This document shows positions 1 through 46,150 of a stretch of 46,150 nt of DNA, piece by piece. The DNA is taken from positions 1-46,150 of the forward strand of contig JASJBF010000012.1 in NCBI GenBank assembly GCA_030066685.1, read 5' to 3'. Under the pieces are notes generated by a model. The model was not told where the DNA came from, searched no databases, and saw only the letters and a list, made by a program, of their open reading frames with translations. Origin of the DNA: Kiloniellales bacterium. GTDB lineage: Bacteria > Pseudomonadota > Alphaproteobacteria > Kiloniellales > JAKSBE01. Position numbers and translations under genes: made by a program. Positions within the stretch are counted from its first letter, which is position 1; each line of letters opens with the position of its first letter.

Positions 1-21
1 TGGCTGATCCACACCGACTGA
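1..21 (+). CDS. C-terminal end of an unseen gene (partial)
   Basis: The first 21 bases read in frame as WLIHTD and a TGA stop. A strong hairpin begins 28 bases later, which is what one expects just after the 3' end of a gene. Too little is left to identify the product, and the frame is chosen only because of the stop and the hairpin behind it. Confidence 0.4.
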   Translation, partial: WLIHTD

Positions 22-49
22 GACGCCGGGCCGAGCCCGCGTCCTTCGA

Positions 50-78
50 GGGGCCGCCGTCAAGCGGACGGCGGCCCC
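50..78 (+). terminator. Perfect 12-bp hairpin, terminator-like
   Basis: Arms 50-61 and 67-78 are perfectly complementary (GGGGCCGCCGTC / GACGGCGGCCCC) around a 5-base loop AAGCG. There is no run of T after it, so it may act as an mRNA 3' stabiliser or a factor-assisted terminator rather than a classical intrinsic terminator. It sits right behind the truncated gene at the window edge. Confidence 0.5.
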
Positions 79-272
79 CACCCGGCGGAGACGGAACGCT
101 CGGCCCTGCCGGCTGAAGACCTGCTCTGTTCTCGCATTAGATTTTCTGACCTGCTTGATAGGGATTCGTCGTTTGCGCTGCGCGGCGACGCGCCGCATTT
201 CTTTTCCAAGACTGGACCTGCCGGCAATGCCAAGCCAAGGACAGGTCCAAGCTTCGGATGAGGAGATCTCAA

Positions 273-515
273 ATGAGTTATGCCAAGCCGCAGAGCTTTC
301 AGCCGGCCGGACGCGCGCCGGAGGGGACGCGGATCCGGCTCTATCTCGGCCTCTCGGCGATCCTCGCCCTGGCCGCCTGGGGCCTGGTGAGCGACCCGAA
401 GCTGCCGGACGCCCCCGAGCTGGCGGCGGATCGCGGGACCGCCGCGCCCGGTGCGGGCGCCGGGCAAGAGCCGGTCTTCGACGGCCGCGGCAAGTGGGGC
501 GGCTACGCCCGCTGA
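273..515 (+). CDS. Small single-pass membrane protein, unknown function
   Basis: 80-residue product starting MSYAKPQSF. An AGGAG motif at 261-265 lies 7 bases before the ATG at 273 and favours it over the in-frame ATG at 258, which lies before that motif. Residues about 27-46 (LYLGLSAILALAAWGL) form one hydrophobic segment, preceded by a basic stretch with RIR, so the N-terminus is probably cytoplasmic. The C-terminal part is Pro/Ala/Gly-rich and ends GKWGGYAR. No family is recognised. The codon use is GC-rich like the neighbours. A hairpin follows 1 base after the stop. It looks like a real gene because of the ribosome site, the membrane segment and the hairpin, but it could be lineage-specific. 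Confidence 0.6.
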   Translation: MSYAKPQSFQPAGRAPEGTRIRLYLGLSAILALAAWGLVSDPKLPDAPELAADRGTAAPGAGAGQEPVFDGRGKWGGYAR

Positions 516-516
516 C

Positions 517-536
517 CCGGGCCCCTTCGGGCTCGG
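517..536 (+). terminator. Hairpin after the small membrane protein gene
   Basis: Arms CCGGGCCC (517-524) and GGGCTCGG (529-536) pair with one G-U over the loop CTTC. It begins just after the TGA at 513-515. No T-tract follows, so the call is terminator-like only. Confidence 0.4.
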
Positions 537-693
537 CCGAAAGACCGACACCGCCCTCTGGCCAAAGGCCTGCCACCTGCGGTTGCCGGACCTCTTTCGT
601 CGGCTAGGCCGCCTTGGCAATCCCTGCTATACTTTCCTGCCAACCAAGCAATCAAGACTTGCAGTAGGAACGGAACGACGGGGAGGTCTTTCG

Positions 694-1302
694 ATGACTT
701 CAAGGGAAGCGCAGCGTAGCGCGCTGGTTGCTGCGCTCGCTCTGGTGTTCGCGCTGGTCGGCGCGGCCGGGCCGGCGCCCGCCTTCGACGACGACGATGA
801 CGACGACGACCGGCGCAGCGCCCGCAGCCGGATCAAGATCGATGCGCCGAGCGGGTCACTGCGCATCACCGGCGATCGCCTGGTGCTGGAGGCAGCAGAG
901 GACGAGCTGCGCCACAGGGGACCGGGCTACCGGACCAGCCTGATCGACGGCGAGTTGCGCGTCGACATCAACGACGGCCGGCTGGGCATCCGGGACGACG
1001 ACGACGGCGCAGCGCCGGTCACCGTCGACGTGTTCGATCTGGCAAACTTCGCCGCGTTCCCGATCGTCTGCGGCGACACCACCTACACCTTCGCCAGCGG
1101 CGAGTTGATCTTCACCCGGCGAGAGACCAGCGAACGGGACCGTCCGGCGCCCTTCCCGCCCGAGATCGACGACGCCTTTCCCGTCGCCACCCTGGTCGGC
1201 GAGATCATCGGCACGGCAATCAACCAGGACGGCGAGGTCTTCGACGTGACCGGGCTCGACAACGCCGACGAGGTCTTCGACGGGACGACTTCACCTCGGT
1301 GA
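694..1302 (+). CDS. Secreted Asp-rich protein, N-terminal part (apparently frameshifted)
   Basis: 202 residues as read. GGAGG at about 682-686 precedes the ATG at 694. Residues 1-30 form a Sec signal peptide (hydrophobic ALVAALALVFALVGAAG, then PAPAF), immediately followed by eight Asp residues and RR. The rest is acidic and beta-strand-like, with a second short Asp run (RDDDDGAAP). The reading frame ends with GTTSPR just as the -1 frame continues with a matching composition (FTSVTAVWLSFIDQDG) to a stop at 1517. A single missing base around 1282-1284 (GGG) would join them as FDG-DDFTSV. So this is probably the first part of one roughly 275-residue protein, broken by mutation or a sequence error. 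No known family is recognised. Extracytoplasmic location is inferred from the signal peptide. Confidence 0.65.
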   Translation: MTSREAQRSALVAALALVFALVGAAGPAPAFDDDDDDDDRRSARSRIKIDAPSGSLRITGDRLVLEAAEDELRHRGPGYRTSLIDGELRVDINDGRLGIRDDDDGAAPVTVDVFDLANFAAFPIVCGDTTYTFASGELIFTRRETSERDRPAPFPPEIDDAFPVATLVGEIIGTAINQDGEVFDVTGLDNADEVFDGTTSPR

Positions 1303-1517
1303 CGGCGGTCTGGCTGAGCTTCATCGATCAGGACGGCGTGGTGGTGGACCGCGCCGCCTTGAGCGGCCGCTTCAAGGCCGACGAAAAGAGCAGCGAGACC
1401 GTCGTGGTCGACCACGGCAACTGCGGGGCCGAGATCGTGCCCGGCGATATCCGGGTCGGGCCCTTCTTCATCTACCCTTACCCGGCGGATCAGGTGATCA
1501 AGATCCGGAGCTTCTGA
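1299..1517 (+). CDS. C-terminal part of the frameshifted secreted Asp-rich protein
   Basis: 72 residues if read from GTG at 1299, which overlaps the upstream TGA as GTGA. The frame is open further upstream, giving DDFTSVTAVWLSFIDQDG, which fits as a direct continuation of the preceding reading frame. Beta-rich sequence with one Cys (GNCGAE) and an aromatic stretch (PFFIYPYP). There is no own ribosome site or signal peptide, which argues against an independent gene. The GTGA overlap could still allow coupled translation, so a two-gene reading is not excluded. Confidence 0.5.
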   Translation: MTAVWLSFIDQDGVVVDRAALSGRFKADEKSSETVVVDHGNCGAEIVPGDIRVGPFFIYPYPADQVIKIRSF

Positions 1518-1545
1518 AGGCAGCGGCGGGACGGGAGATTCCCCT

Positions 1546-1570
1546 CACCCTCTCCCCTTGGCAGAGGGTG
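1546..1570. terminator. Hairpin between convergent genes
   Basis: CACCCTCT (1546-1553) and AGAGGGTG (1563-1570) are perfectly complementary around a 9-base loop. It lies between the ends of the Asp-rich protein (1517) and the TPR-like lipoprotein (1630, minus strand), so it could serve both directions. No T-tract is present. Confidence 0.4.
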
Positions 1571-1629
1571 GAAGCGGCGTCGGCCGCGAGCGGTTGAGGG
1601 ATGCAGCTGCGGTAGAGACCTGGAACCAC

Positions 1630-3210
1630 CTACTCCGTGGCGGCGAAGGTGGCGCCCTGGGGCGACCAGGGCGAGAAGCCATAGGGCGGCAGGTCCGGGC
1701 GCAGCTCGCGGCGCTGCCGGTCCTCGGCCCAATAGGGCCCCTCGGGCGGCAGGCAGCGGGCGACGTCGATCAGGGCCTCAATGCGAGCCTCGCGCGATTC
1801 CTCGCGCTTCGCCGTCTCGATCGCCTCGGCCGGCGCGCCCAGGCAGGCCTGCGCCTCGGCCAGGTTGTGCAGCGCCGGCGCGTAGCCGCGGCTGTCGGCG
1901 CTGGCCGTCTCCAGCAGCCCCCGATCACCGGACAGCAGCGCGAGGGCGGCCAGGGCCTCGGCGCGGCGGCCGGATTCGGCGATCCGCTTGGCCGACCTGG
2001 CCGCCGCGGCGGTATCGCCGCGGGCCGCCAGCAGGCCGGCCACGCCCTTGCTGACCTCGAAGCCGGTCTTGGCGCCCAGGCGGTGCGCGCGGAAGGGCAG
2101 CTGACGGACCAGGTCCTCGTCCTCGGCCACCGTGGCCAGGCCGTAGACCGCCGAGCCGCGCATGAAGGGCAAGGTGATCTCCTGGATCAGGTCCAGCGCC
2201 TCCTGGGTCCGGCCGTACCTGGCCAGGGCCGGGACGATCCCGGCCTGGGCCGCCTCGCGCCAGCTGGTCTTCTCGATCTGCTTGGCCAGTGCCAGGGCCT
2301 CGTCCAGCTGCCCGGCATCGGCCATGCGCGGCGCGATTCCGGCCAAGGCGGCGTCGCGCAGGGTGCTGGGCGCCTTCTCGGCCACGGCGACGGCCTCGGC
2401 GAAGAGCTCCGGCCGGCCGGCGACCGCGGCCACCCCCGCCAGGTTGGGGGCCAGGAAGTCCGACTTGCGGATCTTGCGCGCCGCCACCAGGGCCTCCTCG
2501 GTCCGACCCAGCCGCGCGAAGCTGAGCGCGATCCAGGAGAAGGCCGTTGTCCGGGATTCTAGGTGGTCGCGGCCCTTGCCGCTCAGCTTCTGGACCGCGC
2601 CCAGACCGAGCTTGATCTCGCCGCCCTCGGCCTGCAGCCGGATGACGTGGGCCACGGCCAGGGCCTTGTACTCGCTGACCGGGATCCTGCCGGCGACCGC
2701 GAGGCCGGCCTGGAACTCGCCGCGCTGGGCCAGGGCCTCGACCACCTTGGCCAGGGCCGAGGAGCGCTCGGTGATCCAGGGGATCTTGCCCGCCGTCTTG
2801 ACCGCCTCCTGGGCCAGGCCGAGCTCGCCCTGGCGCCGCGCGATGATGCTGAAGGCCCGGCCGGTGCCCATCGGCCGGCTGGCGGCCAGGGCCTTGGCCT
2901 CCTTCAGAAGCTCAGGCTTCGACCAGGCCGCGCCGAGTGCGGCGAGCTGGCTGCTCGCCTCGGCATCGGTCCTGTCGACCTCGGCCAGGGCCAGAGCCAG
3001 GACGCAGTCCTTGTCCGGCCGCGCGGCACAGTCGCCGGAGGCCGGGCCGGGTGCCGGTGCCGCCACGGCGACGGCCGTGGCCCCGGGCGCGCTGGTCGGG
3101 GTCGCGGACGCGGTCTCGGCAGGCTCCGAGTCCAGGACCTCGCAACCCATCAAAACCAGACCCGCCAGCGGTACCAGGACACAGGCCGGGACACAGAACA
3201 ACCGTCTCAT
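1630..3210 (-). CDS. Lipoprotein with TPR-like helical repeats
   Basis: 526 residues. The start is the ATG at 3210 (MRRLFCVPAC) because GGAGG lies 9 bases before it; an upstream in-frame GTG at 3231 lacks such a site. The N-terminus is a lipoprotein signal with lipobox LMGC, followed by a Ser/Ala/Pro-rich linker. From about residue 75 to the end the protein consists of Ala/Leu-rich helix pairs of about 33-36 residues with recurrent patterns such as LARLGRTEEAL, LARYGRTQEAL and LAARGDTAAAA, typical of TPR/Sel1-type solenoids. It would sit in the periplasm anchored to a membrane and act as a protein-binding scaffold; the partner is unknown. The C-terminal 40 residues are Pro-rich and unrelated to the repeats. 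It is divergent from the methyltransferase gene, with 141 bases between the starts. Confidence 0.75.
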   Translation of the reverse strand: MRRLFCVPACVLVPLAGLVLMGCEVLDSEPAETASATPTSAPGATAVAVAAPAPGPASGDCAARPDKDCVLALALAEVDRTDAEASSQLAALGAAWSKPELLKEAKALAASRPMGTGRAFSIIARRQGELGLAQEAVKTAGKIPWITERSSALAKVVEALAQRGEFQAGLAVAGRIPVSEYKALAVAHVIRLQAEGGEIKLGLGAVQKLSGKGRDHLESRTTAFSWIALSFARLGRTEEALVAARKIRKSDFLAPNLAGVAAVAGRPELFAEAVAVAEKAPSTLRDAALAGIAPRMADAGQLDEALALAKQIEKTSWREAAQAGIVPALARYGRTQEALDLIQEITLPFMRGSAVYGLATVAEDEDLVRQLPFRAHRLGAKTGFEVSKGVAGLLAARGDTAAAARSAKRIAESGRRAEALAALALLSGDRGLLETASADSRGYAPALHNLAEAQACLGAPAEAIETAKREESREARIEALIDVARCLPPEGPYWAEDRQRRELRPDLPPYGFSPWSPQGATFAATE

Positions 3211-3351
3211 GACTCGAAACCTCCGAAACACTTGCCTATCCAGTCTGCGCCAGCCGGCGCCAAAGCAAAAGAGCCCGTGCTTCCAAGCCGGGCGGCACTA
3301 TGCTATGAGCAGCGCCCTTTTCACTCCCAGCGGCTCTCGAAAGGCCGGCCG

Positions 3352-4416
<1,065 letters not shown>

Positions 4417-4505
4417 CGGCGGGCGCCCCGCGGCGCATTGGCCGCAAGTCAGCCGCCAGGCGCCGACAGAAGCTAGACCTTCCTGCCTTGCCCGCCACCA
4501 CGACC

Positions 4506-5225
4506 TCAGAGCCCGTCCAACAGCGCCTCCAGCTCGGCGGCGCCGTCGATCACGTGATCGGCGGCCGCGGCCAGAGCGGCCGGGTCGCCGGTGCCGGAGC
4601 GGACGCCGATCAGGAGGCCGGCGCCGGCGGCGCGGCCCATCTCCAGGTCGTGGAGGTTGTCGCCGACCACCGCGACCTCGGCAGCGGCCAGGCCGGTGGC
4701 GCGGCAGAAGGCCTCGGCCATGCCAGGCGCCGGCTTGGCGCCGTGGCCGCTGTCGTAGCCGGCCAGGAAGTCGAGCGCGGCGAGGCCGCCGAGCCGCTCC
4801 AGGCCGCGCCGGGCGCCGAGCGCGCTGTCGTTGGTCGCCACGCCGAGCGCGAGCCCCCTGCCCTTCAGCCGTTGGAAGAGCGCGGCCACGTCCAGCAAAG
4901 GGACCGTGAGCTCGGGGCTGGTCGAATCGAAGAAGCGGTCGACCTCCGCGGCCAGCGCCGCCTCCTCCCAGGCCGGCAGGTGGTCGATCCAGGCGGCCGC
5001 CACCTCCAGCGAGGTCCCGGCGGCCAGGATGGTGCCGGGCCGCAAGGATCCGGTCTCGCCGTCGTAGCCGCCGGCGGCGAGCAGGCGCGCCTCCAGCGCC
5101 AGGTCCCCGCCGGCCATCGCCGCCGCCAGGCGGCGGTTGACCGGGTCCCAGGTCGCCTCGAAGTCGATCAGGACCCCGTCCTTGTCGAAGAGGACGCCGC
5201 GGATCCGCCCGGGGGCTGCCGTCAC
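4506..5225 (-). CDS. HAD-family phosphatase (phosphoglycolate phosphatase-like)
   Basis: 239 residues. All HAD motifs are visible: motif I VLFDKDGVLIDF with nucleophile Asp and acid Asp, motif II GVATND, motif III Lys in GAKPAPGM, and motif IV VVGDNLHDLEMGRAAG. An alpha-helical cap lies between motifs I and II, as in the Gph/PGP type. The start is taken as GTG at 5225, 10 bases after the end of the preceding gene on the same strand; the frame stays open further upstream inside that gene. It is the last gene of the choline-transport transcription unit. The substrate cannot be read from sequence. Given the context a phosphorylated choline or osmolyte derivative is possible, but this is inference only. 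Confidence 0.75.
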   Translation of the reverse strand: MTAAPGRIRGVLFDKDGVLIDFEATWDPVNRRLAAAMAGGDLALEARLLAAGGYDGETGSLRPGTILAAGTSLEVAAAWIDHLPAWEEAALAAEVDRFFDSTSPELTVPLLDVAALFQRLKGRGLALGVATNDSALGARRGLERLGGLAALDFLAGYDSGHGAKPAPGMAEAFCRATGLAAAEVAVVGDNLHDLEMGRAAGAGLLIGVRSGTGDPAALAAAADHVIDGAAELEALLDGL

Positions 5226-5235
5226 TGTCTGCCCG

Positions 5236-6051
5236 TCACTTCTTGAAGGCGGAGAGGTCCCGCGGAAGGCCGGACTCCACCACGATGCGCTCGTACTTGC
5301 CGGTCGCCACCGCCGCCGCGATGGCGTGCTCGATGGCGTGGTGGATGTTCGAGCCCTTTTCACGCACCGCGAAGCCGACCTCGCGCTCGGCCCGGAACAC
5401 GCCCTCGACCAGCATCATGCGGCTTTCGGGATCGCGGGTGGTGGCGATCGCGCTGACCGTGTGCACGAAGTAGGCGGCGGCGTGGCCCATGGAAACCGGA
5501 ATGTGGGTGTGGCGGTGGTTGGGGAAGGAATGGATGCGCATCTTGCTCCGCCCGGCGGCCTGGAGCTCGTCGCTGAGCGCCTGGGCGAAGACCTCGGCCG
5601 AGGTGCCGCCGGTCACCGCGACCGTCCGTCCGCCCAGGTCATCGGCGCCGTTGATGCGGAAGGGGTTGCCCTTGAGAATCAGCATGTGGTTGCCGACCGC
5701 GAGATAGGGCAGCAGGACCAGGCCCTCGGCCTGGGCCTTCTGCTTGAGCGGCAGGGTGTTGATGGCATCGACCTCGCCGGCCTCGAGGGCGGCCCGCAGC
5801 TTGGCCCGTGGCAGCTGTTTGATCTCGAGCTCCAGGCCGTGGGCGGCCGCGACCGCGCGCGCCATCTCGACCTCGAAGCCCTTGACCTCGCCGCCCTGGC
5901 GGTAGGCGAAGGGCCGGCCCGAGAGGCCGAGGCCGACGGTGAGGGTACCCTTGGTGACCAGCTCCTCGTCCAGCCGCACGTAGTGCGCCGCCGCCCCGCC
6001 GGCGAGGCAGAGCAGAAACGCGAGCAGGCAGAAAACGCGGCTAGTCCGCAT
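5236..6051 (-). CDS. Periplasmic solute-binding protein, family 3 type
   Basis: 271 residues. Signal peptide MRTSRVFCLLAFLLCLAGGAAA, then a bilobed amino-acid-type binding domain beginning TKGTLTVGLGLSGRPF with the typical VKGFEVEMARAVA segment. The start at 6051 is preceded by GGAGGAGG, and the gene begins 11 bases inside the end of the ATPase gene, so it is translationally coupled to choV. It is a second binding protein in an operon that already has ChoX at its head. Family 3 proteins usually bind amino acids or opines; some act as sensors. It has no permease of its own here, so it may feed ChoWV with another ligand. The ligand is unknown. Confidence 0.75.
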   Translation of the reverse strand: MRTSRVFCLLAFLLCLAGGAAAHYVRLDEELVTKGTLTVGLGLSGRPFAYRQGGEVKGFEVEMARAVAAAHGLELEIKQLPRAKLRAALEAGEVDAINTLPLKQKAQAEGLVLLPYLAVGNHMLILKGNPFRINGADDLGGRTVAVTGGTSAEVFAQALSDELQAAGRSKMRIHSFPNHRHTHIPVSMGHAAAYFVHTVSAIATTRDPESRMMLVEGVFRAEREVGFAVREKGSNIHHAIEHAIAAAVATGKYERIVVESGLPRDLSAFKK

Positions 6052-7264
6052 CGGTGGCCTCCTCCCCGATGGTCTTGGCCGGCGCCAGGGCGGCCTGGCG
6101 CAGGATACCCTTATAGATCTCGTCATCGCCGCAGACCCCGACAAGGCGGCCGTTCTCCAAAAGGGCCACGGGATGGCCGCTGGCCTGGCGCAGCTCGATC
6201 GCCCTGCGCAGGGTCATCTCGGTCGAGGCGGTGATCAGCGCCGCGTCGCGCCAGGCCTCGGGGTCCTGGTCGGGCGCGTAGGCGAGCAGGCGGCCGGCCC
6301 GGCCGTCGAGGCTGACGGCGCTGGGCGCGCCGGCGCCGTCGAGCTCGACCCGGAAGCGCCCCTCGCGGTCCAGCAGGACGGCCTCGCCTTCGCGCCGCAG
6401 CGCCGCCAGGGGCGTCATCAGCGAGGCGCCGCGCAGTACGTCGAGCGGGTTCATGTGGGCGACGAACTCGGCGACGTAGTCGTTGGCCGGATCGAGCACG
6501 ATCTGCTCCGGCCGGCCGACCTGGACGATGCGGCCGCCCTCCATGATCGCGATGTCGCTGCCCAGCTTCAGGGCCTCGTCCAGGTCGTGGCTGACGAAGA
6601 TGATGGTTTTCTTCAGGCGGCGCTGCAGCTCCAGCAGCTCGTCCTGGAGGTGGGTGCGGATCAGCGGGTCGAGTGCCGAGAAGGGCTCGTCCATCAGCAG
6701 GATGTCGGCGTCGGTGGCGAAGGCCCGGGCCAGGCCGACCCGCTGCTGCATCCCGCCGGAAAGCTCGTGGGCGTACTTGTCCTTCCACTGCGCCAGGCCG
6801 ACCAGCTCGAGCTTCTCCGCCACGATGGCACGGCGCTCCTCCCGCGCCATGCCGCGCAGCTCCAGGCCGAGCCCGACATTTTCTTCCACGGTGCGCCAAG
6901 GAAGCAACGCAAACTGCTGAAACACCATGGCGATGCGGTCGGTCCGCAGGCGGCGCAGGGTGGCAGCGTCGCAGCGCGCGACGTCGATCATCTCTTCCCC
7001 GTCGCGGACCAGGACCTGGCCCCGGGTCACCGGGTTCAGGCCGTTGACCGCGCGCAGCAGGGTCGACTTGCCGGAGCCGGAGAGCCCCATGAGGACGCAG
7101 ATCTCGCCTTCGTCTATCTCCAGGCTGGCGCCCGCGACGCCGAGGACACAGTCGGTCGCCTCCAGGATCTCGTCGCGCGAGCGGCCCTGGTCGAGCAGCG
7201 GCAGGGCCCGCTCGGCGTCTTTGCCGAAGACGATGTCGACGTCGACGAAGGCGACGATCGCCAT
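6041..7264 (-). CDS. choV: Choline ABC transporter ATP-binding protein
   Basis: 407 residues. Energises choline uptake at the inner membrane. Walker A GLSGSGKST, Q-loop MVFQQFALLPWRTV, signature LSGGMQQR, Walker B ILLMDEP and the switch His in FVSHD are all present and intact. The N-terminal 40 residues (ALPLLDQGRSRDEILEATDCVLGV) are typical of the ChoV/ProV branch. The C-terminal third, about residues 275-395, is a degenerate CBS-like region with LENGRLVGVCGDDEI; in relatives this part regulates by ionic strength, but that is not shown here. It starts 3 bases after the choW stop and overlaps the next gene by 11 bases, so the genes form one unit. Confidence 0.88.
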   Translation of the reverse strand: MAIVAFVDVDIVFGKDAERALPLLDQGRSRDEILEATDCVLGVAGASLEIDEGEICVLMGLSGSGKSTLLRAVNGLNPVTRGQVLVRDGEEMIDVARCDAATLRRLRTDRIAMVFQQFALLPWRTVEENVGLGLELRGMAREERRAIVAEKLELVGLAQWKDKYAHELSGGMQQRVGLARAFATDADILLMDEPFSALDPLIRTHLQDELLELQRRLKKTIIFVSHDLDEALKLGSDIAIMEGGRIVQVGRPEQIVLDPANDYVAEFVAHMNPLDVLRGASLMTPLAALRREGEAVLLDREGRFRVELDGAGAPSAVSLDGRAGRLLAYAPDQDPEAWRDAALITASTEMTLRRAIELRQASGHPVALLENGRLVGVCGDDEIYKGILRQAALAPAKTIGEEATDAD

Positions 7265-7267
7265 GCC

Positions 7268-8128
7268 TCAGCCTCCCCGGGCCTTGCGCTCCGGCTGCTT
7301 GCAGATGCGGTCCAGCAGGATCGCCAGGATCACGATCGCCAGGCCGGATTCGATGCCCATGTCGGGCTTGAACTGCTGCAGGCCGCGCACGACGTAGGTG
7401 CCCAGGCCGCCGGCGCCGACGAAGGCGGCGATCACGACCATCGAGAGGGACAGCATGATCGCCTGGGTGAAGCCGGCCATGATGGTCGGCATGGCGTGGG
7501 GCAGCTCGACCTTCCACAGCAACTGCTGCTTGGTCGCGCCGAAGGACTCGGCGGCCTCGGTCAGCTGCTTGGGGGTCGAGGAGACGCCCAGGTAGGTCAG
7601 GCGGATCGGCGCCGGAATCGCGAAGACCACGGTCGAGATCAAGCCCGGCACGACGCCCAGCCCGAAGAGCACCACGGTGGGGATCAGGTAGACGAAGGGC
7701 GGCAGGGTCTGCATCAGGTCCAGGACCGGCCGGATCGCCGTGTAGAGCCAGGGCCGATGCGCGGCCGCGATCCCGATCGGGACTCCGAGCAGCATGCAGA
7801 GGAAGGTCGCCACCCCGACCAGCGCCAGGGTGTTGATCGTCGGCTCCCAATAGCCCTGGTTGATGATGAAGAGCAAGGAGACCACGACCCCGCCGACCAG
7901 CCACCAGGAGCGCTGCAGCCAATAGGCCAGGCCCGCAATGATCGCGATCAGGACCAGGGGCGGAAACCACAGCAGCCCGTCGGTCAGGCCGTCGATCATG
8001 GCTTCCATGGCTTGGGACACGAGGTCGAAGGCGGTCGCGAAGTTGGTGGTCAGGAGATCGATGAAATCCTTGCCCCAAAGGCCCACGGGGATCTTCAAGG
8101 CCTCGATCTGCTCCGTCAGCGAGTCCAT
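7268..8128 (-). CDS. choW: Choline ABC transporter permease
   Basis: 286 residues. Inner-membrane channel of the choline importer, family of ProW/OpuAB. About six to seven hydrophobic segments are visible (for example LLWFPPLVLIAIIAGLAY, WWLVGGVVVSLLFII, INTLALVGVATFLCMLLGV, AIMLSLSMVVIAAFVGAGG), and the EAA loop is EAAESFGATKQQLLWKVELP, which docks to ChoV. The ATG at 8128 is chosen because GGGAAGG lies just upstream; an in-frame ATG at 8146 precedes that site. It is the second gene of choXWV; 96 bases containing a hairpin separate it from choX, and 3 bases separate it from choV. Confidence 0.88.
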   Translation of the reverse strand: MDSLTEQIEALKIPVGLWGKDFIDLLTTNFATAFDLVSQAMEAMIDGLTDGLLWFPPLVLIAIIAGLAYWLQRSWWLVGGVVVSLLFIINQGYWEPTINTLALVGVATFLCMLLGVPIGIAAAHRPWLYTAIRPVLDLMQTLPPFVYLIPTVVLFGLGVVPGLISTVVFAIPAPIRLTYLGVSSTPKQLTEAAESFGATKQQLLWKVELPHAMPTIMAGFTQAIMLSLSMVVIAAFVGAGGLGTYVVRGLQQFKPDMGIESGLAIVILAILLDRICKQPERKARGG

Positions 8129-8162
8129 GGGCGCCTTCCCTTCCATCGGCCCGAATGCAAGA

Positions 8163-8192
8163 GGCGGCCGGTCCCGAGGGGAGCCGACCGCC
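8163..8192 (-). other. Hairpin between choX and choW
   Basis: GGCGGCCGG (8163-8171) and CCGACCGCC (8184-8192) form a 9-bp stem with one mispair that becomes G-U in the minus-strand RNA. It sits in the 96-base gap directly 3' of choX. Such hairpins commonly protect or terminate part of the transcript so that the binding protein is made in excess; that role is inferred from position. Confidence 0.45.
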
Positions 8193-8224
8193 CGGTCTTT
8201 CGTGAGTCCACTGCTGGCGCCGGC

Positions 8225-9172
8225 CTACATGCCGAGGTGCTTCTTCACCGCCGCGGCGCCGTCGCCACTGCCGTCGATGGTGGTGACGCCCTCGAGCCAG
8301 CGGTCGACCAGGTCCGGGTTGTTCTTGACCAGCTTCACCGCCGCGGCCGCCGGGTCCATACCGTCGTCCAGCATGTAGCCCATGATCTCGTTCTCCATGT
8401 CGAGGGAGAAGGTCAGGTTCTGCAGCAGCTTGCCGACGTTGGGGCAGGTCTCGCTGTAGCCCGCCGGCGCCAGGGTGTAGACCGTCGCACCGCCGAAGTT
8501 GGGGCCGAAGTAGTCGTCGCCGCCGTCCAGGTAGGCCATCTCGAAGCGCCGGTTCATGGGATGGGGCTCCCAGCCGAGGAAGACGATCCAGTCCTTGCGC
8601 TTCCCGGCCCGGTCGACCTGCGCCAGCATGCCCTGCTCGGAGGACTCAACCAGCTCCCAGCCCTTCAGGTCGAAGGCGTCGTTGTCGATCATGTCCTGGA
8701 TGATCTGGTTGCCGTCGTTGCCGGGCTCGATACCGTAGATCTTGCCGTCGAACTTGTCCTTGTTCGCGGCCAGGTCGGCGAAGGTCTTCACGCCGCCGTC
8801 GAAGGCCGCCTGGTTGACCGCCAGGGTGTACTTGGCGCCCTCCAGGTTGGTCGCGACCCGGGAGATCTGGTTCTTCTCGAAGTAGGGATCGATCATGCTC
8901 TGCTGGGTCGGCAGCCAGAGACCCAGAAAGGCGTCGATGTCCTTGTTGGCCAAGCCCTGGAAGGTGACCGGGACGGAAAGCACGTCGACCTTGGTCTCGT
9001 AGCCCAGGCCCTCCAGGATCGAGACCGCGATCGAGGTGGTCGCGGTGACGCAGCTCCAGCCGACGTCCGAGAAGCGGACCTTCTTGCAGGACTCCGGCTC
9101 CGCGGCCCGGGCCGCGCCGGCGGCGACCAGCAGCGACAGCGAAAGGACGGCGAGTAAACGCTTGGCGATCAT
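8225..9172 (-). CDS. choX: Choline-binding periplasmic protein
   Basis: 315 residues. Signal peptide MIAKRLLAVLSLSLLVAAGAA, then the binding domain. Residues that match the aromatic cage of the rhizobial choline-binding protein are visible: W39 (DVGWS), W86 (LGLWLP), Y115 (AKYTL) and W201 (LGWEPHP), plus N152 (PGNDGN) as a likely hydroxyl ligand. From memory of the family, the position two after the first Trp is Asp in the Sinorhizobium protein; here it is Cys41, which may change ligand preference. The ATG at 9172 fits the signal peptide; GGAGG and GGAAAG lie upstream. It is first in the operon and divergent from betI, with a shared operator region. Confidence 0.88.
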   Translation of the reverse strand: MIAKRLLAVLSLSLLVAAGAARAAEPESCKKVRFSDVGWSCVTATTSIAVSILEGLGYETKVDVLSVPVTFQGLANKDIDAFLGLWLPTQQSMIDPYFEKNQISRVATNLEGAKYTLAVNQAAFDGGVKTFADLAANKDKFDGKIYGIEPGNDGNQIIQDMIDNDAFDLKGWELVESSEQGMLAQVDRAGKRKDWIVFLGWEPHPMNRRFEMAYLDGGDDYFGPNFGGATVYTLAPAGYSETCPNVGKLLQNLTFSLDMENEIMGYMLDDGMDPAAAAVKLVKNNPDLVDRWLEGVTTIDGSGDGAAAVKKHLGM

Positions 9173-9345
9173 GACTTTCCAACCTCCCCTAGACGCAGGT
9201 TCCGGCACCGGCCCCTGTCGGCCCGCCGCGTCCTGCCGCGCGCGCCCCGCAGCCGAACGGCGGGGCTTGTTGTTGTCCCGGAAGTCTAGAGGAAACCCGA
9301 CGCGGCCGTCAGCCCTCCCAGTTCCGACTCGCCTTCCGGACCGGA

Positions 9346-9351
9346 ACTATA
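9346..9351 (-). promoter_or_regulatory. Predicted -10 of the choX promoter
   Basis: Read on the minus strand, TTGAAC (plus 9370-9375) is followed after 18 bases by TATAGT (plus 9346-9351), a good sigma70-type promoter pointing into choX. Its -35 lies inside the palindromic operator, so a bound repressor would block it. Predicted from sequence only. Confidence 0.55.
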
Positions 9352-9362
9352 GTTCTTTATTG

Positions 9363-9376
9363 ATTGAACGTTCAAT
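9363..9376. promoter_or_regulatory. Perfect palindrome, probable BetI operator
   Basis: ATTGAACGTTCAAT is its own reverse complement. It lies in the 256-base gap between choX and betI and overlaps the -35 hexamers of the predicted promoters on both strands. TetR-family repressors such as BetI bind dyads of this size next to their own gene, and BetI is encoded 53 bases downstream. The assignment to BetI is inference from position and family. Confidence 0.65.
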
Positions 9377-9392
9377 ATAAAACACCTAGGGT
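9364..9392 (+). promoter_or_regulatory. Predicted betI promoter
   Basis: TTGAAC (9364-9369), a 17-base spacer and TAGGGT (9387-9392). The -35 lies inside the palindrome, which would give autoregulation. The -10 is weaker than that of choX. Confidence 0.45.
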
Positions 9393-9428
9393 AAAGGCCA
9401 ACTTCGACGACCTCTTGGGGCGGCAGTA

Positions 9429-10022
9429 ATGCCCAAGCTCGGGATGGAGCCGATCCGGCGGCGCCAGCTCATCGACGCGACCATCGCCTCGATGCACGAG
9501 GACGGCTTCGCCAACACCACGGTGCAGCGGATCAGCCGCCGCGCCGGGCTCTCGGCCGGGATCATCGCCCACTACTTCCAGGACAAGGCCGGGCTGATGG
9601 AGGCGACCATGCTGAGCCTGGTCGAGGCCCTGCGCGGCGAGGCGGTGGCGCGCCTGGCCCGGGCCCGCGGCCCGCAGGCGCGGGTCCACGCCATCATCGA
9701 CGCCAACTTCGCGCCGACCCAGTGCGTGCCCGAGGTCGTCTCGGCCTGGCTCGCCTTCTGGTCGATGGTCCGGCAGTCGCCCGGCCTGCTGCGGATCCAG
9801 CGGATCTACCAGCGCCGCCTGCGCAGCAACCTGCTGCACGCCTTCAAGCTCTTCCTGCCGGGACCCGAGGCCGAGCGCCTGACCGCCGGCCTGGCGGCAC
9901 TGATCGACGGCCTATGGCTCAACGCCGCCCTGGCCGGCGGGACCATGGACGCCGAGGCGGCCCGGCGCATCGCCCGGGAGTACGTCGAGTCCCAGATCTC
10001 TGCCTCGGGGCGACGACCGTGA
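9429..10022 (+). CDS. betI: TetR-family repressor BetI
   Basis: 197 residues. The N-terminus [19 protein letters not shown] and the helix-turn-helix [26 protein letters not shown] match the Escherichia coli BetI very closely, as does the ligand-domain segment [10 protein letters not shown] and [13 protein letters not shown]. BetI represses choline-to-betaine genes and is released by choline. It is divergent from choX and precedes betA on the same strand, so it can control both uptake and oxidation through the palindrome at 9363-9376. The betaine-aldehyde dehydrogenase gene betB, which usually lies between betI and betA, is not there. Confidence 0.92.
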
Positions 10023-10098
10023 CCGCAGCCCGGACCCTGCCCCGGCCGCAGCCCTTCATCGGCGACCGCCCGATGGACGCGGTCGAGCGCGGACTCTC

Positions 10099-10133
10099 AT
10101 GGATCACCGGGTCAAGCCCGGTGATGACAGTGG
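10099..10133 (+). repeat. Dispersed REP-like hairpin repeat, copy 1
   Basis: Core ATCACCGGG-TCAAG-CCCGGTGAT (10103-10125), a perfect 9-bp stem with a 5-base loop, flanked by ATGG and GACAGTGG. Two further copies with the same flanks lie at 18.66-18.76 kb. This copy lies between betI and betA on the same strand and could dampen transcription or stabilise the betI message. Confidence 0.8.
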
Positions 10134-10179
10134 AAAAGGCGGCAGGGGTGTGTGCGCGCCCCGAAGGCGGCGAAGCGCG

Positions 10180-11841
10180 ATGAGTGCGGAAAGCTACGAC
10201 TACATCGTGGTCGGGGCCGGGTCGGCGGGCTGCGTGCTGGCGGAGCGGTTGAGCGCAGAGGGGCGCCACCGGGTGCTGCTGCTGGAGCACGGCGGCAGCG
10301 ACGCCGGGCCCCTGATCCAGATGCCGGCCGCCCTCTCCTACCCCATGAACATGAAGCGCTACGACTGGGGCTACCGGGCCGAGCCGGAGCCGCAGCTCGG
10401 CGGGCGCAGCCTGGCCTGCCCGCGCGGCAAGGTGATCGGCGGCTCCTCCTCGATCAACGGCATGGTCTACGTGCGCGGCCATGCCTGCGACTTCGACGGC
10501 TGGGAGGCGGCCGGCGCCGCCGGCTGGGGCTACCGCCACGTCCTGCCCTACTACAAGCGGCTGGAATCGAGCCACGGCGGCGAGGCCGGCTGGCGCGGCG
10601 AGAGCGGGCCCCTGCACGTGACCCGGGGCCCGCGGGCGAACCCGCTCTACGCGGCCTTCGTCGAGGCCGGCCGCCAGGCCGGCTACGCGCTGACCGCGGA
10701 CTACAACGGCGCCAAGCAGGAAGGCTTCGGGCCGATGGAGATGACGGTCTGGCAGGGCCGGCGCTGGTCCGCCGCCAAGGCCTATCTCCAGCCGGCCTCG
10801 AAGCGATCCAACCTGCGCCTGGTGAGCCGGGCCCTGGTCCAGCGGGTCCTGCTCGACGGCAAGCGCGCCATCGGCGTCGAGTACCGGCGAGGGGGCCGCC
10901 TGATCCTGGCCCGGGCGACGCGGGAGGTCGTGCTCGCCGCCGGCGCGATCAACTCGCCCAAGCTGCTGCAGCTCTCGGGCATCGGCGATCCGACGCGCCT
11001 CAAGGCGGCCGGCGTCGCGCCGCTGCACGCCCTGCCCGGGGTCGGCGAGAACCTGCAGGACCACCTGGAGCTCTACGTCCAGCAGGCCTGCAGCCAGCCG
11101 ATCACCCTCTATTCCCAGCTCAACCTCGTCTCCAAGGCGCGGATCGGCGCCGAGTGGCTGCTGTTCAAGCGCGGCCACGGCACCAGCAACCACTTCGAAT
11201 CGGCTGCCTTCATCCGCTCCAAGGCTGGGGTGAGCTATCCCGACATCCAGTTCCACTTCCTGCCGGTGGCGATCCGCTACGACGGCAAGGCGCCGGCCGA
11301 GACCCACGGCTTCCAGGCCCACGTCGGGCCGATGCGCTCCAAGTCGCGCGGTTGGGTCCGCCTGCGCTCTGCCGATCCCGAGACGGCGCCGGAGATCCGC
11401 TTCAACTACCTCTCGCAGCCGGAGGACTGGGCCGACTTCCGCACCTGCATCCGCCTGACCCGGGAGATCTTCGCCCAGCCCGCCTTCGACCCCTACCGCG
11501 GGCCGGAGATCGCGCCGGGGCCGGAGGCGGAGAGCGACGCGGCGCTGGACGACTTCATCCGCGCGTCGGTCGAGAGCGCCTACCACCCCTGCGGCACCTG
11601 CCGCATGGGCGCGCCCGACGACCCCGGGGCCGTGGTCGATCCCGAATGCCGGGTGATCGGCCTGGAAGGCCTCAGAGTCGCCGACTCCGCGATCTTCCCG
11701 CAGATCACCAACGGCAACCTCAACGGGCCCTCGATCCTGGTCGGCGAGAAGGCCAGCGACCACATCCTCGGCCGCGATCCCCTGCCGCCCGCGAACCAGG
11801 AACCCTGGATCCATCCGCACTGGCAGACGGCGCAGCGCTGA
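10180..11841 (+). CDS. betA: Choline dehydrogenase
   Basis: 553 residues, normal length for BetA. FAD enzyme of the GMC family that oxidises choline to betaine aldehyde (and the aldehyde on to betaine) at the inner membrane. The ADP-binding motif [17 protein letters not shown] is at residues 7-23; GMC signatures [18 protein letters not shown] and [16 protein letters not shown] follow; the catalytic His is H469 in [11 protein letters not shown] and the second polar residue lies in NGNLNGPS near residue 511. The C-terminal segment ending HPHWQTAQR is characteristic of BetA among GMC enzymes. The ATG at 10180 gives the normal N-terminus; the frame is open upstream through the repeat. It is separated from betI by 157 bases holding a REP-like hairpin. 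Confidence 0.92.
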
Positions 11842-12333
11842 CGCGCTTGCACACTCCTGGATTCCCGCCTAGACAACCGGCGCGCGCAGCGCGTCGAGTC
11901 GGCCGCCGAGCCGCACTTGAGATATGCCATGCATATACCGCAATCTGAGCAATAAAATTGTGCCCGCGACACAGCCTGGGCTCGAAAATTTCTATCTTCG
12001 CTAGCAGCCCTACAATTGACTTCTCGTTTACCAGGCGCTGTGTCTAAACTCCGCCGGCAAGAAGTGAGGACTGCCGAGGCCCTCGACCAACACGAAGAAG
12101 GGGGCTCGGCCTGCCGTCCGGAGAAGGGAGACGCCGGATGGTTGCAAGTCCACCGGAGGTCAGGGAGTGCTCGTTTTTCATCCCACATCACGGTTGAAGT
12201 CGGATCGGCGCGTTTAGGGCCGGGTCGGCTTGCCGCATCTGGACAGGCAGTCCCGTCGGCGTCGGGCACGGAGTGAAGGCGGTCGTAACAAGAGGCAAAC
12301 TCTCCCGCAACGAAGAAAGAGGGAACTCGTCTC
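11842..12333. other. Intergenic region upstream of the M28 peptidase
   Basis: 492 bases without a convincing gene. The first 120 bases after betA include a lower-GC patch (about 11925-11975) with GCATATACCGCAAT and AATAAAATTG, consistent with an upstream regulatory region. No clear promoter pair, tRNA or riboswitch could be recognised. The last 25 bases hold the ribosome site AGAGGGAA for the peptidase gene. Confidence 0.5.
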
Positions 12334-13971
12334 ATGACCGACGAATCCAAAGGCGTGCGAGAGCGCTTCAAGCTCTTCACGAGTCTGACAAGCGTTCTGC
12401 TTGTCGCAGGCCTGGTCGCGGCGCTGGCCGTTACCGACGCCAGGGCCGACGACGATGACGATGACGACGACAGGGCGAATATCGAGGAGGCCGTCAGAAA
12501 GGTCTTCGACAGGCTGATCAAGGTCGAGAACGTCAACGCACACTTGGAGGCCTGGCAGGCGATCGCCGACGAAAACGACGACACGCGCGTGTCCGGCACC
12601 TCCGGCTACGACCAGTCCGTCGACTATGTCGCCGAGTTGACCGGGAAAAAGGGCTACAAGGTCACACGCCAGGAGTTCGAGTTCCCCTTCTTCGAGGAGC
12701 TGAGCGAAGCGGTCCTCGAGCAGGTCAGCCCGACCCCGACGGTCTACCCGGCCAACGATGCCGACGGCTTTTTCACCATGCAGTATTCCGGGAGCGGCGA
12801 CACAGGCGCACAGAAAATCGAGCTCATCGATCCGGTGCTGCCGCCGGCGCCGGATCCCAACACCTCGACCAGCGGCTGTGAGCCCGAGGACTTCGACGGC
12901 TTCACCGCAGGCAATATCGCGCTCGTCCAGCGCGGCAGCTGCAGCTTCCTCCTGAAGGCGCAGAACGCCGAGGCTGCAGGCGCCTCCGGCGTGATCATCT
13001 TCAACGAGGGCCAGGACGGACGCACCGGTGCGATCAACGGAACCTTGCAATTCCCCGACGTCGACATCCCCGTGGTGGGGTCGACCTTCGCCATCGGCAA
13101 TGAGCTCGCAGCGGCAGCCGGCGCCGAAGCCCGCATCGTGGTCGACGCTCTGTCCGAGTTCCGCCTGACCGAGAACCTGATCGCCGACCTGCCGGCCTGG
13201 CCGCACCAGAAGGACAATCCGGTCATCCTGCTCGGCGCGCACCTGGACTCGGTCGCCGAAGGCCCGGGCATCTCGGACAACGGCACCGGCTCCGGCGCGC
13301 TCCTGGAGATCGCCCGGAAGCTGAGGCCCTTCTCCTTCCTCCTGAAGAACCGGATCCGCTTCGCCTGGTGGGGCGCCGAGGAGTCCGGCTTGCTCGGCTC
13401 GGAGTTCTACGTCGCCAACCTCACCGCGGAGGCGCAGGCCGAGATCGCCATGAACCTGAACTTCGACATGATCGGCTCGCCCAACTACGTGCCCTTCGTC
13501 TACGACGGCGACGGCTCCGACATCGAGCCCGCCGGTCCTCCGGGGTCCGAGATCATCGAGCAGGTCTTCATCGAGGCCTTCCTGGCCCGCGGCGTCAATT
13601 CCCAGCCGACCCAGTTCTCGGGACGCTCCGACTACGGCCCTTTCATCGCGGTCGGCATCCCGGCCGGCGGCCTCTTCACCGGCGCCGAGGGCATCAAGAC
13701 CGAAGAGCAGGCGGCGGAGTACGGCGGCACCGCCGGCGAGCAGTACGACTCCTGCTACCACACACCCTGCGACACCATCGACAACGTCTCGCTGGAAGCG
13801 CTCGAGTTGAACAGCAAGGTCGCGGCCGACGTCATGCTGCAGTTCGGCTTCGCCGACCTGAGCGATTTCCCGCCGGCGCCGCCGGCGGCGGCGCTCAGCG
13901 CCTTCTCGAGCTCGGTGAGCACCACCACCGGCTACGACTTCGAGTATCTCGGCAACCACCTGCGCAGGTAG
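12334..13971 (+). CDS. Secreted M28-family zinc aminopeptidase with PA domain
   Basis: 545 residues. Signal peptide with hydrophobic core VLLVAGLVAALAV ending near ARA38, directly followed by eight Asp (39-46) and Arg. Residues about 140-280 form a protease-associated domain (GNIALVQRGSCSFLLKAQNAEAAGASGVIIFN). The M28 catalytic domain follows with the co-catalytic zinc ligands H303 (GAHLDS), D315 (GISDNGTGSG), E349/E350 (WWGAEESG), D378 (NFDMIGS) and H476 (CYHTPCDT), all intact. It resembles the Streptomyces griseus-type aminopeptidases, which remove N-terminal hydrophobic residues, so an extracytoplasmic role in peptide breakdown is likely. Two Cys (C474, C479) flank the last ligand and may form a disulfide. 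An intrinsic terminator follows, so the gene ends its own transcript. Confidence 0.87.
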   Translation: MTDESKGVRERFKLFTSLTSVLLVAGLVAALAVTDARADDDDDDDDRANIEEAVRKVFDRLIKVENVNAHLEAWQAIADENDDTRVSGTSGYDQSVDYVAELTGKKGYKVTRQEFEFPFFEELSEAVLEQVSPTPTVYPANDADGFFTMQYSGSGDTGAQKIELIDPVLPPAPDPNTSTSGCEPEDFDGFTAGNIALVQRGSCSFLLKAQNAEAAGASGVIIFNEGQDGRTGAINGTLQFPDVDIPVVGSTFAIGNELAAAAGAEARIVVDALSEFRLTENLIADLPAWPHQKDNPVILLGAHLDSVAEGPGISDNGTGSGALLEIARKLRPFSFLLKNRIRFAWWGAEESGLLGSEFYVANLTAEAQAEIAMNLNFDMIGSPNYVPFVYDGDGSDIEPAGPPGSEIIEQVFIEAFLARGVNSQPTQFSGRSDYGPFIAVGIPAGGLFTGAEGIKTEEQAAEYGGTAGEQYDSCYHTPCDTIDNVSLEALELNSKVAADVMLQFGFADLSDFPPAPPAAALSAFSSSVSTTTGYDFEYLGNHLRR

Positions 13972-14020
13972 GAGGGGGCCGACGGCAGCCGGGAACAAGG
14001 CTCGCCTCCAGAACGCCTCG

Positions 14021-14053
14021 AGGGGTGGCGCCCTGCGCCACCCCTTTTTCTTT
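14021..14053 (+). terminator. Intrinsic terminator after the M28 peptidase gene
   Basis: AGGGGTGGCG (14021-14030) and CGCCACCCCT (14036-14045) form a perfect stem with a 5-base loop, followed by TTTTTCTTT. It is the clearest rho-independent terminator in the window and lies 50 bases past the stop. Confidence 0.85.
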
Positions 14054-14190
14054 CCGCGCCGGGTTGCGGGGTCCGCACACGCTTGCTCACAATCCGGCGA
14101 GGACGCCCTGCAATCGGGACCTGGAACCCCAGATCAGAATCCTCGCACGGCCGGGCGCCGCGCGCTGCTACCGGCTGGAGGATTCGGTCG

Positions 14191-15588
14191 ATGCGCTTCA
14201 CTCCTCTGAAGTCCCTGTTGCCCAACGCGACCGGGCTCTGGTTCGCCGTCCTGCTCGCGGCGGCCCCCTTCCCGGCCGGCGCGCTGACCGACGGCGAGAT
14301 CGCGCGGCACAGCGACGACCTGGTCTTCGGCAGCCGCGACGAGCTGCTGGCGGCGCTCGAAGCCTTCGAGGCGCGCGGCGAGCGCGACATCGCGCCGGCG
14401 CTGATTCTCGCCCTGCGCTACGCCGGAACGGCGAAAGCCGAGATCGCGGCGACCCTGAGGGCGCTCACCGGGCACGAGGCCGAAAGCTGGTTCGACTGGA
14501 TGCTGTGGCAGCAGGCCCACCCCGAGGTCGCGCCCCACCCCAGCTACGCCACGCTGAAGCTTAAGCTCTTCGCGACCATCGATCCGCGCTTCCTGAGGTT
14601 CCTGGTCCCCTGGGCCTCGCAGCCGGAGACCATGCGTATCCGGCTGGAGGAGATCACCTGGGGCGGGGTCGCGGTCGACGGCATCCCCTCGCTCGACGAC
14701 CCGGAGCTGATCGCGGCGGCCGAGGCCGACTACCTGCGCGAGGACGACCTGGTCTTCGGCGTCGAGATCAACGGCGACGCCCGGGCCTATCCGCTGCGGA
14801 TCATGGGCTGGCACGAGATGTTCAACGAGACCATCGGCGGCGTGCCGGTGGCGCTGGCCTACTGCACCCTCTGCGGCGCGGGGATTCTCTTCGAGACCCG
14901 GGTCGAAGGCCGCGCCGCGCCCTTCGTCTTCGGCTCCTCGGGCTTCCTCTACCGCTCCAACAAGCTGATGTTCGACCGGGAGACCGACAGCCTCTGGAAC
15001 CAGTTCACCGGCGAGCCAGTGGTCGGCCCCCTGGCCGGCAGCGGCATCAAGCTCAAGATCCGCCCGGTCGCCATAACCTCTTGGGGCCGCTGGCGGGCGC
15101 GCAAACCCGAGACCCGGGTCCTGTCGCTCGACACCGGACACAGCCGGGACTACGGCTCGGGCGTCGTCTACCACGACTACTTCGCCAGCCCGAACCTGAT
15201 GTTCCCGGCCCTGGTCGACCAGACCCGCCTGAAGCAGAAGGACTACGTCTTCGGAATCCGCAGCGTCGGCGCAGCGAAGGCCTGGCCGGTCACGGCCTTC
15301 GGCGAGGGCCGGGTGATCAACGATCGGGTCGGTCAGCAGGAGGTCGTCCTGATCGGCGACGCCCGCACCCGTAGCGTGCGCGCCTACGCCCGCGACGGCC
15401 GGCGCTTCGAGGCCAGCGTCGACCGCGGCCGCCTCTCCGGCCCGGGCGGGCTCTGGCGCCTGGAAGAAGACGCCCTGGTCGGCCCGGACGGCACGCGCCT
15501 GCCGAGGATCCCGGGGCACATCGCCTACTGGTTCGCCTGGGACGGCTACCTGGGGGTGGAGAGCGAGCTCTACGCCGAGGACGGCTGA
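14191..15588 (+). CDS. Secreted DUF3179-domain protein
   Basis: 465 residues. GGAGG at 14176-14180 precedes the ATG at 14191 (MRFTPLKSLL). An N-terminal signal peptide (GLWFAVLLAAAPFPAGA) indicates export. Residues about 35-160 are a helical region; the DUF3179 domain follows, with its hallmark segments DLVFGVEINGDARAYPLR, WHEMFNETIGG and ALAYCTLCGAG containing a CxxC pair, then FGSSGFLYRSNKLMFDRETDS and a C-terminal IAYWFAWDGY. The biochemical function of DUF3179 is not established; the CxxC could bind metal or be redox-active. The gene ends one base before the convergent ligase gene. No operon partner. Confidence 0.8.
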   Translation: MRFTPLKSLLPNATGLWFAVLLAAAPFPAGALTDGEIARHSDDLVFGSRDELLAALEAFEARGERDIAPALILALRYAGTAKAEIAATLRALTGHEAESWFDWMLWQQAHPEVAPHPSYATLKLKLFATIDPRFLRFLVPWASQPETMRIRLEEITWGGVAVDGIPSLDDPELIAAAEADYLREDDLVFGVEINGDARAYPLRIMGWHEMFNETIGGVPVALAYCTLCGAGILFETRVEGRAAPFVFGSSGFLYRSNKLMFDRETDSLWNQFTGEPVVGPLAGSGIKLKIRPVAITSWGRWRARKPETRVLSLDTGHSRDYGSGVVYHDYFASPNLMFPALVDQTRLKQKDYVFGIRSVGAAKAWPVTAFGEGRVINDRVGQQEVVLIGDARTRSVRAYARDGRRFEASVDRGRLSGPGGLWRLEEDALVGPDGTRLPRIPGHIAYWFAWDGYLGVESELYAEDG

Positions 15589-15589
15589 G

Positions 15590-17170
15590 CTACTCCTCGA
15601 CCAGCTTCTCCAGGCTCTCCAGCCTGTCGGCCTCGGCGGCGGGCTTGTCCCAGCGGATGCGGTGGATGCGCGGGAAGCGCATGGCCAGGCCCGACTTGTG
15701 ACGCTTGGAGCGCTGCACGGCGTCGAAGGCGACCTCCAGGACCAGGCCGGGCGCGACCGCGCGCACCGGGCCGAAGCGCTCGGTGGTGTGGTCGCGGACC
15801 CACTTGTCGAGCTGCTTCAGCTCCTCGTCGGTGAAGCCGAAGTAGGCCTTGCCGACCGGCACCAGCTCCTCGCCCTCCGTCCCCGCGCGCCAGGTCCCGA
15901 AGGTGTAGTCGGAATAGAAGGAGGAGCGCTTGCCGTGGCCGCGCTGAGCGTACATCAGCACGGTGTCGAGCAGCAGGGCGTCGCGCTTCCACTTGAACCA
16001 GGGGCCCTTGGGGCGGCCGGCCTGGTAGGGGCTGTCGCGATGCTTGAGCATCAGGCCCTCGATGCCGTTCCGCCGGGCCTCGGCGCGCAGGGCGGCCAGG
16101 TCGTCCCAGGTCTCGAAGGGCACCAGGGGCGAGAGGTCCATGCGCGCCGGCAAGGTCTCCCGGTACCAGGCCTCCAGCGCCCCGCGCCGCTCGGCCAGGG
16201 ACAGGGGGCGCAGGTCGCGCTCGCCCAGGTGCAATACATCGTAGAGCCTGAGGTGCGCCGGATGGGCGTCCAGCAGCTTGCCGGTCACGGCCTTGCGGTT
16301 CAGGCGCTGCTGCAGGTCGTTGAAGGGCGCGACCTCGCCTTCCCGCAGGACCAGGAGCTCGCCGTCGAGCACGGCGTCGAAGCCGGCGGCCTCTACGATG
16401 TCGGGAAAGGTGTGGCTGATCTCGTCGCCGCTGCGCGAGAAGAGCCGGGCCTGGCCGCCGCCGGCGGCGAGCTGGACCCGGATGCCGTCCCACTTCCACT
16501 CCGCCAGGTAGTCGGCGGGCGCGAGCTTCGCCAGGTCGGCGTCCTCCAGCGGGTTGGCCAGCATCAGGGGATGGAAGACGGCGCGGCGGTCGATCTCCGG
16601 CCTGGGCGCGCGGCCCTCCAGCCAGGCGAAGAGCTCGGTGTAGGGCGGCTCGAGCCCGTGCCAGATCTCCTCGATCTCGCTGAGCTCGGCGCCCCGCCAC
16701 TCGGCCAGGCCGGTCTTGGCGAGGCGGGCCGAGACGCCGATCCTAAGGCCGCCGGTGATCAGCTTGAGCAGGGCCCAGCGGCCGCCGGAATCGAGCGCGT
16801 CGAGCCAGCCTTCCAGCAGGCCCGGCACTTCGTCGCGCTTGGCGTCCTGCAGGGTCTCGACCACCTCGGCCAGGTCCGGCGGCCGGTTGGCGCCGGGGCG
16901 CTGCGGCCAGATCAGGGCCACGGTCTCGGCCAGGTCGCCGACGAAGTCGTAGGACCAGCGGAAGAGCACCGGGTCGACCCGGCTCTCGACCAGGGCGCGG
17001 ACCTGCCCGGCCTTGGCGGCGCGGAAGGACAGGGCGCCGGTCAGGGCGGCCAGGGCGTAGCCGCGCTGCGGGTCGGGCGTCGCCTCGAAGTACTGGGCCA
17101 GGTGGCGCAGCTTGCCGTTGCGCGCCGGGGTGAAGACCAAGCGGTCGAGGAGCTCGGCGAAGGGCTTCAC
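15590..17170 (-). CDS. ATP-dependent DNA ligase (bacterial LigC/Lhr-associated type)
   Basis: 526 residues. Joins nicked DNA using ATP. A helical DNA-binding domain (1-200) is followed by the adenylation domain: motif I EWKWDGIR with the lysine that takes AMP at K226, motif III FDAVLDGELLV (E271), motif IV NGIEGLMLKH and motif V GPWFKWKRD. The C-terminal OB domain ends SGLAMRFPRIHRIRWDKP, as in the family. The GTG start at 17170 overlaps the stop of the exonuclease gene by 4 bases (GTGA), so the two are translationally coupled. This ligase is an accessory repair ligase that partners the neighbouring exonuclease, Lhr helicase and PdeM; the essential NAD-dependent LigA must be elsewhere. Confidence 0.9.
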   Translation of the reverse strand: MKPFAELLDRLVFTPARNGKLRHLAQYFEATPDPQRGYALAALTGALSFRAAKAGQVRALVESRVDPVLFRWSYDFVGDLAETVALIWPQRPGANRPPDLAEVVETLQDAKRDEVPGLLEGWLDALDSGGRWALLKLITGGLRIGVSARLAKTGLAEWRGAELSEIEEIWHGLEPPYTELFAWLEGRAPRPEIDRRAVFHPLMLANPLEDADLAKLAPADYLAEWKWDGIRVQLAAGGGQARLFSRSGDEISHTFPDIVEAAGFDAVLDGELLVLREGEVAPFNDLQQRLNRKAVTGKLLDAHPAHLRLYDVLHLGERDLRPLSLAERRGALEAWYRETLPARMDLSPLVPFETWDDLAALRAEARRNGIEGLMLKHRDSPYQAGRPKGPWFKWKRDALLLDTVLMYAQRGHGKRSSFYSDYTFGTWRAGTEGEELVPVGKAYFGFTDEELKQLDKWVRDHTTERFGPVRAVAPGLVLEVAFDAVQRSKRHKSGLAMRFPRIHRIRWDKPAAEADRLESLEKLVEE

Positions 17171-18228
17171 GCCGCGCCCTCCCCCGGCGCGCCAGACGCG
17201 TCCCCGCCCTCCTGCTCCTCCTCGCCGCGGCCCAGGAGGGAGAGCGCGCGGGCCGCGAAGCCCCGGCCGCGGGCGTGGTGGACCAGGGCCTCCTCGTTGC
17301 CGTGGGTGACCCAGACCTCGGGCGCGCCGACGTCCTCCAGGGTCCGGGTCAGCTCGTCCCAGTCGGCGTGGTCGGAGATCACCAGGGGCAGCTCGGCGCC
17401 GCGCTGGCGGGCGCGCTGGCGCACGGTCATCCAGCCCGAGGCCATGGCGGTCAGCGGCTCCGGCAGGCGCCGGGACCAGCGGTCGTTGAGCGCCGAGGGC
17501 GGCGCCAGGACGATCTCACCCTTGAGCTCGGCCTTGGCCAGGCCCATCGCCGGGCGCAGCTCGCCCAAGGAAATCCCAAGGGTTTCATAGAGCTCGGTCA
17601 GCTTCTTCAGGGCGCCATGAAGGTAGATCGGGCGGTCGTAGCCGGCCGCGCGCAGCAGCCCGATCAGGCGCTGGGCCTTGCCCAGGGCGTAGGCGCCGAC
17701 CAGCAGGCAGCGCTCGGGGAAGGTCTCCCGGGCCCGCAGCAGCTTGCCGACCTCCTCGGCGTCCGGCGGGTGGCGGAAGACCGGCAGGCCGAAGGTCGCC
17801 TCGGTGATGAAGACGTCGCAGGGCACGACCTCGAAGCCGGCGCAGGTCGGATCGGGCCGGCGCTTGTAGTCGCCCGAGACCACCACCCGCCGGCCTTGCC
17901 ACTCCAGCACCGCCTGGGCCGAGCCCAGCACATGGCCGGCCGGCGCGAAGCCGACCGCAACGCCGTCGATGTCCTGGCGCGCGCCGTAGGCCAAGGGCTG
18001 ATGCTGTCTGCCGGCCGCATCGCCGTAGCGCGCCTTCATGATCTCGAGGGTCTCGGGCGTCGCCAGCACCGCGTCGTGGCCGGGCCGGGCGTGGTCGGCG
18101 TGGCCGTGGGTGATCACCGCCCGCGCCACCGGCCGCGCCGGATCGACGTAGAAGTCCCCCGGCTCGCAATAGAGGCCCTTCGGGGTTACTCTGAGCCAAC
18201 CTTCCGCTTTGCTTGGACTCTCGCGCAT
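17167..18228 (-). CDS. Ligase-associated DNA exonuclease (metallo-beta-lactamase fold)
   Basis: 353 residues. Belongs to the beta-CASP-like exonucleases found next to ATP-dependent ligases. N-terminal RVTPKGLYCEPGDFYVDP is the family opening, followed by the metal motif THGHADHARPG (H41, H43, D45, H46), GHVLGSAQAVLE and VSGDYKRRPDPTC; the C-terminal ISDHADWDELT and VTHGNEEAL complete the site. The chosen ATG (18226-18228 on the minus strand) overlaps the ATG of the divergent HIT gene inside the palindrome GCATGC. The C-terminal 25 residues are Gly/Glu-rich and probably disordered. Its role is end processing before ligation, inferred from the conserved gene pair. Confidence 0.88.
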   Translation of the reverse strand: MRESPSKAEGWLRVTPKGLYCEPGDFYVDPARPVARAVITHGHADHARPGHDAVLATPETLEIMKARYGDAAGRQHQPLAYGARQDIDGVAVGFAPAGHVLGSAQAVLEWQGRRVVVSGDYKRRPDPTCAGFEVVPCDVFITEATFGLPVFRHPPDAEEVGKLLRARETFPERCLLVGAYALGKAQRLIGLLRAAGYDRPIYLHGALKKLTELYETLGISLGELRPAMGLAKAELKGEIVLAPPSALNDRWSRRLPEPLTAMASGWMTVRQRARQRGAELPLVISDHADWDELTRTLEDVGAPEVWVTHGNEEALVHHARGRGFAARALSLLGRGEEEQEGGDASGAPGEGAA

Positions 18229-18646
18229 GCCAACCGACTTCCAGCTTCACGAACGCCTTGCGGCGGACTGCGTGGCGGTGACGACCGGGCCGCTGTCGCA
18301 GATCCTTCTGATGAAGGACGCCAACTTCCCCTGGCTGGTCCTGGTGCCGCAGCGTCCGGGCCTGCGGGACTTCCACGACCTGGACGCCGCCGACCTGGCC
18401 CTGGCGACCCGGGAGATCGTCGCCGCCAGCCGCGTCTTTGAAGATAGCCTGCGGCCGGACAAGATCAACGTCGCGGCCCTGGGCAATCAGGTGCCGCAAC
18501 TCCACGTCCACGTCATCGCCCGCTTCCACGACGACCCGGCCTGGCCGAAGCCGGTCTGGGGCGTGCTGCCGCCCAAGGACTACGCGCCCGACGCCCTGGC
18601 GGCGCGGGTCGAGGCCTTGCGGAGCGCCTTGGCCGCGCAGTTCTGA
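18227..18646 (+). CDS. HIT-domain nucleotide hydrolase/transferase
   Basis: 139 residues. Histidine-triad fold with NFPWLVLVPQRPG, the helix DLALATREIVAASR, KINVAALGNQVPQLHVHVIARF and a C-terminal WGVLPP. The triad reads QLHVHVIAR, with Gln in place of the first His; this is usual in this alphaproteobacterial subgroup. Likely acts on nucleoside phosphates such as diadenosine polyphosphates, but the substrate is not determined. The ATG at 18227 is preferred since FQLHERLAADC is the usual N-terminus; a TTG 18 bases upstream is the alternative. No good ribosome site is seen before it, so a leaderless message is possible. Confidence 0.82.
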   Translation: MPTDFQLHERLAADCVAVTTGPLSQILLMKDANFPWLVLVPQRPGLRDFHDLDAADLALATREIVAASRVFEDSLRPDKINVAALGNQVPQLHVHVIARFHDDPAWPKPVWGVLPPKDYAPDALAARVEALRSALAAQF

Positions 18647-18660
18647 TCTCAGGTTCCTCC

Positions 18661-18695
18661 TGCTGTCATGCCCGGACTTGATCCGGGCATCCATG
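18661..18695 (-). repeat. Dispersed REP-like hairpin repeat, copy 2
   Basis: ATGCCCGGA (18668-18676) pairs with TCCGGGCAT (18682-18690). Read on the minus strand it has the same order as the other copies (ATGG, stem, TCAAG loop, stem, GACAG). Together with copy 3 it forms an inverted pair between two convergent genes. Confidence 0.8.
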
Positions 18696-18718
18696 GCACC
18701 GCTCGGCGCCCTTCCCCG

Positions 18719-18755
18719 ACATGGATCACCGGATCAAGTCCGGTGATGACAGTGG
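18719..18755 (+). repeat. Dispersed REP-like hairpin repeat, copy 3
   Basis: ATCACCGGA (18725-18733) and TCCGGTGAT (18739-18747) form a perfect 9-bp stem around TCAAG, with flanks CATGG and GACAGTGG as in copy 1. Copies 2 and 3 face each other 30 bases apart in the gap between the convergent HIT and slipin genes and may end transcription from both sides. Confidence 0.8.
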
Positions 18756-18797
18756 GTTAGGCAGCATAGCCGAAGCGAAACGGCAAGTGGCCCGCCG

Positions 18798-19568
18798 CTA
18801 GTCCCCCTGGCCGTCGCCGCGCGGGCCGGTCAGGCGCTCGAAGACGCCCTTGAGGTCCATCGGGAAGGGGAAGATGATCGTGGAACTGCGCTCGCTGGAG
18901 ATCTCGTGCAGGGTGGTCAGGTAGCGCAGGTGCATGGCCTCGGGCTGCCGGGACAGGGTCTGGGCCGCCTCCAGGAACTTCTGCGCGGCCTGCTGCTCAC
19001 CCTCCGCATCGATGATCTTGGCGCGCCGAATGCGTTCCGCCTCCGCCTGCTTGGCGATGGCGCGGATCATGCTCTCGTCCAGGTCGACGTGCTTGAGCTC
19101 GACGTTGGCGACCTTGATGCCCCAGGCGTCGGTCTGCTCGTCGAGGATGACCCGGATGTCCTTGTTGAGGCTCTCCCGCTTGGCCAGCATCTCGTCCAGC
19201 TCGTGCTGGCCGAGGACCGAGCGCAGGGTGGTCTGGGCGAGCTGGCTCGTCGCCAGCATGAAGTCCTCGACCTGGATGATCGCCTTCTCGGCATCCATCA
19301 CCCGGAAATAGACCACGGCGTTGACGTGGACCGAGACGTTGTCACGCGAGATCACGTCCTGGGTCGGCACGTCCAGGACCCGCACCCGCAGGTCGACCCG
19401 GACCATGCGCTGGATGACCGGGACCACGAGGCGCAGGCCCGGCCCCTTGACCGTCTGGAAGCGGCCGAGCAGGAACACCACCCCACGTTCGTATTCGGGC
19501 AGGACCTTAAGCGAGGCCGCGATCAGCGCCAGGATGGCGACCGGGATTCCAACGAAGACCCAAAACAC
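18798..19568 (-). CDS. Slipin/stomatin-like SPFH membrane protein
   Basis: 256 residues. One N-terminal membrane segment ([19 protein letters not shown]), then the SPFH domain: [53 protein letters not shown], and the region [15 protein letters not shown] helical coiled-coil segment ([25 protein letters not shown]) follows, typical of oligomerising slipins. The GTG at 19568 has GGGAG 6 bases before it. It begins 2 bases after the nfeD-like gene; slipin and long NfeD are a known conserved pair in which the protease can cleave the slipin C-terminal region. Likely organises membrane microdomains. Confidence 0.88.
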
Positions 19569-19570
19569 GG

Positions 19571-21031
19571 CTAGCTCCCTTCCCTCTGCGGCTCGACCAC
19601 CAGGGTCATGCCCTCCATGGCGGTGACCCGGACCGCCCGGCCCGGCTCCAAGACGCCCTCGGCGCGGGCCTGCCAGACTTCGCCCTGGACCCGGACCTCG
19701 CCCCGGTCGCCCGACCAGTCGATGACCTTGCCCGGGCTGCCGACCATCTCGTCGCTGCCGGTGCGCACCGGCTGGCGGCGCAGGCCGTACATCTTGGTCG
19801 CGATCAGCAGGGTGCCGCCGCCGGCGAGCAGCGCCACCGCGCCCATGAAGTAGGGCGAGACCCCGAAGCCGGGCACGTCGGTGTCGATCAGCATGACCGA
19901 GCCGATGACGAAGGCGATCACCCCGCCGAAGCCGAGGATCCCGAAGCTGGGCAGGAAGGCCTCGGCGATCAGGAGGATCATGCCGAGGATGATCAGTCCC
20001 AGGCCGGCGTAGTTGATCGGCAGGACGTGCAGGCCGTAGAGCCCGAGCAGCAGGCAGATCGCCCCGACCACGCCGGAGACGACGGCACCGGTGTAGAACT
20101 CGAGCACGATGCCGTAGAAGCCGATGGTCATGAGGATCACGGCGACCGTTGGGTTGGTAATGATCTCCAGCAGTTCGACGCGCCAGTCCTTCTCGATCTC
20201 GACCACCGCGACCTCCGCGGTCGCCAGGGTGACCGTGCCGTCGTCCATCTCGATCTCGCGGCCGTCGACCCGGGCCAGCAGGTCCTCGACGTCGGTCGCG
20301 ACCAGGTCGATCACGCCCGCCTCCAGGGCGTCCTGGGAGGTCAGAGTCGCCGCCTCGCGCACCGCCTTCTCGGCCCACTCGACGTTGCGCTTGCGCAGCT
20401 GGGCCAGGCTGCGGATGTAGGCGATGGCGTCCTGCAGGACCTTGTCCTCGATGGTCGGCTTGGCGGCCTTGGCGGGTTCCTTCTCGGGCGCGTCGGCCTC
20501 CTCGGGCTCGGCAGCCTCCTCGGACTCGGCAGCCTCCTCCGTCTCCGCATCGCCTTTCTCTTCGGCCGGCTTCTCCTTGTCCTCCTCCGGTTCCGGCTGC
20601 CGGCCGAAGGGAAAGCCGCCACCGACCTGGACCGGCGTCGCCGCGCCCAGCTCGGTCGCCGGCGCCATGGCCGCGACGTGACTGGCGTAGAGGATGTAGG
20701 TGCCGGCGCTGGCGGCCCGGGCGCCGCGTGGCCCGACGTAGCCGATGACCGGGACGGGCGACGCCAGGATGTCCTTGATGATCTCGCGCATCGAGGTGTC
20801 GAGGCCGCCGGGCGTGTCCATCTTGAGGACGATCGCGGTCGCGCCCTGGTCCACCGACTTCTCGATGCCGCGGCTGACGTAGTCGGCGACCGCGGGTCCG
20901 ATCGGGCCCTTGATGGTCAGCACCGCGACCACCGGCGCCTGGGCGCGCCCCGCCGGCGCCTGCAGCCAGAGCAGGGCGCCGAGAGCCACCAGCAGCAGAT
21001 AGAGTGTCAGCCTGTGGGCGCGTTCGACCAT
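19571..21031 (-). CDS. Long NfeD-family membrane serine protease
   Basis: 486 residues. Signal/anchor at residues 8-28, then a ClpP/SppA-like protease domain: [14 protein letters not shown], the loop [12 protein letters not shown], and the nucleophile S108 in [12 protein letters not shown] Glu/Ala/Pro-rich insertion (about 150-205) interrupts the domain, then [20 protein letters not shown] near the catalytic Lys region and the family segment [11 protein letters not shown]. Four to five membrane helices follow (about 295-420), and a C-terminal OB-fold NfeD domain with [24 protein letters not shown]. The ATG at 21031 is preferred over TTG at 21052 because GAGGAA precedes it. It is coupled to the slipin gene and probably acts in membrane protein quality control. 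Confidence 0.87.
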
Positions 21032-21094
21032 CGTCGGTTCCTCGCCCTTCAAGAATCGGCTTTTAGCCTTTGAAAGTCCACTGTTTCCTTTGGG

Positions 21095-21556
21095 CTAAGG
21101 CTTCGCGACCATGAGATAGAAGATCACGGCCACGGCCAGGAAGGCCGGCCAGCCCAGGCGGAACCAGTGGGCCAGGTAGCGGTGATAGCGCTGCGGCAGG
21201 GCGCCGCCTTCGGCGGCGGCCACGGCCAGGTCCCGGATGCGCAGCTGCAGCCGGACCACCGGCAGCCAGCAGGCGCCGGCCAGAAGGAAGAGCCCGTAGG
21301 CCCAGAGCAGCCAGGGCTCCAGGGGGTCGTAGCCGCCCTGCCAGATCAGCCAAGCGCCGGAGCCGGCCTGAAAGGCGATCGCCGGCGCGGTGAAGATGCC
21401 GTCGGCCAGGACGACGTTGCGGGCGATCACCGCCAGGGCCCGCAGGTCGCCCGCGCGATGGCCGCGCCACATGTAGAAGGCCGTCCCCAGGCCGGTCCCG
21501 AAAATCAGGGTCGCCGAGAGGACGTGCAGGGTCTTGACCAGGTCGTAGGCGTTCAC
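21095..21556 (-). CDS. DUF2269 integral membrane protein
   Basis: 153 residues. Starts at GTG 21556, overlapping the stop of the upstream gene by 4 bases (GTGA), so it is co-translated with it. Four hydrophobic segments are visible, beginning with YDLVKTLHVLSATLIFGTGLG, the characteristic His-containing first helix of DUF2269, then AFQAGSGAWLIWQGG, LLWAYGLFLLAGACWLPVV and LGWPAFLAVAVIFYLMV. The pattern RHL-type histidines in H11 and HRYLAHWF could bind heme, as in cytochrome-like four-helix membrane proteins, but this is not established. Function unknown. Confidence 0.78.
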   Translation of the reverse strand: MNAYDLVKTLHVLSATLIFGTGLGTAFYMWRGHRAGDLRALAVIARNVVLADGIFTAPAIAFQAGSGAWLIWQGGYDPLEPWLLWAYGLFLLAGACWLPVVRLQLRIRDLAVAAAEGGALPQRYHRYLAHWFRLGWPAFLAVAVIFYLMVAKP

Positions 21557-22869
21557 TTGTCGTCCTCGAGGGCCCAGGCCACCAGGGTCGCAAGCAGGAT
21601 CAGCGCGAATCCCAGAAACAGCATGAGGTTGGGCCAGACGAGCTGCCAGCCGATCGCGACCATCAAGCCGACCAGCGAGGCCGCCCACCACAGCAGCGCG
21701 ATCGCCAGCACCCAGAGCTGCCAGGCCAGGACCAGGCGGACCTTCCAGCGCAGCAGCAGGAGCAGGCCTGACGCCAAGGCCAGCCCGAAGACGATCTGCC
21801 AGGGATCGAAGCCGCCGCCCGGCGCCGCGTCGCCCCCGGAGAGCGCCCGGCCGACGTGGAGCCCGCCGCCGAAGAGCATCACCGAGGCGCCGACGATCCA
21901 GTAGAGCCCCAGGACCGTCCGCAGGGCTGGCCGCAGGACATAGAGCCGGGCGTGCCAGCGGTCCTGGACCTGCGCCGGATGCTGGGCGAGGACCTCGTCG
22001 AAGCCGCGCGGCACGATGCCGGTGACCAGCGTGAAGCGGTCCGGCGCGGCCGCGTTGCCCTGCTCGATCATGCGCAGGGACGTCGTGGTCAGCGGGCCGC
22101 CGCCGACCAGGTCGCCGAGGCGGGCCAGGAGCCGCATCACCGGCATCGGGATCCGCAACGCCCAGGCCCGCCCGAGGCCGAGCCAGCGCCGGAGGCGGAA
22201 CAGGACCTCGCGGATGGCGATCGGCTCCGGCCCGGTCACCGGGATGATCTCGCCGATGCCCACGCCGTCTTCCAGCAGGCGGCGGATGCCCTCGGTCAGG
22301 TCGTCCATGAAGACCGGCTGGAAGGGCTGCTCGCCCTTGCCGGGCAGGGGCACGAAGAGGGGCAGCGCCGCCTGGGCGCGCAGCAGCGAGGTGCCGCCGT
22401 AGGAGCCCGCCGGCGTGTAGACCAGCGAGGGCCGCAGGATCGTCCACTCCAGGTCGAGACCCTGGAGGTGCGCATCCGCCGCCAGCTTGCTGGTCGCGTA
22501 GTGCAGGTCGATGCCGGTCTCGACGCCCAGGGCCGAGACGTGGATCACGCGGCGGACGCCGGACGCCGCGCAGGCGTCGAAGAGCGCCGCCGTCGCCGTC
22601 AGATGCACCGCCTCCATGGTCGCCCGCCGTCGCGGTTGCAGCACGCCGACGCAGTTGACCAGCGCCTCGACGCCTTGCAGGCGCGGGCGCCAGTCATCGG
22701 AGCTCAGATCCCGCGTGAAGTCGCAGGCGATAAAGCGCTGATCCGGAAAGATACGGTCGGCCCGCTGGCCGTCCCGGGCGCCGATCAGCACCTCGTGGCC
22801 CGCCGCGATCAGGCAGGCCGCGACATGGCGGCCGATGAAGCCGGTCGCGCCCGTGACGAGAACCTTCAT
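21553..22869 (-). CDS. NAD(P)-binding SDR protein with C-terminal DoxX-like membrane domain
   Basis: 438 residues. The N-terminal extended SDR/NmrA-type Rossmann domain opens with MKVLVTGATGFIGRHVAACL (GxxGxxG) and continues VEALVNCVGVL, VIHVSALGV and HYATSKLAAD, with Y/K of the short-chain dehydrogenase type. From about residue 300 the protein has four membrane helices (for example TVLGLYWIVGASVMLFGG, WQIVFGLALASGLLLL, LWVLAIALLWWAASLVGLMV) resembling the DoxX-like family. Such fusions are found in proteobacteria as putative quinone-linked or envelope oxidoreductases; the substrate is unknown. GAGAGGGG precedes the ATG. It is coupled to the DUF2269 gene and divergent from lhr, with 79 bases between the starts. 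Confidence 0.82.
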   Translation of the reverse strand: MKVLVTGATGFIGRHVAACLIAAGHEVLIGARDGQRADRIFPDQRFIACDFTRDLSSDDWRPRLQGVEALVNCVGVLQPRRRATMEAVHLTATAALFDACAASGVRRVIHVSALGVETGIDLHYATSKLAADAHLQGLDLEWTILRPSLVYTPAGSYGGTSLLRAQAALPLFVPLPGKGEQPFQPVFMDDLTEGIRRLLEDGVGIGEIIPVTGPEPIAIREVLFRLRRWLGLGRAWALRIPMPVMRLLARLGDLVGGGPLTTTSLRMIEQGNAAAPDRFTLVTGIVPRGFDEVLAQHPAQVQDRWHARLYVLRPALRTVLGLYWIVGASVMLFGGGLHVGRALSGGDAAPGGGFDPWQIVFGLALASGLLLLLRWKVRLVLAWQLWVLAIALLWWAASLVGLMVAIGWQLVWPNLMLFLGFALILLATLVAWALEDDK

Positions 22870-22913
22870 GGCCCCTCTCTAGCACGTTCGGCCGAGTCGG
22901 CGGTTAATCCGGC

Positions 22914-22941
22914 TTGGAGAACGGATCCGGAACGCTATAGT
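22914..22941 (+). promoter_or_regulatory. Predicted lhr promoter very close to the start codon
   Basis: TATAGT at 22936-22941 with TTGGAG at 22914-22919 and a 16-base spacer. The -10 ends 7 bases before the ATG at 22949, so transcription would begin at or next to the start codon, giving a leaderless or nearly leaderless message. The -35 match is weak. Confidence 0.35.
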
Positions 22942-22948
22942 CGGAGTC

Positions 22949-25417
22949 ATGGACCTGCCGCGGACTGCGCCCCTGCCCGCCGAGCTGCTGCCGGAGACCT
23001 TCGGGTCCTGGTTCGCGGCGCGCGGCTGGGCGCCACACGCGCATCAGCTCGAGATGCTGGCGGCGGCGCGCGACGGCGCCTCGGCCCTGCTGATCGCGCC
23101 GACCGGCGGCGGCAAGACCCTGGCCGGCTTCCTGCCCTCCCTGGTCGAGCTGGCGGCCGAGCCCACGGCCGGGCTGCACACGCTCTACATCTCGCCGCTC
23201 AAGGCGCTGACCGTCGACATCCACCGCAACCTGACCCAGCCGATCGCCGAGATGGGCCTCGACATCGCCTGCGAGACCCGGACCGGCGACACACCCCAGG
23301 CCAAGCGCCAGCGGCAGCGCCGGCGGCCGCCGCAGGTCCTGCTGACCACGCCGGAATCCCTGGCCCTGCTGCTGTCCTATCACGACGCGGCGCGGGTCTT
23401 CGGACGCCTGCGCTGCGTGGTCGTCGACGAGCTTCACGCCCTGGCCGACAACAAGCGCGGCGACCTGCTGTCGCTGGGCCTGGCGCGGCTCCAGGCCCTG
23501 GCGCCGGACTGCCGGCGGGTCGGGCTCTCGGCCACGGTGCGCGATCCCGAGGCCCTGCGCGCCTGGGTGACCGCGCCGGAGAGCGCGACGCCGGCACGGC
23601 TGATCCGCGGGGCACCCGGTCCGGACCCCGAGATCGAGATCCTGGTGACCCGCGAGCGCCTGCCCTGGTCCGGCCACATGGCCCTGCACGCGGTCGGAGA
23701 GATCTACGAGCGCCTGAAGGCGGTCGACACCGCCATCGTCTTCGTCAACACCCGGGCCCAGGCCGAGCTGGTGTTCCGCGAGCTCTGGCGGATCAACGAC
23801 GACAACCTGCCGATCGGCATCCACCACGGCAGCCTGGAGCGCGAGCGCCGGCGCAAGGTCGAGGCGGCCATGGCCCGGGGCGAGCTGCGCGCGGTGGTCG
23901 CGACCTCCTCCCTCGACCTGGGGATCGACTGGGGCGCGGTCGACCTCGTGGTCCAGGTCGGCGCGCCCAAGGGCGTGTCGCGCCTGCTGCAGCGGATCGG
24001 CCGCGCCAACCACCGCCTGGACCGGCCGAGCCGGGCGCTGCTGGTGCCCGGCAACCGCTTCGAGTACCTGGAGTGCCTGGCCGCCCTGGCCGGGGTCCGC
24101 GAGATGACCCTGGATGGCAACCCGCCGCGCAGCGGCGGGCTCGACGTCCTGGCCCAGCACCTCCTGGGTACCGCCTGCGCCGGGCCGCTCGATCCCGATC
24201 TTTCTTATCGTCAGGCGGTTACCGCCCCACCCTACAGCGAGCTGACAAGGCGGGACTTTGACGACGTGCTCGACTTCGTCGCCACCGGGGGTTACGCGCT
24301 GAGGGCCTACGAGCGCTTCCGCCGCCTGGTCCGGGGGCCGGACGGGCTCTACCGCCTGGCCAACCGGCGCTTCGTCCAGCGCTACCGGATGAACGTCGGG
24401 ACCATCGTCGAGGCGCCGACCATCAAGATCAAGCTGCGCAACGGCCGCGGCCTGGGGGAGGTCGAGGAGTACTTCGTCAACGGCCTGACCGCCGGCGACA
24501 CCTTCATCTTCGCCGGCGAGCTGCTGACCTTCCTGGGCCTGCGCGAGACCTGGGCCGAGGTCGCCCGCGGCGGCAAGGGCGATCCCCAGGTGCCGGCCTA
24601 CGGCGGCGGCCGCCTGCCGCTCTCGACCCACCTGGCCGAGCGGGTCCGCGGGCTGCTGGAGGCGACGGCGGCCTGGCGGGACATGCCGCCGGCGGTCGCC
24701 GAGTGGCTGCGCCTGCAGCACTGGCGCTCCGTCATGCCGCCGCGCGACGGGCTCCTGGTGGAGACCTTCCCGAGGGGCGAGCGCGAATACCTGGTGGCCT
24801 ACTGCTTCGAAGGGCGCAACGCCCACCAGACGCTGGGCATGCTGCTGACCCGGCGGATGGAGCGGCTCGGCCTCTCGCCCCTGGGCTTCGTCGCCACGGA
24901 CTACGTCATCGCGGTCTGGAGCCTGCGCCCGGCGGAGGACATGGCGGCCCTTTTCAGCGAAGACCTGCTGGGCGACGACCTCGAGGAATGGATGGCCGAG
25001 TCCTCCCTGCTGCGCCGGACCTTCCGCAATGCCGCGGTGATCGCCGGCCTGATCGAACGCCGCCATCCCGGCCAGGAGAAGACACGGCGCCAGGTCACGA
25101 TCTCCTCGGACCTGATCTACGACGTGCTGCGCAAGTACGAGCCGAACCACGTGCTGCTGCGCGCGACCTGGGCCGACGCCGCCGGCGGGCTGACCGATAT
25201 CGGCCGCCTGGGCGACATGCTGGGCCGGATCAAGGGCCGGATCCGGCACCGCCATCTCGAGAAGGTCTCGCCCCTGGCGGTGCCGGTCCTGCTGGAGATC
25301 GGCCGCGAGCAGGTCTACGGCAGCGCCTTCGACGAGCTGCTGGACGAGGGCGCCCGGGGCCTGATCACCGAAGCCACCGAGGGCGCCGACCAGGCCCGGC
25401 TGCCGCTGTCCAGTTAG
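22949..25417 (+). CDS. lhr: Ligase-associated DEXH-box helicase (Lhr-type)
   Basis: 822 residues, the short Lhr type. RecA domain 1 has Walker A IAPTGGGKTLAG (residues 49-60), motif Ia TLYISPLKAL, motif II VVVDELHAL and motif III LSATV; RecA domain 2 has AIVFVNTRAQAE, VVATSSLDLGIDWG and LLQRIGRANH. The C-terminal half holds the winged-helix and Lhr-specific domains (NVGTIVEAPTIKIKL, GDTFIFAGELL, FPRGEREYLVAYCFEGR). It unwinds DNA:RNA or branched DNA during repair and belongs to the conserved group with ATP-dependent ligase, exonuclease and PdeM. Its stop overlaps the stop of the convergent unknown gene. Confidence 0.92.
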   Translation: MDLPRTAPLPAELLPETFGSWFAARGWAPHAHQLEMLAAARDGASALLIAPTGGGKTLAGFLPSLVELAAEPTAGLHTLYISPLKALTVDIHRNLTQPIAEMGLDIACETRTGDTPQAKRQRQRRRPPQVLLTTPESLALLLSYHDAARVFGRLRCVVVDELHALADNKRGDLLSLGLARLQALAPDCRRVGLSATVRDPEALRAWVTAPESATPARLIRGAPGPDPEIEILVTRERLPWSGHMALHAVGEIYERLKAVDTAIVFVNTRAQAELVFRELWRINDDNLPIGIHHGSLERERRRKVEAAMARGELRAVVATSSLDLGIDWGAVDLVVQVGAPKGVSRLLQRIGRANHRLDRPSRALLVPGNRFEYLECLAALAGVREMTLDGNPPRSGGLDVLAQHLLGTACAGPLDPDLSYRQAVTAPPYSELTRRDFDDVLDFVATGGYALRAYERFRRLVRGPDGLYRLANRRFVQRYRMNVGTIVEAPTIKIKLRNGRGLGEVEEYFVNGLTAGDTFIFAGELLTFLGLRETWAEVARGGKGDPQVPAYGGGRLPLSTHLAERVRGLLEATAAWRDMPPAVAEWLRLQHWRSVMPPRDGLLVETFPRGEREYLVAYCFEGRNAHQTLGMLLTRRMERLGLSPLGFVATDYVIAVWSLRPAEDMAALFSEDLLGDDLEEWMAESSLLRRTFRNAAVIAGLIERRHPGQEKTRRQVTISSDLIYDVLRKYEPNHVLLRATWADAAGGLTDIGRLGDMLGRIKGRIRHRHLEKVSPLAVPVLLEIGREQVYGSAFDELLDEGARGLITEATEGADQARLPLSS

Positions 25418-26895
25418 AAGAAATCGGGGAAGAGGCGCTCGAGCTCCGCCTCCATGGCCGAAATCTCCTCCAGCGTGTCGTTGGCCTGGCGGTTCGGCAG
25501 GGAGCGCCCCAGGTCGTAGCAGGCGAAGGCGCGGATCAGGTCGTTGCGGCGCGCATAGTGGTCGCCCAACTCCTTGTAGAAGTTGGGCACATAGGGGTTC
25601 CTGCGGATCCCCTCGGCGATCAGGCGCGCCGGATCGAGCCCGAACTTGGCTTCGAGTTCGGGCGCCTCCGACAGCGCGTTGCCGGCGAAGACGTCGAGCA
25701 GATAGCCTCGGGTCACGCCCTTGCGCGAAAGCCGGACCAGCGTCTCGACCGTGGCCTCTGGGTTCCGCGTCCTCTGCTCGCGCGACAGGGCGCCGCGCAG
25801 CACGAGGATCCGATCGTCGCGCCCGATCATGTCCTGGACGACCTCGGCGTCCAGGCAGGACGCGCTGCCAGGATCGCCGTCGTTGCAGAACGCGGTCCTC
25901 GGCAGGTAGTGCAGCGTGCCCTCCATCAGCGTCAGCCAAGCTTCGAAGAGGGCGTCGCGCCGGACCGCCGCACGCGCCTCCCGCACGTAGTCTTCGAGGC
26001 TCTTCGGACCCTCGACATGCCGGCTGAAGACGGCGTCGATCATCACCGGCAGCAGGTCCCGATAGAAGGGGTCCTTCTTCTCGGACAGATGAAAGGGCCG
26101 GAGCTTTTCATCCAAGGGATAGGCGGCGGCCGGCTGCTGCAGGATCCGGAAGCGATACTCCTCCTCGAAGAAGGCGTTGCCTTGGGCGCGCTTGTACCTG
26201 ATGAAGGCTGGGAGCTTCCCGGACTGCATCAGGGCGCGCCGGATCCGGGGGTGGAGCTTCAGGTTGTACTGCAGGAGCAGCCCGAAGGCCGCCGCCTGCT
26301 CGAGCGTCAACTCGGACCGCGACGGCTTCCAGCCGGCAACGATCTCGCCGGCGTGGAGAACCGAAACGGAGCCGTCTTTGTGGTCGATCTGCTCGAGATC
26401 GAGCTTCGCTTCCCGGTTGGTCTCCGCGCCCAGCTCGGATTCGGTCCAGAAGACCTGGAGCGGCTTGGGCACCGAGTCCGTGCCGAACTGGGAGCGTTGC
26501 ATCGCATTCCTCAGGACGCTGCGGTTGCGGAGTTCCGATTGGATGAAGGTGACCGGCGCGAAGAGCGAATCGTTGCGAAAGGTCCCGGCCTTGCGGTCGA
26601 CCTGCAGAAGCCGCTTGAGCTTGGTATCGATGATGGTCTGACCGGCTTCGGTCGCGAGCGACACGTAGTCCGGGCCCAGGGTCGCGATGCTGGAGGTCTC
26701 GGCCGGGCTGCGGTCAGAGGACTTCAACACCAGGATCCTCATCTCGCGCGCGTTGTAAGGACCGTGGAGGTTCCGCAGATCGGCCGCCGTCCAATGCGGA
26801 CCCGGACGAGGGGCTTGCGGCTCCTGGCCGAGAACGGGCGAAGTGATCGCGCCCAGAAAGAGTGCTATGAGGACCGGCGTCCGCATGCGTCGCAT
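25414..26895 (-). CDS. Secreted protein of unknown function, TPR-like C-terminus
   Basis: 493 residues if started at ATG 26895 (MRRMRTPVLIAL); ATG 26886 is the alternative. Residues 1-25 form a Sec signal peptide (PVLIALFLGAITSPVLGQ). The middle contains beta-strand segments (EMRILVLKSSDRSPAE, AGQTIIDTKLKRLLQVDR) and a helical region; the C-terminal third has helix pairs including NFYKELGDHYARRNDLIRAF, which looks like a TPR. Two Cys (FCNDG and SASCL) may form a disulfide. No family is recognised. It lies antisense between lhr and pdeM, with its stop overlapping the lhr stop, so it interrupts a group that is usually contiguous. Codon use is slightly less GC-biased than its neighbours. Confidence 0.65.
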   Translation of the reverse strand: MRRMRTPVLIALFLGAITSPVLGQEPQAPRPGPHWTAADLRNLHGPYNAREMRILVLKSSDRSPAETSSIATLGPDYVSLATEAGQTIIDTKLKRLLQVDRKAGTFRNDSLFAPVTFIQSELRNRSVLRNAMQRSQFGTDSVPKPLQVFWTESELGAETNREAKLDLEQIDHKDGSVSVLHAGEIVAGWKPSRSELTLEQAAAFGLLLQYNLKLHPRIRRALMQSGKLPAFIRYKRAQGNAFFEEEYRFRILQQPAAAYPLDEKLRPFHLSEKKDPFYRDLLPVMIDAVFSRHVEGPKSLEDYVREARAAVRRDALFEAWLTLMEGTLHYLPRTAFCNDGDPGSASCLDAEVVQDMIGRDDRILVLRGALSREQRTRNPEATVETLVRLSRKGVTRGYLLDVFAGNALSEAPELEAKFGLDPARLIAEGIRRNPYVPNFYKELGDHYARRNDLIRAFACYDLGRSLPNRQANDTLEEISAMEAELERLFPDFF

Positions 26896-26948
26896 CCCTG
26901 TCGTTCCACCGCGAAGGGTCTTTGGAATCCTATGCACGTCGGCACGCC

Positions 26949-27692
26949 ATGACCAACCCGCATTCCGATGACCCGCGGCCCGCTGCGGACCCAGGGCGCC
27001 CCGGAGGCGCAAGGCTCTGCGTCAACGGCGCCGAGCTGCAGGCCGACGTCTCGGGGGCGCTCTTCTGGCCAACGCAGGAGACCCTCGTGGTCTCCGACCT
27101 TCACCTGGAGAAGGCCTCGTTCTTCGCGTCGCGGGGGCAGCTTCTGCCCCCCTACGACACCGCAGCCACCTTGCGGGGTCTCGAGGCCCTGGTCGCGCGC
27201 CTTCGCCCGGCCCGGGTGGTGAGCCTGGGCGACTCCTTTCACGACCCGGCCGCGGCCGAGCGCCTGGACGGCGCGGCGGCGGCCAGGATCGAAGCCCTGA
27301 CCCGGGACCGCGACTGGGTGTGGATCTGCGGCAACCACGACCCGGCACCGCCAGCCGACTGGGGCGGCCGGGTCGCGCAGGACCTGACCCTGGGTCCGCT
27401 GGTATTCCGCCACGAGGCGCTGCCCGAGGGCCCGACCGCGGGCGAGGTCTCCGGCCACTTCCATCCCAAGGCCTCGGTCCGGGTCCGGGCGCGGCGCCTG
27501 ACCGCGCGCTGCTTCGTCACCGACGGGCGCCGGCTGATCCTGCCGGCCTTCGGCGCCTTGACCGGCGGCCTCGACGTCGGCAGCCCGGCGATCACCCGGC
27601 TCTTCGCGGAGGGCTTCGTCGCCCACCTGCTCGGCCGGGACCGGATCTTCGCCTTTCCCGGCACGGCCCTGACGTCTCCGGCCGAGCCCTGA
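26949..27692 (+). CDS. pdeM: Ligase-associated DNA-repair endonuclease PdeM
   Basis: 247 residues. Calcineurin-like metallophosphoesterase fold with all metal motifs: VVSDLHLEKASFF (D50, H52), SLGDSFHD (D95), CGNHDP (N129, H130), and GEVSGHFHPKA. The insertion LHLEKA after the first motif is the mark of the PdeM branch associated with Lhr and ATP-dependent ligase. The ATG at 26949 gives MTNPHSDDPR; the first 25 residues are an unconserved Pro/Asp-rich leader. Expected activity is Mn-dependent DNA nicking or phosphodiester cleavage in repair; the physiological substrate is not known. The photolyase gene follows 60 bases downstream on the same strand. Confidence 0.88.
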   Translation: MTNPHSDDPRPAADPGRPGGARLCVNGAELQADVSGALFWPTQETLVVSDLHLEKASFFASRGQLLPPYDTAATLRGLEALVARLRPARVVSLGDSFHDPAAAERLDGAAAARIEALTRDRDWVWICGNHDPAPPADWGGRVAQDLTLGPLVFRHEALPEGPTAGEVSGHFHPKASVRVRARRLTARCFVTDGRRLILPAFGALTGGLDVGSPAITRLFAEGFVAHLLGRDRIFAFPGTALTSPAEP

Positions 27693-27752
27693 TCGCTCGG
27701 CGCCCCGGCAACGTAGCAAGACGCAGACTCCCGATCGAAGGCTGCCCCCGCG

Positions 27753-29204
27753 ATGATCAGCGACAGTGCTCCCAGCATCCTCTGGTTCCGTCAGGACCTT
27801 CGGCTCTCCGACAGCCCCGCGCTGGCCGCGGCCCTGGCCCGCGGCGCGCCGGTCCTGCCGGTCTACGTGCTGGACGACGAGACCCCGGGCCGCTGGGCGC
27901 CGGGCGGCGCCGGACGCTGGTGGCTGCACCACAGCCTGGCCGCGCTCGCGGCCGACCTCGAGGCCCTGGGCCGGCCGCTGGTGCTGCGCCAGGGGCCGGC
28001 CGAGCGGGTCGTGCCGGAGCTGGCGGCCGAGGTCGGCGCGGGCGCGGTCTTCTGGAACCGCTGCTACGAGCCCTTCGCCATCGCCCGCGACACACGAATC
28101 AAGTCGGCGCTCCAGGAGCGCGGGCTGGTCGCCGAGAGCGGCAACGCCGCCCTGCTCTTCGAGCCCTGGGTTCCGCAGACCAAGTCGGGCGGGCCTTTCA
28201 AGGTCTTCACGCCCTTCTGGCGACACCTGCTCGGCCGGCCGGCGCCGTCGGCGCCTCTGCCCCCACCTGAAGCTCTGCCGGGCGGCATCGAGGCCAGGGG
28301 CGAGGCCCTCAGGGACTGGTCGCTGCTGCCCAGTGCGCCGGACTGGGCCGGCGGCCTGCGCGATCGCTGGACGCCGGGCGAAGCGGGCGCCCAGGCCCGC
28401 CTCGCAGCCTTCCTGGACGACGCGGTCGGCGGCTACCGGGAGCAGCGCGACCTGCCGGACAGCCCCGGCACCTCGCGGCTCTCGCCGCACCTGCACTGGG
28501 GCGAGATCTCGCCGCGGCAGGTCTGGCACGCGACCCGGCACCGGGCCGCGGCCGGTGGCCCCGGGCCGGCCGCCAGCGAGGCCTTCCTGCGCGAACTGGG
28601 CTGGCGCGAGTTCTCCTACCACCTGCTCTACCACTGGCCGGAGCTGCCCGAGCGGAACTGGAAGCCGAGCTTCGACGCCTTCCCCTGGCGCGAGGACGAG
28701 GCCGCCTACCGGGCCTGGACCCGGGGCCGGACCGGCTATCCTTTGGTCGACGCCGGCCTGCGCGAGCTTTGGGCGACCGGCTGGATGCACAACCGGGTGC
28801 GCATGGTCGCCGCCTCCTTCCTGATCAAGCACCTGCTGATTCACTGGCGTCGCGGCGAGGACTGGTTCTGGGACACCCTGGTCGACGCCGACCTCGCCAG
28901 CAATTCGGCGAGCTGGCAATGGGTCGCCGGCAGCGGCGCCGACGCCGCACCCTTTTTCCGGATCTTCAACCCGGTGACCCAGAGCCGGAAGTTCGATCCC
29001 GAGGGCGGCTATCTGCGCCGCTGGCTGCCGGAGCTGGCCAAGCTGCCGGCGGCGGCGATCCACGCGCCCTGGGAGGCCGAGGCCGGGACCCTCGCCGCCG
29101 CCGGGGTGCGCCTGGGCGAGACCTATCCCTGGCCGATCGTCGACCACGCGGCGGCCCGGCAGCGCGCCCTGGCTGCGCTGGAGACGATCAAAGCAGGGGC
29201 GTGA
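27753..29204 (+). CDS. phrB: Deoxyribodipyrimidine photolyase
   Basis: 483 residues. Uses light to reverse cyclobutane pyrimidine dimers. The N-terminal antenna domain begins SILWFRQDLRLSDSPAL; the FAD domain carries GTSRLSPHLHWGEISPRQVW, LGWREFSYHLLYHWPEL, and the C-terminal signature DAGLRELWATGWMHNRVRMVAASFL followed by WFWDTLVDADLASNSASWQWVAGSGADAAPFFR-type residues (Asn, Trp and Asp positions for FAD and electron transfer). The sequence is full length and intact. It probably shares a transcript with pdeM; together they form the repair end of the block. Confidence 0.93.
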   Translation: MISDSAPSILWFRQDLRLSDSPALAAALARGAPVLPVYVLDDETPGRWAPGGAGRWWLHHSLAALAADLEALGRPLVLRQGPAERVVPELAAEVGAGAVFWNRCYEPFAIARDTRIKSALQERGLVAESGNAALLFEPWVPQTKSGGPFKVFTPFWRHLLGRPAPSAPLPPPEALPGGIEARGEALRDWSLLPSAPDWAGGLRDRWTPGEAGAQARLAAFLDDAVGGYREQRDLPDSPGTSRLSPHLHWGEISPRQVWHATRHRAAAGGPGPAASEAFLRELGWREFSYHLLYHWPELPERNWKPSFDAFPWREDEAAYRAWTRGRTGYPLVDAGLRELWATGWMHNRVRMVAASFLIKHLLIHWRRGEDWFWDTLVDADLASNSASWQWVAGSGADAAPFFRIFNPVTQSRKFDPEGGYLRRWLPELAKLPAAAIHAPWEAEAGTLAAAGVRLGETYPWPIVDHAAARQRALAALETIKAGA

Positions 29205-29346
29205 ACCGATCTATTGCGTAACCCGCCTGTCACAGAGAAGATTTAGATTGCGATCGCGGTCTGGGCGGTCTGAGATGACCGCAAAGATCGGTCTTCCCCT
29301 TTTCCAAAAATCCGCAAGGCCGACTCAGTCTGCAGGAGAGGACAAC

Positions 29347-31341
29347 ATGCGCAAGAGAGACCCAAATCCTTCGAGTTCGGAGCTGACCTACGAGACGTCA
29401 GAGGACATCGCGGTCAACCCGACGACCAACGCGACCTTCGGCGAGGTCGTCCAGCGCCGCTTCAACCGCCGCGAGGTGCTGCGCGGCAGCTTGGCCGTGA
29501 CCGCCATGGGCGCGATCGCCGGCCCCATCGCCTTCGGCGGCCGCCCGGCCAGGGCGGACGGCGGCAAGTTCAAGTTCACCGAGATCGAGCACGGCGTCGA
29601 CGAGACCCACCATGTCGCGCCAGGCTATAGCGCCGATATCCTGATCCGCTGGGGCGACCCGATCTTCCCGGACGCGCCGGCCTTCGACCCCCGCAACCAG
29701 ACCGCCGCCGCTCAGCTGAAGCAGTTCGGCTACAACAACGACTTCATCGGCTTCCTTCCGCTGCCGGCCGGCTCCAATGCCTCCGACCGCGGACTGCTCT
29801 GCGTCAACCACGAGTACACCAACGAAGAGCTGATGTTCCCGGGCATCGAGCGTCAGGATCGGGACCTGCAGTTCGCCGACATGACCAAGGAGATGGTCGA
29901 GGTCGAGATGGCCGCCCACGGCGGCTCGGTGATCGAGGTCAGCAAGGCCGGCGGCAAGTGGCAGGTGGTCCTGGACAGCAAGTACAACCGTCGGATCTCG
30001 CCTTACGACACCGCGACGAAGATCTCCGGTCCCGCGGCCGGCCATCCCCGGATGCAGACCGTCCAGTTCCCGAGCGGCAGCGACACCATCGGCACCCTGA
30101 ACAACTGCGCCGGCGGCATGACCCCCTGGGGCACCTACCTCATGGCCGAGGAGAACTTCCACGGCTACTTCTGGGGCGACATCGCCGGCAACCCCGAGAA
30201 GGCCAATTACGAGCGCTACGGCGTGCCCGGGCAGTGGTACGCCTGGGGTAAATACGTCGATCGCTTCAACCTGGAGAAGGACCCCAGAGCCGCCAACCAC
30301 TTCGGCTGGGTGGTCGAGGTCGACCCGCTCGACCCGAGCGCGCCGCCGGTCAAGCGCACGGCCCTCGGCCGCTTCAAGCACGAGGGCGCGGAGCCCATCG
30401 TCAACGGCGACGGCCGCGTCGTGCTCTACTCCGGCGACGACCAGCGCTTCGACTACCTCTACAAGTTCGTCACCGAAGGCCGCTACGACCCCGCCAACCG
30501 CGCGGCCAACCGCGACCTGCTGGACAAGGGCACGCTCTACGTCGCCCGCTTCGAGGACGACGGCAGCATGACCTGGCTGCCCCTGGTTCACGGCAAGGGG
30601 CCGCTGACCGCCGAGAACGGCTTCAAGTCCCAGGCCGACGTCGCGATCGAGACCCGCCGCGCGGCGGACCTGCTGGGCGCGACGCCCATGGACCGGCCCG
30701 AGGACGTGCAGCCCAATCCGAAGAGCGGCAAGGTCTACGTGATGTTGACCAACAACTCCAAGCGCAAGGCGGAACAGGTCAACGCCGCCAACCCGCGGGC
30801 CGAGAACCTCTTCGGCCACATCATCGAGCTGACCGCGCCGGGCAACGACCACGCCGCGGAGAAGTTCTCCTGGGACTTCCTGGTCAAGTGCGGCGATCCT
30901 TCGGTGGCCGAGATCGGCGCGACCTGGAACCCCAAGACCTCGAAGCACGGCTGGTTCGCGGCCCCCGACAACTGCGCCTTCGACAGCCAGGGCCGGCTCT
31001 GGATCTCCACCGATCAGGGCAGCGCCTGGAGCAAATCGGGCACCGCCGACGGCCTCTTCGGCATCGAGACGGAGGGCGACACCCGCGGCTACAGCAAGAT
31101 GTTCTTCCGGGTCCCAATCGGCGCCGAGCTTTGCGGGCCGACCTTCACGCCGGACGACAAGACCCTGTTCCTCGCGGTCCAGCATCCGGCCAGCGACGGC
31201 ACCAAGGACTTCCCCGGTTTCGAGCGGCGCTCGACCTTCGACGACGCGGCCACCCGCTGGCCCGACTTCAAGGACGGCGTGCCGCCGCGGCCCTCCGTCG
31301 TCGTCGTGACCAAGGACGACGGCGGCCCGATCGCAAGCTAG
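29347..31341 (+). CDS. Tat-exported PhoX-family phosphatase (DUF839)
   Basis: 664 residues. The ATG at 29347 is preceded by AGGAGAGG. Residues about 38-70 contain the twin-arginine signal FNRREVLRGSLAVTAMGAIAG ending at PARADGG, so the folded protein would be exported to the periplasm. The PhoX domain is clear: LLCVNHEYTNEELMF, NNCAGGMTPWGTYLMAEEN, the C-terminal FAAPDNCAFDSQGRLWISTDQG and FTPDDKTLFLAVQHP. PhoX enzymes are calcium/iron alkaline phosphatases that release phosphate from organic esters; family members with only partial activity exist, so the exact substrate is open. It is followed after 275 bases by the kinase-like lipoprotein gene on the same strand. Confidence 0.85.
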   Translation: MRKRDPNPSSSELTYETSEDIAVNPTTNATFGEVVQRRFNRREVLRGSLAVTAMGAIAGPIAFGGRPARADGGKFKFTEIEHGVDETHHVAPGYSADILIRWGDPIFPDAPAFDPRNQTAAAQLKQFGYNNDFIGFLPLPAGSNASDRGLLCVNHEYTNEELMFPGIERQDRDLQFADMTKEMVEVEMAAHGGSVIEVSKAGGKWQVVLDSKYNRRISPYDTATKISGPAAGHPRMQTVQFPSGSDTIGTLNNCAGGMTPWGTYLMAEENFHGYFWGDIAGNPEKANYERYGVPGQWYAWGKYVDRFNLEKDPRAANHFGWVVEVDPLDPSAPPVKRTALGRFKHEGAEPIVNGDGRVVLYSGDDQRFDYLYKFVTEGRYDPANRAANRDLLDKGTLYVARFEDDGSMTWLPLVHGKGPLTAENGFKSQADVAIETRRAADLLGATPMDRPEDVQPNPKSGKVYVMLTNNSKRKAEQVNAANPRAENLFGHIIELTAPGNDHAAEKFSWDFLVKCGDPSVAEIGATWNPKTSKHGWFAAPDNCAFDSQGRLWISTDQGSAWSKSGTADGLFGIETEGDTRGYSKMFFRVPIGAELCGPTFTPDDKTLFLAVQHPASDGTKDFPGFERRSTFDDAATRWPDFKDGVPPRPSVVVVTKDDGGPIAS

Positions 31342-31351
31342 CGGCACGCGC

Positions 31352-31374
31352 GGCGGGTCTGTTCCGGGCCCGCC
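31352..31374 (+). terminator. Hairpin after the PhoX-family gene
   Basis: GGCGGG (31352-31357) and CCCGCC (31369-31374) pair around an 11-base loop 10 bases after the stop; a short TTT follows further on. Weak terminator candidate. The rest of the gap to 31616 holds a direct repeat CCGGATAC at 31512-31519 and 31524-31531 that flanks and includes a TACAAT (31517-31522), a possible -10. Confidence 0.35.
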
Positions 31375-31616
31375 GGACGCCGTTTCTGCCCTTCGCCCGA
31401 GGCGCCGGCCCACGCCGGTCCCTCGGGCGGCGCTGCACAGACTCGATCGCGCGCCCCTGTCTCCGGGGACGGCGGATCCTTCGCGTGAAGTACAGACGCG
31501 ACGGCCGCGATCCGGATACAATACCGGATACCGCCGCATCGGAGCTTGCCCGGCCTTGCCGGGCAGACCCGGAGGCGTCAGCACAAAGGGGCGAGTGGAG
31601 GCCGGAGCGAAGAGTC

Positions 31617-32723
31617 TTGGAACACTGCCGGGGCAGAGAGCATCGGCGGGCGACAGCCGACGAAGGGGTCCCGGACCGGCTGACCGGGACCGCGCCGCTC
31701 GTCCTGCTGGCCGCCGCCAGCCTGCTCGCCCTGAGCGGCTGCGGCAGCTTCGCGCCCGTCGAGCGTCCGCCGCTCGCCTTCTCCGAGGCCGCACTTCCCG
31801 AGACCGCGGACGGATTCCCCAATTGGCCCTACCCGCCGGCGCGTATGGAGACCCTGCTGGGCGAAACCCTGGTCAGCGGAGACTTCGAGCTGGCCGAGAT
31901 CGAGAGGACCAAGTACGGCGGCAGCGGGCCGAGCCGGGTCACCCTGTACTTCACGGCGCTCGACCGGCCGATCAGCTTCAAGTGGAAGGCGGTGCCGCCG
32001 AACGACCTGGAGGCGGTGAACAACACCCCGCGTAAGGAGATCGCAGCCTACGAGATCCAGAAGCTGTTCCTGGAGCCCGAGGATTTCGTGGTGCCGACGA
32101 CGGTGCTTCACTGCGAGCCGATGGCGCGCTACGCCCGCAAGAAGGGGGCCCTGCGGCCCAGCGTGGCGGGCAGCGACTGCGTGCTGGGCGTCCTGGCCCT
32201 CTGGCTCGACGACGTGACCATGGCCAAGGCGCTCTACGAGCAGGACCGCTTCGTCACCGAGCCGGTCTACGCCCACTACATGGCGAACTTCAACCTGATG
32301 ACCTACCTCATCGACCACAAGGACGCCCGGGAAAGCAACTTCCTGGTCTCGAAGGACGACGCGCGCCGCCAGGTCTTCTCGATCGACAACGGGATCGCCT
32401 TTCAGCCCTTCCTCTACAAGTTCTTCGCCGAGAACTGGAACGTGATCCGGGTCCCGGGGCTGCGCGGCAAGTACGTCGAGCGGCTAAGGCGGCTCCGGCG
32501 CGAGGACCTCGAGGTGCTCGGCGTCGTCGCCGAGATGGAAAGGGACGAACGCGGCATCTTCGTCCCGGTCAGCCTCGGCCCGAACCTCTCGCCGAACGAG
32601 GGCACCCGGCTGCGCGGCAGCACGCTCCAGATCGGGCTCGCCAGGTTCGAGATCGACGGCGTCTGGGCGCGGATCCAGGACTTGCTCGAAAGCGTCGACA
32701 GCGGCGAGATTCCGGTCTTCTGA
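31617..32723 (+). CDS. Lipoprotein with protein-kinase-like (FAM20/HipA/PI3K-like) motifs
   Basis: 368 residues from TTG 31617; CTG 31680 is an alternative start and no ATG exists before the signal sequence. Hydrophobic PLVLLAAASLLALSGC carries a lipobox with acceptor C42. The domain reads like an atypical kinase: RVTLYFTALDRPISFKWKAV with lysine K122/K124, then a helix with E141 and VP-ending KEIAAYEIQKLF...FVVPTTV (compare the EVAAFHLDRxLGxxxVPP pattern of FAM20-like kinases), a hinge-like GVLALWLDD, a catalytic-loop-like LIDHKDARESNFLVS (D233 or D236, N241) and a metal-binding FSIDNGIAF (D257). This assignment is by eye. It would act outside the cytoplasm. A lipoprotein phosphatase gene converges on it 37 bases downstream, and a PhoX-family gene lies upstream. 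Confidence 0.6.
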   Translation: MEHCRGREHRRATADEGVPDRLTGTAPLVLLAAASLLALSGCGSFAPVERPPLAFSEAALPETADGFPNWPYPPARMETLLGETLVSGDFELAEIERTKYGGSGPSRVTLYFTALDRPISFKWKAVPPNDLEAVNNTPRKEIAAYEIQKLFLEPEDFVVPTTVLHCEPMARYARKKGALRPSVAGSDCVLGVLALWLDDVTMAKALYEQDRFVTEPVYAHYMANFNLMTYLIDHKDARESNFLVSKDDARRQVFSIDNGIAFQPFLYKFFAENWNVIRVPGLRGKYVERLRRLRREDLEVLGVVAEMERDERGIFVPVSLGPNLSPNEGTRLRGSTLQIGLARFEIDGVWARIQDLLESVDSGEIPVF

Positions 32724-32760
32724 CCGCCACTCCGCGGGCCGAAGCGCGGCTCCCCTGCCG

Positions 32761-33681
32761 TCACTCCAGAAGCGTGGCCTTGAGCTTGTCGAGGGTCTCT
32801 TCGTCGATCTGAAGACCGTCTCGGATATAGGCTTCGTAGCTGCCGTAGTCTTCCTTGATCGTCGCCAGGCCGGTCTCCAGGTACTCGCGCCGGACCTCGA
32901 GCAGGGGCCGGACCTCGGACGCCGGGGTCCTGAATCTGGAGCCGACCGCGGCGAGGCTGGACAGGAAGCTCGCCCGCTGGTCCAGGAAGGCGTTGCTCAG
33001 GAGGTAGTCCTCGATCACCGTCTCTTCCGGCACGCCGACCGCCAGGAGGACCATGGCGACGGCGAAGCCGGTCCGGTCCTTGCCTTCGGCGCAGTGGATC
33101 AGCGAGGGGGTCGACTCCGGCTCGGTCAGGCGCCTGATGACCGTGGCCCACTGCGCGCGGTAGTCGCGTGCGAAGGCCCGGTTCTGCTCGACCAGCAAGC
33201 GGTGGAACTCGCCCGGCTCGACCTCGCCGTTGACGATCTTGCGCCGGGACACCGCCCGGTCCAGCGGCGCGTAGTAAACCGGGATCTCGACCACCTCCAC
33301 CTCGGCCGGCGATATCGCCCGGACCGGCGTGATATCCCGCTCGCTCGCGCCCCCGGTCCGGTCGGCGTCCGGGATGCCGTTCGGCAGGCGGTTGGGCTTG
33401 TCGTCCCGCTCCACGTCGCTGCGCAGGTCGTAGACCCGCGAAAGTCCGAGAGCGCTCAGGGTCGAGAGGTCTTCGCGGGTCAGGCTGGACAAGTCGTCGG
33501 AGCGGTAGAGCACGCCCTTCTTGACCCGACGGCCATCCGAAGTGGCGTAGCCGCCGACGTCGCGGAAATTCGAAGCGCCGATCATCGGCACGTGGTTCGG
33601 ATGCCGGGACGAGGCGCTGCAACCCACCAGGAAGGCGGTGACGGAAAGCATGAGCTTTCTGAGAAACGGCGGGCTTCGCAT
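32761..33681 (-). CDS. Lipoprotein tyrosine/lipid phosphatase (Tyr_phosphatase3-like)
   Basis: 306 residues from ATG 33681. Lipoprotein signal MRSPPFLRKLMLSVTAFLVGC with acceptor C21, so the enzyme is extracytoplasmic. The domain opens IGASNFRDVGGYATSDGRRVKKGVLYRSDDL and LGLSRVYDLRSDVER, the standard start of this family, and the P-loop is IHCAEGKDRTGFAV with nucleophile C197 and R203 (CX5R). The Lys and Asp in CAEGKDR resemble the mycobacterial MptpB and PTEN-type loops, which can act on phosphoinositides as well as Tyr/Ser/Thr phosphate. All catalytic residues are intact. It converges with the kinase-like lipoprotein gene, which suggests a functional pair. Confidence 0.85.
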   Translation of the reverse strand: MRSPPFLRKLMLSVTAFLVGCSASSRHPNHVPMIGASNFRDVGGYATSDGRRVKKGVLYRSDDLSSLTREDLSTLSALGLSRVYDLRSDVERDDKPNRLPNGIPDADRTGGASERDITPVRAISPAEVEVVEIPVYYAPLDRAVSRRKIVNGEVEPGEFHRLLVEQNRAFARDYRAQWATVIRRLTEPESTPSLIHCAEGKDRTGFAVAMVLLAVGVPEETVIEDYLLSNAFLDQRASFLSSLAAVGSRFRTPASEVRPLLEVRREYLETGLATIKEDYGSYEAYIRDGLQIDEETLDKLKATLLE

Positions 33682-33883
33682 CTTGTCTCTGGGGATCCGG
33701 ATCTGGCGCGGCAGTAAGCCAAAGATAATACTTGCGCCACCGGATGGAAGGCATTGATTGCGCGGCAAGCCGACGGCGATGCGATTTCGGCAGTTGCCGC
33801 TAGGGCGTTCCCCGGCTTTGCAGTAGCCTTTCAGAGCCTAGTACCTGGAAGCAAGACCAGACAACACGGGAGGATCAAGGACA

Positions 33884-34981
33884 ATGAGCGACAGCAAACA
33901 CTCCAGGGACCGCAAGCCGAGCCATCCGGACCGCCGCCGGTTCCTCTTGTCCGCCGGCGCCGCGGCCGCGGGCGCCGGCTTCGTCGCGCACGAGCTGGCG
34001 TCGGTCCGTCCGGCGCTGGCCGGCGGGGCCGCGACGCCGGGGACGGTCCAGGTCGCCGCCGCCGAGACGCCGATCGGCCCCAAGTGGTGGCCCTCGAAGT
34101 GGGGCGCCGAGGACCAGGCCGGGGCCTCCAACCACATCACGCCGGAGAAGGTCATGGCCGCCACGGCCCTGATCAAGACCGGCAAGGTCTATTCCCTCGG
34201 CCAGGTCTACGAGCCCGAGATGCCGCTCTTCGGCAGCCGCGCCTTCGCGGTCCGGATCCCCGGATCGCCGACCGGCGGCGTCTTCGGCAACAACAAGATC
34301 ATCTGGAACGACGAGTTCCTGGCGACCGAGATCGGCCAGGTCGGGACCCAGTTCGACGGCCTGGGGCACATCGGCGTCCAGGTCGGCGAAGACGGCAACC
34401 AAGGAGAAAGGCGCTTCTACAACGGCTTCAGCATGTCGGACATGGCCGGCGCCTACGGCCTGCAGAAGCTCGGGATCGAGCAGGTCAAGCCGATCTTCTC
34501 GCGCGGCATCTTGATCGACGTCAAGGGCCTGAAGGGCCAGACCCTGGCCGCCGGCACGGAAATCTCGGTCGCCGACATCGAGGCCGCCCTGGACAAGCAG
34601 GGCCTGAGCGGTTCGGACGTCACGGCGGGCGACGTCGTGGTGATCCGCACCGGCTGGAGCGACCACTGGATCAAGGACAACGCGACCTACAACGGCGGCG
34701 CCCCCGGGATCGGCGTCGAGGCCGGGCTCTGGCTGGGCGAAAAGGACGTGGTCCTGGTCGGCTCGGACACCTGGCCGGTCGAGGTGGTGCCGAACCCGGA
34801 CAGCAACCTGGCCTTCCCGGTGCATCAGGAGCTGATCACCAGGCGCGGCATCTATCTGCACGAGAACCTCAACCTCGAGCAGCTGGCCGCCGAGGAGCAG
34901 TGGCAGTTCGCCTATATCTTCTCGCCGGTGCCCATCAAGGGCGCGACCGGCTCGCCGGGCAACCCCATCGCGGTGGCCTGA
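33884..34981 (+). CDS. Tat-exported cyclase-family (kynurenine formamidase-like) enzyme
   Basis: 365 residues. GGAGG precedes the ATG. Twin-arginine signal PDRRRFLLSAGAAAAGAGF at about residues 16-34 predicts export of a folded protein. The cyclase domain contains GQVGTQFDGLGHIG, the metal-site motif in the GTQxDGxGH form of the subfamily (lacking the first His of the formamidase HxGTHxDxPxH form), then GILIDV, GDVVVIRTGWSDHW and VLVGSDTWPVEVVPN and a C-terminal HQELITRRGIYLHENLNLE. Members hydrolyse or cyclise small carboxylated substrates; the substrate here is unknown. Monocistronic, with a hairpin behind it. Confidence 0.8.
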   Translation: MSDSKHSRDRKPSHPDRRRFLLSAGAAAAGAGFVAHELASVRPALAGGAATPGTVQVAAAETPIGPKWWPSKWGAEDQAGASNHITPEKVMAATALIKTGKVYSLGQVYEPEMPLFGSRAFAVRIPGSPTGGVFGNNKIIWNDEFLATEIGQVGTQFDGLGHIGVQVGEDGNQGERRFYNGFSMSDMAGAYGLQKLGIEQVKPIFSRGILIDVKGLKGQTLAAGTEISVADIEAALDKQGLSGSDVTAGDVVVIRTGWSDHWIKDNATYNGGAPGIGVEAGLWLGEKDVVLVGSDTWPVEVVPNPDSNLAFPVHQELITRRGIYLHENLNLEQLAAEEQWQFAYIFSPVPIKGATGSPGNPIAVA

Positions 34982-34991
34982 GGTTCAGGCG

Positions 34992-35029
34992 GGCGGGCGG
35001 CCTGCCGCCGCAGCGGTGGGCCGCCTGCC
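34992..35029. terminator. Hairpin between convergent cyclase and znuA genes
   Basis: Positions 34992-35002 and 35019-35029 form an 11-bp stem with one G-U pair and a 16-base loop, 10 bases after the cyclase stop and 137 bases before the znuA stop. No T-tract. Possible two-way terminator. Confidence 0.4.
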
Positions 35030-35166
35030 TTGCCCCATGCGGGAAAGGCCGGAGACTAGGGGCGCCAGGTCCCCTGCGCCTCCTGGTCGGCCGCGCGGGG
35101 CTGGCCCACCAGACCAACCCGATCAGACGCGGCCTGGTGGATCGTGACGCGCGCTTAGCCCGCCGC

Positions 35167-36225
35167 CTAAGACTGCGGCCCCAAGCACTTGGTTAGAGAG
35201 GCGGCCAGCCCCCGCATGATCTGGCCATAGGCCGCCGGTCCCGCGGCCAGTTCGGCGCCCAGCGGATCCAGAACCGCCGTTCGGGCCGACGTGCCCTCGA
35301 TGACCGTAGAGACCAGGGCAGGCGCGAACTGCGGCTCGGAAAAGACGCAGCGGGCACCGGTCTGGACGATCTTTTCGCGCACTTCGCGGAGGCGCTTGGC
35401 GCCGGGCGTCCGGCCTTCGTCAACCGAAATCGATCCCACCGCCGTCAGGCCGTAGTGAGCTTCGAAGTAGTGGTAAGCGTCGTGGAACACCACGAAGGGC
35501 GTGTCCTTGACCGCCGACAGATCCCTTCGCAACTCGCCGTCCAATGCTTCCAGTTCGGCAAGAGTCGCCTTGCCATTGGCTTGGTAGCGCTCCGCATTGG
35601 CCGGATCGGCATCGCCCAGGGCTTTCACCGTCGCCTTGACGATGACCTCGGCGTTGTGCGGGTCCAGCCAAAGGTGAAGGTTCTTGTCGTGTTCCGCATG
35701 ACCCGCGTGCTCAGCGTGCTCGTGGGCCTTCTCTTCGTCGGCGTGCGCCTTCTCGGCGTGCTCGTGACTCTCGGCGTGCTCGTGACTCTCGGCGTGCCCG
35801 TGACTCTCGTCGTGATGGTCGGCCTCGGCGTGGTCCTCGTGCGCATGGACCTCCCAAGCACCGCCTTCTCGCGCCTCCAGAAGCTCAATATCGGGCAATG
35901 CCGCGATCTCGACGAGCCTTGCCTGTCCTGACAGGGCGTCCAGCGGCTCGACCAGGAAGGTCTCCATGCCCTCGCCGACCCAAAAGATCAGCTTCGCCCG
36001 GTTCAAGGCCTTGGCATCGGACGGCCTGAGGCTGTAGCTGTGCGGAGACGCCGCGCCCTTCAACAGCAGGCTTGGCGCGCCGACATCCCCCATCACCGAG
36101 GCGACGAGGCTGTGAACAGGCTTGATGGTGACCACGACCTCGGGCGCCTCCGACCGAGCCGGTCCTGCCAAGCCGAGCAGCACTGCGAGTCCCAAGGCAC
36201 CTGCGCCCGCCCTTTCCATCGCCAT
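35167..36225 (-). CDS. znuA: Periplasmic zinc-binding protein ZnuA
   Basis: 352 residues. Captures zinc in the periplasm and hands it to ZnuBC. Signal peptide (GLAVLLGLAGPARS), then the cluster A-I fold with VVVTIKPVHSLVASVM, metal His H62 in SPHSYSLRPSD, H184 region NLHLWLDPHN and FHDAYHYFEAHYG. Between them, residues about 127-184 form a long His/Glu/Asp-rich loop with repeated HAESHEH units; such loops bind extra zinc and distinguish zinc from manganese carriers. The ATG at 36225 has GGGAGAAG upstream. Divergent from zur, with a Zur-box-like dyad in the 136-base gap. Confidence 0.92.
   Translation of the reverse strand: MAMERAGAGALGLAVLLGLAGPARSEAPEVVVTIKPVHSLVASVMGDVGAPSLLLKGAASPHSYSLRPSDAKALNRAKLIFWVGEGMETFLVEPLDALSGQARLVEIAALPDIELLEAREGGAWEVHAHEDHAEADHHDESHGHAESHEHAESHEHAEKAHADEEKAHEHAEHAGHAEHDKNLHLWLDPHNAEVIVKATVKALGDADPANAERYQANGKATLAELEALDGELRRDLSAVKDTPFVVFHDAYHYFEAHYGLTAVGSISVDEGRTPGAKRLREVREKIVQTGARCVFSEPQFAPALVSTVIEGTSARTAVLDPLGAELAAGPAAYGQIMRGLAASLTKCLGPQS
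35758..35811. repeat. Three 18-bp tandem repeats in the His-rich loop of znuA
   Basis: Units at 35758-35775 and 35776-35793 are identical (plus strand GTGCTCGTGACTCTCGGC) and the third, 35794-35811, differs at two bases. They encode the HAESHE-type metal-binding repeats, so unit gain or loss would change the loop length in steps of six residues without shifting frame. Confidence 0.85.
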
Positions 36226-36292
36226 CGCGCTTCTCCCTATTACGACAAGCTCATTTCGGACAGCCCTGACGCGGCCTGACCGCTTGATCATT

Positions 36293-36307
36293 TGTTATAG
36301 TATTTCA
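36293..36307. promoter_or_regulatory. Zur-box-like dyad between znuA and zur
   Basis: TGTTATAGTATTTCA is an imperfect dyad around the central G (5 of 7 positions symmetric) in the most AT-rich stretch of the gap. It resembles the alphaproteobacterial Zur operator with GTTATA/TATAAC half-sites. Position between the divergent znuA and zur-znuCB units fits zinc-dependent repression of both. Predicted only. Confidence 0.6.
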
Positions 36308-36361
36308 TTTTTGTTTTCAATAGGCTTGGCCGGTTTCGATAAGGTGGGCGAGACGATCATC

Positions 36362-36859
36362 ATGGTCAGGAAAAACGGGCCACCACGTCGCCAGGCCGAT
36401 CAGGGCCACGATCACGAGCGCTGCATTGCCGATGCGCTCGAGACCGCGGACGCGCTCTGCGCCCGGCGCGGCGTCCGGCTGACCAAGCTGCGGCGCCGGG
36501 TGCTGGAGCTGGTCTGGACCAGCCATGCCCCGATCGGCGCCTACGACGTCCTGCGCCGGCTGAGCCAGGAACATGAGGGGGCTGCGCCGCCGACGGTATA
36601 TCGGGCCTTGGACTTCCTGCTGGAGCAGGGTCTCATCCACAGGATCGAGAGCCTCAATGCCTTCGTCGGCTGCGCCGATCCGGCGGAGGCCCACACCAGC
36701 CAGTTCCTAATCTGCCAGGACTGCGGCGCCGCCGCGGAGCTGCAGGATCCGGCGATCAACCGTGCCCTCGCCCGCTCCGCCGGCAGCCTGGGCTTTCTGG
36801 TCAAGGACAAGACCGTCGAGCTGCGCGGCCTCTGCGCGCGGTGCCGAGGCTCGGCGTGA
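36362..36859 (+). CDS. zur: Zinc-responsive Fur-family repressor Zur
   Basis: 165 residues. Winged-helix domain RLTKLRRRVLELVW, IGAYDVLRRLSQ and PPTVYRALDFLLEQGLIHRIESLNAFVGC, followed by the dimer domain. Two CxxC pairs, C118/C121 (ICQDCG) and C158/C161 (LCARC), form the structural zinc site typical of Zur. HTSQFLICQDCG is the usual Zur segment. With zinc bound it represses zinc-uptake genes. The stop overlaps the znuC ATG by one base (TGATG), so zur, znuC and znuB are translated together. No strong ribosome site precedes the ATG at 36362; an upstream start in the same frame cannot be fully excluded. Confidence 0.9.
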   Translation: MVRKNGPPRRQADQGHDHERCIADALETADALCARRGVRLTKLRRRVLELVWTSHAPIGAYDVLRRLSQEHEGAAPPTVYRALDFLLEQGLIHRIESLNAFVGCADPAEAHTSQFLICQDCGAAAELQDPAINRALARSAGSLGFLVKDKTVELRGLCARCRGSA

Positions 36860-37659
36860 TGACCGCGACCGCGCCGCACCCGCCGTCGAGGAACGAGGGA
36901 CCGGCCCTGGTCACGGCCCAGGGCATCGACGTCGCCTTCGGCCGCACCACCGTTCTTTCCGGTGTCGACCTCGCGGTCCACCGGGGCGAGATCGTCACCC
37001 TGATCGGCCCCAACGGCTCCGGCAAGACGACCCTGGTGCGGGTGATCCTTGGCCTGCTGAAGCCGCAGGGCGGAGAGGTCCGGCGCGGCCCCGGACTCAC
37101 CACCGGCTACGTGCCGCAGCGTCTGCACATCGACCCGGCCCTGCCCATGACCGCCCGACGCTTTCTCGCGCTGCCGCGGCGGCAGCCGGAGGACGCGCTG
37201 CACCGGGTCCTGGCGGAAGTGGGGGCCGGCTACCTGATCGATCAGCCCATCCAGAGCCTCTCGGGCGGCGAGACCCAGCGCCTTCTCCTGGCCCGCGCCC
37301 TGCTGCGCGACCCCGACCTGCTGGTGCTCGACGAGCCGCTCCAGGGGGTGGACTTCAACGGCCAACTGGCGCTCTTCGAGCTGATCGGCGGCGTCCGGGA
37401 CGAGCGCCGTTGCGGCATCCTGATGGTCTCCCACGACCTGCACCTGGTCATGGCCGGTACTGACCGGGTGATCTGCCTCAACCATCACGTCTGCTGCACC
37501 GGCGCGCCCGAGGCGGTGAGCCGGCATCCCGAGTACCTCGCCCTCTTCGGGCCGCGGGGCGCCGAGGGTCTGGCGGTCTACACCCATGCCCACGACCACC
37601 AGCACGACATCTCCGGCGCCGTGGTCGAGGACCGCAAGCCGGGCCGAGCGGACCCCTGA
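36859..37659 (+). CDS. znuC: Zinc ABC transporter ATP-binding protein ZnuC
   Basis: 266 residues. Walker A LIGPNGSGKTTLVR, Q-loop GYVPQRLHID, signature LSGGETQR, Walker B LLVLDEPLQGVD and switch His VSHDLHLVM are intact. The C-terminal His-containing tail (YTHAHDHQHDISG) is typical for ZnuC and may sense or bind zinc. It drives import through ZnuB. Start and stop overlap the neighbouring genes by one base each (TGATG), a tightly coupled operon. Confidence 0.93.
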   Translation: MTATAPHPPSRNEGPALVTAQGIDVAFGRTTVLSGVDLAVHRGEIVTLIGPNGSGKTTLVRVILGLLKPQGGEVRRGPGLTTGYVPQRLHIDPALPMTARRFLALPRRQPEDALHRVLAEVGAGYLIDQPIQSLSGGETQRLLLARALLRDPDLLVLDEPLQGVDFNGQLALFELIGGVRDERRCGILMVSHDLHLVMAGTDRVICLNHHVCCTGAPEAVSRHPEYLALFGPRGAEGLAVYTHAHDHQHDISGAVVEDRKPGRADP

Positions 37660-38462
37660 TGCTGGACGACTTCCTGCTGCGCGCCGTCCTCGGCGGAATC
37701 GGCGTCGCCCTGGTCGCGGGCCCCCTGGGCTGCTTCATCGTCTGGCGCCGCATGGCCTACTTCGGTGCCAGCCTGGCCCACTCCGCCCTGCTCGGCGTGG
37801 CCCTGGGCTTCCTGCTCGGCATCGATCCGACTCTGGGGATCGCGGCCGCTGCGATCCTGCTCGCGCTGCTGCTGGTCCTGCTGGAGCGGCAGCAGGCGCT
37901 GCCCAGCGATACCCTGCTGGGGATCCTGGCCCACGCCGGCCTGGCCCTCGGCCTGGTCGTGCTGAGCTTCTTCGAGACCCTGCGCGTGGACTTGATGGGC
38001 TACCTTTTCGGCGACATCCTGGCGGTCTCCCGAAGCGACCTGCTGTGGATCTACGGCGGTGGGATCCTGGCGCTGGGTGTCCTGGCCGCGATCTGGCGCC
38101 CGCTGCTAACGGCGACCCTGCACGAGGAGCTGGCCCGGGCCGAGGGCCTGCCGGTGGTTCAGCTGCGCCTGGCCCTGATGCTGACCGTCGCCATCGTCAT
38201 CGCCATCGCGATGAAGATCGTCGGCATCCTGCTGATCATCTCGATGCTGATCATCCCGGCGGCGACGGCGCGTTGCTTCGCCCGCACGCCGGAGCAGATG
38301 GCGGCGATCGCCGCGCTCGCCGGCGTCCTGTCGGTCTGGCTGGGACTCTGGGGCTCGCTGGAAGCCGACACGCCGGCCGGCCCCTCGATCGTGGTCGCGA
38401 CAACGGTTCTCTTTGCGGCCGCTCTCGCCCTGTCGCGGCTGCTCAGGCGCAGGCAGGCCTGA
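37659..38462 (+). CDS. znuB: Zinc ABC transporter permease ZnuB
   Basis: 267 residues with about eight hydrophobic segments, including LGGIGVALVAGPLGCFIVWRRM at the N-terminus, the family segment MAYFGASLAHSALLGVALGFLLG, and KIVGILLIISMLIIPAATA. Inner-membrane channel of the zinc importer. It overlaps znuC by one base and ends 6 bases before the convergent phnX stop, so there is no room for a separate terminator. Confidence 0.92.
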   Translation: MLDDFLLRAVLGGIGVALVAGPLGCFIVWRRMAYFGASLAHSALLGVALGFLLGIDPTLGIAAAAILLALLLVLLERQQALPSDTLLGILAHAGLALGLVVLSFFETLRVDLMGYLFGDILAVSRSDLLWIYGGGILALGVLAAIWRPLLTATLHEELARAEGLPVVQLRLALMLTVAIVIAIAMKIVGILLIISMLIIPAATARCFARTPEQMAAIAALAGVLSVWLGLWGSLEADTPAGPSIVVATTVLFAAALALSRLLRRRQA

Positions 38463-38468
38463 GCCAGC

Positions 38469-39311
38469 TTACGGCCGCTCGCCGCGAGCGAGGCGTTGGC
38501 CGATGTCGTCGATGCAGGGCAGGACCCGGGAGACGTCGTCGACCACGTAGTGGGCGCCGGCCTGCGCCAGGCGGCGGTGTGCCTGGCTGCGCTTCGTGGC
38601 CTGTTCGGCCTCGGGCAGCGCCTGCCATTCCTCCAGGGTCAGACCGACCTCGTTGCCGGAGACCGAGACGCCGATGCTCCACATGCCGGCGTTCAGGCCC
38701 TCTTCGATTCCGGGGAGCGTGTCGTCGACCTTGACGCAGGCCGCAACGCAATCGACCCCGAGCTCGATCGCGTTCTTGAGGCACATGAAGGGATAGGGCC
38801 GGCCCGCCGGGACGTCCGAAGCGGTCACGCAGGAATCGGGCTCGAAGCCCTGGGCCTTGGTGTCGGCCAGGTTCACCGCCGCCATCTCGGTCGAGTAGCC
38901 GGTGTTGGTGCCGATCTTGACCTCCCGCCGGCGCAGCTCGGCGACCAGCTCCAGCGTGCCCGGGATCAGCGCCGAGTAGGTCGAGAGGCAGGCGATCTGC
39001 CGCGGCACGAAGTCCGCGTACATCGCCTCGACGTCGGCCTCGCCCGGCGGCCGGCCATGCGCCTCCTGCCAGCGGCGGCGCACAGAGTCCATCAGGGTGA
39101 TGGCGCGGATGTGATCCTTCTTGGGGGCGCCCATGGGCGCCCGGGCCTCGGCCATGGAAATCGGCACCTGGCGGTCCTTGAAGACCTCGACGAAGACCAC
39201 CGCCGGCGCGACGCAGCCGAAGTCGACAATGGTTCCGGCCCAGTCGAAGATCACCGCCTGGACGCTGCCTTGATAGCTGCGCCGGTAGCCGAAATCGAAG
39301 ATCTGGCTCAC
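38469..39311 (-). CDS. phnX: Phosphonoacetaldehyde hydrolase (phosphonatase)
   Basis: 280 residues from GTG 39311. Splits phosphonoacetaldehyde into acetaldehyde and phosphate. HAD fold with nucleophile D23 in VIFDWAGTIVDFG (the DxAGT form that is specific for phosphonatase), the Schiff-base lysine K64 in MGAPKKDHIRA in the cap, GTNTGYSTEM, and the C-terminal VKVDDTLPGIEEGLNAGMW. All key residues are present. It starts 3 bases after the phnW stop, so both enzymes of the AEP pathway are made together. Confidence 0.93.
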   Translation of the reverse strand: MSQIFDFGYRRSYQGSVQAVIFDWAGTIVDFGCVAPAVVFVEVFKDRQVPISMAEARAPMGAPKKDHIRAITLMDSVRRRWQEAHGRPPGEADVEAMYADFVPRQIACLSTYSALIPGTLELVAELRRREVKIGTNTGYSTEMAAVNLADTKAQGFEPDSCVTASDVPAGRPYPFMCLKNAIELGVDCVAACVKVDDTLPGIEEGLNAGMWSIGVSVSGNEVGLTLEEWQALPEAEQATKRSQAHRRLAQAGAHYVVDDVSRVLPCIDDIGQRLARGERP

Positions 39312-39313
39312 CG

Positions 39314-40480
39314 CTAGCTTCCCGTCCGTCCGAGCGGCCGGTAGGGGCTGCAGTCGGTGACGCCCATCTCGTCCAGGGTCGCCTCGACCGCGGCCAGGGC
39401 GCCGCGGATCTCGTCGCTGCCCAGCCGGCCGATGCAGCCGATGCGGAAGCTGGGGGCCACGGTCAGCTTGCCCGGATAGATCACATAGCCGCGTTCGCGC
39501 AGAGCATCGTAGAAGGTCTCGAAATCGAAGCGCGGATCGACCGGCATCCGGAAGGTGACGATGATCGGCGCCTGCAGCTCGTCCGGCAGCAGGGTCTCGA
39601 AGCCGAGCGCCCGCATGCCCTCGACCAGGAGCCTGCAGTTCTCGCGGTAGCGGGCGCCGCGGCCCTCGACGCCGCCCTCGGCCTCGAACTCCTTCAGGGC
39701 CTGATCGAAGGCCAGGATCACGTGGGTCGGCGGCGTGAAGCGCCACTGGCCGTTCTTCTCCATGGCCTGCCACTGGTCATGGAGATCGAGGCTCAGCGAG
39801 GGCGAGTTGTCCTCGCTGGCCTCCAGGGCGCTGCGCCGCGCGATGCAGAAGCCGAGGCCCGGCGCGCCCTCCAGGCACTTGTTGCTGGAGGCGACCAGGG
39901 CGTCGAAGGGGACCTCCCGGGCGTTCAGCGGCAGCGCGCCGAAGGCGCTCATCGCGTCGATCAGCAGCCCGCGCCCGTGCCCTGCGGTCACCTCGGCGAT
40001 GGCCTCGATGGGGTTGAGGATGCCCGAGGTCGTCTCGCAATGGACGGCCGCGACGTGGGTGATCTCGCGGTCCTCGGTCAGGGCCCGGTCGATCGCCGCG
40101 GGATCGTTGGGCCGGTCCTCCGGCGTCTCGAGGATCCGCATGACCCGGCGGTGGTACTTGCAGATCTTCGCCATGCGCTGGCCGTAGGCGCCGTTCATGA
40201 CGATCAGCACCTTGCCGTCCTGGGGCACGAAGTTGCCAAGCATGGCCTCGACCGCGAAGGTCCCGCTGCCCTGCAGGGGCACGCAGACGTGGCTGCCCAC
40301 GCCGCCGGCGATCGCGACCAGGCGCTCGCGGATCCACCGGTTGATCTCGATGAAGCCGTGGTCGCGCGAACCCAGGTCGTGGAGCATGGCTTCCTTGACC
40401 GTCGGCGAGGTGGTCAGCGGCCCAGGGGTCAGCAACCAGGGATCGCCGGTCGGCGAGCCCGAGGCGGTGGAGGTCGGCAT
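39314..40480 (-). CDS. phnW: 2-aminoethylphosphonate-pyruvate transaminase
   Basis: 388 residues. PLP enzyme that moves the amino group of 2-aminoethylphosphonate to pyruvate, giving phosphonoacetaldehyde and alanine. Visible features are the N-terminal LLTPGPLTTSPTVKEAML, GSGTFAVEAML in the cofactor phosphate site, HCETTSGILNP, LIDAMSAFGALP, and the PLP lysine K201 in ASSNKCLEGAPG. AAAGG lies 9 bases before the ATG at 40480; the frame is open further upstream but into a region with no family similarity. It leads the phnW-phnX unit and is divergent from the LysR gene. Confidence 0.93.
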   Translation of the reverse strand: MPTSTASGSPTGDPWLLTPGPLTTSPTVKEAMLHDLGSRDHGFIEINRWIRERLVAIAGGVGSHVCVPLQGSGTFAVEAMLGNFVPQDGKVLIVMNGAYGQRMAKICKYHRRVMRILETPEDRPNDPAAIDRALTEDREITHVAAVHCETTSGILNPIEAIAEVTAGHGRGLLIDAMSAFGALPLNAREVPFDALVASSNKCLEGAPGLGFCIARRSALEASEDNSPSLSLDLHDQWQAMEKNGQWRFTPPTHVILAFDQALKEFEAEGGVEGRGARYRENCRLLVEGMRALGFETLLPDELQAPIIVTFRMPVDPRFDFETFYDALRERGYVIYPGKLTVAPSFRIGCIGRLGSDEIRGALAAVEATLDEMGVTDCSPYRPLGRTGS

Positions 40481-40540
40481 GGCCGCACCTTTCTTTAAGG
40501 GAAGCACCTTGTGACTTATAGCGACCCAGGGTAGCATCAG

Positions 40541-40566
40541 TCCAATCGATATTCTTGATATATAAT
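40541..40566. promoter_or_regulatory. LysR-type operator/promoter candidate between phnW and the regulator gene
   Basis: The 99-base gap is AT-rich compared with its surroundings. It contains ATCGATATTCTTGATAT, an imperfect dyad matching the T-N11-A form of LysR-type boxes, and a TATAAT at 40561-40566, 13 bases before the regulator ATG. The position fits a regulator acting on phnW and on itself. The exact -35 was not identified. Confidence 0.4.
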
Positions 40567-40579
40567 ATAGGTTTAAACT

Positions 40580-41449
40580 ATGAATTTCCTGCAGTTGCGC
40601 GCCTTCCACGGGGTCGCCAGCGCCGGCAGCTTCACCCGCGCCGCCGAACGGCTCCACGTCACCCAGCCGACCCTGTCGGGCCAGGTCAAGGACCTGGAGC
40701 AGGGCTTCGGGGTGAAGCTCTTCGAACGCCGCGGTCGCGGGGTGGCGACCACCGAGCTCGGCGGCCGCCTGCTGACGATCACCCGGCAGATCTTCGGCCT
40801 CGAGGCCGAGGCCGAGCAGCTGCTGTCCGGGGCCCGGGCCCTGACCCGGGGCCGGCTGCGGATCGGCGCCGACGCGCCCTTCCTGGTCCTGCCCCTGATG
40901 GCGGCGCTGCAGCGGCGCTTTCCCGGGATCGACCTGGCGGTCGCCTTCGGCAACTCCCAGGAGGTGCTTCGCAGCCTGGTCGAAGGCCGCAACGACGTCG
41001 CGATCCTGCCCGACGTCGCCAAGGAGCCGCGGCTTCACGCCCAGGCCTTTCGGCGCGACCGCCTGGTGGTCTTCGTCGAGCGCGGCCATCCCTGGGCGCG
41101 ACGGCGCAGCGTCCACCTGCGCGACCTCGCCGAGGAACGGCTGCTGCTGCGCGAGGTCGGCTCGACCACCCGTGCGATCTTGGAGCGCGCCCTGAGGCGG
41201 GCCCGGGTCCGGCCGAGCGAGACCCTGGAGATCGGCAGCCGGGAGGCGGTCCGCGAGGCCGCGGCCGCGGGGCTCGGGGTCGGCGTGGTCGCCGAGAGCG
41301 AGTTCGGTCACGACGACCGCCTGCACAAGCTGGAGATTCGGGGCGGCGCGGTGCAGGCCACCGAGTACGCCGTCTGCCTGAAGGCCAAGCGCGAAGACCG
41401 GGCGGTCGCCGCCTTCTTCGAGGTCCTGGCGGACTCCGCCCCCGGTTAG
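40580..41449 (+). CDS. LysR-family regulator of the phosphonate genes
   Basis: 289 residues. N-terminal winged helix MNFLQLRAFHGVASAGSFTRAAERLHVTQPTLSGQVKDLE is a standard LysR DNA-binding domain; the effector domain begins near residue 90 (TRGRLRIGADAPFLVLPLM). It is divergent from phnW-phnX and convergent with the AEP transporter genes, the arrangement seen for AEP-responsive LysR regulators. An effector such as AEP or phosphonoacetaldehyde is likely but inferred. Its stop overlaps the stop of the permease gene on the other strand. Confidence 0.88.
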   Translation: MNFLQLRAFHGVASAGSFTRAAERLHVTQPTLSGQVKDLEQGFGVKLFERRGRGVATTELGGRLLTITRQIFGLEAEAEQLLSGARALTRGRLRIGADAPFLVLPLMAALQRRFPGIDLAVAFGNSQEVLRSLVEGRNDVAILPDVAKEPRLHAQAFRRDRLVVFVERGHPWARRRSVHLRDLAEERLLLREVGSTTRAILERALRRARVRPSETLEIGSREAVREAAAAGLGVGVVAESEFGHDDRLHKLEIRGGAVQATEYAVCLKAKREDRAVAAFFEVLADSAPG

Positions 41450-43527
41450 CGCGCCCGCCAGGCCTGGGTGCGGCGGTGGATGCCGCGCGAGGCGGCGGCG
41501 TGCAGCAGGCGGACCGCGGCGTTGGTGTAGAAGATCATCATGCCCATGGCCGCGGCCGGCGCGATGTCGCCGGCGTCGTCCATGTTGAGCACCGCGACCG
41601 AGGCCAGGGTCGTGTCGGGGCTGTAGAGGAAGACCACGGCCGAGACCGTGGTCATGGCGTTGACGAAGAGATAGATCCAGATATCCAGGATCGCCGGCGC
41701 ACAGACCGGCACCGTGACCCGCGCGAAGACCCTGGTGACCGGTTGCTTGAGGGAGGCAGAGACGGACTCGAACTCGGGGTCCATCTGCTTCAGCGCGGTG
41801 ACCGCGGTCAGATGCGCCACGGTGTAGAAGTGGGTGACCGTGCAGATCACCAGGATTCCCATGGTGCCATAGAGGAAGTTTAGGGGGTTGGCCGGGTCGT
41901 TGAAGAAGAAGATGTAGGCCAGCCCCAGCACCATTCCCGGCACCGCCATCGGCATCATGGCGAGAAACTGGAACCCGGCCCGGCCGAGTTGCATGCGCCG
42001 GGCCTTCTCGACCATGTAGGCGCCGAGGAAGACCACCAGTGTGCCGAGGAAGGCCGAATAGAGCGCCATGCGGATCGAGTTGCCGTAGGACGCCCAGCCG
42101 CCGCCGTCCATGACGTCGAAGTCGTAGTTGGCGAGCCCGAGCGAGAGGTCGTAGGGCCAGAACTTGATCAGCGCCGCGTACTGGCAGACCGCCAGGATGC
42201 CGAACATGAAGAGCGCGACCGCCAGGCTGTAGGCCAGCATCACGGCGTCGAAGCGGCGGTTCGGCTGCGGCCGGTAGGCGACGGCGCGCGCCGACAGCAA
42301 GGCGACCTGGCGCTTCTGCACCATGCGGTCGACGACGAAGGCCGCGACCGCCGGGATCAGGAGGATCATGCTGACCACCGCGCCCATCTCGAAGTTCTGC
42401 TGGCCGATGACCTGCTTGTAGACGTCGACCGCCAGGACGTTGAACTGGCCGCCGATCACCTTGGGCGCGCCGAAGTCGGTGATGACCAGGGTGAAGACGA
42501 CGAAGGCGGCGCTGATTAGCCCATAGCGCGCGCCCGGCAGGGTGACCGTGAGGAAGATCCGCGCCGGGCGGGCGCGCAGGGCCACCGCGGCCTCGTAGAG
42601 CCGCGCGTCGGCGATCGAGAGCGCGGTCACGATGATGATCAGGGCATGAGGAAAGGTGAAGAAGACCTCGGAGATGACGATCCCGAGCGGGCCGTAGATC
42701 GCCGATGGACCGTAGGCGCCGTCCCGCAGCCAGGCCCAGAGCGGTGCCACCGCCTCGGCGCCGAGCAGGGCCTCGAGGACCTTGAGGACCATGCTCTGCG
42801 CGCCGAAGAGATAGACCAAGGCGATGCCCGGCAGCAGCGAGGGCACCAGGATCGGGATCATGGCGATCACCCGGAAAGCCGGACGGAAGGCCATGCAGCT
42901 GCGGGTCAGGGCATAGGCGAAGACAAAGGCCAGGGTGACCGTGATGACGGTGCTGATCAGTGCGATCTCGAGGCTGTTGAAGATCGAGCGGAACAGCGCC
43001 GGCGTCGAGAAGTACTCCAGGTAGTTGTCCAGGCCGACGCCGGGGGCCGGCCGCAGGGCGACCCGGCGGAAATCGTTGCTGGAGAATTCGTGCCACTCCG
43101 AGGTGGTCACGGGCTTGCCGCGCACCAGGAAGCCGCCCTCGCTCATTTCGATGTTGCGCAGGCGGTAGCGTGTCTTGGATCGGAAACTGAAGTCCGGAAA
43201 GAGCTTGGCCGGCGAGAGCCTCTCGTCGGCCGCGGCGCGCTGCGCGCCGGACTCGACCAGGCCCTGCGCCAGGGCAAGATCCAGGGCGTTCAAGGTCTCG
43301 CCCCAGCCCTCGCCGCTGTCGACCTGGAGCTCGTAGCCGGCGAGCCGGAAGCTGTAGGTCGCCACCGATTTCGAGAGCATGAAGTAGAGCGGCAGGGCGA
43401 GCGCGACCACGAGGTAAAGGCCGATGACCAACATGAAGCCGCGCAGGATCCAATCGTCGCGCCCCAGCTTGGGTCGGATCAGCGGCGCCTCGGCCGGCGC
43501 GGCCCCGGCGGTTGCGGCCTCAGCCAC
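41446..43527 (-). CDS. Fused double permease of the 2-aminoethylphosphonate ABC transporter
   Basis: 693 residues, about twice a single permease. Two MetI-like channel domains are joined in one chain, each with an EAA loop: YEAAVALRARPARIFLTVTLPG in the first half and ESVSASLKQPVTRVFARVTVP in the second. The first membrane helix (MLVIGLYLVVALALPLYFML) is followed by an extra periplasmic region of about 115 residues (about 52-165) before the channel domain; this region has no recognised domain. The family is the putative AEP permease type known from marine proteobacteria. It starts 8 bases inside the ATPase gene. Likely forms the whole membrane pore without a second permease. Confidence 0.88.
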   Translation of the reverse strand: MAEAATAGAAPAEAPLIRPKLGRDDWILRGFMLVIGLYLVVALALPLYFMLSKSVATYSFRLAGYELQVDSGEGWGETLNALDLALAQGLVESGAQRAAADERLSPAKLFPDFSFRSKTRYRLRNIEMSEGGFLVRGKPVTTSEWHEFSSNDFRRVALRPAPGVGLDNYLEYFSTPALFRSIFNSLEIALISTVITVTLAFVFAYALTRSCMAFRPAFRVIAMIPILVPSLLPGIALVYLFGAQSMVLKVLEALLGAEAVAPLWAWLRDGAYGPSAIYGPLGIVISEVFFTFPHALIIIVTALSIADARLYEAAVALRARPARIFLTVTLPGARYGLISAAFVVFTLVITDFGAPKVIGGQFNVLAVDVYKQVIGQQNFEMGAVVSMILLIPAVAAFVVDRMVQKRQVALLSARAVAYRPQPNRRFDAVMLAYSLAVALFMFGILAVCQYAALIKFWPYDLSLGLANYDFDVMDGGGWASYGNSIRMALYSAFLGTLVVFLGAYMVEKARRMQLGRAGFQFLAMMPMAVPGMVLGLAYIFFFNDPANPLNFLYGTMGILVICTVTHFYTVAHLTAVTALKQMDPEFESVSASLKQPVTRVFARVTVPVCAPAILDIWIYLFVNAMTTVSAVVFLYSPDTTLASVAVLNMDDAGDIAPAAAMGMMIFYTNAAVRLLHAAASRGIHRRTQAWRAR

Positions 43528-44635
43528 GGCCCGCGCCCTCGGGATAGACCCGGATGCGCTCGACCGGCAGGGTGACGGTGATGGTCTGGCCGGCGTCCAC
43601 GCCCAGGCGCCGTACCAGGTTGCGCGAGAGGTCCGCGAGCAAAGCGGCGGCGCCCAGTCCCGGCGCGGCCAAGCTGGCGCGGTAGAAGGAGCCGAGGAAC
43701 TCCAGCTCCTCGATCTCGGCCCGGAAGCTGTTGGCCTGCGCCCGGCCGGGCTCCTCGATGACGACGTCCTCCGGGCGGATCGCCAGGGTCACGCCCTCGC
43801 CGGCGTCCAGGCCCCGGGCCTCGCAGGCCAGGGCCAAATCGCCCAGGCGGACCCGTCCCGGCGCCTCGGCCCGTCCGGGCAGGAAGTTCATGGTGCCGAT
43901 GAAGTCGGCGACGAAGGCCGTGGCCGGCTCGCGGTAGATCTCGTCCGGCGTGCCGACCTGCTCGATCACGCCGTGGTTCATGACCACGATCCGGTCGGCC
44001 ATGGTCAGGGCCTCCTCCTGGTCGTGGGTGACCATGATCGTGGTCACGCCGAGGCGGCGCTGCAGGGCCTTGATCTCGTGGCGCAGGCGGGCGCGCACCT
44101 TGGCGTCCAGCGCCGAGAGCGGCTCGTCGAGCAGGAGCAGCCCCGGCGAGGTCGCCAGGGCGCGGGCCAGGGCGATGCGCTGCTGCTGCCCGCCGGAGAG
44201 CTGCGCCGGGTACTTGTCCTTCTGCTCGGGCAGGCCGACCAGCGCGAGCAGGTCGTCGACCCGCCGTGCGGTCTCGCCCCGTCCGGCCTTGCGGCTCTCC
44301 AGACCATAGGCGACGTTGCGTTCCACGGTGAGGTTGGGAAACAGCGCGTAGGACTGAAAGACGATTCCGAAGTCGCGTTCGTTGGGCGGCAGGGCCGAAA
44401 CGTCCTCTCCACCCTGGATGACGCGGCCTCTCGACTGGATGTCGAGGCCGGCGATGGCCCGCAGCAAGGTGGTCTTGCCGCAGCCCGAAGGCCCGAGGAA
44501 GCAGACGAATTCGCCCTCGAAGATGTCGAGGCTGACGTCCCGGATCGCAACGAAGGCGCCGAAGGCCTTGGTCAGCCTGTCGATCCTGAGATAGGCCGAG
44601 GCCTCTGGCCGAGGGCCGCCTGCGGTCTCGCTCAT
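43520..44635 (-). CDS. 2-aminoethylphosphonate ABC transporter ATP-binding protein
   Basis: 371 residues. Walker A LGPSGCGKTTLLR, Q-loop IVFQSYALFPNLTV, signature LSGGQQQR, Walker B LLLLDEPLSALD and switch His VTHDQEEA are intact. The C-terminal TOBE-type region (about 250-371, with VTLAIRPEDVVIEE) is typical of the spermidine/iron/phosphonate ATPase group. It overlaps the permease gene by 8 bases and follows the binding-protein gene after 122 bases that contain a strong hairpin. Confidence 0.88.
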   Translation of the reverse strand: MSETAGGPRPEASAYLRIDRLTKAFGAFVAIRDVSLDIFEGEFVCFLGPSGCGKTTLLRAIAGLDIQSRGRVIQGGEDVSALPPNERDFGIVFQSYALFPNLTVERNVAYGLESRKAGRGETARRVDDLLALVGLPEQKDKYPAQLSGGQQQRIALARALATSPGLLLLDEPLSALDAKVRARLRHEIKALQRRLGVTTIMVTHDQEEALTMADRIVVMNHGVIEQVGTPDEIYREPATAFVADFIGTMNFLPGRAEAPGRVRLGDLALACEARGLDAGEGVTLAIRPEDVVIEEPGRAQANSFRAEIEELEFLGSFYRASLAAPGLGAAALLADLSRNLVRRLGVDAGQTITVTLPVERIRVYPEGAGRG

Positions 44636-44692
44636 CCGGTTCCTTCCGCCGCTTCCCGAGGCTGCCGCCGGTGGCTCCTGCCCGATACCAAG

Positions 44693-44733
44693 GAGCGGCC
44701 GGCGACCCGCCCGTCGGGTCGCCGGAACCGCTC
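44693..44733 (-). other. Strong hairpin between binding-protein and ATPase genes
   Basis: CCGGCGACCC (44699-44708) and GGGTCGCCGG (44716-44725) form a perfect 10-bp stem with a 7-base loop, extended by GAGCGG (44693-44698) with CCGCTC (44728-44733) across a 2-base bulge. It is directly 3' of the binding-protein gene, the position where hairpins often keep the first gene's mRNA more abundant. Confidence 0.6.
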
Positions 44734-44757
44734 AGCCACCTCCGCGTCCGGCCGGAC

Positions 44758-45798
44758 TCAGCCCTTGGGCTCCGACTTGGAATCGTAGCGCGACTGCCAC
44801 TCGCCCAAGATGCGCTTGCGGTTCTGGGCCGCCCATTCGAAGTCGTTCTCGATCATCGCCTCGGTGATGCCCTCCGGGAAGAACTTGACCGGCTTGGCCA
44901 GGCCCGGGATGGCGACCACGGCGTAGCCCTCGTTGTAGAGCTTGTTCGCGGTCTCGGTCACCGACCAGTCGACCAGGGCCTTGGCCGCCTCCAGGTCGTC
45001 GGTGCCGGCGACGATGGCGGTCGCCTCCATGTCCCAGCCGATTCCCTCCTTGGGCACGATGATCTCGAGCGGCGCGCCGGCCGCCTTGGACTTGGCGCCG
45101 CGGAAGGCGAAGGAGACGCCGATCGGGACTTCGCCGGCCGCCGCCTGCTTGCAGGGCTTGGAACCGGAATGGGTGTAGTGGCTGATGTTCTGGTGCAAGC
45201 GGTCCATGAAGTCCCAGCCGCCCTCCTCGCCGAAGATCTGCAGCCAGCTCGAGACGTCGAGGAAGCCGGTGCCCGAGGAGTTCGGGTTGGGCATGGCGAC
45301 GTGGCCCTTGTAGACCGGCTTGGTCAGATCTTCCCAGGAGGCCGGCATGGGCAGCTTGTTCTTCTCCGCCTCCACGGTGTTGACGCAGACCGAGGCCACC
45401 CAGGCGTCCATGCCGGTCCAATAGGGCGGATCGTCCTTGTCACGGAACTTGGGATCCAGGGCCGCCAGGCCCTTGGGCGCATAGGGCTCGAGCATGCCTT
45501 CGCCCTTCATCAGCAGCAGGCTGGTCGCCGCGAGGCCCCAGATCACGTCGGCCTGGGGGTTGTCCTTCTCGGCCAGCAGCTTGGCGGTGACGATGCCGGT
45601 GGAATCGCGGACCCACTTGATCTCGATGTCCGGGTGGTCCTTGTTGAAGGCCTCGGCGTAGCGCTTGAGGTCCTCGGCCTCGACCGCCGTGTAGACCGTG
45701 AGCTCGGTCTTGGCGAAAGCCGACCCGGCCGCCAGGGCCGCTGCAGCCATGGCAAGGACGCCGTGGCGCAGGCCACGGACGAAGGTGGTCTTGGGCAT
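44758..45798 (-). CDS. 2-aminoethylphosphonate-binding periplasmic protein
   Basis: 346 residues. GGAGGAG precedes the ATG at 45798. Signal peptide (GVLAMAAAALAAGSAFA), then a family 1/iron-type binding fold: TELTVYTAVEAEDLKRYAEAF, VRDSTGIVTAKLLAEKDNPQADVIWGLA, VYKGHVAMPNPNSSGTGFLDV and GVSFAFRG. This pattern is that of AEP-binding proteins of the putative PhnS2/AepX group. It heads the transporter operon; phnW and phnX, just beyond the LysR gene, encode the enzymes that use the cargo. Confidence 0.87.
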   Translation of the reverse strand: MPKTTFVRGLRHGVLAMAAAALAAGSAFAKTELTVYTAVEAEDLKRYAEAFNKDHPDIEIKWVRDSTGIVTAKLLAEKDNPQADVIWGLAATSLLLMKGEGMLEPYAPKGLAALDPKFRDKDDPPYWTGMDAWVASVCVNTVEAEKNKLPMPASWEDLTKPVYKGHVAMPNPNSSGTGFLDVSSWLQIFGEEGGWDFMDRLHQNISHYTHSGSKPCKQAAAGEVPIGVSFAFRGAKSKAAGAPLEIIVPKEGIGWDMEATAIVAGTDDLEAAKALVDWSVTETANKLYNEGYAVVAIPGLAKPVKFFPEGITEAMIENDFEWAAQNRKRILGEWQSRYDSKSEPKG

Positions 45799-46150
45799 AT
45801 GGTCTCCTCCCCGCAATGCGACGACCCGGGCAAGCTGCGCTCGCCGGCGTCGCCTTCCTTGTTCGGCCCGGGCGATCGCCCGGCGCCTTGTTTATGCCAA
45901 GAGACTAATGAGGTTTTGTGACAAGCGATAGGGTGTTCGCGACGACGCGCTCAGTCCAGAGCGAGACGACAAGCAAGACCCGCCTGGGTTGTAGTCCGCC
46001 GTCCCGGAGCGGCGCCGGTCCCGAGGCTAGTGTGGTGGTTCCTAAGTTCGTCATATCTAGGATCGCTTTTGCCGTCCTCTGGGCAGGAAGCGTCGCGCGG
46101 CCGATGCTGGCGCATCGGCGAGCGGCGCTGACGCCCCCAGAGGACGGCAA
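45799..46150. other. Noncoding region at the window end
   Basis: 352 bases with no supported gene. It should hold the promoter of the AEP transporter operon. Two CTAG sites (46027-46030 and 46057-46060) flank TGTGGTGGTTCC and AAGTTCGTCATAT, which could be a remnant of a mobile-element end. The last 82 bases form the inverted repeat listed separately. An open frame on the minus strand runs through the repeat but has no start site or family similarity. Confidence 0.5.
46069..46150. repeat. Large inverted repeat with nested hairpin at the window edge
   Basis: TTGCCGTCCTCTGGG (46069-46083) is perfectly repeated in inverse at 46136-46150 and may continue past the window, since the left arm is preceded by TTT. 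Inside it a second stem CCGATGC/GCATCGG (46101-46107 with 46112-46118) surrounds the loop TGGC. The unit could be a small dispersed element, a structured transcript end, or the terminator of a gene outside the window. Confidence 0.75.

Follow-up and report, generated by a model that had tools for sequence, protein, structure and literature searches.

We find that a family of bacterial proteins of predicted kinase fold, here called KLP (kinase-like lipoprotein), is patchily distributed over three groups of bacteria, and that its commonest neighbour is a gene for an ATP:ADP translocase of the TLC/NTT type. An earlier note on the DNA studied here had described one locus, at which a kinase-like lipoprotein faces a lipoprotein phosphatase (PTP); the occurrence in three groups and the translocase, rather than PTP, as commonest neighbour go beyond it. 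KLP proteins appear from their N-termini to be exported and lipid-anchored, and we think it fairly probable that they are kinases of FAM20/PI4KII fold acting on carrier-supplied ATP which, with an exported phosphatase, would form an envelope phosphorylation module. The fold, export signals and linkage are computed; catalysis, the substrate, the direction of ATP flow and a substrate shared by kinase and phosphatase are what we infer.

The window locus and the predicted fold of KLP

The window, the whole 46,150-nucleotide stretch of Kiloniellales DNA that was analysed, holds the KLP and PTP genes in convergent orientation, with 37 bases (32724-32760) between their 3' ends, as previously described (Table 1). 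Both have a lipobox by reading, that of PTP being LVGC, and the CAEGKDR sequence reported before is present in PTP, a Y_phosphatase3 protein by Pfam (E 1.5e-64). The start codon of KLP is uncertain; residue numbers are positions in the full-length protein of Table 1, and the part modelled is the mature protein from Cys 42. In the PhoX-family protein a Tat signal is matched weakly, at a score that falls short of Pfam's cut-off. Elsewhere in the window, PTP is adjoined by a putative cyclase (PF04199; 33884-34981) that likewise matches a Tat signal weakly, and ZnuA (PF01297) stands beside frames for a Fur-like regulator and an ABC ATPase, the latter two recognised by eye only, in what looks like a zinc uptake locus (35170-37659).

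Table 1. Features of the KLP-PTP locus, in window coordinates
Feature	Position	Strand	Details
PhoX-family phosphatase gene, upstream of KLP	29338..31341	+	E 2.6e-170
KLP gene	31617..32723	+	368 aa from TTG start (31617); stop 32723
Hydrophobic signal core and lipobox LSGC of KLP	31695..31742	+	Cys 42 codon 31740-31742; by reading and alignments
K122, beta-3 lysine of KLP	31980..31982	+	50/53 relatives; strand order in model
E141 of KLP	32037..32039	+	49/53; motif-aligned (EIAAY/EIAAF) with canonical alpha-C Glu, ceFam20 Glu218
D236, catalytic-loop Asp of KLP	32322..32324	+	53/53 relatives
N241, metal-binding position of KLP	32337..32339	+	51/53 relatives
D257-N-G, DFG-equivalent of KLP	32385..32393	+	D 53/53, N258 51, G259 44
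PTP gene, convergent lipoprotein phosphatase	32761..33681	-	ATG 33681, stop 32761; 306 aa; PF13350
P-loop HCAEGKDRTG of PTP	33067..33096	-	sequence

An AlphaFold2 model of mature KLP (327 aa, 53-sequence alignment) has a pLDDT of 91.0 and a pTM of 0.91, and replaces an earlier model from 9 sequences in which the catalytic loop was poor (pLDDT 63). The predicted structure has the two-lobed kinase fold on which the earlier note had staked its reading, and it is closest to Fam20 and PI4KII. The best solved match in VIA-align is hydra Fam20 (5xoo and 5xom, Z 16.8, 255-257 residues aligned, rmsd 3.5-3.7), followed by 4kqb, a Golgi casein kinase with Mn/ADP (Z 16.6), Fam20A (Z 15.9) and PI4KII (Z 15.3-14.5, PI4KII-beta at 15.3), with the bacterial atypical kinase CtkA of H. 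pylori (Z 11.7), ATM (11.2) and VPS34 (about 10) lower down. Foldseek places PI4KII-alpha in the top row (E 1.3e-7, TM 0.50), then further PI4KII and JNK rows, so that ordinary protein kinases are also present (JNK, from E 2.6e-5); Fam20 is absent among its 50 matches listed, as are HipA and CotH among the 50 matches listed in the structural comparison. Since only about 1.5 Z separate Fam20 from PI4KII, we do not press the order of the two.

Family models touch KLP faintly. The window protein has a Pfam PI3_PI4_kinase (PF00454) match over residues 218-265 at E 0.046, its 14.1 bits lying below the cut-off of 27.1; at E up to 0.1, 22 of 53 members match this family (best 1.5e-5) and two match Fam20C (PF06702; best 0.033), the window copy not being one of them. 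NCBIfam gives no family for the window protein at E up to 0.01, and a relative, L094, touches TIGR03843 at E 0.0083, far below that model's cut-off. A search of the KLP profile against solved structures is headed by tyrosyl-tRNA synthetases (E 0.019), with a PI3 kinase no better than 0.46; we take the synthetase matches as chance because synthetases are absent from the KLP structural rows among the matches listed. By their family models KLP is thus outside both FAM20 and the PI3/PI4 kinases, with a predicted fold of that kind, and it probably works as they do. The D-x4-N catalytic loop of PI3 kinases is found in KLP also, which resembles PI4KII and the PI3/PI4 kinases in this, in predicted fold and in the weak PF00454 matches, but differs from them in being exported and in its 15-17% identity in structural alignment.

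Lysine, glutamate, two aspartates and an asparagine at the kinase positions are kept together (K122, E141, D236, N241, D257) in 44 of 53 aligned relatives, the window copy included. The earlier note had named these five along with K124 and D233, which are less constant (34/53 and 18/53) and drop out of the set. The nine exceptions are four E141Q, two N241Q and three K122H. Deposited Fam20 sequences read NAEIAAF and MDRHHYE...HLDNGRGF where KLP has PRKEIAAY and KDARESN...SIDNGIAF; by this motif matching E141 falls on the canonical alpha-C Glu and D236 on the catalytic Asp, N241 takes the metal site, and D257 stands at the DFG Asp. With Fam20A/B/C, the secretory-pathway kinases by which animals phosphorylate the proteins they secrete, KLP shares the predicted fold, export from the cytosol, the EIAA(F/Y) and DNGxxF motifs, the catalytic Asp and the DFG-equivalent Asp. 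Unlike FAM20 kinases, KLP is bacterial, many of its members are lipoproteins, and the metal position is Asn rather than Glu. A further position, ceFam20 Glu213, corresponds to KLP N136 by motif offset, which is not a residue-level structural alignment, and is N in 48, D in 3 and A in 2 of the 53 rows.

A clade of paralogues, L002, L003, L007 and L011, comprises the four E141Q members, all with DND for DNG, and this type accounts for two of the three KLP copies in the window's genome. These proteins could be pseudokinase partners. Another reading is that KLP as such is a pseudokinase and serves as a sensor of nucleotides or as a scaffold, reporting extracytoplasmic ATP or ADP to the translocase; two of the four clade members do adjoin a translocase (L002; L011, mapped as L120). 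Fam20A, itself a pseudokinase, is known to partner Fam20C, and Glu213 is important in the latter, according to the parts available of PMC5865150, PMC5413348 and PMC7948968. We regard a pseudokinase role for the family as improbable, with all five residues kept in 44 of 53 members, the window copy among them. The E141Q clade had been considered as a copy of the Glu-to-Gln change of Fam20A, a parallel we abandoned since motif alignment puts E141 at Glu218 and not at Glu213.

A second alternative is that KLP phosphorylates lipids in the manner of PI4KII; its target would be a phospholipid or inositol lipid of the envelope, from which the phosphatase would remove the phosphate. PI4KII is second in structural alignment (Z 15.3) and first in Foldseek, and PI3_PI4_kinase is the Pfam family touched by most members. 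The P-loop of PTP fits the HCXXGKDR(T/A)G motif of MptpB-type enzymes, and the HCXXGKDR signature is linked with phosphoinositide activity in the portion available of PMC3091653. PI4KII close behind Fam20 and a phosphoinositide-type P-loop in PTP make this a serious rival. We nevertheless judge it unlikely: the structural alignment slightly favours Fam20, which also has the EIAA(Y/F) and DNGxxF motifs in common with KLP, and no lipid-binding part was identified in KLP.

Export signals and distribution of the family

A strict lipobox pattern is present at 21 of 54 KLP loci. Most of the others have, by reading, a hydrophobic N-terminus that ends in a looser Cys motif or an AxA-type Sec site, the latter in the Gemmatimonadota-type rows; for L096, which is truncated near a contig end, reading revealed no export signal. 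Of the 53 rows, 34 have Cys166 together with Cys188, 17 have neither and 2 have one without the other, a joint presence and absence as expected for a disulfide. This single co-varying pair compares with four disulfides in Fam20, as given in the parts available of the Fam20 papers (PMC5865150, PMC5413348, PMC7948968).

In the window's genome KLP occurs in three copies, of which L002 and L003 are 51-53% identical to the window copy. Single-sequence searches find KLP in 7 of 58 relatives, the window's genome counted, and in only one of 240 genomes of the window's class, its own; with a 53-row profile the same is true of the window's phylum (1/398). A contig scan with a 9-row alignment gives 11 loci, in Kiloniellales, Rhodospirillales, Myxococcota, Deltaproteobacteria and Gemmatimonadetes. 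In the phylum to which G295 belongs, a 15-row profile finds KLP in 29 of 377 genomes, G295-G298 (loci L017, L020, L021 and L022) having been known as carriers before the search; in that of G299 (locus L023) it finds KLP in 24 of 298. In the profile searches only the top 5 or 6 first-look candidates of each genome were scored, and these counts may miss copies. The 59 KLP-bearing genomes fall in the window's order, a Myxococcota-type and a Gemmatimonadota-type phylum; they are related, the Gemmatimonadota-type rows being especially close kin, and counts over them are not independent. From 81 matching places in 60 genomes, 71 loci in 59 genomes were used for counts, the ten dropped being a 33-residue piece (G848), a contig-end fragment (G241) and eight second pieces or short fragments (G298, G390, G398, G446, G462, G484, G626, G632).

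Linkage to translocases and phosphatases, and a proposed module

At 29 of 71 loci, in 29 of 59 genomes, a Pfam TLC (PF03219) gene shares the contig with KLP at a distance of at most 10 kb, against a chance expectation of 0.44 loci. A local TLC profile adds G297, G644, G652, G694 and G876, which brings the genomes to 34 of 59; this profile and the local metallophosphatase profile were partly trained on counted loci, while the Pfam TLC count was not. TLC rows were reduced to about one per gene, 76 for the linkage count and 75 for the chance estimate. On a map of 54 loci a translocase is present in 29, at all of them within 3.7 kb of KLP and at 10 within 0.4 kb. None was found near KLP in 25 of the 59 genomes, some of them on short contigs. 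G484 and G666, which have several KLP places each, show none there, and the window copy has none nearby; in the window's genome the translocase adjoins the paralogue L002 (contig C7). At the level of whole genomes, TLC is found in 50 of 59 with KLP vs 14 of 54 chosen by serial number from those without a KLP match (Fisher 1.6e-10, ignoring kinship).

The arrangement varies. KLP is followed by an abutting TLC gene at L002, L014, L015, L016, L082 and L093, the two are divergent at L090, L094, L095 and L098, the order is KLP-PTP-TLC at L120, and L023, L101 and their kin have TLC-HEAT-cNMP, a response regulator, KLP and a metallophosphatase in that order. The TLC trait changes at least 10 times on the KLP tree (53 rows, 28 of them hand-marked TLC-positive; 26 of 50 inner branches well supported). 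It might be argued that the linkage is incidental, a matter of co-inherited islands without a functional tie, given that close kin inflate the counts and that 25 of 59 genomes have no carrier near KLP. We consider this very unlikely in view of the 29 loci observed against 0.44 expected, and of the several gene orders and orientations and the repeated changes on the tree, spread over three groups.

These neighbours belong to the TLC/NTT transporters both by PF03219 and by their match to solved ADP,ATP carriers. The L002-adjacent protein scores 79.2 bits against a cut-off of 21, that of L021 falling just below it at 19.9, and matches the chloroplast ADP,ATP carrier 1 (9j3j, E 9.6e-15) and a second solved carrier (9j3n, 6.1e-11), with which it has a KExxYxPx5KxKxKAxID stretch in common. 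The possibility of KLP hidden beside carriers in genomes without a KLP match was set aside, as 0 of 20 such carrier regions held KLP at E up to 0.01. A Pfam scan of ten neighbours in these regions gave no kinase family; since six of the ten matched no Pfam family, further ATP users may exist there.

Phosphatase genes adjoin KLP in more than one form. The solved relatives of PTP are 8dhi (E 2.7e-30) and PTPB (1ywf, E 7.6e-23), and PTP resembles MptpB-type atypical lipid phosphatases in the latter match, in its HCXXGKDR P-loop and in PF13350, but differs from them in its lipoprotein signal and its pairing with a kinase-like gene. It lies within 2.4 kb of KLP in five of the seven KLP genomes of the window's order (G000, G240, G244, G250 and G256), which are also 5 of the 54 mapped loci; in G260 the arrangement appears split over two contigs, and in G241 no PTP was seen beside KLP. 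In the other 52 KLP genomes searched, PF13350 was found within 10 kb of none of the counted loci, and the family is itself common (6 of 14 control genomes). An MptpB-type phosphatase as general partner of KLP hence fails outside the window's order. PhoX adjoins KLP in three genomes of the genus, the window's, G240 (L006, L013) and G241 (L012), where it stands beside a KLP fragment at a contig end. The neighbourhood is thus conserved, for PTP within the order and for PhoX within the genus, which together with the predicted fold and the kept K/E/D/N/D set supports the earlier reading of KLP as an atypical-kinase lipoprotein.

A calcineurin-like phosphatase gene lies less than 100 bases from KLP at 15 of 54 mapped loci, 14 of Gemmatimonadota type and L017, as called by Pfam Metallophos for L023 (8.1e-11) and L017 (8e-5) and by the local profile for the others. 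With MptpB-type enzymes at some loci and calcineurin-like ones at others, adjacency of kinase-like and phosphatase genes recurs with unrelated phosphatases. At L101 the calcineurin-like protein shows similarity to bis(5'-nucleosyl)-tetraphosphatase as well (E 2.4e-8), so that it may act on nucleotides and not on a phosphorylated product.

The simplest account of linkage, export and fold combined is ATP-out/ADP-in antiport serving an exported kinase. In the module we favour, the TLC/NTT translocase would swap cytosolic ATP for periplasmic ADP, and exported, lipid-anchored KLP would use that ATP outside the cytoplasm to phosphorylate an envelope protein, glycan or lipid; its product, ADP, would be the substrate that the carrier takes back, closing the loop. 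A co-encoded exported phosphatase, MptpB-type here and calcineurin-like in Gemmatimonadota-type genomes, would then remove or recycle the phosphate, and KLP and PTP may act on one substrate. Because the carrier in the window's genome adjoins L002, its service to the window copy would be a further step. Known parasite NTTs import ATP, according to the part available of PMC5381601, which counts against taking the direction of the carrier as settled.

NTT genes also occur in free-living bacteria, and the role of their HEAT/cNBD fusions is called unknown in what is available of the same paper (PMC5381601), whose main text does not contain the word kinase. HEAT and cNMP fusions like these NTT-HEAT and NTT-HEAT-cNBD proteins are also found beside KLP. 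ATP has been found in the periplasm and in vesicles, by a route given as unknown in the part available of a review (PMC7432876). Four Legionella families and the known kinases LepB and AnkK have been placed with the FAM20/CotH group (PMC9758233, as available in part), so kinases on this side of the fold have precedents in bacteria. No description of an exported bacterial Fam20-like kinase or of its link to NTT was found among the matches listed from the open-access literature. More tentatively, it is quite possible that several bacterial groups energise the periplasm through NTT-exported ATP for kinase signalling or modification, as a counterpart of the Golgi kinase system. If so, periplasmic ATP use would also account for the retention of NTT genes in free-living bacteria. 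With its kinase fold, its export signals and its repeated position beside a carrier, the family offers a candidate supply and a candidate user of periplasmic ATP, two questions that are directly testable, and the KLP family suggests how bacteria could phosphorylate envelope components.

Other genes beside KLP

At L094, KLP and TLC are accompanied by beta-lactamase-like genes and by a protein whose domains are of the PPDK ATP-binding and PEP-utiliser types. Genes that cluster with these occur at L090 and L095, and a partial one at L098. The PPDK/PEP-synthase-like proteins (L090:12725-15664, L094:5137-8109, L095:10689-13616; identified by Pfam at L094 and by clustering at the other two) have N-termini that read as signal peptides, and this protein looks like a second exported ATP enzyme in three KLP/TLC clusters. 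In the Gemmatimonadota-type clusters a response regulator (L101:6653-7135, assigned by cluster with L023:6251-6724) or a histidine-kinase-type gene (L117:2750-3574) lies between TLC and KLP. A protein with a canonical Pkinase domain is encoded directly 3' of KLP at L104:2423-3745, and phytase-like and SdiA-regulated proteins occur near KLP at L014:5607-6671 and L003:2948-3841. A fusion of a dicarboxylate symporter with a solute-binding domain is found near KLP at three distant loci (L018:7155-9428, L082:2873-5029 and L120:12195-14390).
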